From Flavobacteriales bacterium (lineage in GTDB: Bacteria; Bacteroidota; Bacteroidia; Flavobacteriales_D; Sanyastnellaceae): a stretch of 52,987 nt of DNA. The stretch lies in NCBI GenBank assembly GCA_002863125.1, contig PKEB01000001.1:1-52987 (forward strand). Reading direction: 5' to 3'. Both the position numbers and the translations under genes were made by a program. This document shows, one piece after another, positions 1 through 52,987 of the stretch. The number at the start of each line of letters is the position of its first letter. The first letter of the stretch is position 1. The notes beneath the pieces were generated by a model. The model searched no databases. It saw only the letters and a list, made by a program, of their open reading frames with translations, and was not told the DNA's origin.

Positions 1-1
1 T

Positions 2-2443
2 GTCACGGCAGGAAGCACCTGGCAGGTAACGGGTCCGCTCGATTACTCGTTCGGTAACTACAAAATCCAGCCACGCTCTGAAGCAGACGCTTTGTTGTAC
101 GGTTGCACCAGTGCGGATGCTTCAAACTACAACGCGGGTGCTGGCATCGACGACGGTTCTTGTGAATTCTCGGGCGAGTCCTGCGGTATCTTCTTCTCAG
201 AGTACGCTGAAGGCAGTGGATACAACAAATACCTCGAGTTGTACAACCCAACGTCTACGACGGTTTTCTTGAGCCAATTCATCATGGGCAACTGCAGCAA
301 TGGTTGCGATACCCCTGATGCGCCCAACGTGAGTGATCAGTTTGACTACTTCACATTCAACTTCCCATTCGATGCAGAGATTGCACCGGGTGGAACGTAC
401 ATCGTAGCACACCCACAATCAGACTCCACCATTCTGGCAGCCGCCGACATTACGTACACATACTTGTCCAACGGAGATGATACATACGGCCTCTTCGAAT
501 TGGCGGGTGGTGATACAATCATGGTCGACATCATCGGAACCATCGGTCCAGACCCAGGTTCGGGATGGGACGTGGCCGGTGTAGCCAACGCGACCAAGGA
601 CCACACGCTCGTGCGAAACGAATTCGTTTTCACGGGTAACGGTGGTGACTGGGCGATGTCTGCAGGTACCAACGCCTTGGATTCCGAGTGGATTGTACTC
701 GACCAGAACGATTGGAGTGACTTGGGCATGCACACCTTCTCAGGTTCTTGCGCGGCCTCGACCGGGGGTTGCACCGATCCGTTCGCAGTCAACTACGATG
801 AGAATGCAACATCGGATGATGGTTCATGCATCTACATCGCGAACTACACGATTCAGGAGATTCAGTCAGGCGGTTTGAGCGGTCAAATGCAAACGCAAGG
901 GATTGTGACGGCGACCTACCCTCCAACGGGTGGATTGGCCGGCCAGGCTTCCTATGTCATCCAAGACGGCACAGGGCCCAACTCAGCCATCTGGGTCATC
1001 GGTGACGGCGTGGCCCTCGGTGACGAAGTGTCCATCTTGGGTAACGTGACTGAAGTGTACGGCTTGCGCCAGATTCAAGCGGCCACACCTGAAGTCCTGT
1101 CTTCGGGCAACGCATTGCCGGCAGCTGAAATGCTCGCGACCGCAGCCATTAACGATGAGCAATGGGAGTGCGTACTCATCAGCATGACCGGTGAGTGCAC
1201 CAATGCCGACGCCGGTTACGGCGAGTGGCACCTGAACGACGGTTCAGGCATCGGTACCATTGATGACATCGGATACGACGCCATCGGGGATTCACTGACT
1301 GCTGACGGCGGCAATACGTATGCACCGCTTTTGGAAGAAGGACGTTCGTACCGCGTGGTCGGACCCAACTTCTACTCATACGGCGCCTGGAAGTTGTTGC
1401 CACGTGACGCAGCGGATGTTGTTCGTTTGGGTTGCACCACGGCCTCGTTCAGCAACTACGATCCGTACGCGCAAGAAGACGACGGTTCATGCGTGGATGC
1501 ACCCGGTTGCACGGACCCAGCTGCAGACAACTACGATCCTGCTGCAACCTTGGATGATGGTTCGTGCATCATCAGCGGTTGCGATGATCCAGCGGCATTC
1601 AACTACCAGGAAGGCGTAAACAACCCCACCAACGAGGATTGCTACTACACGCTGCCCAACTTGGTCATCAACGAGATCCACTACAACCCCTGCAGTGCGC
1701 AAGGCGATGATTTCGACTACGAGTTTGTCGAGATCTACAACGGCGGCGACATGCCAGCAGAGATTGGTGGTTTCGAGTTCTACAACACGGCAAGTGGAGC
1801 ACCACAGCTCGGGTACGTCTTCCCTGAAGGCACATCAATCGCAGCCGGCGAATTCGTTTTGATGACGGTATCTGATGCGGGTACGGCCAACTACAGCGGT
1901 TTGGGTGTTCAGATTTTCCAATTGGAACTGGGCAACTTCTCCAACTCCGGTGAAGCGGTTAGCATCGAGGACGGCTTCGGTAACGTTGTTGATGCGGTGA
2001 CCTATGACGACGCCGATCCATGGCCAGCACAGACGGTTGCCGTATTGGGCAATGTCTTGGTGCAGAGTCCCGATGGTGGATGCTCAACGTTGGAATTGAT
2101 CCAAACGGATCTGAACAACGAAGATCCAGACAACTGGCAAGCCAGCTGGGTGGATAACGGCACCCCAGGTGCGCCAAACTCTTCGGCCTTCGGATGTGTA
2201 GATGCTGCAGCATGCAACTTCGCTTCAGGTGCGTTCTTCGACGACGGTTCTTGCACGTACGACTGCTACGGCTGTACGTACGCGGACGCGACCAACTACG
2301 ACGCAGCGGCGACCATGGAAAACGGAACGTGTGAATTCGACTTTACCGATCCGTGTCCTGCGGATGTTAACGAGGACGGTCAAGTCGGTACGCCTGACTT
2401 GCTCTTCTTCCTGTCCCAATTCGGTTCGGATTGCCCTGAGTAA
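2..2443 (+). CDS. Large secreted Cys-repeat / lamin-tail / OB-fold surface protein (5' end outside window)
   Basis: The frame is open to the left edge, so this is the C-terminal part of a larger protein; the TTG at 92 is not a credible start. The modules in order are: the tail of an OB-fold-like module (2-100), a Cys repeat (101-163), a lamin-tail-like domain (about 180-430, with FFSEYAEGS and YLELYNPT), a Cys repeat (767-829), a full OB-fold-like module (about 840-1429), three Cys repeats (1430-1642), a second lamin-tail-like domain (about 1655-2000, with LVINEIHYNP and EFVEIYNGG), and two more Cys repeats (2192-2332). It ends in one dockerin-like EF-hand half, DVNEDGQVGTPDLL, bracketed by Cys. 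Lamin-tail plus OB-fold combinations are known from secreted Bacteroidota proteins, some of them nucleases, but no catalytic domain is visible here. The protein is probably extracellular and calcium-binding. The function is unknown and no classical type IX sorting domain is seen. Confidence 0.85.
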   Translation, partial: VTAGSTWQVTGPLDYSFGNYKIQPRSEADALLYGCTSADASNYNAGAGIDDGSCEFSGESCGIFFSEYAEGSGYNKYLELYNPTSTTVFLSQFIMGNCSNGCDTPDAPNVSDQFDYFTFNFPFDAEIAPGGTYIVAHPQSDSTILAAADITYTYLSNGDDTYGLFELAGGDTIMVDIIGTIGPDPGSGWDVAGVANATKDHTLVRNEFVFTGNGGDWAMSAGTNALDSEWIVLDQNDWSDLGMHTFSGSCAASTGGCTDPFAVNYDENATSDDGSCIYIANYTIQEIQSGGLSGQMQTQGIVTATYPPTGGLAGQASYVIQDGTGPNSAIWVIGDGVALGDEVSILGNVTEVYGLRQIQAATPEVLSSGNALPAAEMLATAAINDEQWECVLISMTGECTNADAGYGEWHLNDGSGIGTIDDIGYDAIGDSLTADGGNTYAPLLEEGRSYRVVGPNFYSYGAWKLLPRDAADVVRLGCTTASFSNYDPYAQEDDGSCVDAPGCTDPAADNYDPAATLDDGSCIISGCDDPAAFNYQEGVNNPTNEDCYYTLPNLVINEIHYNPCSAQGDDFDYEFVEIYNGGDMPAEIGGFEFYNTASGAPQLGYVFPEGTSIAAGEFVLMTVSDAGTANYSGLGVQIFQLELGNFSNSGEAVSIEDGFGNVVDAVTYDDADPWPAQTVAVLGNVLVQSPDGGCSTLELIQTDLNNEDPDNWQASWVDNGTPGAPNSSAFGCVDAAACNFASGAFFDDGSCTYDCYGCTYADATNYDAAATMENGTCEFDFTDPCPADVNEDGQVGTPDLLFFLSQFGSDCPE
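101..2332 (+). repeat. Seven GCTDPxAxNY...DDGSC Cys repeats in the left-edge protein
   Basis: Copies of about 63 bp lie at 101-163, 767-829, 1430-1492, 1505-1567, 1577-1642 (divergent), 2192-2254 and 2270-2332. Each encodes G-C near the start, N-Y in the middle, and a D-D-G-S-C or similar ending. The acidic residues and paired Cys suggest a small calcium-binding or disulfide-bonded linker between larger modules. The same repeat occurs in the gene at the right edge. Confidence 0.85.
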
Positions 2444-2466
2444 TCCCTCGATTGGATTCAACGAGA

Positions 2467-2494
2467 AAGGCGCTCCACTTGGGGCGCCTTTTTC
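2467..2494 (+). terminator. Rho-independent terminator after the left-edge protein
   Basis: A 10-bp stem (2467-2476 with 2481-2490, including one T-G pair) has a 4-nt loop and a T-rich tail running to about 2499. It lies between convergent genes. The plus-strand T tail is better than the minus-strand one. Confidence 0.85.
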
Positions 2495-2511
2495 ATTTTA
2501 AGATGCGGCCA

Positions 2512-3030
2512 TTAGGGCTTCGGTGTCGCCGGCGTATACGCTTCGTTCGAAGCGTTGAGGTCCCGGTCATACAGGGTGATCCGGAACCGCATGGAATCGT
2601 ATGGGCTGTTCAAAAACCACGAGTTCATGTCGATGCTGATGGTTCCGTTCTGCGCGGGGTTTTGACCGGTGGGCGCCACGGGAGGCACGCGGTAGTAAAA
2701 CGGAATCTGCCCAGCGTCGGGATTGAGTCCAATTTCCACCCATGCGGTATCCCGCCATTCCTGGTATTCGCATTTCAGGTTCTGGTGGTGTTCGCACGTT
2801 GGGCAAAAAGGCGCGAGGGTGTCCGCTTGTCCGAGCCCCACGTTGCCATCGCCGTCGGTGAATCCGATTACCAGTTCCCGGCCGCCGCTTGCGCTGAGGT
2901 CAAACGATTGGAATTCAATCGCCGGCTGATCCGGGAAGCTGGGTTCCGGCAAACAGCCGCCCAGCGGCAGAAGGGCTCCAATCAGAGCAATACGGAAGGA
3001 GGACTTCGGGAGGTGCGGTGCGATTTTCAT
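2512..3030 (-). CDS. Putative lipoprotein of unknown function
   Basis: This 172-aa protein begins MKIAPHLPKS, followed by a hydrophobic stretch and a lipobox LGGC with the acceptor Cys at residue 26, so it should be an envelope lipoprotein. The ATG at 3030 is chosen because it gives this signal peptide; a longer frame runs into the neighbouring divergent gene. Visible features are a DGDGN segment near residue 60, seen in many small Bacteroidota lipoproteins, and a CPTC pair followed by another Cys. The mature part looks beta-rich. I recognise no family. A perfect -7 element lies 15 nt upstream, and the gene is divergent from the LuxE-like gene. Confidence 0.75.
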   Translation of the reverse strand: MKIAPHLPKSSFRIALIGALLPLGGCLPEPSFPDQPAIEFQSFDLSASGGRELVIGFTDGDGNVGLGQADTLAPFCPTCEHHQNLKCEYQEWRDTAWVEIGLNPDAGQIPFYYRVPPVAPTGQNPAQNGTISIDMNSWFLNSPYDSMRFRITLYDRDLNASNEAYTPATPKP

Positions 3031-3045
3031 CGTTTCGATTGGCAT

Positions 3046-3053
3046 CAAAGCTA
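3046..3053 (-). promoter_or_regulatory. -7 element of the lipoprotein gene
   Basis: On the minus strand this reads TAGCTTTG, a perfect match to the Bacteroidota -7 consensus TAnnTTTG. It lies 15 nt upstream of the ATG at 3030. No convincing TTG -33 element is seen. Confidence 0.5.
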
Positions 3054-3081
3054 AGGAATCTGCAACTTCGCATACGGAAGC

Positions 3082-4134
3082 ATGCCCAGCGAAAAGATGC
3101 AAAACCAACCCAACGATACCGCCGCCTTGCTCGCCACTTTGCGCCCGGAAATGCAGCAATTGATGCACCAAGGGGGCGATTGGGAGGCATTCGCCTTGAA
3201 GGTCTTTCGGTTTCAGTGTGCGCACAACGCTATCTACGGTGCCTATGTCCGACTGCGGGGGGTGGACCCGGAAACGGTCACCTCGACGAGAGAGGTACCC
3301 TACTTGCCGGTGCCTTTCTTTCAATCGCACTGGGTGTCGGTGTTCGATGAAGGGACTTCAATGGACCGCATTTTTGAGAGTTCGGGCACCACGGGCCAGC
3401 GCCGTTCGCGCCACCCGGTCGATGATTTGGGGTGGTACGACGAAGTGGCCATGGCCGGGTTTGAACGGTGCGTGGGTGCCTTTGCCGGCCGAAAAATCGC
3501 CGCGTTGCTGCCCGGTTACCGACCGGAGTCGTCCCTCATTCATATGGTGCGGACCTTCATGCAACGATGCGGTCAGCAAGATGAGTCCGAATGGTTTTTC
3601 ATGGATGACTGGTCCGCCTTGGAGCGGCAACTCAGCGCCACGGTGGAGGAGGGGCATGCGGTGCTGGTCATTGGCGTGACGCACGCATTGCTCAAATGGG
3701 CTGCGGAAGCGAAGCTGGACCATCCTTATCCGCAGGTGCAGTTGCTCGAAACGGGTGGGATGAAGGGACACGGCCCCGAGCGCATTCGCGAGGAGGTGCA
3801 TGCGGCGTTGCGTCCGTTGATCGCCGCTTCTGAGATTGGGAGTGAATACGGCATGACGGAACTGTTGTCACAGGCCTGGTCGTCGGGCCACGGGCGATTC
3901 ACCGCGCCACCGTGGATGCGCGTGCGCTTGGCTTCCATGAACGACCCGGGAGCGTGGGCGCCCCAAGGCAAACAGGGCCGCATTTGCGTGATGGACCTGG
4001 CCAACTTGGCGAGCTGTGCCTTCATTGAGACCAGCGACATCGGCCGCATGCATGCCGATGGAACGTTTGAGGTCCTGGGGCGGTTCGACCACGCAGAAGT
4101 GCGCGGGTGCAACCTGCTGACGGTAGAGGGCTGA
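3082..4134 (+). CDS. LuxE-like acyl-protein synthetase / acyltransferase
   Basis: This 350-aa protein belongs to the LuxE/acyl-protein synthetase family, in the ANL (adenylate-forming) superfamily. Recognition rests on FESSGTTGQRRSRH near residue 92-105 (the phosphate-binding ANL motif), SEYGMTELLSQAW near residue 253, TAPPWMRVR, and the C-terminal GRFDHAEVRGCNLL. In bioluminescent bacteria LuxE activates fatty acids for a reductase, but no luxC or luxD homologue is near. In Bacteroidota similar stand-alone genes are common and their substrate is unknown. The stop TGA abuts the tyrS stop on the other strand with no gap. Confidence 0.8.
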   Translation: MPSEKMQNQPNDTAALLATLRPEMQQLMHQGGDWEAFALKVFRFQCAHNAIYGAYVRLRGVDPETVTSTREVPYLPVPFFQSHWVSVFDEGTSMDRIFESSGTTGQRRSRHPVDDLGWYDEVAMAGFERCVGAFAGRKIAALLPGYRPESSLIHMVRTFMQRCGQQDESEWFFMDDWSALERQLSATVEEGHAVLVIGVTHALLKWAAEAKLDHPYPQVQLLETGGMKGHGPERIREEVHAALRPLIAASEIGSEYGMTELLSQAWSSGHGRFTAPPWMRVRLASMNDPGAWAPQGKQGRICVMDLANLASCAFIETSDIGRMHADGTFEVLGRFDHAEVRGCNLLTVEG

Positions 4135-5406
4135 TCAGCCGCAGCTGACGAGGAAGTAGTTCTTCTTGCCGCGCTGCACCAAGATGTGCTTGCCGCTGAT
4201 GAGGTCTTCGCCGCTGACGGTGGTGTTTTCGTTTACCTTGATCTTGTTGATGGAGATGGAGTTTTCCTTCAAGGCCCGGCGGGCTTCGCCTTTGGAAGCC
4301 AAGAATCCCGTGTGTTCCGAGAGGAAATCAATGATGGGCAGGCCGGATTGGACCTGATCCACGCCCAAGGTGGCCTGTGGGACACCTTCGAAGACGCTCA
4401 AAAACTCTGCTTCAGGCAGGGCCTCGATGGCTTCCTTACTCGCCTTTCCAAACAGCAGGGCAGAGGCCGCAATGGCGGTTTCCAGATCGGCTTCGCTGTG
4501 GATGCGCTTGGTGATGTCTTCCGCCAGCGCCTTCTGCAAAATGCGGCGACCCGGGTCTTGGGCATGCTCCGCTTCGAGGGACTCGATTTCTTCTTGGCTC
4601 TTCAGGGTGAAAATGCGGATGTACTTGGACACATCCTCATCTGCCGCGTTGATCCAGTACTGGTAAAATTTGTACGCCGACGTCTTTGACTTATCAATCC
4701 ACACGTTGCCACCCTCGGATTTGCCAAACTTGCTTCCGTCCGCCTTGGTGATGAGCGGAGCAGTCACAGCAAATGCCTGTCCGCTTCCCATGCGGCGAAT
4801 TAATTCCGTGCCAGTGGTGATGTTGCCCCATTGGTCGGAACCGCCGAATTGAACCATGCAGTTCTCGTTCTTCCAGAGGTGGTAAAAATCATACCCTTGG
4901 ACCAGCTGGTAACTGAACTCCGTGAACGACATGCCCGTTTCCAAACGCTTTTTGACGCTGTCTTTAGAGGTCATGTAGTTGACGGTGATGTGTTTACCAA
5001 CGTCGCGGATGAAATCGAGGAAGCGGAAATCCTTGAACCAGTCGGCGTTGTTGACCACACGTGCGGCGTGGGCTCCGTCGAAGTCCAAGAATTGCTCGAG
5101 CTGGGCTTTCTGACAGGCGAGGTTGTGTTGAATGCGCTCCACATCGAGCAACTGGCGCTCGGCGGTCTTGCCGCTGGGGTCGCCAACCATGCCCGTCGCT
5201 CCTCCAACCAGTGCAATGGGGTTGTGGCCGCACCGTTGCCAATGCACCAACATCATCACCGGGACGAGGTTGCCGATGTGCAGAGAATCTGCCGTGGGGT
5301 CAAATCCAACGTACCCTGTCGCATTGCCCTTGGCAAGGAGCTCTTCCAACCCGGTCGTCATGTCGTGCAACATGCCGCGCCACTTCAATTCACTGATAAA
5401 ATCCAT
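4135..5406 (-). CDS. tyrS: Tyrosyl-tRNA synthetase
   Basis: This 423-aa class I aminoacyl-tRNA synthetase charges tRNA-Tyr in the cytoplasm. The HIGH-type motif HIGN is at residues 43-46. The tyrosine pocket segments GYDFYHLW and FGGSDQWGNIT follow, and the KMSKS-type loop is KFGKS at 226-230. The C-terminal S4-like RNA-binding region carries the run ARRALKENSISIN. The start is the ATG at 5406. A TTG three codons upstream overlaps the promoter and is not credible. A perfect -7 element ends 6 nt before the ATG, so the mRNA is probably leaderless. murF lies just upstream on the same strand. Confidence 0.97.
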   Translation of the reverse strand: MDFISELKWRGMLHDMTTGLEELLAKGNATGYVGFDPTADSLHIGNLVPVMMLVHWQRCGHNPIALVGGATGMVGDPSGKTAERQLLDVERIQHNLACQKAQLEQFLDFDGAHAARVVNNADWFKDFRFLDFIRDVGKHITVNYMTSKDSVKKRLETGMSFTEFSYQLVQGYDFYHLWKNENCMVQFGGSDQWGNITTGTELIRRMGSGQAFAVTAPLITKADGSKFGKSEGGNVWIDKSKTSAYKFYQYWINAADEDVSKYIRIFTLKSQEEIESLEAEHAQDPGRRILQKALAEDITKRIHSEADLETAIAASALLFGKASKEAIEALPEAEFLSVFEGVPQATLGVDQVQSGLPIIDFLSEHTGFLASKGEARRALKENSISINKIKVNENTTVSGEDLISGKHILVQRGKKNYFLVSCG

Positions 5407-5412
5407 CGGAGG

Positions 5413-5420
5413 CAAAGATA
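5413..5420 (-). promoter_or_regulatory. -7 element of tyrS
   Basis: The minus strand reads TATCTTTG, a perfect TAnnTTTG match, 6 nt before the tyrS ATG. Transcription would start at or next to the start codon. Confidence 0.7.
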
Positions 5421-5433
5421 ACTTGTGGAGGTG

Positions 5434-6771
5434 TTACAGCACTTCGACCAACGCCTCGAGTGCGATGGAACGGGATCCTTTCAAAAGGATGCGGTGGTTG
5501 GTGAGCGCCGTCGCTTCGCAATGAGCAGCGGCTTCCTTCGTGTTTCCAAAAGCAAGGACGTTCTCGAATGCTTGCGCCGCCTCGTTGAAACAGGGTCCCA
5601 CTGTCCATGTTGGTAAGCCCAACTCATGGGCAAATGCCAAGATTTCCTCATGCGCAGCAGTGGTGTGTGCTCCCAGCTCGGCCATGTCGCCCAAAATGCA
5701 AAGCGGCGTTCCTTCGGTTGTGCTTTCCTCGGTCATGCGCTTGAACGAGGTGAGTGCGGCGCGCATGCTCGAAGGATTGGCGTTGTATGCGTCGAGTAAA
5801 AGGCGGTTGTGCGGGGTCGAGGTCCACTGCGACCGGTTGTTGTCCGGTTGGTACGTGGCTACGGCCTGGGTACACGCCGTTTCGGTGACGCCATACTGCA
5901 GTCCAATGGCGATGGCCGTCATGATGTTCTCGCGGTTGTGCTCGCCTTGTACGTGCACCTTCAGCGGTCCGTGCGACGCTCCCGACGGACCGACCCATGC
6001 AAAGGCATCCTCAGCATGCACTTCTCCAACGAATGGAGCCGATGATGGCACTCCATAAACGAATCGGTTGAGTCCTTCCGCGAGGTGCAACAATTTGGGG
6101 TGGTCGCCGTGCGTGAATACGGGGGACTCGGGTCGAGCATTCCGGATGTAGTCGAACAGCTCCCCCTTTCCCTTCATGACCCCTTCTTCTCCTCCAAATC
6201 CTTCCAAATGCGCCCGCCCGATGTTGGTGATGACCGCTGCGTTGGGCTCGGCGATTTCGGCGAGCAAGGCAATTTCTTTTTGCGCATTGGCCCCCATTTC
6301 AATGATGGCGATGTCGGGTTCTGTGCGCGCAGCGAGCAGGGTCAGCGGCACGCCGATGTGGTTGTTGAAGTTGCCAACGGTAGCGTGAACGTGGGAGTGA
6401 GCGGCCTCCAGCACGCATTTCATCAGTTCCTTGGTCGTGGTTTTGCCATTGCTTCCTGTCAGGCCAATTACCGGACAGGACCACTTCCTTCGGTGCCAAC
6501 GAGCCAGGGACTGCAAGGCTGCCAGCGCATCGGGTACCAAAATGAAACGCGGATCACCCGGCGGGGCGTACTCGCTTTCATCTACGACAGCAGCGATGCA
6601 TCCGGCCTCGATGGCCCGTTGAGCGTAGGCATTGCCGTTGAAATTCTCCCCTTTCAAGGCGAAAAACAGTTGGCCAGCTCCTGCCGCGCGTGTATCCGTG
6701 GTGACACCGGTTGACGCATCGAACTGCGACTGGATGGCCTCGAATTGGGGGTCGGAATCGGATAGGAACAT
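5434..6771 (-). CDS. murF: UDP-N-acetylmuramoyl-tripeptide--D-alanyl-D-alanine ligase
   Basis: MurF adds D-Ala-D-Ala to UDP-MurNAc-tripeptide, the last cytoplasmic step of peptidoglycan precursor synthesis. This 445-aa protein has the Mur-ligase ATP loop GLTGSNGKTTTK at about 103-114, the segment IIEMGANAQKEI, the EHNRENIMTAIAIG motif and a C-terminal GDMAELG. The ATG at 6771 is used because a TTG 11 codons upstream lies against the gldJ terminator. A murF gene next to gldJ is a conserved Flavobacteriia arrangement. No good promoter motif is seen. Confidence 0.96.
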   Translation of the reverse strand: MFLSDSDPQFEAIQSQFDASTGVTTDTRAAGAGQLFFALKGENFNGNAYAQRAIEAGCIAAVVDESEYAPPGDPRFILVPDALAALQSLARWHRRKWSCPVIGLTGSNGKTTTKELMKCVLEAAHSHVHATVGNFNNHIGVPLTLLAARTEPDIAIIEMGANAQKEIALLAEIAEPNAAVITNIGRAHLEGFGGEEGVMKGKGELFDYIRNARPESPVFTHGDHPKLLHLAEGLNRFVYGVPSSAPFVGEVHAEDAFAWVGPSGASHGPLKVHVQGEHNRENIMTAIAIGLQYGVTETACTQAVATYQPDNNRSQWTSTPHNRLLLDAYNANPSSMRAALTSFKRMTEESTTEGTPLCILGDMAELGAHTTAAHEEILAFAHELGLPTWTVGPCFNEAAQAFENVLAFGNTKEAAAHCEATALTNHRILLKGSRSIALEALVEVL

Positions 6772-6802
6772 GGCGCGGGCTTCGGGGTCAAGTTCAGAAA
6801 AC

Positions 6803-6828
6803 AAAAAAGCCCCGCAGCGTGCGGGGCT
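6803..6828 (-). terminator. Rho-independent terminator of gldJ
   Basis: An 8-bp GC-rich stem (6808-6815 with 6821-6828) has a 5-nt loop. Read on the minus strand it is followed by a run of six T (the A-run at 6803-6808). It separates gldJ from murF. Confidence 0.85.
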
Positions 6829-6861
6829 CTTTGTAATTCAATGTGGGATGTTCATGACCCG

Positions 6862-8634
6862 TTAGCGTGGGCTATTGAGTGTTTGGGATCCCATGCGGTC
6901 CATCGCACAGCGGAAACCAATGGCCGCAGACGATTTGTCTTCATCCATAAAGCGACGCGTGCCGGGGCTGAGCCAGTAGCTTCGGTCATTCCATCCGCCG
7001 CCTTTGTAGACGCGCGAGCGGTTATTGATGAGGCTCGTTGTGGCGTACCCGTACATCGTTTCATTCTTCTTGGCTGGAGAATTGAATTCTTCGTCGCTGT
7101 ACTTGATGCTTGATTGGAAGTCGCCATCGAGGTAATCGATGTTGTCTGCTTGGCGGTAATTGTCACGGCCCAGGCTCTCCTCGACGGTCACATCGCGGTA
7201 GCGCAAATCACCGGGTGCGGCATCAACGTTGCGGACAAACAAATCCAAAACATCTGGAGCAATCATTTCCTCACTTTCGATGGCCAGTTCTTTAGCTTCA
7301 GCAATCTGTTCCTGCCCTTCTTCCATGCGCTTGGCTTTGATTTCCTCTTTCGCGGCGTCGATTGCGTTGAAGACATTGGCGACGAGGTTTTGCTCCTCAT
7401 CGGTGAAGTTCTTCATGGCTGCCTTTTCGTAGGCCTTAAGGTCTGCTTCCAAACCTTGGACATCGTACACGACGTAGTCGTACTTGTCAGCGATGAGTCC
7501 CTCCGCATTGCGCTGCTTGGTCTGGTAGACGTTTCCTCGGAAGGGTCGGAACTCCTCCATGTCCACCGCGTTGTAGGGTCGGTACACATCCATGACCCAT
7601 TCGTTGACGTTGCCGGCCATGTTGTACAGGCCGTAGTCATTGGGGGCGTATTCATAGACGGAAGCTGTGGCGGCGGCACCGTCGTTCAACGAGCCTGCAA
7701 CCCCCATGTAATCGCCGCGTCCGCGTGCGAAATTGGCGTTCATTCCGCCGTATTGACGAGAGCGGGAGTTGTCATTTCGGGTGTAGTGGCCGTCCCATGG
7801 GTAGGTTCGGCGATCCGAAATCAATTCAGCATAGCTGTTCCCAATCAATCCCAAAGCAGCGAACTCCCATTCTGCTTCTGTGGGTAGTCGGTAAGGAGGT
7901 TGGAACAAGCCGTCGGCGAGGCGAACATTTCTCGCACCGGAGGAACCGGGTCGGAAATCGGTCAAACCTTCAGTAACAGTCTCCGGGGTGTATTGCCCCG
8001 CGAGGTACGCTTCTGTCGTGAAGAACTCCTCGTCCAATTGCGCTTCGGGGCTGTGGGCGATGAGGCCCTCGCGAACAAGCAACTGCTCGTTGACACGGTC
8101 CGTTCGCCACTTGCAGAAATCATTCGCTTGGTTCCAAGAAACACCCACCACCGGATAGTCTTGGTACGCCGGGTGGCGCAAGTAGTAATCGACGTGCGGT
8201 TCGTTGTATGCCAGCTTCTCACGCCACACCAAGGTGTCGGGCAACGCGCGCTGAACTACTTCGCGGTACGAATCACCGTACACACGGTTCAACCAGTAGA
8301 GGTATTCCAACCAGAATGAGTTCGTGACCTCGGCTTCGTCCATGTAGAATGAGGGTACAGTGACGCGGCGGGGAATGTTGTCCCAATTCATGGTCAAGTC
8401 GTCCTCGACCTGGCCCATTGTGAAAGTCCCGCCTTCGATGAAGACGAGGCCTGGAGCGGTTTCTTGGCCCGCATACATGCGCTTTTCAAAGCCGCCGTTC
8501 GAGGTGTCGTTGTACGCCCATCCTGTGGCACCAGAGCGCTCGGGTGTACAGCTGGACAGGACCATTGCAGAAGCAGCAAGTCCGAGAGCGAAGTACTTCC
8601 AATTCATGGTATTGTAGGTTCTTGTGGGTTTCAT
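6862..8634 (-). CDS. gldJ: Gliding motility / type IX secretion lipoprotein GldJ
   Basis: This 590-aa protein is an outer-membrane-associated lipoprotein needed for gliding and type IX secretion in Flavobacteriia. It has a lipobox LSSC with acceptor Cys29. A formylglycine-generating-enzyme (FGE/sulfatase-modifying) fold follows, with FIEGGTFTMG at 65-74, YRLPTEAEWEFAA at 248-260, YNMAGNVNEWV at 337-347, and the closing RVYKGGGWNDRS and AIGFRCAM segments near 541-578. A charged helical stretch (about 394-460) splits the fold before the last motif. FGE catalytic function is not expected in GldJ. The start is 8634, or the ATG at 8607, which also gives a good signal peptide. The PorP/SprF-like gene lies upstream and a terminator lies downstream. 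Confidence 0.93.
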   Translation of the reverse strand: MKPTRTYNTMNWKYFALGLAASAMVLSSCTPERSGATGWAYNDTSNGGFEKRMYAGQETAPGLVFIEGGTFTMGQVEDDLTMNWDNIPRRVTVPSFYMDEAEVTNSFWLEYLYWLNRVYGDSYREVVQRALPDTLVWREKLAYNEPHVDYYLRHPAYQDYPVVGVSWNQANDFCKWRTDRVNEQLLVREGLIAHSPEAQLDEEFFTTEAYLAGQYTPETVTEGLTDFRPGSSGARNVRLADGLFQPPYRLPTEAEWEFAALGLIGNSYAELISDRRTYPWDGHYTRNDNSRSRQYGGMNANFARGRGDYMGVAGSLNDGAAATASVYEYAPNDYGLYNMAGNVNEWVMDVYRPYNAVDMEEFRPFRGNVYQTKQRNAEGLIADKYDYVVYDVQGLEADLKAYEKAAMKNFTDEEQNLVANVFNAIDAAKEEIKAKRMEEGQEQIAEAKELAIESEEMIAPDVLDLFVRNVDAAPGDLRYRDVTVEESLGRDNYRQADNIDYLDGDFQSSIKYSDEEFNSPAKKNETMYGYATTSLINNRSRVYKGGGWNDRSYWLSPGTRRFMDEDKSSAAIGFRCAMDRMGSQTLNSPR

Positions 8635-8676
8635 GCAGATTGTAGGGGTGCGATCGGTTAAATCGCTTTAATTCAA

Positions 8677-9675
8677 CTAGAAAGACGGGCAGTTTATTGT
8701 TCGGAACTTCGAACGTTTGCCGCGGCAATTGAATTGAATGGTCATGCTGATTTCGTGGGCTCCACCTGTGGCTGGAGTCAATTCGGAAACGGTCAAGTCG
8801 TAGCTATACCCGAATTGGACCACATCAGATTTGATTCCCAACGTTACTATGAAGGCGTCGCGGTAATCCGTGAACATGATGCCACGGTACCAAATGCCAC
8901 CGACGAGTGGGCCTTTGTTTACATACAATCCCAGGTTGAGTTGATGGAACTCCCCTTGTCGGCGGTAAAATACGTTTGGTGAAATAGTGGACTCCACACC
9001 TGTGACAGAACGCTGCAATGGAAGCACGGCGCCGGCGTGAATCGTGTACTTCATCGGAAGGCGGCTTGTGCCGACCACCAAGGATTCGTTGGGTTCGTTC
9101 AGGTGGTGAACGGCTGCACCGAAGTAGTACTTATCGGTGAAACCGAGGATGCCGGTGCTGAAGTCAACGGCCTGAACCATGCCTCCACGGGGAATGTCTT
9201 GGGTCTCGTAGATGAAGCCGCGGCGTGGATCAATCATATCCCCAAACGTCAGTCGTCCCCAATCCAAGGCCTTCTGCATGTATGTGACTTGCATCGCTGC
9301 CTTCAGCGATAGCTTACGGGTCACTGCTTGCTGGTAGCTGTAGATGCCGCTTGCTGTGGTCGTGGAAAGCGTGCCGCGGCCTGCTTGGTCGTTCATCACG
9401 ATGAAGCCCAACCCGCCAGACAACGTCTCAACGTGTTGGTCATAGGCCGCTGCCGTTGTCACAAACGAACCACTCATAGCAGGCCATTGGTTGCGGTACG
9501 ACATAGTCAAACGCGGGCAACGCGCTGACCCTGCAAAGGCGGGGTTCAAGTACAGTGGGTTGGCGAAATACTGCGTAAACTCAGGGTCTTGAGCCTTGGC
9601 TGTGGTTCCGGTCCAACTCACAAACGCAGCGGTCAAAATGAGGGCTGCAGCGGGGATTGCTAGGAGGTGCTTCAT
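8677..9675 (-). CDS. PorP/SprF-family type IX secretion outer-membrane protein
   Basis: This 332-aa protein has a signal peptide ending AKAQ near residue 29, then the family hallmark FTQYFANPLYLNPAFAG. The C-terminal part is a beta-barrel-like pattern of alternating aromatic and polar residues, closing with CRGKRSKFRTINCPSF. PorP/SprF proteins sit in the outer membrane; in gliding bacteria SprF partners the adhesin SprB and others partner type B cargo. The ATG at 9675 is chosen for the signal peptide rather than an upstream frame extension. It stands between gldJ and porU, so it probably serves the same machinery. Which cargo it pairs with is unknown. Confidence 0.9.
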   Translation of the reverse strand: MKHLLAIPAAALILTAAFVSWTGTTAKAQDPEFTQYFANPLYLNPAFAGSARCPRLTMSYRNQWPAMSGSFVTTAAAYDQHVETLSGGLGFIVMNDQAGRGTLSTTTASGIYSYQQAVTRKLSLKAAMQVTYMQKALDWGRLTFGDMIDPRRGFIYETQDIPRGGMVQAVDFSTGILGFTDKYYFGAAVHHLNEPNESLVVGTSRLPMKYTIHAGAVLPLQRSVTGVESTISPNVFYRRQGEFHQLNLGLYVNKGPLVGGIWYRGIMFTDYRDAFIVTLGIKSDVVQFGYSYDLTVSELTPATGGAHEISMTIQFNCRGKRSKFRTINCPSF

Positions 9676-9698
9676 AAAGATGATTCCCAATGAATTTA

Positions 9699-9707
9699 CA
9701 AGAATAA
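9699..9707 (-). promoter_or_regulatory. Possible -7 element of the PorP/SprF-like gene
   Basis: The minus strand reads TATTCTTG, one mismatch to TAnnTTTG, 23 nt upstream of the ATG at 9675. Confidence 0.3.
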
Positions 9708-9732
9708 GAAAAAATCGAATGCCACTCTCTAA

Positions 9733-9748
9733 TTCCACCGGAGTGGAA
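9733..9748. promoter_or_regulatory. Inverted repeat between the divergent PorP/SprF-like gene and porU
   Basis: TTCCAC and GTGGAA are separated by 4 nt in the 169-bp divergent intergenic region. This could be a regulator site or an RNA hairpin. No regulator is known for it. Confidence 0.25.
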
Positions 9749-9844
9749 CTTTTCGAATGCCATACTAATTGTAGTTAACGAGCGTTTTGCCCTTTGCGTT
9801 GCATTCTGTTTTTTCACCACCTTCGTAACCTGAGTTTAACATCC

Positions 9845-12800
9845 ATGATTCGCCACTTCTTCTCCGTTGTTTTGATCGCATTGACGGGAGGCCTGATGCC
9901 GCTGCTTGCCCAAGAAACCCAGGGTCCAGAGGTCATTCAGGCGGCGTTTGAAGTGCAGTGGAGAGAAGGACAAGCACCGGTAGGACAATGGAACGTTCAA
10001 GAAGGGCATTGGTTGGATGAAATCCCATGGGGGGTGTACGAGGCACAGTGGCCCAGTGCTTGGGAAACCGGGCAAATTCTGACTGGATCGGAATCGTGGG
10101 CCGAAATCCCCGAATCGTCGCTAACCAGCCGTCAGCGGCAACTGCTCGACCAGGAATTGCCGGTGGGCCAGTGGACTGCGGACGCCATTGCCGATGCGGC
10201 CCAGTGGAAAGGCCCGCTCCTGCGGTGGAATGCGAGCAAAGGCGTGTACGAGCGGTTGCTGGACCTGTCCGGTGCTTTTGGGCGCGGGTGGGCGGCGGAT
10301 GAAGCCACCAGCGGGGCCCGCACGCGGGATTGGCCTGCAGCGCACCCATTGTCGGAGGGGACCGTTCTCCGGCTGTCCATTCCCAATTCCGGAATGTACC
10401 GCATCGATCGAGCTTGGATGATTGACGCCGGCTTTGATCCCGATACCATTGATCCACGCAACGTGCATGTGTTCGGCAACGGCGGAACACTGCTGCCTAT
10501 GGACAATTCGAAGGGCCGACCCCTCGGTCTGCGCACGGTTGCTGCGGATTTTGCCGGGAGTGAAGACGGAAGCTGGGACGACGGCGACGAATTGATTTTT
10601 TGGGCGCAGGGTTCGGACTGGATTGGCTGGAATCCCACTACCACCAGCTGGGAGCACCTTCGTCACCCCTACGAGGACAAAGCGTGGTATTTCCTAGCCA
10701 TTGATCAGGAACAAGACGAGGGCCGCATCACCCCTGCAGCTGCCGTGACCGGGGCGCCGGATACAGTGCATACGCGCTATACCAACGTGCAATTTCATGA
10801 AAAGGAATTGGAAAGCCCGAACCGGTCAGGCCGGGAGTGGTTTGGCGAGTCATTTGGCTCGGTCAACCAGCGCACGTTTGCATTCGCCATGCCGTATCCC
10901 ACGGGCGAACCGGCGCGGATTTCAGCGCGGGTTGCCGCCCAATCGATGGGGGTTCAAAGCTCCTTTTCGGTGTCCGCTGGTGACGTAGCGTTCACTGCAT
11001 CGCCTTCCTACACCAATTCCACGTCCACCAGCAACGTCGCTAACCTGGCCAGTGCATCGGGGGTCGGAGCAGCCACATCGCAAACCGGATTGGAAGTCGA
11101 TGATGCGTTGGTGTCGGTTCAAGTTGCGTTCGATAGAGGCGTCAGCACCGCAGTGGGTTGGTTGGATTACCTGCGCGTTGAGCAACCCTGTCATTTGAAA
11201 TTTGACGGTGCTCCCCTCGCTTTCTCCATTCCGGCTTCGATGGGTGCAGTCGCCGAATCCCAGCTGTTCAGCGCCGTGGAAGGGGTGCGGGTTTGGGACA
11301 TCACCGATGGACCGCAGCCACGGGAAATCGAGCTCGGGGTGATGGACGGCGGGGTCACGTGGTTGTTCGAATCAGATACGACGCGGGCCTATGTCGCTTT
11401 TGCGCAGACGGCCTTCCCCAAACCGGCTTTCGCTGGACTCGTCGCGCCTTCCAATTTGCATGCCGTCGAACGCGCTGACCTGGTCATCGTGACGCGGCCG
11501 CTGTTCCTGGAGGCTGCGAACCGGCTGGCTGCCTTGCACGTCGATGACGGCTTGGATGTGTTGGTGACGACGCAACGAACGGTTTTCGATGAATTTTCGA
11601 GTGGCAGCATTGACCCCACTGCCATCAAGATGTTGATGATGATGTTGCGGGACCGCGCCTTGGATGGAGGTTGGACGCCCCCGAGGTATTTGCAGCTGTT
11701 CGGTGACGGCACCTACGCCAACCGCGTCAACCTCGAGGCTTCTCCCTATGTGCTCACGTACCAAAGCGAAAATTCCGTCAGTCCAACAGGGAGTTACGTG
11801 AGCGATGATTACTTCGGCTTCCTGGAAGACCAATACGGCGAAGGCATCGGAGACAAATTGTCCATTGGCGTCGGCCGTATCGCCTGCGAGACCGAAACGG
11901 AAGCCAACGCCATGGTGGATAAAATTGTCGCCTACATGCGCCACCCCAGCGCCGAAGTCATGGAGGGGGGCTGCATGGGAACAGCGGACGCCGATGACGG
12001 TCGGTGGCGGAATCGCATTTGCTTTGTTTCCGATGACATGGATGGGAATGGAGGCCCAACCGAAATTGAGCACATGGTCAATTCGGATGAGCACGCCACG
12101 AAGCTGGCGGAGGAACATCCGGAGTACGACGTCACCAAAATTTACCTGGATGCCTATCCGCAGGAATCGACGCCCGGAGGGGAGCGGTATCCGGACGCAC
12201 AGCTCGCCATTGACCGGCAAGTTCAGGACGGTGCCCTCATTGTGAATTACATCGGTCACGGCGGCGAACGCGGCTGGTCCCACGAGCGCATCCTGAACAC
12301 AACGACCATTCAAAATTGGGAAAACCTCGCGCGGATGCCCCTGTTCATGACGGCCACGTGCGAGTTGGCTCGATTCGATGATCCGGAAGTGGACTCCGCG
12401 GGTGAAATGATGGTGCGCAACCCGAATGGGGGAGCCATTGCCATGCTGACGACGACGCGGGTGGTATTCAGCGGGTCGAACCAGCAGCTCAACCGCGCAT
12501 TTTATGGCATTGCCCTTCAGGATACAGGGGCCACGCCCTTGCGCCTCGGGGACATTGTCAAAGTGACCAAAAACGACCCGCAGGTGTCCAACAGCAGCAA
12601 CAAGCGCAACTTCTCGCTTTTGGGTGATCCGGCGCTGCAATTGAACTATCCGGAGCACCGCGTTCAGATTACTTCCGTCCCCGACACATTGAGAGCACTT
12701 GATTTGGCGTCAGTTGCCGGGCACGTTTCCAATGCAGCCGGGGATACCTTGCACGATTTCAATGGAATCGTCCACGTGCAGTTGTTTGACAAGCGCTCGC

Positions 12801-13717
12801 AAATCACCACGTTGAACAACGACGGAGCCCCCAACCCCCACACTTTTCAAGTGTTCCGAAACGTGCTTTTCCGAGGAGTTGCAAGTGTGACGGCTGGGAC
12901 CTTTGCGTTTGAGTTTGTTGTTCCCCGGGACATCGACTATAGCTATGGCACAGGCCGAATCAGCGCGTACGCTGTTTCCGATTCCTCCGACGCCCACGGG
13001 TCCAATGAGGACTTTGTCGTTGGCGGGGTGGGTGCGTCTTTCACGGTTGACGAAACGCCGCCGACGGTTCGGCTCTTTTTGAATGACACCTTATTTGAGT
13101 CGGGCGGCTTGACCGATGAAAACCCCTGGTTGTTGGCCCGTGTATTTGACGAAGGTGGAATCAATGCTTCCGGTGTTGGCATCGGCCATGACATCAAGGC
13201 CACTATGGATGGTCAGTCCGATGAAAGCGTCGTACTGAATGACCACTACACCACCGATTTGAATACCTACAAGAGCGGAACCGTACGCTACCCGTTTGAG
13301 GACCTTGAAGCCGGCATGCACACCCTGGAGTTGGTGGTCTGGGATGTACAGAACAACAAAGGAAGCGCCGAATTGGAGTTCATTGTCGCACCCAGTTTGG
13401 ATGCGGCAATAGGGGCAGTAACCGCCTATCCGAACCCTTCGGCGACGGGGTTCAACTTCGACATTGAACACAACACCGCCTGTTCCAATGCGACGTACGT
13501 GTTGGAAGTGTTTTCGGCCTCAGGATCGTTGGTACATCGACGAGAAGCGCAGTGGCTTGCCGATGGATTCCGGGACCAATCGCTCCGCTGGGATATGGGC
13601 CATGATGCTTCAGGAACAGCGGTTTCCGCCGGGGTGTACATCTTCCGTTTGACTTTGATTCCAGAAATAGGAACAGCCGCGCAATATTCCGATCAATTGG
13701 TCGTTATCCGTCCGTAA
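9845..13717 (+). CDS. porU: Type IX secretion system sortase PorU (C25 family cysteine peptidase)
   Basis: PorU is the surface sortase that cleaves C-terminal sorting domains from type IX cargo and attaches the cargo to the cell surface. This 1290-aa protein has a signal peptide (MIRHFFSVVL...LLAQ), a long N-terminal beta-rich region, and a gingipain-like C25 domain from about residue 560 to 930. The catalytic His is in IGHGGERGW (about His805) and the catalytic Cys in MTATCELARF (about Cys839). The C-terminus is a FlgD-like/sorting-like domain with VTAYPNPSATGF, as PorU itself carries. The start at 9845 gives the signal peptide; an in-frame ATG at 9794 would add 17 residues ahead of it. porV follows after 44 bp. 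Confidence 0.95.
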   Translation: MIRHFFSVVLIALTGGLMPLLAQETQGPEVIQAAFEVQWREGQAPVGQWNVQEGHWLDEIPWGVYEAQWPSAWETGQILTGSESWAEIPESSLTSRQRQLLDQELPVGQWTADAIADAAQWKGPLLRWNASKGVYERLLDLSGAFGRGWAADEATSGARTRDWPAAHPLSEGTVLRLSIPNSGMYRIDRAWMIDAGFDPDTIDPRNVHVFGNGGTLLPMDNSKGRPLGLRTVAADFAGSEDGSWDDGDELIFWAQGSDWIGWNPTTTSWEHLRHPYEDKAWYFLAIDQEQDEGRITPAAAVTGAPDTVHTRYTNVQFHEKELESPNRSGREWFGESFGSVNQRTFAFAMPYPTGEPARISARVAAQSMGVQSSFSVSAGDVAFTASPSYTNSTSTSNVANLASASGVGAATSQTGLEVDDALVSVQVAFDRGVSTAVGWLDYLRVEQPCHLKFDGAPLAFSIPASMGAVAESQLFSAVEGVRVWDITDGPQPREIELGVMDGGVTWLFESDTTRAYVAFAQTAFPKPAFAGLVAPSNLHAVERADLVIVTRPLFLEAANRLAALHVDDGLDVLVTTQRTVFDEFSSGSIDPTAIKMLMMMLRDRALDGGWTPPRYLQLFGDGTYANRVNLEASPYVLTYQSENSVSPTGSYVSDDYFGFLEDQYGEGIGDKLSIGVGRIACETETEANAMVDKIVAYMRHPSAEVMEGGCMGTADADDGRWRNRICFVSDDMDGNGGPTEIEHMVNSDEHATKLAEEHPEYDVTKIYLDAYPQESTPGGERYPDAQLAIDRQVQDGALIVNYIGHGGERGWSHERILNTTTIQNWENLARMPLFMTATCELARFDDPEVDSAGEMMVRNPNGGAIAMLTTTRVVFSGSNQQLNRAFYGIALQDTGATPLRLGDIVKVTKNDPQVSNSSNKRNFSLLGDPALQLNYPEHRVQITSVPDTLRALDLASVAGHVSNAAGDTLHDFNGIVHVQLFDKRSQITTLNNDGAPNPHTFQVFRNVLFRGVASVTAGTFAFEFVVPRDIDYSYGTGRISAYAVSDSSDAHGSNEDFVVGGVGASFTVDETPPTVRLFLNDTLFESGGLTDENPWLLARVFDEGGINASGVGIGHDIKATMDGQSDESVVLNDHYTTDLNTYKSGTVRYPFEDLEAGMHTLELVVWDVQNNKGSAELEFIVAPSLDAAIGAVTAYPNPSATGFNFDIEHNTACSNATYVLEVFSASGSLVHRREAQWLADGFRDQSLRWDMGHDASGTAVSAGVYIFRLTLIPEIGTAAQYSDQLVVIRP

Positions 13718-13738
13718 CCAAATGATGGGTTTTTGCGT

Positions 13739-13746
13739 TTACTTTG
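13739..13746 (+). promoter_or_regulatory. Candidate -7 element of porV
   Basis: TTACTTTG, one mismatch to TAnnTTTG, lies 15 nt before the porV ATG at 13762. It suggests porV-ispF can be transcribed independently of porU. Confidence 0.4.
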
Positions 13747-13761
13747 CGCTACCCTATAACA

Positions 13762-15018
13762 ATGAAAGAGATGAAAGCTTTTGTGAGTAAAATGGCCGCT
13801 GCGTTGGTCCTGATGCTGGCCGTTGGTTCAGCAAGTGCGCAATTGACGCCGGGCGAAGTTTCACAGCAGGTACAACTCAATACCATAACAACCGCCGTTC
13901 CTTTTTTGATGATCGCACCTGACTCGCGCTCTGGGGCTTTGGGAGATGCCGGTGTGGCGCTCTCGCCGGATGGCAATAGCTTGCATTGGAATCCAGCGAA
14001 GATGGCGTTCGTTACAGACGAGATTGAATTCAGTCTCGCCTATGCTCCGTGGTTGCGTGCGCTGGTGGACGACATGAACTTGGCCTACCTCTCTGCTGTT
14101 GGCCGCATAGACAAACGATCGGCGTGGGGCGGAGCGCTGCGGTACTTCAGCCTTGGTAACATCACTTTCACCGATGAAACGGGCACGACCATCCGCGACT
14201 TTCAACCCGCTGAATTGAGCCTGGACTTAGGGTACAGCCAGAAACTAAGTGACCGTTTCAGTGGCGGCATCGCCGGCCGGTTCATCAATTCAAACCTTAC
14301 GGGCGGCACCAACGTATTGGGTGCCAATTCGAAGCCGGGTCGATCCGTGGCCGTCGATGTGAGCACCTTTTATACCAACCCCAATGCTAAAATCAGCGGC
14401 AAAGACGCGGTATTCAATTGGGGCTTGTGCATTTCAAATATCGGTGCGAAGATGAGCTACAGTGAATCAGCTGAACGCGACTTCATTCCGACCAACCTGA
14501 AGACAGGAGCCGCGTTGAAAATTCTGGTTGACGATTACAACAGTTTGACGTTCACAGCTGACGTGAATAAGCTGTTGGTACCCACTACACCTATTTATGA
14601 TCAGGAAAGCGGTACGACCATCGTGAGCGGCTATGACCCCAACGTGGGGGTGGCGACAGGCATGATCCAGAGCTTTTATGACGCGCCGGGCGTGGTCAAT
14701 TTCAACCAAGACGGCACGTACAGCGTCGAAGACGGCAGCATTTTCCGCGAAGAATTGCGGGAATTCAACATCGGTGGCGGAGTCGAATACTTGTTCAACG
14801 ATGCCTTCGCATTTCGAACCGGTTTCTTCAATGAGCATTATTCCAAAGGAGCGCGTCAATTCATCACCCTTGGCGCAGGCATCAAATACACCGTCTTCAC
14901 CGTGGATTTGAGCTACCTGATTTCGACACGTCAACAGAATCCGCTGGCGAACACCCTTCGCTTTACGCTGCGGTTGCAGTTTTCTGATTTGGCTCAATCC
15001 ACCGAAGTCGAAGGCTGA
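13762..15018 (+). CDS. porV: Type IX secretion outer-membrane shuttle protein PorV (LptO)
   Basis: PorV is a FadL-like outer-membrane beta-barrel that brings cargo from the translocon to the PorU sortase. This 418-aa protein has a signal peptide ending ASAQ, then the conserved N-terminal stretch TAVPFLMIAPDSRSGALGDAGVA and SLHWNPAKMAF, both hallmarks of the family. The rest is amphipathic strands ending in RFTLRLQF. The ATG at 13762 is used; an upstream TTG overlaps the promoter motif. It follows porU and is followed after 4 bp by ispF. Confidence 0.95.
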   Translation: MKEMKAFVSKMAAALVLMLAVGSASAQLTPGEVSQQVQLNTITTAVPFLMIAPDSRSGALGDAGVALSPDGNSLHWNPAKMAFVTDEIEFSLAYAPWLRALVDDMNLAYLSAVGRIDKRSAWGGALRYFSLGNITFTDETGTTIRDFQPAELSLDLGYSQKLSDRFSGGIAGRFINSNLTGGTNVLGANSKPGRSVAVDVSTFYTNPNAKISGKDAVFNWGLCISNIGAKMSYSESAERDFIPTNLKTGAALKILVDDYNSLTFTADVNKLLVPTTPIYDQESGTTIVSGYDPNVGVATGMIQSFYDAPGVVNFNQDGTYSVEDGSIFREELREFNIGGGVEYLFNDAFAFRTGFFNEHYSKGARQFITLGAGIKYTVFTVDLSYLISTRQQNPLANTLRFTLRLQFSDLAQSTEVEG

Positions 15019-15022
15019 TTCG

Positions 15023-15502
15023 ATGGCCTTTCGGATTGGTTACGGTTACGATGTTCACCAACTGGCAGAAGGGGAATCCTTCTGGCTCGGTGGCATTGAG
15101 ATTCCACATACGCACGGGGCCGTGGGCCACAGCGATGCAGATGTTTTGTTACATGTGATTTGCGACGCGTTGCTGGGTGCTTTGGCCATGCGCGACATTG
15201 GCTACCATTTCCCCGACACGGATCCGCAGTACAAAGGCATCGATTCCAAAAAGCTCCTTCAGCACACCTACGATCTGGTCACCCAGGCCGGTTGGTCGTT
15301 GGGCAATGTAGATTGTACTATTTGCTTACAGCGTCCGAAAATTGGGCCGCATGTTGACGCCATGCGTCAATGCATTTCAGGTCTCATGGGTGTGGAATTG
15401 CACCAGGTCAGCATCAAGGCTACGACCACAGAGAAGCTCGGTTTTGTTGGGCGAGAAGAAGGCGTAAGTGCACACGCCGTCGTGCTGTTGGAAAAGGCCT
15501 AA
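15023..15502 (+). CDS. ispF: 2-C-methyl-D-erythritol 2,4-cyclodiphosphate synthase
   Basis: IspF makes the cyclic diphosphate intermediate of the MEP isoprenoid pathway. This 159-aa protein has the full family pattern: GYDVHQL with the zinc-binding Asp and His at the N-terminus, GHSDADVLLH, DIGYHFPDTDP, and the C-terminal KATTTEKLGFVGR. It begins 4 bp after porV, so they are probably co-transcribed, though the pathways are unrelated. Its stop overlaps the stop of the convergent DUF4956 gene by 4 bases. Confidence 0.97.
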   Translation: MAFRIGYGYDVHQLAEGESFWLGGIEIPHTHGAVGHSDADVLLHVICDALLGALAMRDIGYHFPDTDPQYKGIDSKKLLQHTYDLVTQAGWSLGNVDCTICLQRPKIGPHVDAMRQCISGLMGVELHQVSIKATTTEKLGFVGREEGVSAHAVVLLEKA

Positions 15503-16107
15503 CGCCCCCCTTGGCTTTCGAAATGTCCCGGTTGGGCATCGCCGTCAAAGTGGACTTTGATGACTGCGGTATCGCGAAGCAAATCGACTTTGCCGATTTC
15601 GATGCGAATGATGGTCACCCCCGTGCGTTGTTCCAAGTCGCGGATCAACTCCTCGCGGCGTCCTTCTGCCAATAGATCGACTCGGTCGTAGATGACGACC
15701 TTGGTGGCCAAGTGTCGAATGGCCCACAAGCGATCCAAGATGAATGTGATGATCCACACGGCGACGTTGGCGGCACCTATAGCAATCCAACCTGTGGCGG
15801 CAGGGGCCAAGGCGTTCAATACGGACAACGCAATCACAATGAAGAGGTATGTCATTTCCCGAATGGGAATGGCATCGGTTCGGTAGCGAATGATGCCGAA
15901 GATGGCGAAGAGCCCCAGCGCGAAGGCGAGGTCAATCTCCACCGCCATGAGCAGGTTGCACAGCAGGTAGACAGCGGATGAGACCAAGATGAATGAGAAC
16001 ACGTAGTCCCTGCGCTTGGAGATGACGTGGTAAATGCCAAGGACGAGCACCAGGCACGACACCAAGTTCCCGGCAAATGGGATGAGCAGATTCAACACGT
16101 TATCCAT
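15499..16107 (-). CDS. DUF4956-family integral membrane protein
   Basis: This 202-aa protein starts MDNVLNLLIPF and has about four or five hydrophobic segments within the first 125 residues. The signature IFGIIRYRTDAIPIREMTYLF is typical of DUF4956. A soluble C-terminal part of about 75 residues follows, with the pattern TGVTIIRIEIGKVDLL. Members are regularly paired with VTC-domain proteins, as here (4 bp between the genes), and may form a membrane complex related to polyphosphate or phosphate handling. The exact function is unknown. Confidence 0.85.
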   Translation of the reverse strand: MDNVLNLLIPFAGNLVSCLVLVLGIYHVISKRRDYVFSFILVSSAVYLLCNLLMAVEIDLAFALGLFAIFGIIRYRTDAIPIREMTYLFIVIALSVLNALAPAATGWIAIGAANVAVWIITFILDRLWAIRHLATKVVIYDRVDLLAEGRREELIRDLEQRTGVTIIRIEIGKVDLLRDTAVIKVHFDGDAQPGHFESQGGR

Positions 16108-16111
16108 CGCT

Positions 16112-16891
16112 TCAATGTAAATTTTCTCTCATGCGCCTTACGCGTTTCATTACGGAACGGTAAGTGCGAGGAGGCAGGTTAGGATTCAAAAGTAACATAC
16201 CAACGACATACTTGGACAATCTCGTCCTTCTTCCCAACGGAGTGTACTCGAATTTGAAGCGCTCAAGTGCCTGCAGCAGGGGTGAATTGCGGTTGATGAG
16301 TTCTTGCTTGATTTCCATGATGCAGAGTTCACCCAAGCTTTCTTCCTTGTCGCCTGATCGGAAGACAATGTCGGTGTCGATGGTGATGCGTTCGGCTTGG
16401 TCACTGGACACCAGCGTGAAACGATTGAAGTGGCAAGTGACTTCGGAGAGTTCCGGATCCCCGTATTTGTAGTGGCTGCTCAAGAATTTCGATTCCTCCG
16501 GGGTCAAAGGGCGTTCGATTCCGGCTGTGGCGTCGCGTTCGATGCGGGCTTTAACGGTGCGGCCGTGCACGGTTTTTTCCTTGACCTCGATGAAACTGCG
16601 CAGGTTGCTGCCGTATTGGCGGATTCTGGCTTTGAAGCGGATGTTGCGGCCTCGGGTGTGCTCGTGCAGGGAGCTTTGGCTCGCGGTCTCAATGTATCGG
16701 TTGCGGTACTCGGTTTGCCGCGCACCGTCCACCTCCAAGATTCGGTAATCGTCTCTGATTGCGCCCACCAATTGTGGCACCCATTGACGATGAATCAGGT
16801 ATTTCTGATCCAGTCGACTCATGAGCTCCGCCCCCTCGATTTCTGTGAGAGAAATGGGGGCAAGCGAGGTAAGGGCAGTTTGCAGGTCCAA
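16112..16891 (-). CDS. VTC-domain (polyphosphate polymerase-like) protein
   Basis: This 259-aa protein has a VTC/CYTH-like tunnel fold. Visible pieces are APISLTEIEGAELMSRLDQKY at the N-terminus, RFKARIRQY, FIEVKEK, the charged strands TIDTDIVFR and LCIMEIKQE, and a basic C-terminus. In yeast, VTC4 polymerises polyphosphate from ATP. In bacteria the role of the DUF4956-linked VTC proteins is less certain. The start is TTG at 16891: family members usually have this N-terminal ISL...DxKY region, and a near-consensus -7 element ends 5 nt upstream. An internal ATG at residue 24 would remove part of the domain. The transcript is probably leaderless. Confidence 0.8.
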   Translation of the reverse strand: MDLQTALTSLAPISLTEIEGAELMSRLDQKYLIHRQWVPQLVGAIRDDYRILEVDGARQTEYRNRYIETASQSSLHEHTRGRNIRFKARIRQYGSNLRSFIEVKEKTVHGRTVKARIERDATAGIERPLTPEESKFLSSHYKYGDPELSEVTCHFNRFTLVSSDQAERITIDTDIVFRSGDKEESLGELCIMEIKQELINRNSPLLQALERFKFEYTPLGRRTRLSKYVVGMLLLNPNLPPRTYRSVMKRVRRMRENLH

Positions 16892-16896
16892 GGCAG

Positions 16897-16904
16897 GAAA
16901 GGTA
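16897..16904 (-). promoter_or_regulatory. Candidate -7 element supporting the TTG start of the VTC gene
   Basis: The minus strand reads TACCTTTC (one mismatch to TAnnTTTG), 5 nt before the TTG at 16891. Confidence 0.4.
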
Positions 16905-17004
16905 CAAAAAACGGCACGTATGCAGGCGTTTTTACGGTTTACTTCGCTGATACCTTCTTCCGATGAAGCCGTTCAGGATGGCGTTTGGTTGAGCTGAAAA
17001 TTTC

Positions 17005-17019
17005 GTGTACCCAGTACAC
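17005..17019. promoter_or_regulatory. Perfect inverted repeat upstream of pdhA
   Basis: GTGTAC-CCA-GTACAC lies 61 bp upstream of the pdhA -7 element in a 218-bp intergenic region. The dyad with a 3-nt centre is typical of a dimeric regulator site. No regulator gene is adjacent. The rest of this gap (16905-17080) shows nothing else clear. Confidence 0.35.
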
Positions 17020-17080
17020 TACGTAGCGCCAATGGAATGGCCATCGAAATCCGGGTGTCAAATCATCGAAAAGTCAAACC

Positions 17081-17088
17081 TATATTTG
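17081..17088 (+). promoter_or_regulatory. -7 element of pdhA
   Basis: TATATTTG, a perfect TAnnTTTG match, lies 21 nt upstream of the pdhA ATG. Confidence 0.65.
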
Positions 17089-17109
17089 CACTTTGAGACC
17101 TATTAAACC

Positions 17110-18174
17110 ATGTCTACAAGCACACCTACAACCCCGGCTAAAGCCAAGGCCAAAGCGCCTAAGAAGGCCGCCAAGAAAGCTGCTTCTGTACCTCACGCCA
17201 AGGAGGTATACCAGCGGTGGTTCCGCGACATGTACCTCATGCGCAAGTTCGAGGAGCGTTGTGGTCAGCTTTACATTCAACAAAAATTCGGAGGATTTTG
17301 CCACTTGTACATTGGACAAGAGGCGATTCTTGCCGGCATTTCGGAGGCCATTCGCCCAACCGATCGCATGATCACGGCTTACCGCGACCACGCTCATCCA
17401 TTGGTGCTCGGCACCGATCCGAAGTTTGTGATGGCTGAATTGTACGGTCGTCGCACCGGCACGAGCAAAGGCAAGGGCGGTTCCATGCACATGTTTGACA
17501 AGGAGCGCAACCTGTTTGGAGGGCACGGTATTGTCGGTGGACAAATTGGTCTGGGGGCAGGCATTGCTTTTGCAGACAAGTACCGCAACGAGGACCACGT
17601 AACGCTTTGTTTCTTCGGCGACGGCGCAGCGCGCCAGGGGATTCTGCACGAGACCTTCAACATGGCGATGACCTGGAAGTTGCCGGTTATTTTCATCGTG
17701 GAGAACAACAAATACGCGATGGGAACTTCGGTCGAGCGCACGTCCAACGTGACCGATTTGGAGCGTTTGGGCGCGAGCTACCGCATGCCTTCAGCAACGG
17801 TGGACGGCATGAGCCCAGAGGCAGTGCACGACGCCATCAAAGAAGCTGCGGAACGCGGACGCAAGGGCGAAGGCCCCACGTTGCTCGACATTCAGACGTA
17901 CCGCTACAAAGGGCACTCCATGTCTGATCCGCAGAAATACCGAACCAAGGAGGAGCTCAGCGAATACCAAGAGCAGGATCCGATTGAGCACGTTCGCAAG
18001 GTGCTCATCGACCAGGGATGGAATACGGCAGAGGAATTGAAGGCTGTGGAAAAGGAAGTCAAAGCCCAGGTGGAAGAATCCATTGCCTTCGCGGAAGAAA
18101 GCCCGTACCCAGAGGCCAGCGAATTGTATGAGGACGTCTACGCTACGGCCGACTACCCCTTCGTTCGCGATTGA
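17110..18174 (+). CDS. pdhA: Pyruvate dehydrogenase E1 component, alpha subunit
   Basis: With the beta subunit this decarboxylates pyruvate using thiamine diphosphate and passes the acetyl group to E2. The 354-aa protein has YIGQEAILAGI, GGHGIVGGQIGLGAG, and the ThDP motif starting GDGAARQG and ending VENN, then YRYKGHSMSDPQ with the phosphorylation-loop-type segment. An unusual tail of about 28 residues rich in Lys, Ala and Pro precedes the domain. The E2 gene follows after 34 bp. No E1-beta or lipoamide dehydrogenase gene lies nearby, so they must be encoded elsewhere. Related E1-alpha subunits act on branched 2-oxoacids, but length and context favour pyruvate. Confidence 0.93.
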   Translation: MSTSTPTTPAKAKAKAPKKAAKKAASVPHAKEVYQRWFRDMYLMRKFEERCGQLYIQQKFGGFCHLYIGQEAILAGISEAIRPTDRMITAYRDHAHPLVLGTDPKFVMAELYGRRTGTSKGKGGSMHMFDKERNLFGGHGIVGGQIGLGAGIAFADKYRNEDHVTLCFFGDGAARQGILHETFNMAMTWKLPVIFIVENNKYAMGTSVERTSNVTDLERLGASYRMPSATVDGMSPEAVHDAIKEAAERGRKGEGPTLLDIQTYRYKGHSMSDPQKYRTKEELSEYQEQDPIEHVRKVLIDQGWNTAEELKAVEKEVKAQVEESIAFAEESPYPEASELYEDVYATADYPFVRD

Positions 18175-18208
18175 TTAAACTACGAGTAGAACACGACATA
18201 CTTAGACA

Positions 18209-19492
18209 ATGGCAGAAATTGTTCGCATGCCCAAGTTGAGCGATACCATGACAGAAGGCGTGGTAGCATCTTGGCTCAAGCAAGTAGGGGATGAGGTGGA
18301 AAGCGGTGAAATTCTCGCGGAAATCGAGACCGACAAGGCCACCATGGAATTCGAGTCGTTCTTCGACGGCGTGCTCCTGCACATCGGCGTAGAACAAGGT
18401 TCGACGGCACCTGTAGACAGCCTATTGTGCATCTTGGGTGAGAAGGGTGAAGACATTTCGGCGGTTTTGGAAGAAGCGGCTAAAGCTCCCGCAGCTGAGG
18501 CACCCGCTGAGCCCGAGGCTCCAGCACCGGCCCCCGCTCCAGCACCGGCCCCCGCTCCAGCGCCCGTTGCAGCCCCAGCCCCAGCGCCTGCACCCGCTCC
18601 TGTTGCAGCAGCCCCGGCTCCAGCTCCGGTTGTCCCTTCAGCGAACGGTCGCTTGAAGGCCTCACCGTTGGCTCGGAAACTCGCAGAAGAACGCGGCTTG
18701 AACGTCTCCATGATTCCCGGTTCCGGTGATGGCGGCCGAGTGGTCAAACGCGACGTAGAAGCGTACCAAGCCCAAGGTCCAGGTGCACCGGTTCAAGGCG
18801 TAGAGCGCTTCACGGAAGTCGGCATCAGCCAGATGCGCAAGACCATCGCTCGCCGCCTTTCTGAGAGTAAGTTCTCAGCGCCGCACTTCTACTTGACCGT
18901 GAGTGTGGACATGGGAGCAGCGATGACCACGCGCAAAGCCATCAATGATGGAGGCGAGGTGAAAATCAGCTTCAACGATATGGTTGTGAAGGCTGCGGCC
19001 TTGGCATTGAAAAAGCACCCGGTCGTCAACAGCAGCTGGTTGGGCGACCGCATCCGATTCAACGAACACGTCCACATCGGAGTGGCGGTTTCAGTCGATG
19101 AGGGACTGCTGGTCCCCGTGGTCCGACACGCAGACTTGAAGCGCATGTCCCAGATTGGTGCGGAGGTGAAAGATTACGCCGGCAAAGCGCGCGACAAGAA
19201 ATTGCAACCCAGCGATTGGGAAGGAAACACCTTCACCATCTCCAACCTCGGAATGTTTGGCATCGACGAGTTCACGGCCATCATCAATGCACCGGATTCG
19301 TGCATTTTGGCGGTTGGTGGCATCAATGCCGTACCCGTTGTGAAGGACGGTGCTGTGGTGCCAGGGCATGTCATGAAGGTCACCTTGAGCTGTGACCACC
19401 GTTCGGTGGATGGTGCTTCAGGCGCAGCGTTCTTGCAGGACTTCAAGAATTACTTGGAAAACCCGGTTCAGATGCTGGCCAACGGCTACTGA
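18209..19492 (+). CDS. pdhC: Pyruvate dehydrogenase E2, dihydrolipoamide acetyltransferase
   Basis: E2 transfers the acetyl group from its lipoyl arm to CoA and forms the core of the complex. The 427-aa protein has one lipoyl domain with the modified Lys43 in ETDKATMEF, an Ala/Pro-rich flexible linker (about 90-145), a peripheral-subunit-binding domain (KASPLARKLAEERGLNV, about 148-185), and the catalytic domain ending in DHRSVDGA with His397 and Asp401. It follows pdhA in one operon and ends at a strong terminator. Confidence 0.95.
   Translation: MAEIVRMPKLSDTMTEGVVASWLKQVGDEVESGEILAEIETDKATMEFESFFDGVLLHIGVEQGSTAPVDSLLCILGEKGEDISAVLEEAAKAPAAEAPAEPEAPAPAPAPAPAPAPAPVAAPAPAPAPAPVAAAPAPAPVVPSANGRLKASPLARKLAEERGLNVSMIPGSGDGGRVVKRDVEAYQAQGPGAPVQGVERFTEVGISQMRKTIARRLSESKFSAPHFYLTVSVDMGAAMTTRKAINDGGEVKISFNDMVVKAAALALKKHPVVNSSWLGDRIRFNEHVHIGVAVSVDEGLLVPVVRHADLKRMSQIGAEVKDYAGKARDKKLQPSDWEGNTFTISNLGMFGIDEFTAIINAPDSCILAVGGINAVPVVKDGAVVPGHVMKVTLSCDHRSVDGASGAAFLQDFKNYLENPVQMLANGY
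18518..18640 (+). repeat. Ala-Pro linker with tandem 18-bp units in pdhC
   Basis: Two exact 18-bp copies (18518-18535 and 18536-18553) and decaying further copies encode the A-P-A-P swinging-arm linker. Slippage at this site would lengthen or shorten the linker in frame. Confidence 0.7.
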
Positions 19493-19514
19493 TCCGAGCG
19501 TTTCCCCATTCGAG

Positions 19515-19545
19515 AAAGAGCCGGCCGTTGGGTTGGCTCTTTTCG
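19515..19545 (+). terminator. Rho-independent terminator of the pdhA-pdhC operon
   Basis: Stem 19516-19526 with 19531-19541 (with two wobble pairs inside), a 4-nt loop and a T-rich tail. Confidence 0.85.
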
Positions 19546-19609
19546 TTTGCGGGTGTTGCATTTCAAGGTGTTCACGCCGACCTTCGAGGTGCGCGCACGG
19601 CAACTCCCC

Positions 19610-21715
19610 ATGGCACTTGATTTCACTGATACTCCCATCGAATACGTCAAAGGCATTGGCCCGAAGCGTGCGGAGTGGCTGCGGTCGGAATTGGGGATTG
19701 CCTCAGCAGGGGACCTGCTGGAACATTTGCCTTTTCGCTACGAGGACCGCACGGCGTTTGCACGGGTGGATGCGCTCTCCTCTGATGCGGTGGCCGTCCA
19801 ATTGCGCGGCGTAATCACCGGCATCAATCAAGTTACGGGCAAACGCGGTTCCCGACTCGTGGCCAAATTCAAGGATGATTCCGGAACGATTGACCTTGTT
19901 TGGTTCAAAGGTGCGCGTTGGATGGCTTCTCAGATTCCGGTTCAGCAAAAAGTGGTGGTCTATGGCAAGCCCACCAAATATCAGAACCGGTGGAACATGC
20001 CACATCCGGAAGTCGAGCTCGAGGCGCAATTCGAGCAGCGCAAAGGCGCCGGCCTGCAGCCGGTTTACCGGACTTCGGAAAAATTGACCCAACGGGGCTT
20101 GTCTTCAGCCGGGCTCGCTAAGGCTGTTCGAACGCTACTCGCACATCCCCAATTCAGCGCGGCGGAACGCCTGCCCGAATCCATTCGAACGGAACTTAAG
20201 TTTCCATCTCGAGCCGATGCGTTCCGGCAGGTGCATGCACCGCAAAATGCGGAGGAAGCCGAGCGCGGCCGGCGTAGCTTGAAATTCGAAGAACTCCTCC
20301 TGCTGCAGATCAAGCTGCTCCAGCAGAAGCAAGCGCAAACCCAGGATGTCCCAGGCGTTCGGTTTGGTGAAGTAGGGGAGCTATTCAACGCTTATTACAG
20401 CCAGCACATCCCTTTTGAACTCACGGGAGCGCAAAAACGAGTGATGCGCGAGATCCGTGCCGACCTGAACACCGGGTGGCACATGAATCGGCTGCTGCAG
20501 GGCGATGTGGGCAGCGGTAAAACCATGGTCGCGTTGTTGACGGCGTTGTTGGCGTTGGATAATGGATACCAAGCGTGTGTCATGGCGCCGACGGAGATTT
20601 TGGCCAACCAGCATTACGTTTCCTTTCAAGAGGCCTTAGCGGACCTGCCTGTGTGCGTTGAGCTGTTGACGGGAAGCGTCAAGACCGCACAACGAAAGCC
20701 CATCTTGGCCGGATTGGAAGCTGGTGAGGTGCACATCCTAATCGGGACCCATGCCCTCATCGAACCCGGCGTCCAATTCAAACGTTTGGGACTCGCTATT
20801 ATCGATGAGCAACACCGATTTGGCGTGGCGCAGCGCAGCAAGCTTTGGGCCAAGGCCAACCCGGCACCGCACGTCTTGGTGATGACCGCAACGCCCATTC
20901 CGCGGACGTTGGCCATGACCGCGTACGGCGACTTGGACGTCAGCGTCATCGATGAGATGCCGCCCGGTCGCAAGCCGATCAAAACCGTACACCGCACCGA
21001 TGAGGCGCGGCTGTCGGTGTTCCAATTCATGGAAGACGAAATTAAGCGCGGGCGCCAGGTGTACGTCGTCTATCCGTTGATTGAGGAAAGCGCCACCCTC
21101 GACCACAAGGACTTAATGGACGGCTACGAAAGCCTTTCGCGGCGGTTCCCGCTCCCGGATTTCCGCATTGGAATCGTCCATGGCCGAATGAAGCCCGAGG
21201 CCAAGGACATGGAGATGGAGCGTTTTGCAAACGGAACGAGCCACATCTTGGTAGCAACCACCGTCATCGAAGTGGGTGTCAACGTCCCCAACGCATCGGT
21301 GATGGTCATCGAAAGTGCCGAGCGCTTCGGGCTGGCTCAGCTGCATCAACTGCGGGGCCGAGTCGGCCGCGGGGCTGAGCAGAGCTACTGCATTTTGATG
21401 ACCGGCAATGAGTTGTCCAAAGACGGCCGGCGACGGTTCGAAACCATGTGCCGCACGAACGATGGGTTTGAATTGGCCGAGGTGGATATGGAACTCCGCG
21501 GCCCCGGCGATTTGATGGGCACACAGCAATCCGGCGTTCCAGACCTCAAAATGGCAGACCTGCTGCGCGACCGGGAACTGCTCACCACCGCCCGGTACAT
21601 TGGGACCCGCATTCTCGAGGAGGATCCGCGACTCGAATCGCCTCCCTACGCTATCCTCAAAGCTGCGTTGATACGTGCACAACAAGGCCGCACGAATTGG
21701 AGCCGAATCTCCTGA
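19610..21715 (+). CDS. recG: ATP-dependent DNA helicase RecG
   Basis: RecG is a superfamily 2 helicase that reverses stalled forks and branch-migrates Holliday junctions. This 701-aa protein has the N-terminal wedge/OB region, with YVKGIGPKRAEWL near the start and RFEDRT-like RYEDRTAFA. Walker A GDVGSGKT is at 298-305, the DExH box is DEQH at 399-402 followed by RFGVAQR, then MTATPIPRTLA, and the C-terminal GRVGRG and RGPGD motifs. The ATG at 19610 gives the usual N-terminus. The next gene starts 10 bp downstream. Confidence 0.96.
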   Translation: MALDFTDTPIEYVKGIGPKRAEWLRSELGIASAGDLLEHLPFRYEDRTAFARVDALSSDAVAVQLRGVITGINQVTGKRGSRLVAKFKDDSGTIDLVWFKGARWMASQIPVQQKVVVYGKPTKYQNRWNMPHPEVELEAQFEQRKGAGLQPVYRTSEKLTQRGLSSAGLAKAVRTLLAHPQFSAAERLPESIRTELKFPSRADAFRQVHAPQNAEEAERGRRSLKFEELLLLQIKLLQQKQAQTQDVPGVRFGEVGELFNAYYSQHIPFELTGAQKRVMREIRADLNTGWHMNRLLQGDVGSGKTMVALLTALLALDNGYQACVMAPTEILANQHYVSFQEALADLPVCVELLTGSVKTAQRKPILAGLEAGEVHILIGTHALIEPGVQFKRLGLAIIDEQHRFGVAQRSKLWAKANPAPHVLVMTATPIPRTLAMTAYGDLDVSVIDEMPPGRKPIKTVHRTDEARLSVFQFMEDEIKRGRQVYVVYPLIEESATLDHKDLMDGYESLSRRFPLPDFRIGIVHGRMKPEAKDMEMERFANGTSHILVATTVIEVGVNVPNASVMVIESAERFGLAQLHQLRGRVGRGAEQSYCILMTGNELSKDGRRRFETMCRTNDGFELAEVDMELRGPGDLMGTQQSGVPDLKMADLLRDRELLTTARYIGTRILEEDPRLESPPYAILKAALIRAQQGRTNWSRIS

Positions 21716-21725
21716 ACTTGGTTCC

Positions 21726-23489
21726 ATGAATTGGCAGCGCGGGCTTACGGTTGGCGGGGTGATTGCGGCTGTGTTGGGAAGCGCGGCGTGGGTGCTTTCA
21801 CAGCGCGCTGCAAAACCCCAGTACGTGGACCCGACCGATGTGGTCAGTGATGCCTTTGATCATTGGGAACAGCCAGCGGCATGGCCGAACGGGCTGGAAG
21901 TCCAAGATTCCGTGTCGTGCACGTTGACGGCGTTCACCCAACGTGCGAAAGCGGTGTCCGTGTACCATTCCACATCGGCTCCCACAGTTTTGCCCACCGG
22001 GTGGGTCAGCGAAGCGTGGCAGGGCGGATGGATTATGGGTGTCGCATTGGAGGAGTGGGATCTTGAGCCGGGCGCCATGGCCGCATACTGGCAGCCGCGA
22101 TCCGGCGGACGCACGGTGCAAGTGCTGCTTGGTGATGGGACGGTGGAATCTTCATTTGAACGGCAGGGCAGGGCAGGAAGGGCTGCAAAATTGATTACCC
22201 AAATGGGGGAGCAACCGCCGCCGAGCGAGCCTGTGCTTCCTCAGTCGTGGGCGGCGTGGTACGAGCGGGTGGCTGCGGCGTCCGGCATCGATGTGGCAGC
22301 GGTTGGAGCCTATCCCACCACCGCGGCTGTGGTGCCCGATTCATTGGCGTGGTTGGTGGAGTCGTCTTGGTTGACCTGTGCGGTGGACGGGGTTGTCTTA
22401 CGTGCATACGCTGGGCGTGATTCCGCGGCAGCGGTGCAACGCTTGGGATCGTGGGAGAACGGTGTTTGGTACATTCCGGCCAAGGAAACTGAATCCGCGT
22501 GGTCTCAGGTGCCGCTATACCGCTCGGAAGCCAGCGAGGCCCCCGCTCGATTTGATTTTGCCCGAGTCAGCAACGGCGAATCCAGAACGGCTCAGGCATT
22601 GGCGGACGGTCGATTGGTTTGGAGCGTTGAAACGCAATCGGTCAATGCTGGTGATGCGGCCGCCCCGGTGGCCCTCACGTCTGTCGAAACCACCGCAGTA
22701 GTGCGCACCGGCATTTTGGGGTATGCGCGCAACCACCGATCCGGCGGTCGAATGGAGCTTCAAAGCGAAGAAGGCCGTGTGGTGGCTCGGGAAAATGGTC
22801 GGGACGTGTGGTCGGTCGAAATTGAAGCGGCCGCCGTACCAGAGGTGTGGGAAATTGACCTCTACCGCAACGGAAAGTACCAGGTTGCCATTGGCGCGGG
22901 CAAGCGGTTTCATGTCATCGATGTCCTGGGCCGCGAAGTGAAAGGATTTCCGAAGCGTTGGTCCAACGGATTCTCCGCGTTTGCGGTATTTGACTACGAC
23001 AAAAACCGCCAATTCCGCTTCCTGTTGGCAGCGCCGAACGGGGAGGTATTCAATTTCAGAAAGGAAGGCGAACGTACGCCGGGTTGGAAATTCAAGGCGG
23101 AATCCGGCCGGCACATCGTGAGTTTATCGCACCTCCGCATCGGGCCGCGCGATTACATTTTCGCGGGGCAGGACGACGGCTCCGTGCGCATCTTGAGTCG
23201 AACGGGGGAAGACCGGTACCGATCTCCGGTGCGCGTCCCAGTCGGTCAACGGTTGGCGTTCCGATTGGGCAAAGACCTCGCCTCTTCCACGGTGCTTTAC
23301 GTGGACAATGAAGGGTGGGTGCAAGAGCGAACGATTGGATCGGATGAGCCGGTCGGGATGAGCCGGATGACGAGGGGGATAAGCGTCCTCGTGGAGGACC
23401 GAACCGGGGATGGGATATCAGAAGTGGTCGTGACCACTGCTGCCGGCGAAGAACTCTGGGACGCGGGCAATCAGCGCCTCGTGGATTAG
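21726..23489 (+). CDS. Membrane-anchored protein of unknown function with repeat-rich C-terminus
   Basis: This 587-aa protein has one N-terminal hydrophobic segment (about 6-27), so it is probably anchored with its bulk outside the cytoplasm. The middle part has an alternating strand pattern with WLVESSWLTCAVDGVVLRAY. The C-terminal third has propeller-like strands (IDLYRNGKYQVAIGAG, FAVFDYDKNRQFRFLLA, YIFAGQDDGSVRILSR). I do not recognise a family with confidence; large uncharacterised Bacteroidota proteins with a similar plan exist. The ATG is chosen 10 bp after the recG stop, suggesting co-transcription. The stop overlaps that of the convergent acyl-CoA dehydrogenase gene. Confidence 0.75.
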   Translation: MNWQRGLTVGGVIAAVLGSAAWVLSQRAAKPQYVDPTDVVSDAFDHWEQPAAWPNGLEVQDSVSCTLTAFTQRAKAVSVYHSTSAPTVLPTGWVSEAWQGGWIMGVALEEWDLEPGAMAAYWQPRSGGRTVQVLLGDGTVESSFERQGRAGRAAKLITQMGEQPPPSEPVLPQSWAAWYERVAAASGIDVAAVGAYPTTAAVVPDSLAWLVESSWLTCAVDGVVLRAYAGRDSAAAVQRLGSWENGVWYIPAKETESAWSQVPLYRSEASEAPARFDFARVSNGESRTAQALADGRLVWSVETQSVNAGDAAAPVALTSVETTAVVRTGILGYARNHRSGGRMELQSEEGRVVARENGRDVWSVEIEAAAVPEVWEIDLYRNGKYQVAIGAGKRFHVIDVLGREVKGFPKRWSNGFSAFAVFDYDKNRQFRFLLAAPNGEVFNFRKEGERTPGWKFKAESGRHIVSLSHLRIGPRDYIFAGQDDGSVRILSRTGEDRYRSPVRVPVGQRLAFRLGKDLASSTVLYVDNEGWVQERTIGSDEPVGMSRMTRGISVLVEDRTGDGISEVVVTTAAGEELWDAGNQRLVD

Positions 23490-24628
23490 TCCTTCAGGAT
23501 CGAACGGCTGATGACGATTTTCTGGACCTCACTGGTGCCTTCGTAGATCTGGGTGATCTTGGCGTCGCGCATCAAGCGCTCGACGTGGTATTCTTTCACA
23601 AAACCATAGCCGCCGTGCACCTGAACCGCTTCGACGGTTTGGGTCATGGCCACCTCTGAAGCATAGAGCTTGGCCATGCTGGAAGCGAGGTCGTAGTCTT
23701 CACCGGCGTCTTTTAAAGCGGCGGCTTTCATCACCATCAAGCGGGCGGCTTCAATCTGTGTTGCCATATCGGCCAGTTTGAATGCGATGGCCTGGTGCTG
23801 GTTGATGGTTTTGCCAAATGCCTTCCGCTCTTTGGAGTAGGCCAACGCGAGTTCGTGTGCCCCGGAGGCGATGCCCAAGGCTTGGGCTGCGATGCCGATG
23901 CGTCCGCCTGCCAAGGTCTTCATGGCAAATTTGAATCCAAATCCGTCTTCACCAATGCGGTTTTCCTTGGGCACTTTTACGTCTTGGAACATCAAGGTGT
24001 GCGTGTCCGACCCTCGGATGCCCATTTTGTCTTCCTTGGCCCCAACGATGAAACCAGGCATGTCCCGCTCAACAATCAAGGCATTGATGCCACGGTGGCC
24101 CTTGTCAGCATCGGTTTGAGCGATGACGAGGTAAGTACTGGCGCATCCGCCGTTGGTGATCCAGTTCTTGGTGCCGTTGAGGAGGTAGTGATCGCCGCAA
24201 TCAATGGCGGTTGTGGCCTGGGATGTGGCATCGGAACCCGCTTCGGGTTCGCTGAGGCAGAATGCTCCAATCTTTTGGCCGGATGCCAAGGGGCGGAGGT
24301 ATTTTTCCTTTTGCTCCTCGGTACCATAGGCTTGCAATCCATAGCATACAAGGGAGTTGTTGACGCTCATGCAAACGCTTACTGAGGCGTCCACCTTGCT
24401 GATTTCTTCCATGGCCAAGACGTAGCTCATGGTGTCCATCCCGCTTCCTCCGTACTTCTCATCCACCATCATGCCCATGAACCCGAGTTGCCCGAGTTCA
24501 TTGATTTCTTCGGTCGCAAACCGCTGCTCGTTGTCGCGGTCGATGACCGTGGGTTTGAGTACGTTTTGGGCGAAGTCGCGGGCGGCGTCCCGGACGGCGA
24601 TGTGCTCTTCAGTAAGTTCGAGGTTCAT
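23486..24628 (-). CDS. Acyl-CoA dehydrogenase (short-chain/butyryl-CoA type)
   Basis: This 380-aa FAD enzyme introduces a 2,3-double bond into acyl-CoA in beta-oxidation. Diagnostic parts are GAFCLSEPEAGSD (flavin and substrate contact), KNWITNGG, RIGIAAQALGIASGA, the QVHGGYGFVKEYHVER segment, and IYEGTSEVQ, which carries the catalytic Glu near the C-terminus as in short-chain enzymes. The ATG at 24628 is the normal family start. The frame continues upstream across the anmK promoter area, but that part has no family similarity. A perfect -7 element lies 38 nt upstream. Confidence 0.93.
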   Translation of the reverse strand: MNLELTEEHIAVRDAARDFAQNVLKPTVIDRDNEQRFATEEINELGQLGFMGMMVDEKYGGSGMDTMSYVLAMEEISKVDASVSVCMSVNNSLVCYGLQAYGTEEQKEKYLRPLASGQKIGAFCLSEPEAGSDATSQATTAIDCGDHYLLNGTKNWITNGGCASTYLVIAQTDADKGHRGINALIVERDMPGFIVGAKEDKMGIRGSDTHTLMFQDVKVPKENRIGEDGFGFKFAMKTLAGGRIGIAAQALGIASGAHELALAYSKERKAFGKTINQHQAIAFKLADMATQIEAARLMVMKAAALKDAGEDYDLASSMAKLYASEVAMTQTVEAVQVHGGYGFVKEYHVERLMRDAKITQIYEGTSEVQKIVISRSILKD

Positions 24629-24666
24629 TTCCTTGATGCTTTTGGAGAAATTGCTCCATATTGTTG

Positions 24667-24674
24667 CAAAGATA
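24667..24674 (-). promoter_or_regulatory. -7 element of the acyl-CoA dehydrogenase gene
   Basis: The minus strand reads TATCTTTG, a perfect consensus match, giving a leader of about 30 nt. Confidence 0.6.
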
Positions 24675-24695
24675 AGACGTCTCCGACCGTTCGAT

Positions 24696-25853
24696 ATGGA
24701 ACTGAAAACCACTGAATTGGGAGCATGCGGGCCGAATCGGCCCTTTCGTGTTTTGGGCACCATGAGCGGAACCTCCATGGATGCACTGGATTTGGTGGAG
24801 GCCGAATTCACCTGTACAGATGGCCGGTGGAAGGGGAGCATCGAGGCGCTGCGCGAGGTGCCATTGGACGCCACTTGGCCCGAGCGATTCGGCGCCCTCG
24901 CGCGTGCCGGCGCCGCGGAGTGGTTCGAATGCGAGCGGGATTGGTCACGCTGGTGTGCGGCCCAAATTGCCCAGTGCACGGACCCCCAGCAGTTTGACGT
25001 GATCGCCTTCTCCGGGCAAACCATTTTTCACCAGCCTGCGAACGGATACACCGCTCAATTGGGAAGCGGCGCGGAATTGTATGCTGCATTTGGTGCGCGG
25101 GTGCCGGTCGTCAGTGATTTGCGCAGTTTGGATGTAGCCCTCGGCGGACAAGGCGCACCCCTTGTGCCCGTGGCTGATGCCTTGCTCTTCAGGGAGTATG
25201 AAGCATGCTTGAACCTCGGCGGGTTCTCCAACATCAGCTTGGAACGCGACGGACGGCGCTTGGCATGGGATGTGGGGCCTTGCAATTTGGTGTTGAATGC
25301 CCTCGCCCAACGCCAGGGGCTCCCTTTCGATTCCTCAGGTCAGTTGGCCGCCTCGGGCGACGTGCTGCCTGAACTGTTCGCGGATTGGATGAACCTGCCG
25401 TACCACAACCAAATGGCCCCGAAAAGCCTTGGGGTGGAGTGGCTGCAGCAGTCGTTTTGGCCGGTGCTGGCGCAACACGAGTGCCATGGCGCGTTGGTGA
25501 CGGAAGATTTGCTCGCGACGGCAGTAGCCTACATCGCTGCACAGGTGCGCTCTGCGGCCAATGGGCGGAAGACCCTGGTGACGGGAGGTGGTGCGTTCAA
25601 TGAGGAGTTGGTCCGACACTTTGGTGAAGCCTCTCCGATTGGCGAAGGGGAAGTGCCCTTCGAAGCAATCGTACCCGATGCGACCCTCGTTCAAGGAAAA
25701 GAAGCCTTTGCGTTTGGCTTTTTGGGGCTCTTGCGGTGGCTGGAATGGGACAACGTTTGGCCCGAAGTCACAGGCAGCAGCATGGCTCACATGGGTGGAG
25801 CATTGTGGGGCAAGAACGGCTTATCTTCGCCCTCGCCAAATGCAATGCAATGA
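24696..25853 (+). CDS. anmK: Anhydro-N-acetylmuramic acid kinase
   Basis: AnmK phosphorylates and opens 1,6-anhydro-MurNAc during peptidoglycan recycling. This 385-aa protein has the ATP-binding GTMSGTSMDALDL near residue 21-33, FSGQTIFHQP, the LGSGAELYAA and DLRSLDVALGGQGAPLVP segments, LNLGGFSNIS, and the C-terminal LVTGGGAFNEELV. The ATG at 24696 is preferred because the longer frame lies within the divergent gene. Its stop overlaps the start of the next gene (ATGA). Confidence 0.95.
   Translation: MELKTTELGACGPNRPFRVLGTMSGTSMDALDLVEAEFTCTDGRWKGSIEALREVPLDATWPERFGALARAGAAEWFECERDWSRWCAAQIAQCTDPQQFDVIAFSGQTIFHQPANGYTAQLGSGAELYAAFGARVPVVSDLRSLDVALGGQGAPLVPVADALLFREYEACLNLGGFSNISLERDGRRLAWDVGPCNLVLNALAQRQGLPFDSSGQLAASGDVLPELFADWMNLPYHNQMAPKSLGVEWLQQSFWPVLAQHECHGALVTEDLLATAVAYIAAQVRSAANGRKTLVTGGGAFNEELVRHFGEASPIGEGEVPFEAIVPDATLVQGKEAFAFGFLGLLRWLEWDNVWPEVTGSSMAHMGGALWGKNGLSSPSPNAMQ
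25822..25829 (+). promoter_or_regulatory. Candidate -7 element inside anmK for the amino-acid dehydrogenase
   Basis: TATCTTCG (one mismatch to TAnnTTTG) lies 20 nt upstream of the ATG at 25850, within the last codons of anmK. Confidence 0.35.
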
Positions 25854-27100
25854 CCATGAAAGAACTGCTCAAGGCCTACGAATCGAAGCGACCTGAAGTC
25901 GTATTTGAGTGGCAGGATGCCGAAACCGATGCCTGTGGTTGGGTGGTAATCAATTCATTGCGCGGCGGCGCAGCGGGCGGTGGCACGCGCATGCACCCTC
26001 GGCTGGACCGCCGAGAAGTGGAGAGCCTCGCCAAGACCATGGAGGTCAAGTTCTCGGTCAGTGGCCCGCAGATCGGCGGGGCCAAATCCGGCATTGCATT
26101 TGATCCTTCTGATCCGCGAAAAGAAGGTGTGCTGCGGCGATGGTATGCGGCCGTTACGCCACTGCTGAAGTCGTACTACGGCACCGGTGGGGACATGAAC
26201 GTGGATGAGATCCACGAAGTCATTCCCATCACTGAGGATTGCGGTATTTGGCATCCGCAAGAAGGGGTCTTCAATGGCCATTTCAATGCCAAGAATGCCG
26301 AAAAGGTGAAGCGCATCGGGCAGTTGCGCCAGGGGGTTTCCAAAATCGTGGACGACACGACGTACACGCCCAATCCCTCCAAAAAATACCGCGTTGCTGA
26401 TCTGATTACTGGCTATGGCGTGTCCGAGTCGGTGCGCCAATACTACCGGATTTACGGCGGCCAAGTGAGCGGCAAGCGGGTCGCCGTCCAGGGTTGGGGC
26501 AACGTGGGAGCGGCTGCAGCGTACTACCTCGCTCAGGCAGGTGCAGTGGTCGTTGGCATCATCGACCGCGCCGGTGGCATCATTGCGCCGGAAGGCCTGT
26601 CATTTGAAGAGGTGACCCAGCTGTTTGAAGCCAAACAGGGCAACAGTTTGAACGCCGCTGACATGCTTTCGTTTGATGAGGTAAACGCACGAATTTGGGA
26701 TGTGGAAGCGGATGTGTTCCTGCCTTGTGCGGCCTCGCGTTTGATCACACAGGACCAGCTGAATCGCATGGTGAAATCGGGTGTTGAGGTCATCTCTAGT
26801 GGCGCCAATGTGCCCTTCGCAGATGCTGAAATTTTCTACGGTCCCATCGCAGAATCGGCAGATGGTCAGTTGGCCGTGGTTCCGGATTTCATCGCCAATT
26901 GCGGCATGGCGCGGGTGTTTACCTACTTGATGAGCGAATCCGATGTCGACCTCAGCGACGAGGCGATTTTCTCGGATACGTCGGCGACCATCGAGCGCGC
27001 ACTTCAGGAGACACACGGAAGGAACCAAGGCCGAACAGGGCTGGCTGCTACAGCGTTTGAAATCGCACTGAGCAAGCTCATGCCGGCGCAAGGAAATTAA
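25850..27100 (+). CDS. Glu/Leu/Phe/Val family amino-acid dehydrogenase
   Basis: This enzyme oxidatively deaminates an amino acid (or the reverse) with NAD(P). The 416-aa protein has the substrate-domain segments GGAAGGGTRMHPR and GGAKSGIAF with the catalytic-region Lys79, then GGDMNVDE. A Rossmann nucleotide fold begins VAVQGWGNVGAAAA, followed by SSGANVPF and PDFIANCGMARV. The substrate cannot be assigned: the family includes glutamate, leucine and phenylalanine dehydrogenases, and Bacteroidota have several uncharacterised members. The start is the ATG overlapping the anmK stop; a second ATG lies two codons in (25856). Confidence 0.88.
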   Translation: MTMKELLKAYESKRPEVVFEWQDAETDACGWVVINSLRGGAAGGGTRMHPRLDRREVESLAKTMEVKFSVSGPQIGGAKSGIAFDPSDPRKEGVLRRWYAAVTPLLKSYYGTGGDMNVDEIHEVIPITEDCGIWHPQEGVFNGHFNAKNAEKVKRIGQLRQGVSKIVDDTTYTPNPSKKYRVADLITGYGVSESVRQYYRIYGGQVSGKRVAVQGWGNVGAAAAYYLAQAGAVVVGIIDRAGGIIAPEGLSFEEVTQLFEAKQGNSLNAADMLSFDEVNARIWDVEADVFLPCAASRLITQDQLNRMVKSGVEVISSGANVPFADAEIFYGPIAESADGQLAVVPDFIANCGMARVFTYLMSESDVDLSDEAIFSDTSATIERALQETHGRNQGRTGLAATAFEIALSKLMPAQGN

Positions 27101-27163
27101 CTACCCTTAAACCCGCGACGGCCTCCCGTGTTGTAATTTGCGCCACCCGAATTCGCAAACCCC

Positions 27164-28531
27164 ATGGAATTTATTGTTCTCGCCATTTTCGTTCTGGGCT
27201 ACCTGTTCATCGCTTTGGAACATACCTTTCACATCGACAAGGCGGCGAGTGCATTGCTCACAGGGACCATTTGCTGGGGGCTGTTTGTGGTTGGCGTCCA
27301 CGAGGTTCCGGCGCATTTAGCTTCTGATTTTGCCGCGTATGCTGCGGAATTCAATGGCACGAATGCCCAGGCGCTGCATCATTTCTTTGAGCACCGGTTG
27401 TTGCACCACATGGAGGACATCAGCTCCATCCTCTTCTTCCTGCTGGGGGCCATGACCATTGTGGAATTGGTGGATGCGCACGAAGGATTCAGCGTCATCA
27501 CCGACCGCATCAAGACCTCCAATAAGGTGAAGTTGATGTGGATCCTCAGCCTGTTGACATTTTTCTTCTCGGCCGTTCTGGATAACCTTACGACGTCGAT
27601 TGTGATGGTGTCCCTGCTGAGAAAACTCATCGACGACAAGGAAACACGGTGGATCTTCGCGGGCATTGTGATCATTGCTGCCAACGCTGGTGGTGCGTGG
27701 TCGCCCATTGGGGACATCACGACGACCATGCTTTGGATTGGCAATCAGCTGACCTCCGACGTCATCATCACGAACCTTATCGTGCCGTCGTTGGCGTGTT
27801 TAGTTGTTCCACTCGGCATCCTGTCTGTCACCATGAAGGGCGAAGTCAAGCGTCCAGACATCAAGAAAGACGAGAAAGATCCCACGACCCCCGGGGAGCG
27901 TAAGCTGGTGTTTTTCATGGGCGTGGCGGGGCTGCTGTTTGTTCCGGTGTTCAAGACCGTGACCCACTTGCCGCCGTTCATGGGCATGATGCTTTCGCTC
28001 GGCATGATGTGGGTCATCACGGAAATCATCCACCGCAGCAAGAACCACGAAGACCGCGATCAGTTGTCCGTCATCGGCGTTTTGCGCAAGATTGATGCCG
28101 CCTCGGTCCTGTTCTTTTTGGGCATTCTACTCGCAGTGGCGTCGTTGCAGGAAATCGGTCACCTGATTACAGCCGCATCGTGGCTTCGGGACGCCATGGG
28201 CGATGTTTATGCGATCAACGTGGTCATTGGGTTCCTGTCGGCCATCGTCGATAACGTGCCGTTAGTAGCCGCATCGATGGGCATGTACGACATTGCACCG
28301 GCGGCCAGCACGGGCTGGGAGGGGTACTTTGTGCAGAACGGCATCTTCTGGCAATTCCTCGCCTACTGTGCCGGTACGGGTGGATCGGCGCTGATCATTG
28401 GCTCCGCAGCAGGCGTGGCAGTGATGGGCCTCGAGCGCATTGACTTTGTGTGGTACTTGAAGAAAATCAGCCTGCTCGCGATTGCTGGCTACCTCGCCGG
28501 CGCGGGTGTTTTCTGGTTGATGTTCCACTGA
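27164..28531 (+). CDS. nhaD: Na+/H+ antiporter of the NhaD type
   Basis: NhaD exchanges Na+ (or Li+) for protons across the inner membrane, common in marine and alkaliphilic bacteria. This 455-aa protein has about a dozen hydrophobic segments and the ion-transporter signatures AVLDNLTTSIVMV, NAGGAWSPIGDITTTMLW, FLSAIVDNVPLVAAS and CAGTGGSALIIGSAAG. The two DN/TT re-entrant motifs support an inverted-repeat architecture. It stands 63 bp after the dehydrogenase gene. A TGTAATTTG near 27132 is only a poor -7 candidate. Confidence 0.93.
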   Translation: MEFIVLAIFVLGYLFIALEHTFHIDKAASALLTGTICWGLFVVGVHEVPAHLASDFAAYAAEFNGTNAQALHHFFEHRLLHHMEDISSILFFLLGAMTIVELVDAHEGFSVITDRIKTSNKVKLMWILSLLTFFFSAVLDNLTTSIVMVSLLRKLIDDKETRWIFAGIVIIAANAGGAWSPIGDITTTMLWIGNQLTSDVIITNLIVPSLACLVVPLGILSVTMKGEVKRPDIKKDEKDPTTPGERKLVFFMGVAGLLFVPVFKTVTHLPPFMGMMLSLGMMWVITEIIHRSKNHEDRDQLSVIGVLRKIDAASVLFFLGILLAVASLQEIGHLITAASWLRDAMGDVYAINVVIGFLSAIVDNVPLVAASMGMYDIAPAASTGWEGYFVQNGIFWQFLAYCAGTGGSALIIGSAAGVAVMGLERIDFVWYLKKISLLAIAGYLAGAGVFWLMFH

Positions 28532-28659
28532 TCAAACCCCGAGTTTGGCCCCGACGTTGTAAACCGTACGCCGTCGAAAATTGATTCTTTTTGGGAGCGC
28601 GAGCCCCAATAAATGCGTGAACTTTCTCGTTTCAACAACGGCATTGAACGCAAGAATCT
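28532..28659. other. Intergenic gap nhaD-exbB (128 bp)
   Basis: This gap probably holds the exbB promoter, but no -7 element better than two mismatches is visible. An imperfect TTGGG...CCCCAA dyad near 28589-28607 has no T-run, so it is not called a terminator. Confidence 0.4.
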
Positions 28660-29373
28660 ATGAAGACATTTATGCTACTCGATGTAACCACCGGAGGGCA
28701 GGTTGCGGAAGAAACGGGTGAGGCCATCCAGCAAGTGGATGTGAGCATCTTGGAACTGATTTTGGAGGGGTCCAGCGGCATTGGCGGCGGGGCCGTCATG
28801 ATCCTGCTCGCGCTGATGAGTGTAGCTGCCATCTACCTGTTTTTTGAACGCACCATGGCAATCGCCAAGGCCGAAAAGGTCAGCCCGGATTTCATGAACA
28901 AAATCCGGGATTACATCGGGCAAGGCAGTTTTGACAGCGCTCGAAACCTCTGCCAATCGTCCAATACCCCCATGGCCCGCATGCTGGACAAAGGCATCAG
29001 CCGCATTGGCAAAGACCTGAAGGACATCAGCGTTTCCATCGAGAACATCGGCAAGCTGGAGATTTACAACCTGGAGAAGAACCTCAGTTCCTTGGCTACC
29101 ATCGCGAGTGCTGCTCCGATGCTGGGATTCTTGGGAACGGTACTCGGCATGGTGCAGGTGTTCTTGGACATGGAGCAAGTGGGCACCGTGAGTGTGGAAC
29201 ACATTTCATCCGGTACCAAGCAGGCCATGATTACCACCATCGTCGGTCTCGTCGTTGGCATCATCGCCTACATGGCGTACAACAACTTGGTGAGCAAGGT
29301 CTCCAAGGTCATCCACAAAATGGAGGCCACGACCATTGAGTTCATCGACATTTTGGAAGAACCTGCAGCATGA
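28660..29373 (+). CDS. exbB: MotA/TolQ/ExbB proton-channel family protein
   Basis: ExbB-type subunits form the inner-membrane proton channel that energises TonB-dependent uptake or Tol functions. This 237-aa protein has three hydrophobic segments (about 45-65, 145-165 and 185-205) and the family core ASAAPMLGFLGTVLGMVQVF and AMITTIVGLVVGIIAYMAYN. An N-terminal extension of about 40 residues precedes the first membrane segment. Its stop overlaps the exbD start (ATGA). It is ExbB-like rather than MotA-like because ExbD and TonB-like partners follow. Confidence 0.92.
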   Translation: MKTFMLLDVTTGGQVAEETGEAIQQVDVSILELILEGSSGIGGGAVMILLALMSVAAIYLFFERTMAIAKAEKVSPDFMNKIRDYIGQGSFDSARNLCQSSNTPMARMLDKGISRIGKDLKDISVSIENIGKLEIYNLEKNLSSLATIASAAPMLGFLGTVLGMVQVFLDMEQVGTVSVEHISSGTKQAMITTIVGLVVGIIAYMAYNNLVSKVSKVIHKMEATTIEFIDILEEPAA

Positions 29374-29762
29374 ATTTAGGCCAGCGAAATAAGATCAGCG
29401 TGGGCGGAAATATGTCGTCCATGACCGACTTGGTCTTCCTGTTGCTGATCTTCTTCATCATCCTTTCCACCTTGGTGAGCAATGGGGTAAACGTCGAGTT
29501 GCCGAAGGCAAAGGGCACGACTTCAGTCACGAGCAAGATGACCTTGAGCATCAAGCCAGACGGATCGTACCATCTCAATGGCGGCCCCGTTGCATACGAG
29601 GACCTCGAGTCCCTGCTGCGCGTGCGATTGGAAGACTCGGCCGATCCGGTCCTCTACCTCCAAGTGGACGAATCCGTGCCCACGGGAAAGACCGTCGAGG
29701 TCATCGGCATGGCCAAGGCCAACGAATGGAAGGTGATGCTGGGTGCCACGCCAAAGAACTGA
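29370..29762 (+). CDS. exbD: ExbD/TolR-family biopolymer transport protein
   Basis: This 130-aa partner of ExbB has a single N-terminal membrane segment with the expected conserved Asp (MSSMTDLVFLLLIFFI, Asp at about residue 15). A periplasmic domain follows, ending VMLGATPKN. The conserved Asp is the proton-path residue of the family. It is translationally coupled to exbB and followed after 6 bp by the TonB-like gene. Confidence 0.93.
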   Translation: MNLGQRNKISVGGNMSSMTDLVFLLLIFFIILSTLVSNGVNVELPKAKGTTSVTSKMTLSIKPDGSYHLNGGPVAYEDLESLLRVRLEDSADPVLYLQVDESVPTGKTVEVIGMAKANEWKVMLGATPKN

Positions 29763-29768
29763 TACTGC

Positions 29769-30569
29769 ATGCAAGCCATCCTTGAGAAACGACGTCGCGA
29801 AGGCGAGAAGAAGGACCGTGTGAAAGCGGCCATTCTCGCGGTGTGCTCCTTTGCCGGAGTCATCGTGGCGTGCTTTTTCTTGGTGGCCTTTACCAAGTCC
29901 ATTCCCCCGCCCGGGGAGCAGTTCGTTGCGGTCGGGTTTGCGGACATCGGTGATGTCGGGGAGGCTGCGGGTGAAGTGGAATCAGAAGTGCCATCGGAAA
30001 CGGTGGAGGAGGTGGTTCAGCCTGAAGTTTCCCAAAGCGAGCCGGTTGAAGCAACGGTGGCGGAGGAAGTGGTCACGCAAGAACAATCCGAAGTATCCGT
30101 ACCCACCGCGCCCGAGCCGGTCACCGAACCGGATCCTGAGCCCGAACCGGAGCGCACCGTGGATTCGCGGTTGTCCAATGCCTTCAGTGCATTGGCACAG
30201 AGCGGCGGCGGCGGTTCGGAAGGCGCATCGGACCAGGGAACGGGCAATGAGGGGGCAGAGGATGCCAAAATCGATGGCCGGGGCGTGGTGAGTGGAGACG
30301 ATGGGGACTTTGATTTGGACGGCGGAAGCATCATCGGACGACCCATTCAGAACGAGACCCCCCGCAAAGAAGGGGTGGTGCGGGTCAAAATCCTCGTCGA
30401 CAAGAACGGCAAGGTGACCTCCGCTACGTACGATGGCGCAGGCTCGAATACCGCGGACAGCGAACTCATCGAGATGGCGTGTCGGGCAGCAAGCACCACC
30501 ACATGGACCGAGAACCTGGCCCGGCCCGTGCGGTCCGGGTTTGTGACCATTCGATTCGAACTCGAGTGA
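29769..30569 (+). CDS. TonB-like energy transducer
   Basis: This 266-aa protein has a basic N-terminus (KRRREGEKKDR), one membrane segment at about 21-42, a long acidic Glu/Val/Pro-rich spacer (about 58-130), a Gly-rich part, and a C-terminal domain of about 80 residues. That domain has VRVKILVDKNGKVTSATYDG and GFVTIRFELE, resembling the TonB C-terminal fold. It should span the periplasm and pass proton-motive energy from ExbB/ExbD to an outer-membrane partner. The weak similarity allows a TolA-like role instead. Its stop overlaps the GTG start of folC. Confidence 0.82.
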   Translation: MQAILEKRRREGEKKDRVKAAILAVCSFAGVIVACFFLVAFTKSIPPPGEQFVAVGFADIGDVGEAAGEVESEVPSETVEEVVQPEVSQSEPVEATVAEEVVTQEQSEVSVPTAPEPVTEPDPEPEPERTVDSRLSNAFSALAQSGGGGSEGASDQGTGNEGAEDAKIDGRGVVSGDDGDFDLDGGSIIGRPIQNETPRKEGVVRVKILVDKNGKVTSATYDGAGSNTADSELIEMACRAASTTTWTENLARPVRSGFVTIRFELE

Positions 30570-31804
30570 CGTACGCCGAGGCCACCGCGTGGCTGTTTCA
30601 GCAGCTCCCTATGTTCCAGCGGCAAGGTGCCGCCGCCTACAAAGCCGACCTCAGCGGGACTTGGCGTGTCTTGGATGTGCTTGGCCGTCCGGACCTGCGC
30701 CTCGATCACGTCGTTCACGTGGCCGGCACCAACGGCAAGGGTTCCGTTTGCACAGCCATCGCTAATGCGCTGCAGGCCCAAGGCAAACGCGTAGCATTGT
30801 TCACTTCACCTCACCTTGAGGACTTCCGGGAGCGCATGCGCATCAACGGCGCCGTACCCGAAGAACAGTGGGTGGTGGAATTCATTCAACGCATGCGACC
30901 TGAAGTCGAATCGGCGGGATTCGTGCCGTCGTTTTTTGAGTGGACCTTTGGCATGGCCTTGGTGTGGTTCGCCGAACAGGAAGTGGATGTGGTGGTCCTG
31001 GAAACGGGAATGGGCGGGCGGCTCGACAGCACTAACGTTTTTCCGCAACCGCTGCTCACGGCCGTCACGAACATTGGGTTGGACCACCAGCAGTTCCTCG
31101 GCGAAAACATCCGCTCGATTGCCCGAGAAAAGGCGGGCATCATCAAGGACGGAGTGCCGCTCGTCATGGGCCGCATGCGCCCGGAGGCCCAATCGGTGTT
31201 GTTGGAGATGGCAAATCGGTTTGGGGCCGAGGTCCACTACGCTGGAGTAGCTTCAGAGGCCGGTGAAGCTGGTCCGCATTGGCCTGAAAACCGGGCTACT
31301 GCGCATAAGGCACTGGAGGTTCTGAAGGCGACGCCTTTTGGGAGCGATTGGGAGGTACCGCCGCTCGAAGCCATCACAAAATCCGGGCACCCTGGGCGGT
31401 GGCAGTGGCTGCGTCCAGCCCCCTCCGGTGCACGCATTCTGCTGGACTGTGCGCACAATTTGGATGGCCTGCACCGGACGTTGGGAGCGATTGAAGCCCT
31501 GGAATGCGATGGACTGCGGGTTGTATTTGGAGGGGTCAATGACAAGGACATCAACGGCGCACTGGCAGCCATGCCCAACGTGGGATCGTATTATTTCTGC
31601 GCGGCGCAAATCCCAAGAGCCTTGCCCAGTGCGACGTTGGCTGACCACGCCGCAGACGTCGGGTTGAGCGGCCAAGCGTACGGAACAGTCGAAGCGGCTT
31701 TAGAAGCGGCGCTCGCTGATGCTCAGCCGAATGACTTGGTCGCGGTATTCGGCAGCGTCTTCATTGCCGGTGAGGTGCTCGCTTGGGAGCGCAGTCGAAG
31801 CTGA
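30566..31804 (+). CDS. folC: Folylpolyglutamate synthase / dihydrofolate synthase
   Basis: FolC joins dihydropteroate with glutamate and adds further glutamates to folates. This 412-aa Mur-ligase-family protein has the ATP loop HVAGTNGKGSVCTAIANAL near residues 50-68, TSPHLEDFRERM, ETGMGGRLDSTN, NIGLDHQQFLG and LLDCAHNLDGL. The GTG at 30566 is chosen because it begins VTYAEATAWLFQQLP, the usual N-terminus, and overlaps the preceding stop (GTGA). The longer frame starting upstream is inside the TonB-like gene. Confidence 0.94.
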   Translation: MTYAEATAWLFQQLPMFQRQGAAAYKADLSGTWRVLDVLGRPDLRLDHVVHVAGTNGKGSVCTAIANALQAQGKRVALFTSPHLEDFRERMRINGAVPEEQWVVEFIQRMRPEVESAGFVPSFFEWTFGMALVWFAEQEVDVVVLETGMGGRLDSTNVFPQPLLTAVTNIGLDHQQFLGENIRSIAREKAGIIKDGVPLVMGRMRPEAQSVLLEMANRFGAEVHYAGVASEAGEAGPHWPENRATAHKALEVLKATPFGSDWEVPPLEAITKSGHPGRWQWLRPAPSGARILLDCAHNLDGLHRTLGAIEALECDGLRVVFGGVNDKDINGALAAMPNVGSYYFCAAQIPRALPSATLADHAADVGLSGQAYGTVEAALEAALADAQPNDLVAVFGSVFIAGEVLAWERSRS

Positions 31805-31810
31805 CATGGG

Positions 31811-33331
31811 TTAGTGCAACGCCTTACCCGTCATTTCAGAAGGCTGTGGGATGCCCATCAGCTTGAGTACGGTTGGGGCTACATCCGCCAAAATGCCGTC
31901 CTGGATCGAATCGACATATTCTGATAGGACGACCACCGGCACTGGATTGGTCGTGTGAGCAGTGTGGGGCGAACCGTCGGGATGCCGCGCAAAATCCGCA
32001 TTGCCGTGGTCGGCAATGATGATGAATTGGTAGCCGTTGGCGCGGCCGGCCTCGACCACTTCGCGAAGGCAGTCGTCGGTGACTTCCACCGCCTTGACAA
32101 TGGCGTCGAAAACCCCCGTATGGCCAACCATGTCGGGGTTGGCGAAATTGAGGCAAATGAAATCGGGAGCCTGTACGTTCTCGCCCTTCATTTCCGGGAC
32201 GATGAGGTTGACAATTTCGTGCGCAGACATCTCTGGCTGGAGGTCATAGGTAGGGACCTTCGGACTGTGCGCCATCAACCGACGCTCTCCATCGAATGAA
32301 ACTTCGCGGCCTCCGCTGAAAAAGAACGTGACGTGGGGGTATTTTTCCGTTTCCGCGATGCGCACCTGGGTGCGGCCCGCCGCCGCGACGGTTTCACCGA
32401 GCGTGGCCACCAAGTTGGGCTTGTCGTAAATCACATGAACGCCCTGAAACGAATCGTCGTAATTCGTCATGGTGACGTAATGCAACGGAATGGGTTCCAT
32501 CTCGTGCTCGGGGTATGCTTGCTGGGTGAGCGCGGAGGTGATTTCACGGCACCGATCCGTTCGGAAGTTGAAGCAAATCACCACATCGTCTGGTGCGATG
32601 CAGATGGGGTCGCCAACGATGAAGGGCCGGATGAATTCATCGGTAATGTCTTGCGCATAGTGCGCTTCAATCCCATCGGCTGCGGTCGTGTATCGGGCGC
32701 CCTCCCCACGGACGAGGGCGGCGAAGGCTTGTCCAATGCGTTCCCAGCGGTTGTCCCGATCCATGGCGTAGTAGCGGCCGTGTACGGAGGCAATCCGCCC
32801 TCCCGTTATCTCCAGCACGGATTCAAGCTCAGCGATGTACCCTGCTGCGGTGCGGGGCGAAGTGTCGCGCCCATCGGTGAAGGCGTGAATGGCGAAGTCT
32901 TCGATGCCGGCGGTTGCAGCGGCTTTGCAAAGCGCATTCAGGTGCGCTTGCTGGGAATGCACACCGCCTTGTGAGACGAGGCCCATGAAGTGCAAGCGGG
33001 CGCCTGTGCTTTTGGCTCGGTCAAAGGCGGCCTGAAGGACCGATTCCTTCTCGAAGGAACCCGCTTCAATGGCCCGGTTGATGCGGAGCAAATCTTGGTA
33101 GACGATCCGGCCGGCGCCGATGTTCATGTGGCCGACTTCGCTGTTGCCCATTTGTCCATCCGGAAGCCCGACGTGTTCGCCGTCAGTCCGGAGTGTGGCT
33201 TTGGGATGTCGATGCAACAATTCATCCATAAAGGGGGTGTGAGCGGCGGCGATGGCGTTGCTCGAATCGTAGTCGCCGATGCCCCATCCGTCCAGGATGA
33301 TGAGGGCGCATTTGTCTGAAGTAAGGGTCAT
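31811..33331 (-). CDS. gpmI: 2,3-bisphosphoglycerate-independent phosphoglycerate mutase
   Basis: GpmI interconverts 3- and 2-phosphoglycerate in glycolysis and gluconeogenesis, using two Mn2+ ions. This 506-aa protein has LIILDGWGIG at 10-19, the phospho-Ser motif QMGNSEVGHMNIGAGR (Ser64), HAFTDGRDTSP, FNFRTDRCREI, and the C-terminal metal site IADHGNADF plus HTAHTTNPVPVV. Its ATG overlaps the stop of the histidine kinase gene by 4 bases. The convergent folC stop is 6 bp away with no terminator between. Confidence 0.97.
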   Translation of the reverse strand: MTLTSDKCALIILDGWGIGDYDSSNAIAAAHTPFMDELLHRHPKATLRTDGEHVGLPDGQMGNSEVGHMNIGAGRIVYQDLLRINRAIEAGSFEKESVLQAAFDRAKSTGARLHFMGLVSQGGVHSQQAHLNALCKAAATAGIEDFAIHAFTDGRDTSPRTAAGYIAELESVLEITGGRIASVHGRYYAMDRDNRWERIGQAFAALVRGEGARYTTAADGIEAHYAQDITDEFIRPFIVGDPICIAPDDVVICFNFRTDRCREITSALTQQAYPEHEMEPIPLHYVTMTNYDDSFQGVHVIYDKPNLVATLGETVAAAGRTQVRIAETEKYPHVTFFFSGGREVSFDGERRLMAHSPKVPTYDLQPEMSAHEIVNLIVPEMKGENVQAPDFICLNFANPDMVGHTGVFDAIVKAVEVTDDCLREVVEAGRANGYQFIIIADHGNADFARHPDGSPHTAHTTNPVPVVVLSEYVDSIQDGILADVAPTVLKLMGIPQPSEMTGKALH

Positions 33332-34251
33332 GAAGTAAGGGGAATCTTCGTGGTGATGCGGCAGCCACCGCGTTCGCTGGTATCGATGGTCAATTCTCCG
33401 CCGTGCATGCGGATGATTTGATGGGCCAAATAAAGCCCCAATCCCGTGCCGGTGGTGTCGGTGTGCTCGATGCGTTCGAATTTTTCCAGCACCTGCTTTC
33501 GCTTACTGGTTGGGATGCCTGGACCTCCGTCGTCTACCGTGCATTGAAGGGCTTCCGGGGTTTGGGAGATTTCGACGTGAACGGATGCATCGTTCGGGCT
33601 GTATTTCAGGGCATTTTCGATGAGGTTGCCCCAGGCAAGGGCCATGGCATCGGCATCGCCTTCCACGAGGCCCATCGCTTGTTCGGAGGTTGTTAGTTCG
33701 ATGGATCGATCTCGGAACGGGCCGGTTTGATGGCGCTGAATGGCCTCCTTCACGATGTGCTCTGCATCAAACGGTTCGCGGTTCATCGCTTTGCCCGAGA
33801 CGAGCCGATTGCTCTGCAAGATGTTCTCGACCCGCTGGGAAAGCCGGCTCAAGCCCGCGCTCGCATCTTCGTACAGTTCGCGTTTAGTGGCTTCGTCCCA
33901 TTCGTGGCGTTTGAGGGAGTCGATGGCCAGTTGCGTGCCGGCGATGGGCGTCTTCAATTCGTGGGTAACCGCGAGCAGGAAGTGCCGCTCTTTCTGCGCC
34001 TGCGCCCGCTCTTTGCGAATGCCACGCCAGATCGCAACGAACCCCAAACTGAGCAGTCCCAAGAATACACTGCCCTCCCCGAGGATCATCAGCGTGTACC
34101 GTGCCGCATTGGAAGTGCCCTCCAGCTCATCGATGGTGTGATGTTGCTGAATCAACAAGTAGGCCCACCAGCTGAATTGCATCAGGATGTAGGCACCCAA
34201 TACCGCTGTTAGCCACGTCCGGTTAGCTCGTTCCGCTTGCTGCCTTGGCAT
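33328..34251 (-). CDS. Sensor histidine kinase (no partner regulator nearby)
   Basis: This 307-aa inner-membrane protein has two membrane segments (about 13-35 and 54-77) with only a short loop between, so little room for an extracellular sensor. A HisKA domain follows with the phospho-acceptor His97 in VTHELKTPIAG. The ATPase domain has LIENALKYS (N box), VDDGGPGIP (G1) and GTGLGLYLAHQI (G2). All catalytic motifs are present. No response regulator is encoded next to it. It overlaps gpmI and follows the methyltransferase after 23 nt. A candidate -7 element sits 4 nt before its ATG. Confidence 0.93.
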   Translation of the reverse strand: MPRQQAERANRTWLTAVLGAYILMQFSWWAYLLIQQHHTIDELEGTSNAARYTLMILGEGSVFLGLLSLGFVAIWRGIRKERAQAQKERHFLLAVTHELKTPIAGTQLAIDSLKRHEWDEATKRELYEDASAGLSRLSQRVENILQSNRLVSGKAMNREPFDAEHIVKEAIQRHQTGPFRDRSIELTTSEQAMGLVEGDADAMALAWGNLIENALKYSPNDASVHVEISQTPEALQCTVDDGGPGIPTSKRKQVLEKFERIEHTDTTGTGLGLYLAHQIIRMHGGELTIDTSERGGCRITTKIPLTS

Positions 34252-34255
34252 GCCG

Positions 34256-34263
34256 TAAAGCTA
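34256..34263 (-). promoter_or_regulatory. Candidate -7 element of the histidine kinase gene
   Basis: The minus strand reads TAGCTTTA (one mismatch), 4 nt before the ATG. It is embedded in a small dyad, CCGTA-GCTT-TACGG. Confidence 0.35.
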
Positions 34264-34274
34264 CGGTACGCCCT

Positions 34275-35036
34275 TCAGAATCGGATGCACACGTGCTCGC
34301 GTTTGAGGGCTTGATTGCGCGTCAAGAGGCCCCATTCGAACGCATCCATTTGCAAGGTCCATTCCGGCATGGACCGAATGTGTTCCCAAGCGGCCTCCAT
34401 ATCGGGCGACCAATGGATGTCGTCGCACACAATGACGCCATCGGGGTGAAGCAAAGGCAGGCTCTTTTCGACGTAGCGGATGAGGGCTTCCCCCCGGTGG
34501 TTGCCATCGATGAAAATCAGGTCGTACTCCCGGTCGGCGAATGCCTCCCATGTCGCATCGAATTCGCCAGAAAAAGACCTGATGTTCGCGGCACCCAACT
34601 TGGCCCAATGGGACTGGGCCAAGGATTGAATGTGCGGGTTGCCTTCCACTGTGGTGAGCATTCCTGTGTGGCGGGCTAAGTATGCAGAAGTGAGGCCTAA
34701 GGATGTGCCGAGTTCGAGGGTGGCCTGGCTCGGCAGGTGTGCCGCCAATGCGGCAAGGGCACGGGCGTGTTTGGGGCGTTTCAACGAACGCTGCGCAATG
34801 CCGGAGACCGTCGAAGTGTTGCCGGTTGAACCCGCGCCGTAATCCACCACGGGCACGACCTCCGTGCTGGTTTTGAGTTCAGAACGCAGGGTTTCGATGT
34901 CCATACAATGGAATTGCGTGCTGCGCATGCTCGTCAACAGGGTGAACAGCCAGGGGCTGTTGACGGAGCGCCAACTTCGGCTTGACAAAAGCCAACGAAC
35001 GAACGAGGTAATGCGGAAGATGGCGTTGGATTTCAC
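34275..35036 (-). CDS. Class I SAM-dependent O-methyltransferase-like protein
   Basis: This 253-aa protein has a Rossmann methyltransferase fold: ATLELGTSLGLTSAYLA (SAM motif I), LTTVEGNP, YDLIFIDGNHRGEALI and GVIVCDDIHWS. This order fits the O-methyltransferase type, and related Bacteroidota proteins carry an N-terminal 'HSPFVY'-like box, here NSPWLF. The start GTG at 35036 keeps that N-terminal part, and a -7 element ends 5 nt upstream. The substrate is unknown. It may be the first gene of a methyltransferase-kinase-gpmI transcript. Confidence 0.82.
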   Translation of the reverse strand: MKSNAIFRITSFVRWLLSSRSWRSVNSPWLFTLLTSMRSTQFHCMDIETLRSELKTSTEVVPVVDYGAGSTGNTSTVSGIAQRSLKRPKHARALAALAAHLPSQATLELGTSLGLTSAYLARHTGMLTTVEGNPHIQSLAQSHWAKLGAANIRSFSGEFDATWEAFADREYDLIFIDGNHRGEALIRYVEKSLPLLHPDGVIVCDDIHWSPDMEAAWEHIRSMPEWTLQMDAFEWGLLTRNQALKREHVCIRF

Positions 35037-35041
35037 GTTGT

Positions 35042-35049
35042 CAAAAGTA
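35042..35049 (-). promoter_or_regulatory. -7 element of the methyltransferase gene
   Basis: The minus strand reads TACTTTTG, a perfect TAnnTTTG match, 5 nt before the GTG at 35036, which supports a leaderless GTG start. Confidence 0.55.
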
Positions 35050-35054
35050 CAGCG

Positions 35055-35083
35055 TTGGATATGCGATATTTCATCTATCTTTG
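35055..35083 (+). promoter_or_regulatory. Promoter of tRNA-Val
   Basis: TTG at 35055-35057, an 18-nt spacer and TATCTTTG at 35076-35083 form a good Bacteroidota -33/-7 promoter 10 nt upstream of the tRNA. Confidence 0.75.
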
Positions 35084-35093
35084 CGCCCCATTC

Positions 35094-35168
35094 GGGCGAT
35101 TAGCTCAGTTGGTTTAGAGCACCTCGTTTACACCGAGGGGGTCGGGAGTTCGAGTCTCTCATCGCCCA
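35094..35168 (+). tRNA. tRNA-Val (anticodon TAC)
   Basis: A 75-nt cloverleaf folds by eye. The acceptor GGGCGAT pairs with ATCGCCC. The D stem is GCTC/GAGC, the anticodon stem CCTCG/CGAGG with loop TTTACAC, and the T stem GGGAG/CTCTC with loop TTCGAGT. The anticodon TAC reads valine codons. CCA is not encoded. Confidence 0.97.
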
Positions 35169-35174
35169 CAAAAG

Positions 35175-35205
35175 AAAAAGCCCCGCTTCAGGGGCTTTTT
35201 TCTTG
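35175..35205. terminator. Bidirectional terminator between tRNA-Val and the surface protein gene
   Basis: A 9-bp stem (35176-35184 with 35191-35199) has a 6-nt loop. Its plus-strand tail is a run of T, and its minus-strand tail is also T-rich. It can end both the tRNA and the convergent gene. Confidence 0.85.
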
Positions 35206-35219
35206 AACCGTTTTTGGCA

Positions 35220-37481
35220 TCAACGCCGCTGCCGTGTAATCGTCAAGGCCCCGTGGAAATTCTCACCATCGGAGCGGCGCAGGATGTAATAGTAGGTTCC
35301 GTCGGCAACGGGTTCGTTGTTGATTCGTCCATCCCAGCCGCCTCCGTAGTCGTTGCTTTGGTAGATGACATTGCCCCACCGGTTGTAAATCTCCAGCTTC
35401 GAATTCGGGAACCCTTCGATGCCCGGAATGCGGAAGAAGTCGTTCATGGAATCGCCATTGGGAGAGAAGACGTTGGGGATCTCGGTATCGCAGGCAATGA
35501 CCGAAACGTTGAAGGTCCCTTCGGCCCCGCACTGGTCGATGACATAGATGTCCATGTCGCCCTGCGTCAGCCCTGCTTGGAAATTGCCGGATGGACCAAT
35601 GAATGTTGCCAGTGAATCCAGTGCGTCATCGACGGGGACAAAGGCGGAGTCTTGCGGGTTGCCTGAGGCATCGTAATTGGAGTACTGCCAAGTGTAGAAC
35701 TCGTACTGGCCGACCCAATTGCCGGCGAAATCCGCTTCGCCAACCCCGCCCGTTAGGTTTAGGTCTCCTTGGATGCCCAAGCAGACTTCTGGGTCGTTGC
35801 CCGTGATGGGGTCCCAAACGGGGTATTCCACTTCCACATCGAAGCTGTCTTGGATTCCGCAAGCGTCCGTGACCGTCAGGGTGACGATCTGGGAGGCGTC
35901 GAAATTGACCGTTTCGGTGGTGCCGTCTCCTCCGCTGGACCAGTCGTAGGTGAATGGGCCAACTCCGGTGCTGATGCCAGCTTCGAGTACCGTTGCGTCT
36001 CCTGGACACAGCGGGCTGTCCGTCTGTTCTCCGTAGATGACCAACTCGGGGGGCATCGTATAGGTGATGGTCGCCGTTTGCTCATTGCCGCAGACGTCCG
36101 TGACCGTGATCTGTGCAGCTCCCGGGTCATTTGTTTCGATGACATTCACGGCCAAGGTGTCGGTAGCACCGGTGCTCCACAAGAAGTCAAATGGTCCGTA
36201 TCCGCCGATGGTCTCCACTTCGAGGATGGCCTCCCCGTTGCAGATACCTACGGGGTTTTCGTATTGCAGTTGCGTCGGCTCGAAGTCAGCGATTATCAAG
36301 GTTGCCGAGCGGAGTACGGAATCTCCACATAGGTTGACATACATGTATTCGATGGTCACCGTTTCCGGCCCTTCCACCTCGGCATCGGGGATGACGTTCA
36401 GCGGAATCTCATAGGTGAACTCACCTACTTCCATGATGACCTCAGGGTCAATGGTTTCGTAGTCGACGCCGTTGGTGGCCGTACCGGAAATTGTCACGTC
36501 GAGGGTATCGGCAATGTCAGCGAAGGGTCGTACCACTTGGAATACCGCGTCATTGCACGATTCCACAACCGTGGTGTCCCCGCCAAAGATTTGGTTGCCA
36601 GAAATTGAAGCTGTCGCTGTGATGTCAAATGCGTTGGATGAGAACGAGCCGCCCTCGATGAAAACCGCGCTATCCCATGCCGTATCACCGGCATCGGCAA
36701 TGGCGATTTTGATGTGGTAGGTCAGCCCGCACTGCACAGCAGCTTCGGCAACAAGGACCACCGTGAATCCATCGAGTTGCGTGGCATTCGGATCGCCATT
36801 GTTTTCATTGTCCACGTAGTACGCCGTATTGTTCATCCAGTTGGGGTCAACCTGTGCGCAGTTGTTTGCACTGCCTGCTGAACCCACATTGCCGTTGTTG
36901 ACCGAGTTGATCGTCACAGGAGTGCCGCTGGTATTGGGGATGACTGCCAAGTTGATTGCATTGTTACTATACGCACCGTTGATGCCAGGTCCGCTCAGAA
37001 AAAAGCCAAAGGCATCGTTGACGGACCCGCAGACGTATTCATTGTACTCATCACTGCCGAAACTGTAATTGAAACTGATGGAGTCTCCGGTGGGTATGAA
37101 ATCGAATTCCAGCACGGCTGCGTCGTTGGTGTTAAACGTTGACAACTGGTCTAAATCGGGGTCGTTAACCTCAAAATTGCCGCCGCCGGTGGTGGAGCTC
37201 CCCGAGTCGTTAGGTCCGATGACATTCGAACAACTCCCGGTAGCCATCATCATACCGTCCGGGATCAAGATGTTGGAGTTGTTGGCATCGAACGAGCCTA
37301 TTTGGTCGAGATCGCCGGAATAGGTGACGTTGAATATTTCTACCCCTTCTCCCAAAAGAATCGTCTCCACAACTTCCTGAGCTGTAAGGGACTCATCAAC
37401 AATAATCTGAGCGCGCAACTCCGCGGAGAGCGAAACGATGAGCGTGACGAGGAAAGAGAGGCCAATCAGATGCTGCTTCAT
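35220..37481 (-). CDS. Choice-of-anchor-L surface protein with type B type IX sorting domain
   Basis: This 753-aa secreted protein has a signal peptide (MKQHLIGLSFL...LRAQ). A choice-of-anchor-L-type domain fills about the first 280 residues (LTAQEVVETIL, GMMMATGSC, FDFIPTGDSISFNYSFGSDEYNEY, AIADAGDTAWDSAVFIEGGSF). Several Ig-like/SprB-like beta modules follow, one with FLWSTGATDTLAV. The C-terminal gliding-motility-associated (type B) sorting domain starts IPNVFSPNGDSMNDFF and ends GTYYYILRR. It is a likely cargo of the type IX machinery encoded earlier in the window and is probably shed or surface-bound. The ATG at 37481 is chosen for the signal peptide; the ATG at 37511 overlaps a -7 element. 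Confidence 0.9.
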   Translation of the reverse strand: MKQHLIGLSFLVTLIVSLSAELRAQIIVDESLTAQEVVETILLGEGVEIFNVTYSGDLDQIGSFDANNSNILIPDGMMMATGSCSNVIGPNDSGSSTTGGGNFEVNDPDLDQLSTFNTNDAAVLEFDFIPTGDSISFNYSFGSDEYNEYVCGSVNDAFGFFLSGPGINGAYSNNAINLAVIPNTSGTPVTINSVNNGNVGSAGSANNCAQVDPNWMNNTAYYVDNENNGDPNATQLDGFTVVLVAEAAVQCGLTYHIKIAIADAGDTAWDSAVFIEGGSFSSNAFDITATASISGNQIFGGDTTVVESCNDAVFQVVRPFADIADTLDVTISGTATNGVDYETIDPEVIMEVGEFTYEIPLNVIPDAEVEGPETVTIEYMYVNLCGDSVLRSATLIIADFEPTQLQYENPVGICNGEAILEVETIGGYGPFDFLWSTGATDTLAVNVIETNDPGAAQITVTDVCGNEQTATITYTMPPELVIYGEQTDSPLCPGDATVLEAGISTGVGPFTYDWSSGGDGTTETVNFDASQIVTLTVTDACGIQDSFDVEVEYPVWDPITGNDPEVCLGIQGDLNLTGGVGEADFAGNWVGQYEFYTWQYSNYDASGNPQDSAFVPVDDALDSLATFIGPSGNFQAGLTQGDMDIYVIDQCGAEGTFNVSVIACDTEIPNVFSPNGDSMNDFFRIPGIEGFPNSKLEIYNRWGNVIYQSNDYGGGWDGRINNEPVADGTYYYILRRSDGENFHGALTITRQRR

Positions 37482-37504
37482 GGTAATCGGATACTTGACT
37501 TGAG

Positions 37505-37512
37505 TAAACATA
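37505..37512 (-). promoter_or_regulatory. Candidate -7 element of the choice-of-anchor-L gene
   Basis: The minus strand reads TATGTTTA (one mismatch), 23 nt upstream of the ATG at 37481 and overlapping the alternative ATG at 37511. Confidence 0.35.
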
Positions 37513-37581
37513 CGGCGCTATAGGTAGCAGTTACGCTTTTGAAATGGATTTACCTAACATGCGGCGTTGCATTTCGCGCTG

Positions 37582-37589
37582 TAACTTTG
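37582..37589 (+). promoter_or_regulatory. -7 element of the LolD-type ATPase gene
   Basis: TAACTTTG is a perfect TAnnTTTG match, 5 nt before the GTG at 37595. It decides the start: the upstream ATG at 37544 would lie before the promoter. Confidence 0.65.
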
Positions 37590-37594
37590 CCCCG

Positions 37595-38275
37595 GTGAAA
37601 ACGCTCATTTCCATCGAAGGGTTGCGCAAAACGTACCACATCGGCACCCAGCAGGTTCACGCCTTGGATGGCCTCGACCTTGGCATCGATGTCAATGAGT
37701 ATGTCGCGCTCATGGGCCCCTCTGGAAGCGGGAAATCCACGCTCATGAACGTTTTGGGATGCCTGGATTCACCGACCGCCGGTTCCTATCACCTCAATGG
37801 CCAGAACGTTGCCAACCTCGATGAAGACGCCTTAGCGGACATCCGCAACCGCGAAATCGGATTTGTTTTCCAGACCTTCAACTTGTTGCCGCGATACAGC
37901 GCCTTGGAGAATGTTGCGCTGCCGCTGATCTATGCCGGATTGTCGAAGCGCGAGCGCCTGGAGCGGGCTGAGGAAGTGCTGGAGATGGTGGGATTGCAGG
38001 ACCGCATGGTGCACAGACCCAACGAACTGAGTGGGGGGCAGCGGCAACGGGTGGCCGTGGCGCGTGCCTTGGTGAACCGGCCGTCCATCATTTTGGCCGA
38101 TGAGCCCACGGGAAATTTGGACACCGCCACATCGATGGAAATCATGAACCTCTTCGGTGAAATCCAAGCCGCCGGAAATACGGTCATCTTGGTGACACAC
38201 GAAGAAGACATCGCCGTATGCGCCCACCGCATCGTCCGCTTGCGCGACGGAAAAGTGGAGTTTGGAAATGGCTGA
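37595..38275 (+). CDS. ABC transporter ATP-binding protein, LolD/MacB type
   Basis: This 226-aa ATPase is of the class that powers lipoprotein release (LolD) or MacB-like efflux. It has Walker [10 protein letters not shown] at 41-49, [18 protein letters not shown] (the Q-loop region), the signature [10 protein letters not shown] at 145-154 and Walker [13 protein letters not shown] at about 165-176, followed by the switch His in [11 protein letters not shown]. The sequence pattern strongly fits the LolD/MacB group, but no permease gene lies next to it, so its partner is encoded elsewhere. The start is GTG, probably leaderless. asnS follows after 58 bp. Confidence 0.92.
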
Positions 38276-38307
38276 ATGCTGCAGTTCGTGCCGTTTCTTT
38301 GTATCTT

Positions 38308-38315
38308 AATTTCGC
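38308..38315 (+). promoter_or_regulatory. Candidate -7 element of asnS
   Basis: TAATTTCG has one mismatch to TAnnTTTG and lies 18 nt upstream of the ATG at 38334. The same octamer precedes aroB. Confidence 0.35.
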
Positions 38316-38333
38316 GAACAATTTTCGAGGATT

Positions 38334-39764
38334 ATGCAACGGGAACGCATTGTGAATTTGCGCGATGAAGCGCAGGTAGGACGGGAAGTTTTGGTGCAGG
38401 GTTGGGTGCGGACATTTCGCAACGACCAATTTATTGCATTGAATGACGGCTCTTGCTTGGGCAATTTGCAGTTGGTCATCGACCGAGAAGCGACCGCTGA
38501 TGAAGTCAAAAAGCGAATCACAACGGGCGCTGCAATCGCTGCCAAGGGGGTCATCGAAGCCTCCCAAGGACGCGGTCAAGTGACCGAATTGAAGGTGACG
38601 GATTTAGAGATCCTCGGCGATGCCGATCCCGAATCATTCCCCATTCAGATGAAGCGCCATACCATGGAGTTTCTTCGTGAGAAGGCCCACCTGCGCTTCC
38701 GAACCAGCACGTTCGGCGCGGTATTTCGCGTTCGCCATGCCCTTAATTTCGCCGTGCACAGATTCTTCACGGATGAAGGGTTCTTTCAAATGCACACGCC
38801 CATCATCACCGGCAGCGATGCCGAAGGGGCAGGCGAGATGTTCCAGGTGACCACGCTGGACCTGAACAATGTGCCCAAGGCGGAGGACGGCAGCGTTGAT
38901 TTTGTTGAAGATTTCTTCGGAAAGACCGCAAACTTGACCGTGAGCGGCCAGTTGGAAGCGGAGCTGGGCGCCATGGCTTTGGGACAAGTCTACACCTTCG
39001 GTCCTACGTTCCGCGCGGAGAATTCGAACACGTCCCGCCACCTGGCGGAGTTTTGGATGATCGAGCCGGAGGTGGCCTTCGCCGACTTGGCGAGCAACAT
39101 GAAGTTGGCTGAGGATTGCCTCAAATTCATCCTCCGTTATGTCTTGGCCAGCTGCGACGAAGACCTCGAATTCCTCGAGAACCGGGAGATTCAAGCCGAG
39201 AAACAGCTGCCGCAGGACCAACGCCACGATGCGCCGCTGCGCGCTCGGTTGCAGGCAGTCGTGGACACGCCATTCCAGCACGTAACCTACACTGAGGCCA
39301 TTGACCTGCTTCAGCGTTCCAAGCCGTACAAAAAGAAAAGGTTCAAGTACCCAGTGGAATGGGGGGTAGACCTCCAAAGTGAGCACGAGCGATGGTTGGT
39401 GGAAAAGCACTTCAACGGACCGGTCATCATCACGGATTATCCCGCTTCCATCAAGGCCTTCTACATGCGCCAAAACGATGACGGGAAGACCGTCGCTGCC
39501 ATGGATGTGCTGGTTCCGGGAATCGGCGAAATCATCGGCGGTAGCCAGCGGGAAGAGCGACTGGATCGCTTGCAGGCCAAGTGCGCCGAATTCAACATTC
39601 CCGAAGACCATGTGTGGTGGTACATAGATACCCGCCGTTTCGGTTCGGCTGTGCACAGCGGTTTTGGCATGGGTTTTGAAAGGTTGGTGATGTACGTGAC
39701 GGGGATGACCAACATCCGCGATGTGATTCCATTCCCGCGCACCCCACAGAACGCAGAATTTTAA
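38334..39764 (+). CDS. asnS: Asparaginyl-tRNA synthetase
   Basis: This 476-aa class II synthetase charges tRNA-Asn. The N-terminal OB-fold anticodon domain includes [22 protein letters not shown]. The catalytic core has [56 protein letters not shown] (motif 2) and the C-terminal motif 3 [18 protein letters not shown] followed by IPFPRTP. Asn rather than Asp specificity is supported by the overall AsnS-type sequence, including the inserted segment after [11 protein letters not shown]. It is followed 11 bp later by rpoN. Confidence 0.96.
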
Positions 39765-39775
39765 ATCCGTCCTTT

Positions 39776-41251
39776 ATGCTCAAGCAAAGCCTTCAACAGA
39801 AACTGCTCCAAAAGCTCTCGCCGCAGCAGATTCAGTTGATGAAGCTGTTGCAGCTGCCCACGACCGAATTGGAAGTGCGCATCAAGGAGGAGTTGGAGGC
39901 GAATCCGGCGTTGGAAGAAGGCGCCGAAAATGACTGGGACGAAGATGATTTGGCGCCGGTAGAGGAGCAGAGCGAAGCCCTCGACGACTTCGATTTTGAC
40001 GATTACCTCGATGACGAGACGCCGGATTACCGGTTGAGTGCCCGAAACCAAGGGGCGGACGTTGAGGACAAGACCATTCCGTTTTCTGGCGGAACGACCT
40101 TTTTTGAACGGCTGCATGCGCAGCTTGGTTTGCTTGATGTCCCGGAGGAAGCCAGGGAATTGGCTGACCACATCATTGGCAACTTGGACGAGGCGGGGTA
40201 CCTGCGCCGCGACCTTGAGAGCATCGTGAACGACCTCGCGTTCACCGAAGGCAAGGTGGTGGAACGGGCAGCGCTTGAAGAAGCCCTATCTGTGGTGCAA
40301 ACGTTGGACCCGGCGGGCGTGGGCGCGCGGGATTTGAAAGAGTGTTTGCAACTGCAGTTGCGGCGCAAATTCGATTCTGAGGACCGGTCGACCGCCAAAT
40401 TGTCCCGACGCATCTCGCAACGCATCGCCCTGGAAATTCTCGAGTTTCATTTCGAATCGTTTTCCAAAAAGCATTTCGAGCGCATCCAGAAAAAGCTCGA
40501 CATCGATGAGGAGGCGTTGAAGGACGCGCTCGCTGAAATCACGCAGCTGAACCCCAAACCCGGCAACTCAGGTGCGGAGTCTTCTCGGGGCACGGCCATT
40601 CAGGTGGTCCCCGACTTTCTGTTGTCCGTCGAAGACAACGAATTGCGCTTGCAATTGAATCAACGCAATGCACCCGAGCTGCGGATCAGTCCGATGTACA
40701 AGGAGATGATGGAAACGTACGCGAGTGGAGCCAAAACCAACAGCCAGCAGAAGGATGCCCTCACGTTTGTGAAGCAAAAAATCGATTCGGCCAAGTGGTT
40801 TGTGGATGCCATCCGCCAACGGCAGTTGACGCTGACCCTCACCATGCAGGCCATTGTGGACCACCAGCACGACTACTTCCTTTCTGGCGACGAGACGGAT
40901 TTGCGCCCCATGATCCTCAAGGACATCGCGGACGTGGTTCAAATGGATATCAGCACGGTTTCCCGTGTGGCCAACAGCAAGTACGTGCAGACCCCGTACG
41001 GCACCTTCTTGCTGAAGTCCTTTTTCAGTGAGAGCCTGACGACTGAAACGGGCGAGGAAGTGAGCTCCCGCGAGGTCAAGAAAATCCTCCAAGAAGCCAT
41101 CGAAGGGGAAGACAAGCGCAAGCCCCTGAGCGACGAGAAGCTCGGGCAGGTCTTGAATGCCAAAGGCTACAACATCGCCCGACGCACGGTGGCGAAATAC
41201 CGCGAGCAACTCGGCATTCCCGTGGCGCGCTTGCGTAAAGAACTCAGCTGA
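39776..41251 (+). CDS. rpoN: RNA polymerase sigma-54 factor
   Basis: Sigma-54 directs transcription from -24/-12 promoters and needs an AAA+ activator. This 491-aa protein starts with the Gln/Leu-rich activator-interacting region (LKQSLQQKLLQKLSPQQIQLMKLL). An acidic region follows (about 40-85), then the core-binding part (LDPAGVGARDLKECL), the HTH (DIADVVQMDISTVSRVANSKYVQTPYG) and the RpoN box ARRTVAKYREQLGIP near the C-terminus. The stop overlaps the next start (TGATG). No bEBP activator is in the window. Confidence 0.96.
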   Translation: MLKQSLQQKLLQKLSPQQIQLMKLLQLPTTELEVRIKEELEANPALEEGAENDWDEDDLAPVEEQSEALDDFDFDDYLDDETPDYRLSARNQGADVEDKTIPFSGGTTFFERLHAQLGLLDVPEEARELADHIIGNLDEAGYLRRDLESIVNDLAFTEGKVVERAALEEALSVVQTLDPAGVGARDLKECLQLQLRRKFDSEDRSTAKLSRRISQRIALEILEFHFESFSKKHFERIQKKLDIDEEALKDALAEITQLNPKPGNSGAESSRGTAIQVVPDFLLSVEDNELRLQLNQRNAPELRISPMYKEMMETYASGAKTNSQQKDALTFVKQKIDSAKWFVDAIRQRQLTLTLTMQAIVDHQHDYFLSGDETDLRPMILKDIADVVQMDISTVSRVANSKYVQTPYGTFLLKSFFSESLTTETGEEVSSREVKKILQEAIEGEDKRKPLSDEKLGQVLNAKGYNIARRTVAKYREQLGIPVARLRKELS

Positions 41252-41862
41252 TGTGGGCCAAGTGGATTTCCGGGGTGTTCCATCCGTTGGTGATGCCATT
41301 GGCTACGTTGGTCCTGGTGTTTGCTTTGGATCCCTACCTGCAGGCCCTACCGGAGGTGTTCATGTACATGGGGGTTGTGGTGCTCGTGAATACGCTGGCC
41401 CCGGCCGTGTCGATTTGGGTGCTGCACCGAAGGGGGTATTTGAGCGACTTGGACATCCGGAATCGAAAAGAGCGCGCGTTGCCGTTCATCATTGTGCTCG
41501 CCTACTTCATTATGACGTATGCGCTGCTTGTGCTGAGTCCAGCGCTGTACATCCCATTGGTGTACCTCGACATGTGGATGGGGCTCATGGCCTCGATTGG
41601 CCTCGCACTACTCATTACCCGGTGGTTCAAGATCAGCATGCACATGCTCGCCCAAGGTGGGGTGCTTGGCACCGTTATGGCGGTCCAGGCGATGCAGCTG
41701 GTGCCCGCGTGGACGTTGAACGGCGTGCTGGTGTTCATCGCGGGATGGGTTGGGTTTGCCCGAATTCATATGGGCGTGCACCGGCACATCGAAGTGTACA
41801 CCGGGTACTTGCTCGGGTTTGCCGTGTGTTTTTGCGTTGTGGTGTTGGGCCTCGGGGGATGA
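41251..41862 (+). CDS. PAP2-like integral membrane protein
   Basis: This 203-aa protein has about six hydrophobic segments. It resembles Bacteroidota PAP2-superfamily-like proteins often found near rpoN/asnS. The segments DLDIRNRKERALPF and GFARIHMGVHRHIEVYTGYLLG resemble a degenerate phosphatase region, with His and Arg near a membrane face, but I cannot trace the full KX6RP...SGH...RX5H set. The role may be in lipid phosphate metabolism. It starts at the last base of the rpoN stop, so it is translationally coupled, and its end is 12 bp from the convergent galE. Confidence 0.75.
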   Translation: MWAKWISGVFHPLVMPLATLVLVFALDPYLQALPEVFMYMGVVVLVNTLAPAVSIWVLHRRGYLSDLDIRNRKERALPFIIVLAYFIMTYALLVLSPALYIPLVYLDMWMGLMASIGLALLITRWFKISMHMLAQGGVLGTVMAVQAMQLVPAWTLNGVLVFIAGWVGFARIHMGVHRHIEVYTGYLLGFAVCFCVVVLGLGG

Positions 41863-41874
41863 CCAGGAAGGGGC

Positions 41875-42900
41875 CTAAGCGCCCAGTGCCTGTTGCCAAT
41901 TCCACGCGTCGCGCAGCGCTTCATCCAAACTGAATGCACACGACCAACCGAGTTCGCGACGGGCCTTGCTTGCATCGGCAAAAATGGCCGTGACGTCGCC
42001 GGCTCGACGCGGGCCCATCTGGTGAGGAACCGGCACGCCTGTCGCGCGCTCAAACGCCTGGATGACCTCGAGTACGCTGTTGCCTTGCCCTGTTCCGAGG
42101 TTGAAGGCTTCGCAGGCCGTTGATTGCTTGCCCAACCAGTCCAGGGCTGCGACGTGCGCTTTGGCCAAGTCCATCACGTGGATGTAGTCCCGGATGCACG
42201 TGCCGTCCGGCGTGGGGTAATCATCTCCGAAAACCGTTAACGGATCCCGCAGTTTGGCAACGGCTTGGGTGAGGTAGGGTACGAGGTTGTTGGGATGACC
42301 CAGCGGAAGTTCGCCGATGCGACTGGAGGGGTGTGCCCCGATGGGGTTGAAATAGCGCAGCAGCGCCGCTTTGAGTGGATAGCCGCTCGCCGCAAAATCG
42401 GTGATGATGCGTTCGCACGCTTGCTTGGTGTAACCGTAAGGTGATTCGGCGCTTTGCATCGGTGCGCTTTCGTCCACAGGAATGGACTCCGGTTGGCCGT
42501 AGACCGTGCAGCTGCTCGAAAAGACCACCTCGGTCGTGCCGTGCCGTTCGGCTGCTTCGAGGATGTTCACCGTGCTGGCGATGTTGTTCACATAGTACTT
42601 GAGCGGCAGCTGCGTGCTCTCACCAACGGCTTTGAAGGCGGCAAAATGGATGATGCCGTCAATGGCCCCACCTTTTGCAATCCGTTCAAACGACCCAAGC
42701 AATGCAGACCGGTCGGCACAATCCACCTCCTCTACCTCGGGCTCAAATCCCAAAATGGCGTGCAATCCAACGAGGACTTCTTTCGTGGAGTTGGAGAAAT
42801 TATCCATCACGATCGGGGTGTACCCGGCATTGACCAACTCAACCACCGTGTGTGAGCCGATGTACCCGGCGCCTCCCGTTACGATTACACGCTTTGTCAT
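41875..42900 (-). CDS. galE: UDP-glucose 4-epimerase
   Basis: GalE interconverts UDP-glucose and UDP-galactose, supplying precursors for surface polysaccharide. This 341-aa short-chain dehydrogenase has the NAD loop TGGAGYIGSHT at 8-18, the FAAFKAVGES segment, the catalytic Ser region FSSSCTVYG and Tyr155-x-x-x-Lys159 in YGYTKQ. The C-terminus ends in SLDEALRDAWNWQ. The ATG at 42900 is the normal start; the longer open frame upstream has no family similarity. A near-consensus -7 element lies 6 nt upstream. Confidence 0.96.
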   Translation of the reverse strand: MTKRVIVTGGAGYIGSHTVVELVNAGYTPIVMDNFSNSTKEVLVGLHAILGFEPEVEEVDCADRSALLGSFERIAKGGAIDGIIHFAAFKAVGESTQLPLKYYVNNIASTVNILEAAERHGTTEVVFSSSCTVYGQPESIPVDESAPMQSAESPYGYTKQACERIITDFAASGYPLKAALLRYFNPIGAHPSSRIGELPLGHPNNLVPYLTQAVAKLRDPLTVFGDDYPTPDGTCIRDYIHVMDLAKAHVAALDWLGKQSTACEAFNLGTGQGNSVLEVIQAFERATGVPVPHQMGPRRAGDVTAIFADASKARRELGWSCAFSLDEALRDAWNWQQALGA

Positions 42901-42906
42901 ATGAGG

Positions 42907-42914
42907 TAAAAATA
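42907..42914 (-). promoter_or_regulatory. Candidate -7 element of galE
   Basis: The minus strand reads TATTTTTA (one mismatch), 6 nt before the galE ATG. Confidence 0.4.
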
Positions 42915-42959
42915 GGGACTTAGCGGAACCTTTTGGCAGGGGTTTGCGTAAGCAGCAGC

Positions 42960-43274
42960 ATGTCCATTCCCATGAACGAACGACTCTTGCATCAAATGCA
43001 AGGCAACAGCCAACTGGCACAGTACATCATGTGCCGATTTCAGGAACATTATCCGATGTTGTTGCAGTCATTTTCGCAAGCATGGACCCGAGGCGACGCG
43101 GCTGCTTTGCACGCAATTGGAGCGCGATTGGCCTCACACCTTCGGGTGGTAGGTTTGGACGACAACGTTGCGGTTTTACAGCATTTGCTGAAGGAGAAGG
43201 GCGCCGGGTCGGTGCTGCAGGATACGGAGGCGTGGCGTCAGCTCCAGTTCGAATCGCTCTGCCCACAGCGTTAA
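42960..43274 (+). CDS. Small helical protein, possible degenerate Hpt domain
   Basis: This 104-aa protein (from MSIPMNERLL) is nearly all helical by pattern. The stretch LHAIGARLASHLRVVGLDDN resembles the central helix of histidine phosphotransfer (Hpt) domains, normally A-H-x-L/I-K...G. Here the acceptor His position appears to be Ala or is out of register, so phosphotransfer may be lost. I see no other domain and cannot assign a function. Codon use looks like that of neighbouring genes. It is divergent from galE and 45 bp upstream of the DUF4301 gene. The start could also be the ATG four codons further on. Confidence 0.6.
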   Translation: MSIPMNERLLHQMQGNSQLAQYIMCRFQEHYPMLLQSFSQAWTRGDAAALHAIGARLASHLRVVGLDDNVAVLQHLLKEKGAGSVLQDTEAWRQLQFESLCPQR

Positions 43275-43307
43275 CACGGCCTTTCATTTTGTTTATCCCA
43301 TGGACGT

Positions 43308-43315
43308 TATTTTTG
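43308..43315 (+). promoter_or_regulatory. -7 element of the DUF4301 gene
   Basis: TATTTTTG is a perfect TAnnTTTG match, 4 nt before the ATG at 43320. TTTG at 43288-43291 may be the -33 element. Confidence 0.6.
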
Positions 43316-43319
43316 TTTC

Positions 43320-44726
43320 ATGGGGACAGCTTGGACGGCGCGAGACGAGGAAGCATTTTCAAAGAGGGGTTGGTCCCTTCAAGAGGCGGAGTCTCAATCG
43401 GAAAAATTACAATCTGCAGGTCACGCTGTTGCCGTTGATCGCCCGTGTACGGAGGGAGATGGCATCCATGTTTTGACCTCTGAGAATCGTGAGGTGGCGC
43501 GGGCTTCGGGCGTTGAGGTGTTGCAAACAGCGAATCAGTGTTCTCGGTTCGTTCCGGCTTCAGGGGCCGCCTCACGGATGTTCGCTGCATTGCAGAGGAC
43601 TTTGAATCCTACCTTGGAGGAATCCCTTCAGCAGCAAGCCCAAGCGTTTCCGTTTTGGAGCACCTGCCAGCGCGAGGCCTTGGAAGCATTGGCACCCGCA
43701 GAACGCGCGGTTCAGGCCCGCTCTTGGATGCTGAATGCTGAAACGGGCTGGAGCCATTTGCCCAAGGGACTCATCCCATTTCATTGGTATGCGCAGGAGG
43801 GTGTCAGTCGGTCTTCCTTCGAGGAGCACGCTGCTGAATGGAGTGCCTTGGCTGGAAGTGCGCCGCTGCACTTTACGGTGCCTGAACGTTACCAAGCACA
43901 CATTGAATCCATTTGGGACGGCAGCGACCACATTACCACGTCGGTGCAGTCGCCATCTACGGACACCTTGGCTTGGGATGTAGAAGCTGATGCGCATGCC
44001 CGGCATGCAGACGGTTCGCTGCTTTTTCGTCCCGGTGGACACGGGGCCCTGTTGAAGAATTTGACGGGCGTCGAGACGCCATTCATTCTGATTCGAAACA
44101 TCGACAATGTGGTGCCCCATCGGCTCATGGCCGACCGGAATGAGGAACAGCGCGTATTACTTGGTCGGTGTGCCGAGCTGGCGCGTCAGCGGGATGCCTT
44201 GCTGGGCAGGTCGGACCGAGGGACGGAGCAATGGGTGGAGGATGCCATCGCTTGGTTGCGGCCGTTTGATGCCCATGCTGGCGATGCCGCGGATGCGGAT
44301 GCGCTTGTTGCTTTAATCGATCGCCCTGTTCGGGTGGCCGGAATGGTCTTGAATGAAGGTGCGCCGGGCGGTAGTCCTTTTTGGATTCGCCAGGCAAACG
44401 GCCGGACAGTGCCCAGCATCGTTGAGAGTGCCGAGTTGCCCGCAGGCGGATTGACAGGGGGAACCCATTTCAATCCCGTGGATCTCGCTTGCAACGTGCA
44501 GCGCGCCGATGGTTCCCAATACGATGTCCTTCAATTTGCCGACCAAGGCCGGTACTTTACGGGGCAGAAAGATTGGAACGGACGTTCGATTCGGATTTTG
44601 GAACGACCGGGCCTGTGGAATGGAGGAATGGACGAATGGTTGACGCAATTCATCGAGGTGCCTGCGATGACGTTTGCACCGGTGAAGACCGTTTTTGACT
44701 TGTTGGACCCCATCCGGCGCGGTTGA
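43320..44726 (+). CDS. DUF4301 family protein
   Basis: This 468-aa protein has the family hallmark RFVPASGAASRMF near residue 75-87. Further conserved parts are LPKGLIPFHWY, VSRSSFEEHAAEW, HADGSLLFRPGGHGALLKNL, FILIRNIDNVVPH, RVAGMVLNEGAPGGSPFW and LTGGTHFNPVDLAC. The GGHGALLKNL and ILIRNIDNV segments resemble a nucleotidyltransferase-like sugar-nucleotide fold, but this is inference. DUF4301 members are found mainly in Bacteroidota and lack a known function. It ends at a shared bidirectional terminator. Confidence 0.85.
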   Translation: MGTAWTARDEEAFSKRGWSLQEAESQSEKLQSAGHAVAVDRPCTEGDGIHVLTSENREVARASGVEVLQTANQCSRFVPASGAASRMFAALQRTLNPTLEESLQQQAQAFPFWSTCQREALEALAPAERAVQARSWMLNAETGWSHLPKGLIPFHWYAQEGVSRSSFEEHAAEWSALAGSAPLHFTVPERYQAHIESIWDGSDHITTSVQSPSTDTLAWDVEADAHARHADGSLLFRPGGHGALLKNLTGVETPFILIRNIDNVVPHRLMADRNEEQRVLLGRCAELARQRDALLGRSDRGTEQWVEDAIAWLRPFDAHAGDAADADALVALIDRPVRVAGMVLNEGAPGGSPFWIRQANGRTVPSIVESAELPAGGLTGGTHFNPVDLACNVQRADGSQYDVLQFADQGRYFTGQKDWNGRSIRILERPGLWNGGMDEWLTQFIEVPAMTFAPVKTVFDLLDPIRRG

Positions 44727-44744
44727 AGCGAAATCCTGGGCATG

Positions 44745-44773
44745 AAAAAGGCCGCCCGAAGGCGGCCCTTTTT
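44745..44773. terminator. Bidirectional terminator
   Basis: A 7-bp GC stem (44750-44756 with 44761-44767) has a CGAA loop, with a T-run on the plus strand and an A-run on the left side that gives a T-run on the minus strand. It is shared by the convergent DUF4301 and sorting-domain genes. Confidence 0.85.
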
Positions 44774-44797
44774 GAACACAAAACGAAGACTAATTGA

Positions 44798-45655
44798 TTA
44801 GTGCTTCATCAACGTTTGGTTATATACTCGGTTGTCGTTGATGATGCGAAGAACGTATGCACCGGGGCGTACGTTGTACGTAGGAATCAAGTCCACGTCC
44901 TGACCCTGCAAAGGATTCATGCGGGTTTCCCGGTTCAGGACATTGCCTGACAAGTCGGTTAACATGATGACTGTTTCACCCTTGAACGGGCGCTTGAATG
45001 TTACGGTAACTTCGTCGTGGAATGGGTTTGGATAAACGTTGAAGTTGCTGTGGAATTCAGTTGCACGATCCTCGATGATGTTGTCACCGTAAGGGTTGCG
45101 AGCATCCCAAGCAGACTCAGGACGTTCAATCACACGGCGCATACCGATAGCGGTAGTGATGTTGCCGTCGAGCTTCCAGCCGTTCAAGTGCAAGTCATTT
45201 TCAGACGCTTGCCCGTATTGGCCTTCGAGTACGATGTTTGTATTCAACGCACGGAGTTTCAAGCTGTAGACGGATCCGGCCTTCACATCAGCAGGAAGCT
45301 TGATGGTGAGAACGCCTTCGAATCCAGCGGACACCTTGTTCTTCACACCGAAAATTTCCTCGCCGCGAGAATCTTGAATAACAGCGCTAATCTTACCTTG
45401 ATTGCTGGACTGCTTGATGCTGACGTACACCTTCTCAACCATGCCGTTTTCGCAGGCGGTGAAGGACTGGGTAACAATGTCACCTTCGTTCAACAAGAGC
45501 ACCTGATTGCCACGTGCTTCTTTAACGAGGCAGTCGTGATCCAAGTTGTCAAAAGGTCCCGCTGTTGTAGCGAAGTTAGAAGTCTGCGCTTGGGCAGAAA
45601 CAGCACCGATCAAGAGAGCAGCAGCTGTGAGGATGTAAAACTTTTGAAGTTTCAT
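44798..45655 (-). CDS. Secreted protein with type A type IX sorting domain
   Basis: This 285-aa protein has a signal peptide (MKLQKFYILTAAALLIGAVSAQAQ). A beta-rich mature part of about 160 residues follows (FTACENGMVEKVYVSI, YSLKLRALNTNIVLEGQYG). The C-terminal sorting domain of about 75 residues starts FNVYPNPFHDEVTVTF and ends in YVLRIINDNRVYNQTLMKH. Such a domain targets it to the type IX system, and PorU would then cleave it. The mature part looks like a small carbohydrate-binding or adhesin-like sandwich, but I recognise no family. Its codons look more AT-rich than its neighbours, and so does the 116-bp upstream gap. Confidence 0.87.
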   Translation of the reverse strand: MKLQKFYILTAAALLIGAVSAQAQTSNFATTAGPFDNLDHDCLVKEARGNQVLLLNEGDIVTQSFTACENGMVEKVYVSIKQSSNQGKISAVIQDSRGEEIFGVKNKVSAGFEGVLTIKLPADVKAGSVYSLKLRALNTNIVLEGQYGQASENDLHLNGWKLDGNITTAIGMRRVIERPESAWDARNPYGDNIIEDRATEFHSNFNVYPNPFHDEVTVTFKRPFKGETVIMLTDLSGNVLNRETRMNPLQGQDVDLIPTYNVRPGAYVLRIINDNRVYNQTLMKH

Positions 45656-45771
45656 GATATAGAGGTTTTTGAATTTCGAGAATAGAGTTTCGAGTTCCTC
45701 TTACGTCATGAATAAAGAAAAGGTTACAGCTCACGGGCTGAATTAACATTAAAGTACTGAATTATAGTGCT
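45656..45771. other. AT-rich gap upstream of the sorting-domain gene
   Basis: No perfect -7 element is seen on the minus strand. An imperfect inverted repeat AAAGTAC...GTGCTTT (about 45751-45773) overlaps the end of the ABC ATPase gene but lacks a strong T-run. Confidence 0.3.
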
Positions 45772-46419
45772 TTAAATATTCAAATCAAGGGTGTAATCCG
45801 GGTTGATGAAATCCGCTGACCGGTCGTTTGAGCAGACGATTAAGGTCGTTTTTCCTCGGACGGCTTGAACGGTTTCCCGGTACCAGGCAACACCGGAAGC
45901 ATCGAGGTTGGCACACGGTTCGTCCAATACGATCAATCCGGCTTGAGATGCCAAGGCCAGCGCCAATTTCACCCGCTGTTGCATCCCCGAACTCAAATCT
46001 CGGTAGGCGCTATGCATTTGGCTGTCAAGCCCTGCACGTTGGATGAGGTCTTGCGCTGCTGACGGAGAAGACCAAGGGAGAAATTGGCCCTGAAATGCGA
46101 TGAGTTCTTCGATGGTCAACTGGGGGTGCAACGCAGTTGCTGGGCTGATGCGTTGGCTGCGTGTGCAGAGAGCCTCGGCTTCCAGCTGTTGTGCTCCGCA
46201 GGACCAGGTCACGCTTCCTGTAGCAGGGGTCAACTCCCCTGACAGGATTCGCCCCAGCGTGGATTTGCCGCTTCCATTGGTTCCTCGGATGAGGCATTCG
46301 CTGCCCGCCTGTAATTGCAGCGATACGGGCTCAAAAACCGCGCGTGATTTGAAGGTGTGGGAGACCTCTTGCAGGTTCACTGCAATCCCCAAGTCAACTG
46401 AATCCGCGGCTGCAGTCAT
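45772..46419 (-). CDS. ABC transporter ATPase, orphan, in the lpx operon
   Basis: This 215-aa ATPase has Walker A GTNGSGKST at 46-54, the signature DLSSGMQQRVKLALAL, and Walker B GLIVLDEPCANLD; after the last strand, VCSNDRS stands in the switch position where a His is usual. The sequence is short and shows no membrane segments, so a permease partner is needed, but none is adjacent. It starts at the last base of the lpxA stop (TAATG), so it is coupled to lipid A genes. This invites a role in moving a lipid or envelope precursor, which is inference only. Confidence 0.85.
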   Translation of the reverse strand: MTAAADSVDLGIAVNLQEVSHTFKSRAVFEPVSLQLQAGSECLIRGTNGSGKSTLGRILSGELTPATGSVTWSCGAQQLEAEALCTRSQRISPATALHPQLTIEELIAFQGQFLPWSSPSAAQDLIQRAGLDSQMHSAYRDLSSGMQQRVKLALALASQAGLIVLDEPCANLDASGVAWYRETVQAVRGKTTLIVCSNDRSADFINPDYTLDLNI

Positions 46420-47213
46420 TAGAACGGCCCGCGGATGATGCCCTTGTCGGAGGCTTGGATGAAAGCGAGGATGGTGTCTCTTTCGCTGGATTGTGGCAAC
46501 TCGGTTTCTGCCACACGCAACGCTTGGGAGAGGTTCGTGTTCTGTACGTAAAGCGTGCGGTAAATGTCCTCGATGTTGATGACTTGGTCGTTATTGAAGC
46601 CACGCCTCCGCAATCCGATGCTATTGACCCCGATAAAAGACAAGGGCTCACGCGCTGCTTTGATGAATGGCGGAACGTTCTTTCGGACCAACGAACCGCC
46701 AGCAATAAAGGCGTGTTGGCCGATGGTGACAAATTGCTGCACTCCGACCATGCCCTCGACGATGGCCCAATCTTCGATGGTAACGTGCCCGGCGATGTTG
46801 CCCGAGTTGGCAATGATGACGTGGTCGCCGATGAGCACATCGTGCGCGAGGTGGCAATAGGCCATCAACAAGCAATCCGAACCCACCTTCGTGACCATGC
46901 GGTCCTCGGTGCCGCGGTTGATGGTTACGCACTCCCGTATGACGGTTCGATCCCCAATCTCGACAGTAGATGCTTCGCCCGCGAATTTCAAATCTTGTGG
47001 CACGGCGCCGACGACGGCACCGGAAAACACCTTGCACGCATCGCCCAGTTTGGTTTGGCTGTGGATGACCGCGTGTGGACCAATCCAGCAGTTTGCGCCA
47101 ATGATTACGTTGCCTTCAATGAAAGCAAACGGTTCAATCACCGTCCCTGCACCGATGGTGGCATCGGGTGAGACGTAGGCCTGAGGAGAGATGTGTGCGG
47201 CAGGTGTGCTCAT
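46419..47213 (-). CDS. lpxA: UDP-N-acetylglucosamine acyltransferase
   Basis: LpxA adds the first acyl chain to UDP-GlcNAc in lipid A synthesis. This 264-aa protein is a left-handed beta-helix of hexapeptide repeats, with ISPQAYVSPDATIGAGTVIEP and GANCWIGPHAVIH. The catalytic His is in AHDVLIGDHV (His124), followed by VTIEDWAIVEGMVGVQQFVTIG. The C-terminal helical part ends GIIRGPF. It overlaps the lpxC-fabZ stop by 4 bases (ATGA). Confidence 0.96.
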   Translation of the reverse strand: MSTPAAHISPQAYVSPDATIGAGTVIEPFAFIEGNVIIGANCWIGPHAVIHSQTKLGDACKVFSGAVVGAVPQDLKFAGEASTVEIGDRTVIRECVTINRGTEDRMVTKVGSDCLLMAYCHLAHDVLIGDHVIIANSGNIAGHVTIEDWAIVEGMVGVQQFVTIGQHAFIAGGSLVRKNVPPFIKAAREPLSFIGVNSIGLRRRGFNNDQVINIEDIYRTLYVQNTNLSQALRVAETELPQSSERDTILAFIQASDKGIIRGPF

Positions 47214-48613
47214 CGGTCTTTGACGATCTGTGCGAGCATTTCTGCTTCTGAGACGAGGTTGCCTTGAACGTATCCCCGTCCCCGCATGTTGACCAGTCCT
47301 CGTCGAATGGGAGAAATAAGTTCGAGATGAAATACGATGGTGTCGCCTGGGATGACTTTTTGCTTGAATTTGACGTTGTCAATTTTCATGAAATATGTCG
47401 TGTAATTCTCGGGCTCGTCAACGGTTTGCAGCGCAAAAATGCCTCCGACTTGCGCCATGGCTTCCACTTGCAAAACACCGGGCATTACTGGATTGTCTGG
47501 GAAGTGTCCTTGGAAAAAGGGCTCGTTTACGGTGACGTTTTTGCACCCCACGATGCTGGTGTCGTCCACTTCGAAAATTTTGTCGACCAGAAGGAAGGGG
47601 TACCTGTGCGGCAGCATTCCTGCGATCTGGTTGATGTCGAAGAGGGAGGGACGGTTGGTGTCCAAGTTGGGTTTTCCGAGTTCTTCTTTCATCTTTTTCT
47701 TCAATATTTTGGCAAACGACACGTTGCCAGCGTGTCCTGGACGGGCAGCTAGGATGTGGGCTTGAATAAATTTTCCAGTGAGGGCCAAGTCGCCCATGAT
47801 GTCCAAAAGCTTGTGGCGAGCGGGTTCGTTTTGATAACGCAAAGGCGAGGTATTCAATACCCCGGGCACATCCGCTTGTGCGTGCAGCCTTTGCTTGCCC
47901 AGCAAATCTGCAATTTCCTGCAACTCCGTTTCTGCATATGGGCGCTCAATCAGGACGACTGCGTTGTTCAGGTCGCCGCCTTTTATCAAGTTCGATTGGG
48001 CCAGCGCCTTCACCTCCTTCAGGAACACAAACGTTCGGCATTTCGCGATGTCTTCTTTGAAATCCTGCAGTTTGTGCATGCTCGCGTGCTGTGTGCCGAG
48101 CACGGGGCTGCGGTAATCCACCATCACGGTGAGCCGGAATTCGTCGTTCGGCTCTGGAACGGCGAGCATCTCAACTTCTTTTTCCTTGTCCTCGAACGCG
48201 ATGTTCCTCCGCAATTTGAAACAGACCCGCGGCGCCTCTTGTTCCGTGTAGCCTGCGCCTTCAAAGGCATCGACAAAAGCCTGAGCACTACCGTCCATGA
48301 TCGGGATTTCGGGGCCGGTCAGTTGAATCAGCGCATTGTCTACCTCACAACCGTACAATGCTGCTAAGATGTGTTCGGTGGTGTGCACTTGCACACCGTT
48401 TTGCTCCAACGTTGTTCCGCGTTGCGTTCCGACTACGAGGTCCGCATCGGCATTGATGATGGGTTGTTCCGGAAGGTCAATCCGTTGGAACTTGTAGCCG
48501 TGGTTGTCCGGAGCCGGCAGAACCGTCATGACCGTGGTTTCCCCTGTATGAAGGCCGATTCCAGAGAATTCAACGGGCGCACTTAGGGTGCGTTGCAATA
48601 CGGTTTTAGCCAT
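47210..48613 (-). CDS. lpxC/fabZ: Bifunctional LpxC deacetylase / FabZ dehydratase
   Basis: This 467-aa fusion is typical of Bacteroidota. Residues 1 to about 312 are LpxC, the committed zinc deacetylase of lipid A synthesis, with VHTTEHILAAL (Glu80, His81), the zinc and catalytic set RHKLLDIMGDLALTG (His267, Asp271, Asp275) and GHAGN (His294). Residues about 321-467 are FabZ, the 3-hydroxyacyl-ACP dehydratase, with LPHRYPFLLVDKI (His336) and VMPGVLQVEAMAQVGG (Glu384). Fusion ties lipid A and fatty-acid supply. lpxD is 5 bp upstream and lpxA overlaps downstream. Confidence 0.97.
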   Translation of the reverse strand: MAKTVLQRTLSAPVEFSGIGLHTGETTVMTVLPAPDNHGYKFQRIDLPEQPIINADADLVVGTQRGTTLEQNGVQVHTTEHILAALYGCEVDNALIQLTGPEIPIMDGSAQAFVDAFEGAGYTEQEAPRVCFKLRRNIAFEDKEKEVEMLAVPEPNDEFRLTVMVDYRSPVLGTQHASMHKLQDFKEDIAKCRTFVFLKEVKALAQSNLIKGGDLNNAVVLIERPYAETELQEIADLLGKQRLHAQADVPGVLNTSPLRYQNEPARHKLLDIMGDLALTGKFIQAHILAARPGHAGNVSFAKILKKKMKEELGKPNLDTNRPSLFDINQIAGMLPHRYPFLLVDKIFEVDDTSIVGCKNVTVNEPFFQGHFPDNPVMPGVLQVEAMAQVGGIFALQTVDEPENYTTYFMKIDNVKFKQKVIPGDTIVFHLELISPIRRGLVNMRGRGYVQGNLVSEAEMLAQIVKDR

Positions 48614-48618
48614 TCGCC

Positions 48619-49653
48619 TCAGCTCAGTTTTTGTTCCAGTGCGTCAATGCGGTCCAAAACTAAGGCGCGAATCAATTTCCGCAACGCGATTTGCTGAGAT
48701 TGGTAAGCCTTGATTGGCTGTGCAGGTGTCCCCTGCCAAACGCTATTTGGCTCGGTAATGCTCCTGGAAATGCCCGATTGAGCGGCGATTTTGACACCGT
48801 CTGCGACGGAGATGTGACCGGCAAATCCGACTTGCCCACCCACCATGCAGTTTGCTCCGATGGTTGTGCTTCCGGCAATGCCAGTCTGTGCGGCAATGAC
48901 CGTGTTGGCGCCAATTTTCACGTTGTGGGCAATCTGAATCTGGTTGTCCAATTTGACGCCGTCCTCAATCACGGTGGAACCGAGGGTGGCACGGTCGATG
49001 GTCGTAGCTGCTCCAATTTCGCATCCGTTTCCGATGGTAACGTTTCCCGTCTGGGGCACCTTGTCGTATTGGCCCGTGCTATTCGGCGCAAAGCCAAATC
49101 CATCTGAGCCAATCACGGCCCCGGCTTGGACGATGCAATCGCGGCCGATGGTGCAATCGTCAAGGATGGCGACCTGCCGGTGAACGGTGGTTCCCGAGCC
49201 GATGTGGACGCCACGTCCAATGCTTGCATGGCTGTGGATTTGGCAACCGGCTTCAATTTTCGCGCCGGCCTCCACAACGGCGAAAGGCCCGATGTAGCAA
49301 GATTCGTCCACTTCTGCCGTGGGGTCGACGTGTGCGTTCGGAGCAATGCCTGCGGGATGGACTTGGGAAGCGGCGGCCCATTGCAAGACCCCGGCAAATG
49401 CCGTGTAGGGGTCACGGACGCGAATGATGGCCAAGTGCTGCGGCAGATCCTGCGTCGGGGTAAAGTCTTCTGCCACTATGGCTGCACTGGCTCCTGTGGT
49501 ATAGATGAAGCCTTCATATTCTTTGTTCGCCAAAAACGTCAGGCTGCCTTTCCCGGCGTCTTCAATTTTTGCCACGCGATTCAGGGTCAAATCGGTTGGT
49601 CCCTCAATCGTCCCACCGATTCGGTCGGCCAAAGCTTTGGCGGTTAGTTCCAT
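48619..49653 (-). CDS. lpxD: UDP-3-O-(3-hydroxyacyl)glucosamine N-acyltransferase
   Basis: LpxD adds the second acyl chain in lipid A synthesis. This 344-aa protein has an N-terminal uridine-binding domain (VAKIEDAGKGSLTFLANKEYEG) and a hexapeptide beta-helix. The SDGFGFAP segment is diagnostic, as are KVPQTGNVTIGNGCEIGA, DRATLGSTVIEDGVKLDNQIQIAHN with the catalytic His, and the GQVGFAGH coil. A C-terminal helix follows. A near-consensus -7 element lies 4 nt before the ATG, so it may have its own leaderless promoter besides readthrough from aroB. Confidence 0.96.
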   Translation of the reverse strand: MELTAKALADRIGGTIEGPTDLTLNRVAKIEDAGKGSLTFLANKEYEGFIYTTGASAAIVAEDFTPTQDLPQHLAIIRVRDPYTAFAGVLQWAAASQVHPAGIAPNAHVDPTAEVDESCYIGPFAVVEAGAKIEAGCQIHSHASIGRGVHIGSGTTVHRQVAILDDCTIGRDCIVQAGAVIGSDGFGFAPNSTGQYDKVPQTGNVTIGNGCEIGAATTIDRATLGSTVIEDGVKLDNQIQIAHNVKIGANTVIAAQTGIAGSTTIGANCMVGGQVGFAGHISVADGVKIAAQSGISRSITEPNSVWQGTPAQPIKAYQSQQIALRKLIRALVLDRIDALEQKLS

Positions 49654-49657
49654 GGTG

Positions 49658-49665
49658 TAAAATTA
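49658..49665 (-). promoter_or_regulatory. Candidate -7 element of lpxD
   Basis: The minus strand reads TAATTTTA (one mismatch), 4 nt before the lpxD ATG. Confidence 0.35.
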
Positions 49666-49691
49666 AGGCAAGTGACTGTGTTTGTAATTGC

Positions 49692-50780
49692 TCAGAAGCC
49701 GCCATGTGCGCTGCTCCAACTGGTCCCGAACGCCGAACGAGACAGGAGTTGGTTCCATTCCGCCTGTCCAATGTCCGTGAGCCTCACTTCTTGAACGCCA
49801 TTTGCATCGTTTTTCTTGTCCTTTTCCATGAACACCCACAGGGCATCCAAGTCTGCTGCATGCACGGCAAGCTGGACATACCCAGGAACGGCGCGGGTCA
49901 GCCAACGCTTGATGCAATGTGCAGCGTCCACAAGCTCGCGTTGGATGCCGGGATCTGCTGTTTGATCCGCACTCCAGTGGAGGGAAACCATCATGCCCAG
50001 ACCGACTGCGATTCCGTGCGGAAGGTTTTCACTTCGGGATGCCGCGGCGCTCTCGAGCGCATGGCCGACCGTGTGCCCAAAATTCAACGTTTTTCGGAGT
50101 CCGGATTCGAACTCGTCTGCCTCGACCAGTCGTTTTTTGATGTCCGCAGCGTCGCGTATGAGGGTATGCACGGTCTTTGTTGGCGGGATGGTTTCGAATT
50201 GCTTCATGGAATGCCACAGCGCCGGATCCGCAATGATTGCGTGCTTTGCCATTTCCATCCAACCATTGAGAACATCGACGGCCTCCAAGCTCTCGAAGAC
50301 GCGAAAATCCGATACCACGAAATCGGGTTGGGTTATGGTTCCAACATAGTTCTTGAACCCCATAAAATTGACTCCATTTTTGCCGCCAATCCCCGCGTCC
50401 ACGGCAGCGAGAAGCGTTGTGGGCAGTGACCATTTCTGTACGCCGCGTTGGTAGATGGAAGCGGCAAAAAGCCCGGCATCCAGAACGGTTCCGCCACCGA
50501 TTACGGCAACACTTTGTTGGCGATTGGCGTTGTTTTGTGTGAGCCAGGCCAGGATGTTTTCCACCTCGGTCAACGTCTTGCTCAACTCCCCAGCTTTCAG
50601 CCAGTACACCCGCCCTTGGGCATGTACCTCCTCAATCCATGGAATGTTGTTGTTATTCTGAAAAAAATCATCGACGATGTACCAATCCGGCGGCGCTTGA
50701 TCAGCGGTATGCCAGGCATCCTCAAAGGCTCCCTTTGTGGATCCTGCGGGAATGGAAATGTATGTGGGTTGCGGGTGCAT
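49692..50780 (-). CDS. aroB: 3-dehydroquinate synthase
   Basis: AroB makes 3-dehydroquinate, the first ring of the shikimate pathway, with NAD and a metal ion. This 362-aa protein has the NAD-binding AVIGGGTVLDAGLFAAS, the LPTTLLAAVDAGIGGKNGVNF core, DFRVFESLEAVDVLNG, and the zinc-binding LNFGHTVGHALE followed by LPHGIAVGLGMM. The family also contains sugar cyclases (EVS and related), but the sequence fits AroB and no natural-product genes are near. It is the first gene of the lpx-linked transcript. TAATTTCG 20 nt upstream is the likely -7 element. Confidence 0.9.
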   Translation of the reverse strand: MHPQPTYISIPAGSTKGAFEDAWHTADQAPPDWYIVDDFFQNNNNIPWIEEVHAQGRVYWLKAGELSKTLTEVENILAWLTQNNANRQQSVAVIGGGTVLDAGLFAASIYQRGVQKWSLPTTLLAAVDAGIGGKNGVNFMGFKNYVGTITQPDFVVSDFRVFESLEAVDVLNGWMEMAKHAIIADPALWHSMKQFETIPPTKTVHTLIRDAADIKKRLVEADEFESGLRKTLNFGHTVGHALESAAASRSENLPHGIAVGLGMMVSLHWSADQTADPGIQRELVDAAHCIKRWLTRAVPGYVQLAVHAADLDALWVFMEKDKKNDANGVQEVRLTDIGQAEWNQLLSRSAFGTSWSSAHGGF

Positions 50781-50800
50781 GAAAGCCCAGAGTGGACTGC

Positions 50801-50808
50801 GAAATTAA
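50801..50808 (-). promoter_or_regulatory. Candidate -7 element of aroB
   Basis: The minus strand reads TAATTTCG, one mismatch to TAnnTTTG, about 20 nt upstream of the ATG. It is the same octamer as before asnS. Confidence 0.35.
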
Positions 50809-50823
50809 TCGGTAGCGGGGGAA

Positions 50824-50853
50824 ACAAAAAAGCCAGCATGATGCCGGCTTTTC
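50824..50853 (-). terminator. Terminator of tRNA-Phe
   Basis: A 12-bp stem with one mismatch (50828-50839 with 50841-50852) around a very tight centre is followed on the minus strand by six T. It also lies upstream of aroB. Confidence 0.8.
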
Positions 50854-50855
50854 TG

Positions 50856-50928
50856 TGGTACTACCGGGATTCGAACCTGGGACACACGGATTTTCAATCC
50901 GTTGCTCTACCAACTGAGCTATAGTACC
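50856..50928 (-). tRNA. tRNA-Phe (anticodon GAA)
   Basis: A 73-nt cloverleaf on the minus strand. The acceptor GGTACTA pairs with TAGTACC, the D stem is GCTC/GAGC, the anticodon stem ACGGA/TCCGT has loop TTGAAAA, and the T loop is TTCGAAT. Anticodon GAA reads Phe. CCA is not encoded. Confidence 0.97.
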
Positions 50929-50940
50929 GTCGTGGGCCGG

Positions 50941-50972
50941 CAAAGATAGACGATTTCTTTTAACCACAGCAA
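50941..50972 (-). promoter_or_regulatory. Promoter of tRNA-Phe
   Basis: On the minus strand TTG (50972-50970), a 21-nt spacer and TATCTTTG (50948-50941) lie 12 nt before the tRNA 5' end. Confidence 0.65.
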
Positions 50973-51111
50973 CCTGCGGCTAAAATATTCGCAGCACAGG
51001 AGGAGCCAAAAGGAGGGTAAAATGCACAGATTAACGTTGCGTGAAATTTTCGCTTGAACTCACTTGTTATGCGATTAATGTTGAGAAAATTCAGATGAAC
51101 GCCCTTTTGTG

Positions 51112-51144
51112 ATTTGCAATTTGGTGCCTCTTCCGTTACATTCG
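51112..51144 (+). promoter_or_regulatory. Candidate promoter of the right-edge surface protein gene
   Basis: TTTG at 51112-51115, a 21-nt spacer and TACATTCG at 51137-51144 (one mismatch to TAnnTTTG). The start site would be near 51150, giving a leader of about 58 nt. The rest of the gap 50973-51111 shows nothing clear. Confidence 0.4.
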
Positions 51145-51150
51145 CTTCGT

Positions 51151-51175
51151 GCGCGTCGCGTGTGCACGCGTGCGC
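51151..51175 (+). promoter_or_regulatory. GC-rich hairpin at the predicted 5' end of the right-edge mRNA
   Basis: CGCGTG (51157-51162) pairs with CACGCG (51165-51170), and flanking GCGC segments (51151-51154 and 51172-51175) can extend it. It lies just after the predicted start site and 33 nt before the ATG. Confidence 0.4.
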
Positions 51176-51208
51176 CCTGTTGTTTGAACCAAATCAAATC
51201 GCCACCTC

Positions 51209-52987
51209 ATGCGAAAGCTGTTATGCCTTCTCGCTGCCTGCAGCGCAGCGTTTGTCGTTAGCTCACAAACCCCGGTAGAAATCCCCGGACCCAACGTCCC
51301 TCCTGGATATGAAATTTCCATTGAACCGTACATCGAACACGATGGCGTCGTAGGTGGAGTCGATTTCACGGGGCAAACGACGTACCGTTTGTACCTGGAG
51401 ATGCAGAATGAATCCGACTTCTTGTCGTGCATTTCTGGAGAGGCGGATAACCCGATGATGATTTACTCCACGTCGACCCCCGCTTGGTACAATGACGACG
51501 TGCTTGGCGAGGAAGTGGGGGCTTGGGTGAATCCTACGGTTCTGCCGTTTTTCCCCGAGTTGAATTATGACAGTTGGTTAACAATCGGTGGTGCGACAGC
51601 AGACGATGAGGTGGAAGTCAATTTTGCAGCCGGTGAAATCAACCTGTTGGATGAATTTGGTTCTGGCGAAAATGTATTGATTGACGATGTGATTGGCACA
51701 GCGCTGTTCACGTTGCTGCCATGTGATCCGGCCGATCTCGCTTCGTGTGATTTTACCCACGCGGCATTTGCGGGTGAGGATTTGCGGGTATTGATTGGTC
51801 AAATCACTACCGCAGGAGATTTGACGGGCCAGCTGCAGGTCCAGGTATTCGTTGAGGGCGATGCTGACCAAGAATTCCGGGGCATTATTCCCTTCACGCC
51901 CTACGCCCCCGAACTTTTGGTGGATGGATGTATCGATCCTACAGCCTGCAACTACGATGGGGAAGCCACAGCAGATGACGGATCTTGTGTCTACTGCGGA
52001 GCGGAATGCGCGGGGGGCTCAGATTACAGCATGACGGTCGAATTGCATGCGGAGGATGTCGTCGCGGGCCAGACGACGTACCGTTTCTACCAGAACATGA
52101 TCAATCCGGACGACTTCTTGAGTTCGGTGTACGGCAACGAGGACGTGCCATTCGTTTTTGAAACGACCACGGGCTTCTACAACAGCCAGTTCGGTGGTTC
52201 GGTCGCGAGCGCAATCAACCCTGCGTTCTTGTCGTTCTTCCCCGACCTCGCTGCTGACAGTTGGGTGACGATTGGCATCGAGAGCCAGAACGTAGGCGAC
52301 GAGGTAGCGATCAGCACGGTGGAAAGCACGGACCAACCTTGGGTTTCAGCCTTTGCCTTTGGCCAAGCGCTTTCCGGCCAAAACGTCTACATGAACGATG
52401 CGACCGGTGGCGCTTGGTACGTTTTGAACAACACCCCGAACGGGCTGCCCGATGCGGACGGCCGTGTGCTGTTCATGCAGGTCACCACGGCGGGTGAGAT
52501 TTCCGGAACCGTCAACCTCCAAATTTTCGAGAATGGCGTTGGATCGGAGTCCATCTATAATACGTATGACTTTGCTGGAACGGGTGACTTCTCCGTTGGA
52601 GGCGGCACCACATCCAATGCCTGCGGTTGTACAGACCCCGACGCCGACAACTACGACGATGCGGCGGAATACGACGACGGCAGCTGTGAATACGCAGTAC
52701 CAGGATGTACTGACGCGACGGCTTGTAACTACAATAACGACGCTACTGAGGACGATGGCTCCTGCACGTACGCTGAGACCGGTTACGACTGCGAAGGCAA
52801 CTGCTTGAATGACGCCGATGGCGACGGTGTATGCGACGAGTTTGAAGTGGCGGGCTGCACGGACGCAACAGCTTGTAACTACAACGCTGACGCAACCGAC
52901 GACGACGGCTCATGCCTCCAGCTCGACGAGTGCGGCGTATGCGGCGGTGACGGCATCGCCGACGGCGCCTGCGACTGTGATGGCAAC
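51209..52987 (+). CDS. Giant secreted Cys-repeat surface protein (3' end outside window)
   Basis: The frame is open from the ATG at 51209 to the window edge (593 codons, no stop). The signal peptide [20 protein letters not shown] is followed by module A (about 51308-51910), one Cys repeat (51926-51988), module B (about 52022-52610), then three Cys repeats with an acidic [12 protein letters not shown] insert and a [10 protein letters not shown] segment. Modules A and B are duplicated copies: both have GQTTYR near the start, a DFLS, a block ending in FFP(E/D)L...DSW(L/V)TIG, and a closing TTAG...GxVxLQIF-like strand. I do not recognise the module. The protein is probably exported and surface-exposed; any type IX sorting domain would be beyond the edge. 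Confidence 0.88.
51926..52915 (+). repeat. Four GCTDP...DDGSC Cys repeats in the right-edge protein
   Basis: Copies lie at 51926-51988, 52625-52687, 52703-52765 and 52853-52915. They match the repeats of the left-edge protein in length, Cys spacing and the NY/DDGSC core. Confidence 0.85.

Follow-up and report, generated by a model that had tools for sequence, protein, structure and literature searches.

An undescribed beta-sandwich domain repeated in large, apparently exported proteins of a Flavobacteriales family, with a C-terminal calcium-loop tail as its candidate partner

Cohesins and dockerins form the described system closest to the proteins analyzed here; a cohesin (PF00963) is a nine-stranded jelly-roll sandwich, and a dockerin (PF00404) consists of two calcium-loop repeats. 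Passages of PMC6071333 and PMC6030884 describe cellulosomes in which scaffoldins carry the cohesins and enzymes carry the dockerins, and cohesin and dockerin domains are reported from rumen Bacteroidetes in a passage of PMC6071333. That cellulose-degrading Bacteroidetes lack cohesin and dockerin parts is stated in passages of PMC5831590 and PMC6247017. Among the open-access matches listed, none mentions dockerin in a text that names the families related to our host; dockerin, cohesin, and Flavobacteriales occur together in PMC7071664, which deals with isopods, and in PMC12915301, where the context is a general remark on cellulosomes.

Several features of these systems recur in the proteins described below, namely repeated beta-sandwich modules in large proteins, some of which have surface anchors, enzymes that end in calcium-loop motifs, module proteins of which some end in the motif too, and a predicted overall fold that VIA-align aligns with cohesins at Z values of up to 6.0. 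The differences are the lack of a cohesin sequence match, Z values below 8, and calcium loops that are mostly single; relative to cellulosomes, the proteins carry type IX sorting domains and belong to an apparently marine planktonic lineage, not to anaerobic cellulose degraders. This ecology is presumed from record titles and general knowledge. The Als and MSCRAMM adhesins likewise present beta-sandwiches in surface proteins and align with Z values of 4.5-6.4 (Als, Ace, and collagen-adhesin rows), but no sequence relation to them was found, the anchors differ, and a stretch at residues 49-147 with a DSW-TIG motif sets the module apart. Interchangeable C-terminal anchors are a known theme, and one protein with the tail described below has a choice-of-anchor I domain; here, however, a candidate receptor domain is also proposed.

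The window, that is, the whole stretch of DNA analyzed, is the entire 52,987-bp contig C16 of a 35-contig, 2.27-Mb genome with a completeness of 98.7%. Its right edge holds an open reading frame (ORF) of 593 aa on the forward strand (51209..52987) that starts with ATG and is open at its 3' end; the ends of contigs C2, C17, and C21 of the same assembly likewise lie inside module genes, as does window position 52987. The frame begins with a putative N-terminal signal peptide (51209..51268, +), judged by eye from the translation, and continues with module A (51314..51901, +; profile A4, E=3e-51), a single Cys repeat of the form CIDPTACNY...DDGSC (51929..51988, +; regular expression on the translation), and module B (52028..52579, +; profile A4, E=2e-70), the two E-values not being independent, as both modules are rows of profile A4. 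A Cys/Asp-rich repeat array with three DDGSC units in hand, also detected by regular expression, then leaves the contig (52628..52987, +); it matches no Pfam family above cut-off, and Tandem Repeats Finder reported no array in 51000-52987. The contigs fetched with the orthologue from six relatives also stop within the gene; in four of them the break falls in the Cys arrays, and in the other two it falls in module B. We take these breaks as an assembly failure in near-identical repeats, and short-read assemblies probably under-count the module family. Upstream of the module gene lies a tRNA-Phe (GAA) on the reverse strand (50855-50928), and beyond it, at 46419-50780 (-), are genes that we take by eye to be lpxA, a fused lpxC/fabZ, lpxD, and dehydroquinate synthase, a set ordinary for Bacteroidota.

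The initial annotation had singled out two copies of a module joined by Cys repeats, and this repeat is real: the Smith-Waterman score of A against B is 225, with 2,000 shuffles giving a mean of 34.9, a standard deviation of 5.8, a maximum of 66, and no score that reaches 225. Of the aligned positions, 64 are identical, 81 are mismatched, and 30 are gaps; the motifs quoted for both copies sit at matching places in it, and Cys repeats are present between A and B and also after B. The accompanying proposal of an old duplication within the protein has to be abandoned. In a tree of 39 modules, comprising 29 of the 30 in the genome and both modules from each of five orthologues, a constrained topology that unites A and B with their orthologues in a single clade is rejected (AU p = 7.1e-5), which rules out a within-gene duplication as the source of the two copies. 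The A set forms one branch (support 100/100) and the B set another with weak support (45/24); copy B shares 62-63% identity with three modules on C2 and C21 and 41% with A. The order of A followed by B is the same in five orthologues of the genus. Judged from the tree, the gene joins two module lineages that had already diverged beforehand.

The genome contains 30 modules, A and B included, so the repeat is a family and not a pair. Searches with copy B and with copy A each returned 30 places (E<=1e-3 for copy B), and the profile placed 30 modules on the fetched stretches, in 15 ORFs of 220 to 2,979 aa from stop to stop. Identity of the paralogues to copy B ranges from 23 to 62%. Across 97 aligned modules, D79, G129, and Q153 (copy B numbering) are invariant and 20 further positions are conserved at 90% or above; of the anchor residues D, S, W, and F proposed earlier, D79 is thus invariant and S80, F111, and F169 reach at least 90%, but W81 does not. 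No family in Pfam, NCBIfam, or PHROGs is common to more than 1 of 29 modules, the whole protein is likewise without a family, and profiles of 29 and of 97 modules retrieved no solved relative from the PDB by sequence. Cohesin in particular gave no match to PF00963 in the genome at E<=1, is absent from the weak Pfam singles among the 29 modules, and reached a probability of 0.04 in hhalign, where the template was thin and consisted of 3 type I cohesins of similar sequence. Single-member matches (GspH at 9.5e-4, DUF7359, DUF7234, Invasin_D3, LtfC, and PHROG or NCBIfam singles) each come from one module of the 29, disagree with one another, and are attributed to chance. The first impression that no domain family could be recognized is borne out, no confident match to an existing family having emerged from the Pfam, NCBIfam, and PHROGs copies or the PDB. 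The segment is a beta-sandwich domain of about 180 residues from an undescribed family, repeated in large, apparently exported proteins of one Flavobacteriales family.

Within that host family (Sanyastnellaceae), the module occurs in 113 of 114 genomes and in all 21 genera, with 1 to 39 matches each, and within the genus in 22 of 22 genomes, with 11 to 39 matches each. At the level of the order, 153 of 399 genomes have it; the 40 outside the host family comprise 38 in family f2, with weak and partial matches, and one each in families f58 and f62. A sample of the phylum yielded 3 of 395, namely the genome itself, a second member of its family, and a member of f2. Named GTDB genomes scanned with two short peptide patterns gave 162 confirmed places, and the 76 loci drawn from the best 80 of these are titled Flavobacteriales, Crocinitomicaceae, Cryomorphaceae, Bacteroidetes, Bacteroidia, or "bacterium." Relatives are thus numerous in metagenome-assembled genomes of Bacteroidota, the initial annotation having named many matches in marine Bacteroidota without a Pfam family as a sign of a new domain; "marine" is a reading of isolate names. 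Phage and plasmid collections queried with copy B contained no module, and IMG/VR queried with copy A gave no match. A viral origin was also considered on account of one IMG/VR contig (L069) and rejected, as the similarity covers 13 residues around YDSW-TIG only, is not matched by the module profile at 1e-5, and is probably due to chance.

The module ORFs open with a signal-peptide-like stretch, which is followed by one to five modules, usually by Cys repeats, in some ORFs by SprB repeats or HYR domains, and then by the C-terminus. The first module lies no more than 85 residues from the frame start in every module ORF, and later spacing is wide and unequal. Among the 15 ORFs, four end in a type A and one in a type B sorting domain of the type IX secretion system (T9SS), five end in the tail described below, one has neither, and four are cut by contig ends, including the gene in the window, whose own C-terminus is missing. 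Sorting domains were sought with Pfam in all 15 ORFs and with NCBIfam in 7, of which 5 have TIGR04183 or TIGR04131 above cut-off; judged by a C-terminal sorting domain, 5 of the 15 module ORFs are T9SS cargo. The likeness to the type A and type B domains (TIGR04183 and TIGR04131) consists in this C-terminal position in 5 of the 15; they are a separate domain and not the module, and five other module ORFs have the tail instead.

The tail comprises about 30 residues that read roughly C-P-G-D-x-N-x-D-G-x(5)-D-L-L-x-F, between two cysteines, and in 10 aligned tails the C, the D, the D-L-L, and the last C are invariant. We liken the motif to one calcium loop of a dockerin, and the tail may accordingly be regarded as a putative calcium-binding element. 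Dockerin_1 (PF00404) has 8 matches in the genome, 2 of them above the Pfam cut-off, and leaves most tails unmatched at E<=0.1; the tail profile A5 finds 52 places in 41 ORFs (E<=0.05). A weak match at C11:47574 was not found again on a repeat profile search. In 37 of the 41 ORFs the tail stands 0-3 residues from the stop, and two adjacent copies are present in 10 of these 37, the other tails being single by profile. Loci from relatives contain 30 tailed ORFs that include their stop, and in 24 of these the tail lies 0-3 residues from the end. The window contains an example at its left edge, where an 813-aa ORF that is open at its 5' end (2-2440, +) combines LTD (lamin-tail) matches and Cys repeats with a calcium-loop, half-dockerin-like tail (2342..2437, +; profile A5, E=2.3e-12) that ends 1 residue before the stop. 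Elsewhere in the genome, locus L283 (C20:6200-17500) has four tail-ended ORFs in a row, of 1549, 589, 611, and 639 aa. Modules are present in 5 of the 37 tail-ended ORFs and absent from 32, and the latter include matches to GH81 (1), alpha-amylase (1), CBM48 (2), M12B (2) and M43 (1) peptidases, endonuclease I (1), Exo_endo_phos (1), LTD (3), FG-GAP (4), and UnbV (4); the left-edge protein of the window belongs to these 32.

Module and tail tend to occur in the same genomes. Of the 399 genomes of the order, 137 have both, 16 the module only, 4 the tail only, and 242 neither; outside the host family the corresponding numbers are 27, 13, 3, and 242, so that 13 of the 40 module-positive genomes there are without a tail match. 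Fisher p values of 2e-82 (all genomes) and 9e-25 (outside the host family) ignore ancestry and are not independent evidence, and the co-occurrence is confounded by ancestry because 151 of the 153 module-positive genomes belong to the host family or to f2. Mean module and tail counts of the 21 host-family genera correlate with a rho of 0.77, again with ancestry ignored and with upper values that stand for at least about 30 modules and at least about 19 tails. Genera g176 and g185 keep weak modules and have 0-2 tails.

Gene linkage adds to this picture. In four genomes of three other families (G062, G658, G418, and G438), the modules are clustered in regions that make up 0.3-0.6% of the genome, and each of the four clusters includes exactly one tail ORF. 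Three of these genomes (G062, G658, and G418) have one tail match each genome-wide at 1e-4, presumably the one in the cluster; G438 has no genome-wide match at 1e-4, and its tail is known from the cluster alone. The cluster tail proteins (L310:5208-7889, L312:85-1794, L313:3662-5329, and L315:7658-9241), of 528-894 aa, are mutually related, so the linkage may be one conserved event and not four. A tailed relative in the genome studied here (L285) is 28-31% identical over 529-583 columns to three of them and matches the fourth in two shorter pieces. By eye, all four appear beta-helix-like, and they are without a Pfam family. In the genome itself, a tail gene lies within 1, 2, and 5 kb of 4, 5, and 5 of the 15 module ORFs, where random placement gives 1.23, 1.57, and 2.36 and reaches the observed number in 141, 78, and 329 of 5,000 trials; adjacency is modest and is weaker at 5 kb.

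The initial annotation had also guessed at a beta-sandwich, and AlphaFold predicts one: the model of module B (52022-52600, built on the 97-module alignment) has a pLDDT of 97.1 and a pTM of 0.92. Between strand 4 and the strand at 148-156 runs a long stretch (residues 49-147) with a few short strands and helices, which carries the conserved YDSWVTIG. Foldseek against the PDB gave nothing at E<=1e-3, the best row being 4ei0 (DUF4466) at 1.1e-2, and a BFVD fold search likewise gave nothing at E<=1e-3. With VIA-align, the module of the window retrieves Candida Als9-2 and Als3 first (Z 6.4 and 6.0; 2y7l at Z 6.4, rmsd 3.5, 116 residues aligned), a BBSome chain third, and a cohesin fourth (5nrm, Z 5.8, rmsd 3.8, 122 aligned, below 8), with cohesins in 13 of the 50 best rows by our own count. 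For a second model, of a different natural protein, 35 of the 50 best rows are cohesins, the best at Z 6.0 (rmsd 3.7) and 5.9 with 119 and 120 residues aligned in chains of 141 and 143, these alignments extending into a stretch with pLDDT under 50. All Z values are below 8, in the range of common sandwiches, cohesins are abundant in the PDB, and Als and MSCRAMM rows tie with them. The predicted fold may be described as a candidate cohesin-like one by structure comparison, below significance and with no sequence relation found.

When these results are placed side by side, the reading that we favor is that the module would be the socket, and the tail the plug, of a docking system like that of cohesin and dockerin, a candidate pairing that we put forward tentatively and at a little short of an even chance. 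Module proteins would be exported and located at the cell surface, some of them anchored through their type IX secretion C-terminal domains, and their modules would capture enzymes and other proteins that end in the calcium-loop tail. Proteins without a T9SS domain could in this way be held on T9SS-anchored module proteins, and module proteins with a tail of their own would act as adaptor scaffolds. AlphaFold, when given one natural protein that contains both module and tail, predicted no confident arrangement (pTM 0.57, with the linker under 50). The pairing might be extended to a cellulosome-like surface assembly in uncultured, apparently marine Flavobacteriales, a picture that we consider rather doubtful, in which about 30 sockets per genome on T9SS-anchored and adaptor scaffolds would serve 30-40 presumably secreted, half-dockerin-tailed proteins, glycoside hydrolases and proteases included, all from parts with no detectable sequence relation to cohesin and with a simpler, one-tail cluster form in neighboring families.

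The module could instead be a surface adhesin domain that binds outside ligands such as algal polysaccharide or a host or particle surface, in the manner of Als and MSCRAMM proteins, with the tail unrelated to it and sharing its lineage only. The first structural rows, to Als9-2 and Als3, would agree with such a function, as would the repetition of modules together with SprB repeats, HYR domains, and T9SS anchors, and the strong divergence of the paralogues (23-62% to copy B) would suit varied ligands. This account, however, leaves unexplained both the tail gene that stands among module genes in three other families and the co-occurrence of module and tail outside the host family, and we regard it as conceivable but not probable.

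It is also conceivable that the tail directs sorting or anchoring from the C-terminus through an unrecognized export route parallel to the type IX C-terminal domains, with a separate function for the module and both merely belonging to the secretome of the lineage. The extreme C-terminal position in 37 of 41 ORFs and the many unrelated proteins that bear the tail, one of them with a choice-of-anchor I domain, fit a signal of this kind, and no T9SS domain appears among the 25 listed of 32 Pfam families in the 32 module-free tail proteins. Several observations nevertheless make it unlikely: the motif, which is duplicated in some ORFs, looks like a folded calcium loop, the tail sits among module genes in the four clusters, and beyond the host family 28 of the 30 tail-positive genomes yield one tail match each, which would be odd for a general signal. 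In addition, the match is internal in 3 of the 41 ORFs (L297, L305, and L309, with E-values of 1.0e-7, 1.5e-5, and 0.006 among them), where at least 147 residues of the fetched stretch follow it, an observation that bears more on a sorting signal than on docking.

A lineage-specific spread of the module as a stalk or spacer that binds nothing would agree with copy numbers of 11 to 39 across the genomes of the genus and with the shuffling of modules between genes but is very improbable, as the invariant D79, G129, and Q153 and the 20 positions conserved at 90% or above suggest a constrained core or site, and a first module close to the frame start followed by wide, unequal spacing is unlike a uniform stalk.

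Even without the pairing, an entry is warranted for a domain that matches in 113 of 114 genomes of a family and is missing from the searched copies of Pfam and NCBIfam. If the candidate pairing of module and tail is true, extracellular enzymes would be kept on the cell by a docking analogous to that of cellulosomes, built on type IX sorting domains and a receptor family of its own, and a testable role would fall to dozens of unannotated proteins in each genome. A new protein-pairing tool would be offered as well, and the finding would bear on how free-living bacteria avoid the loss of hydrolysis products.
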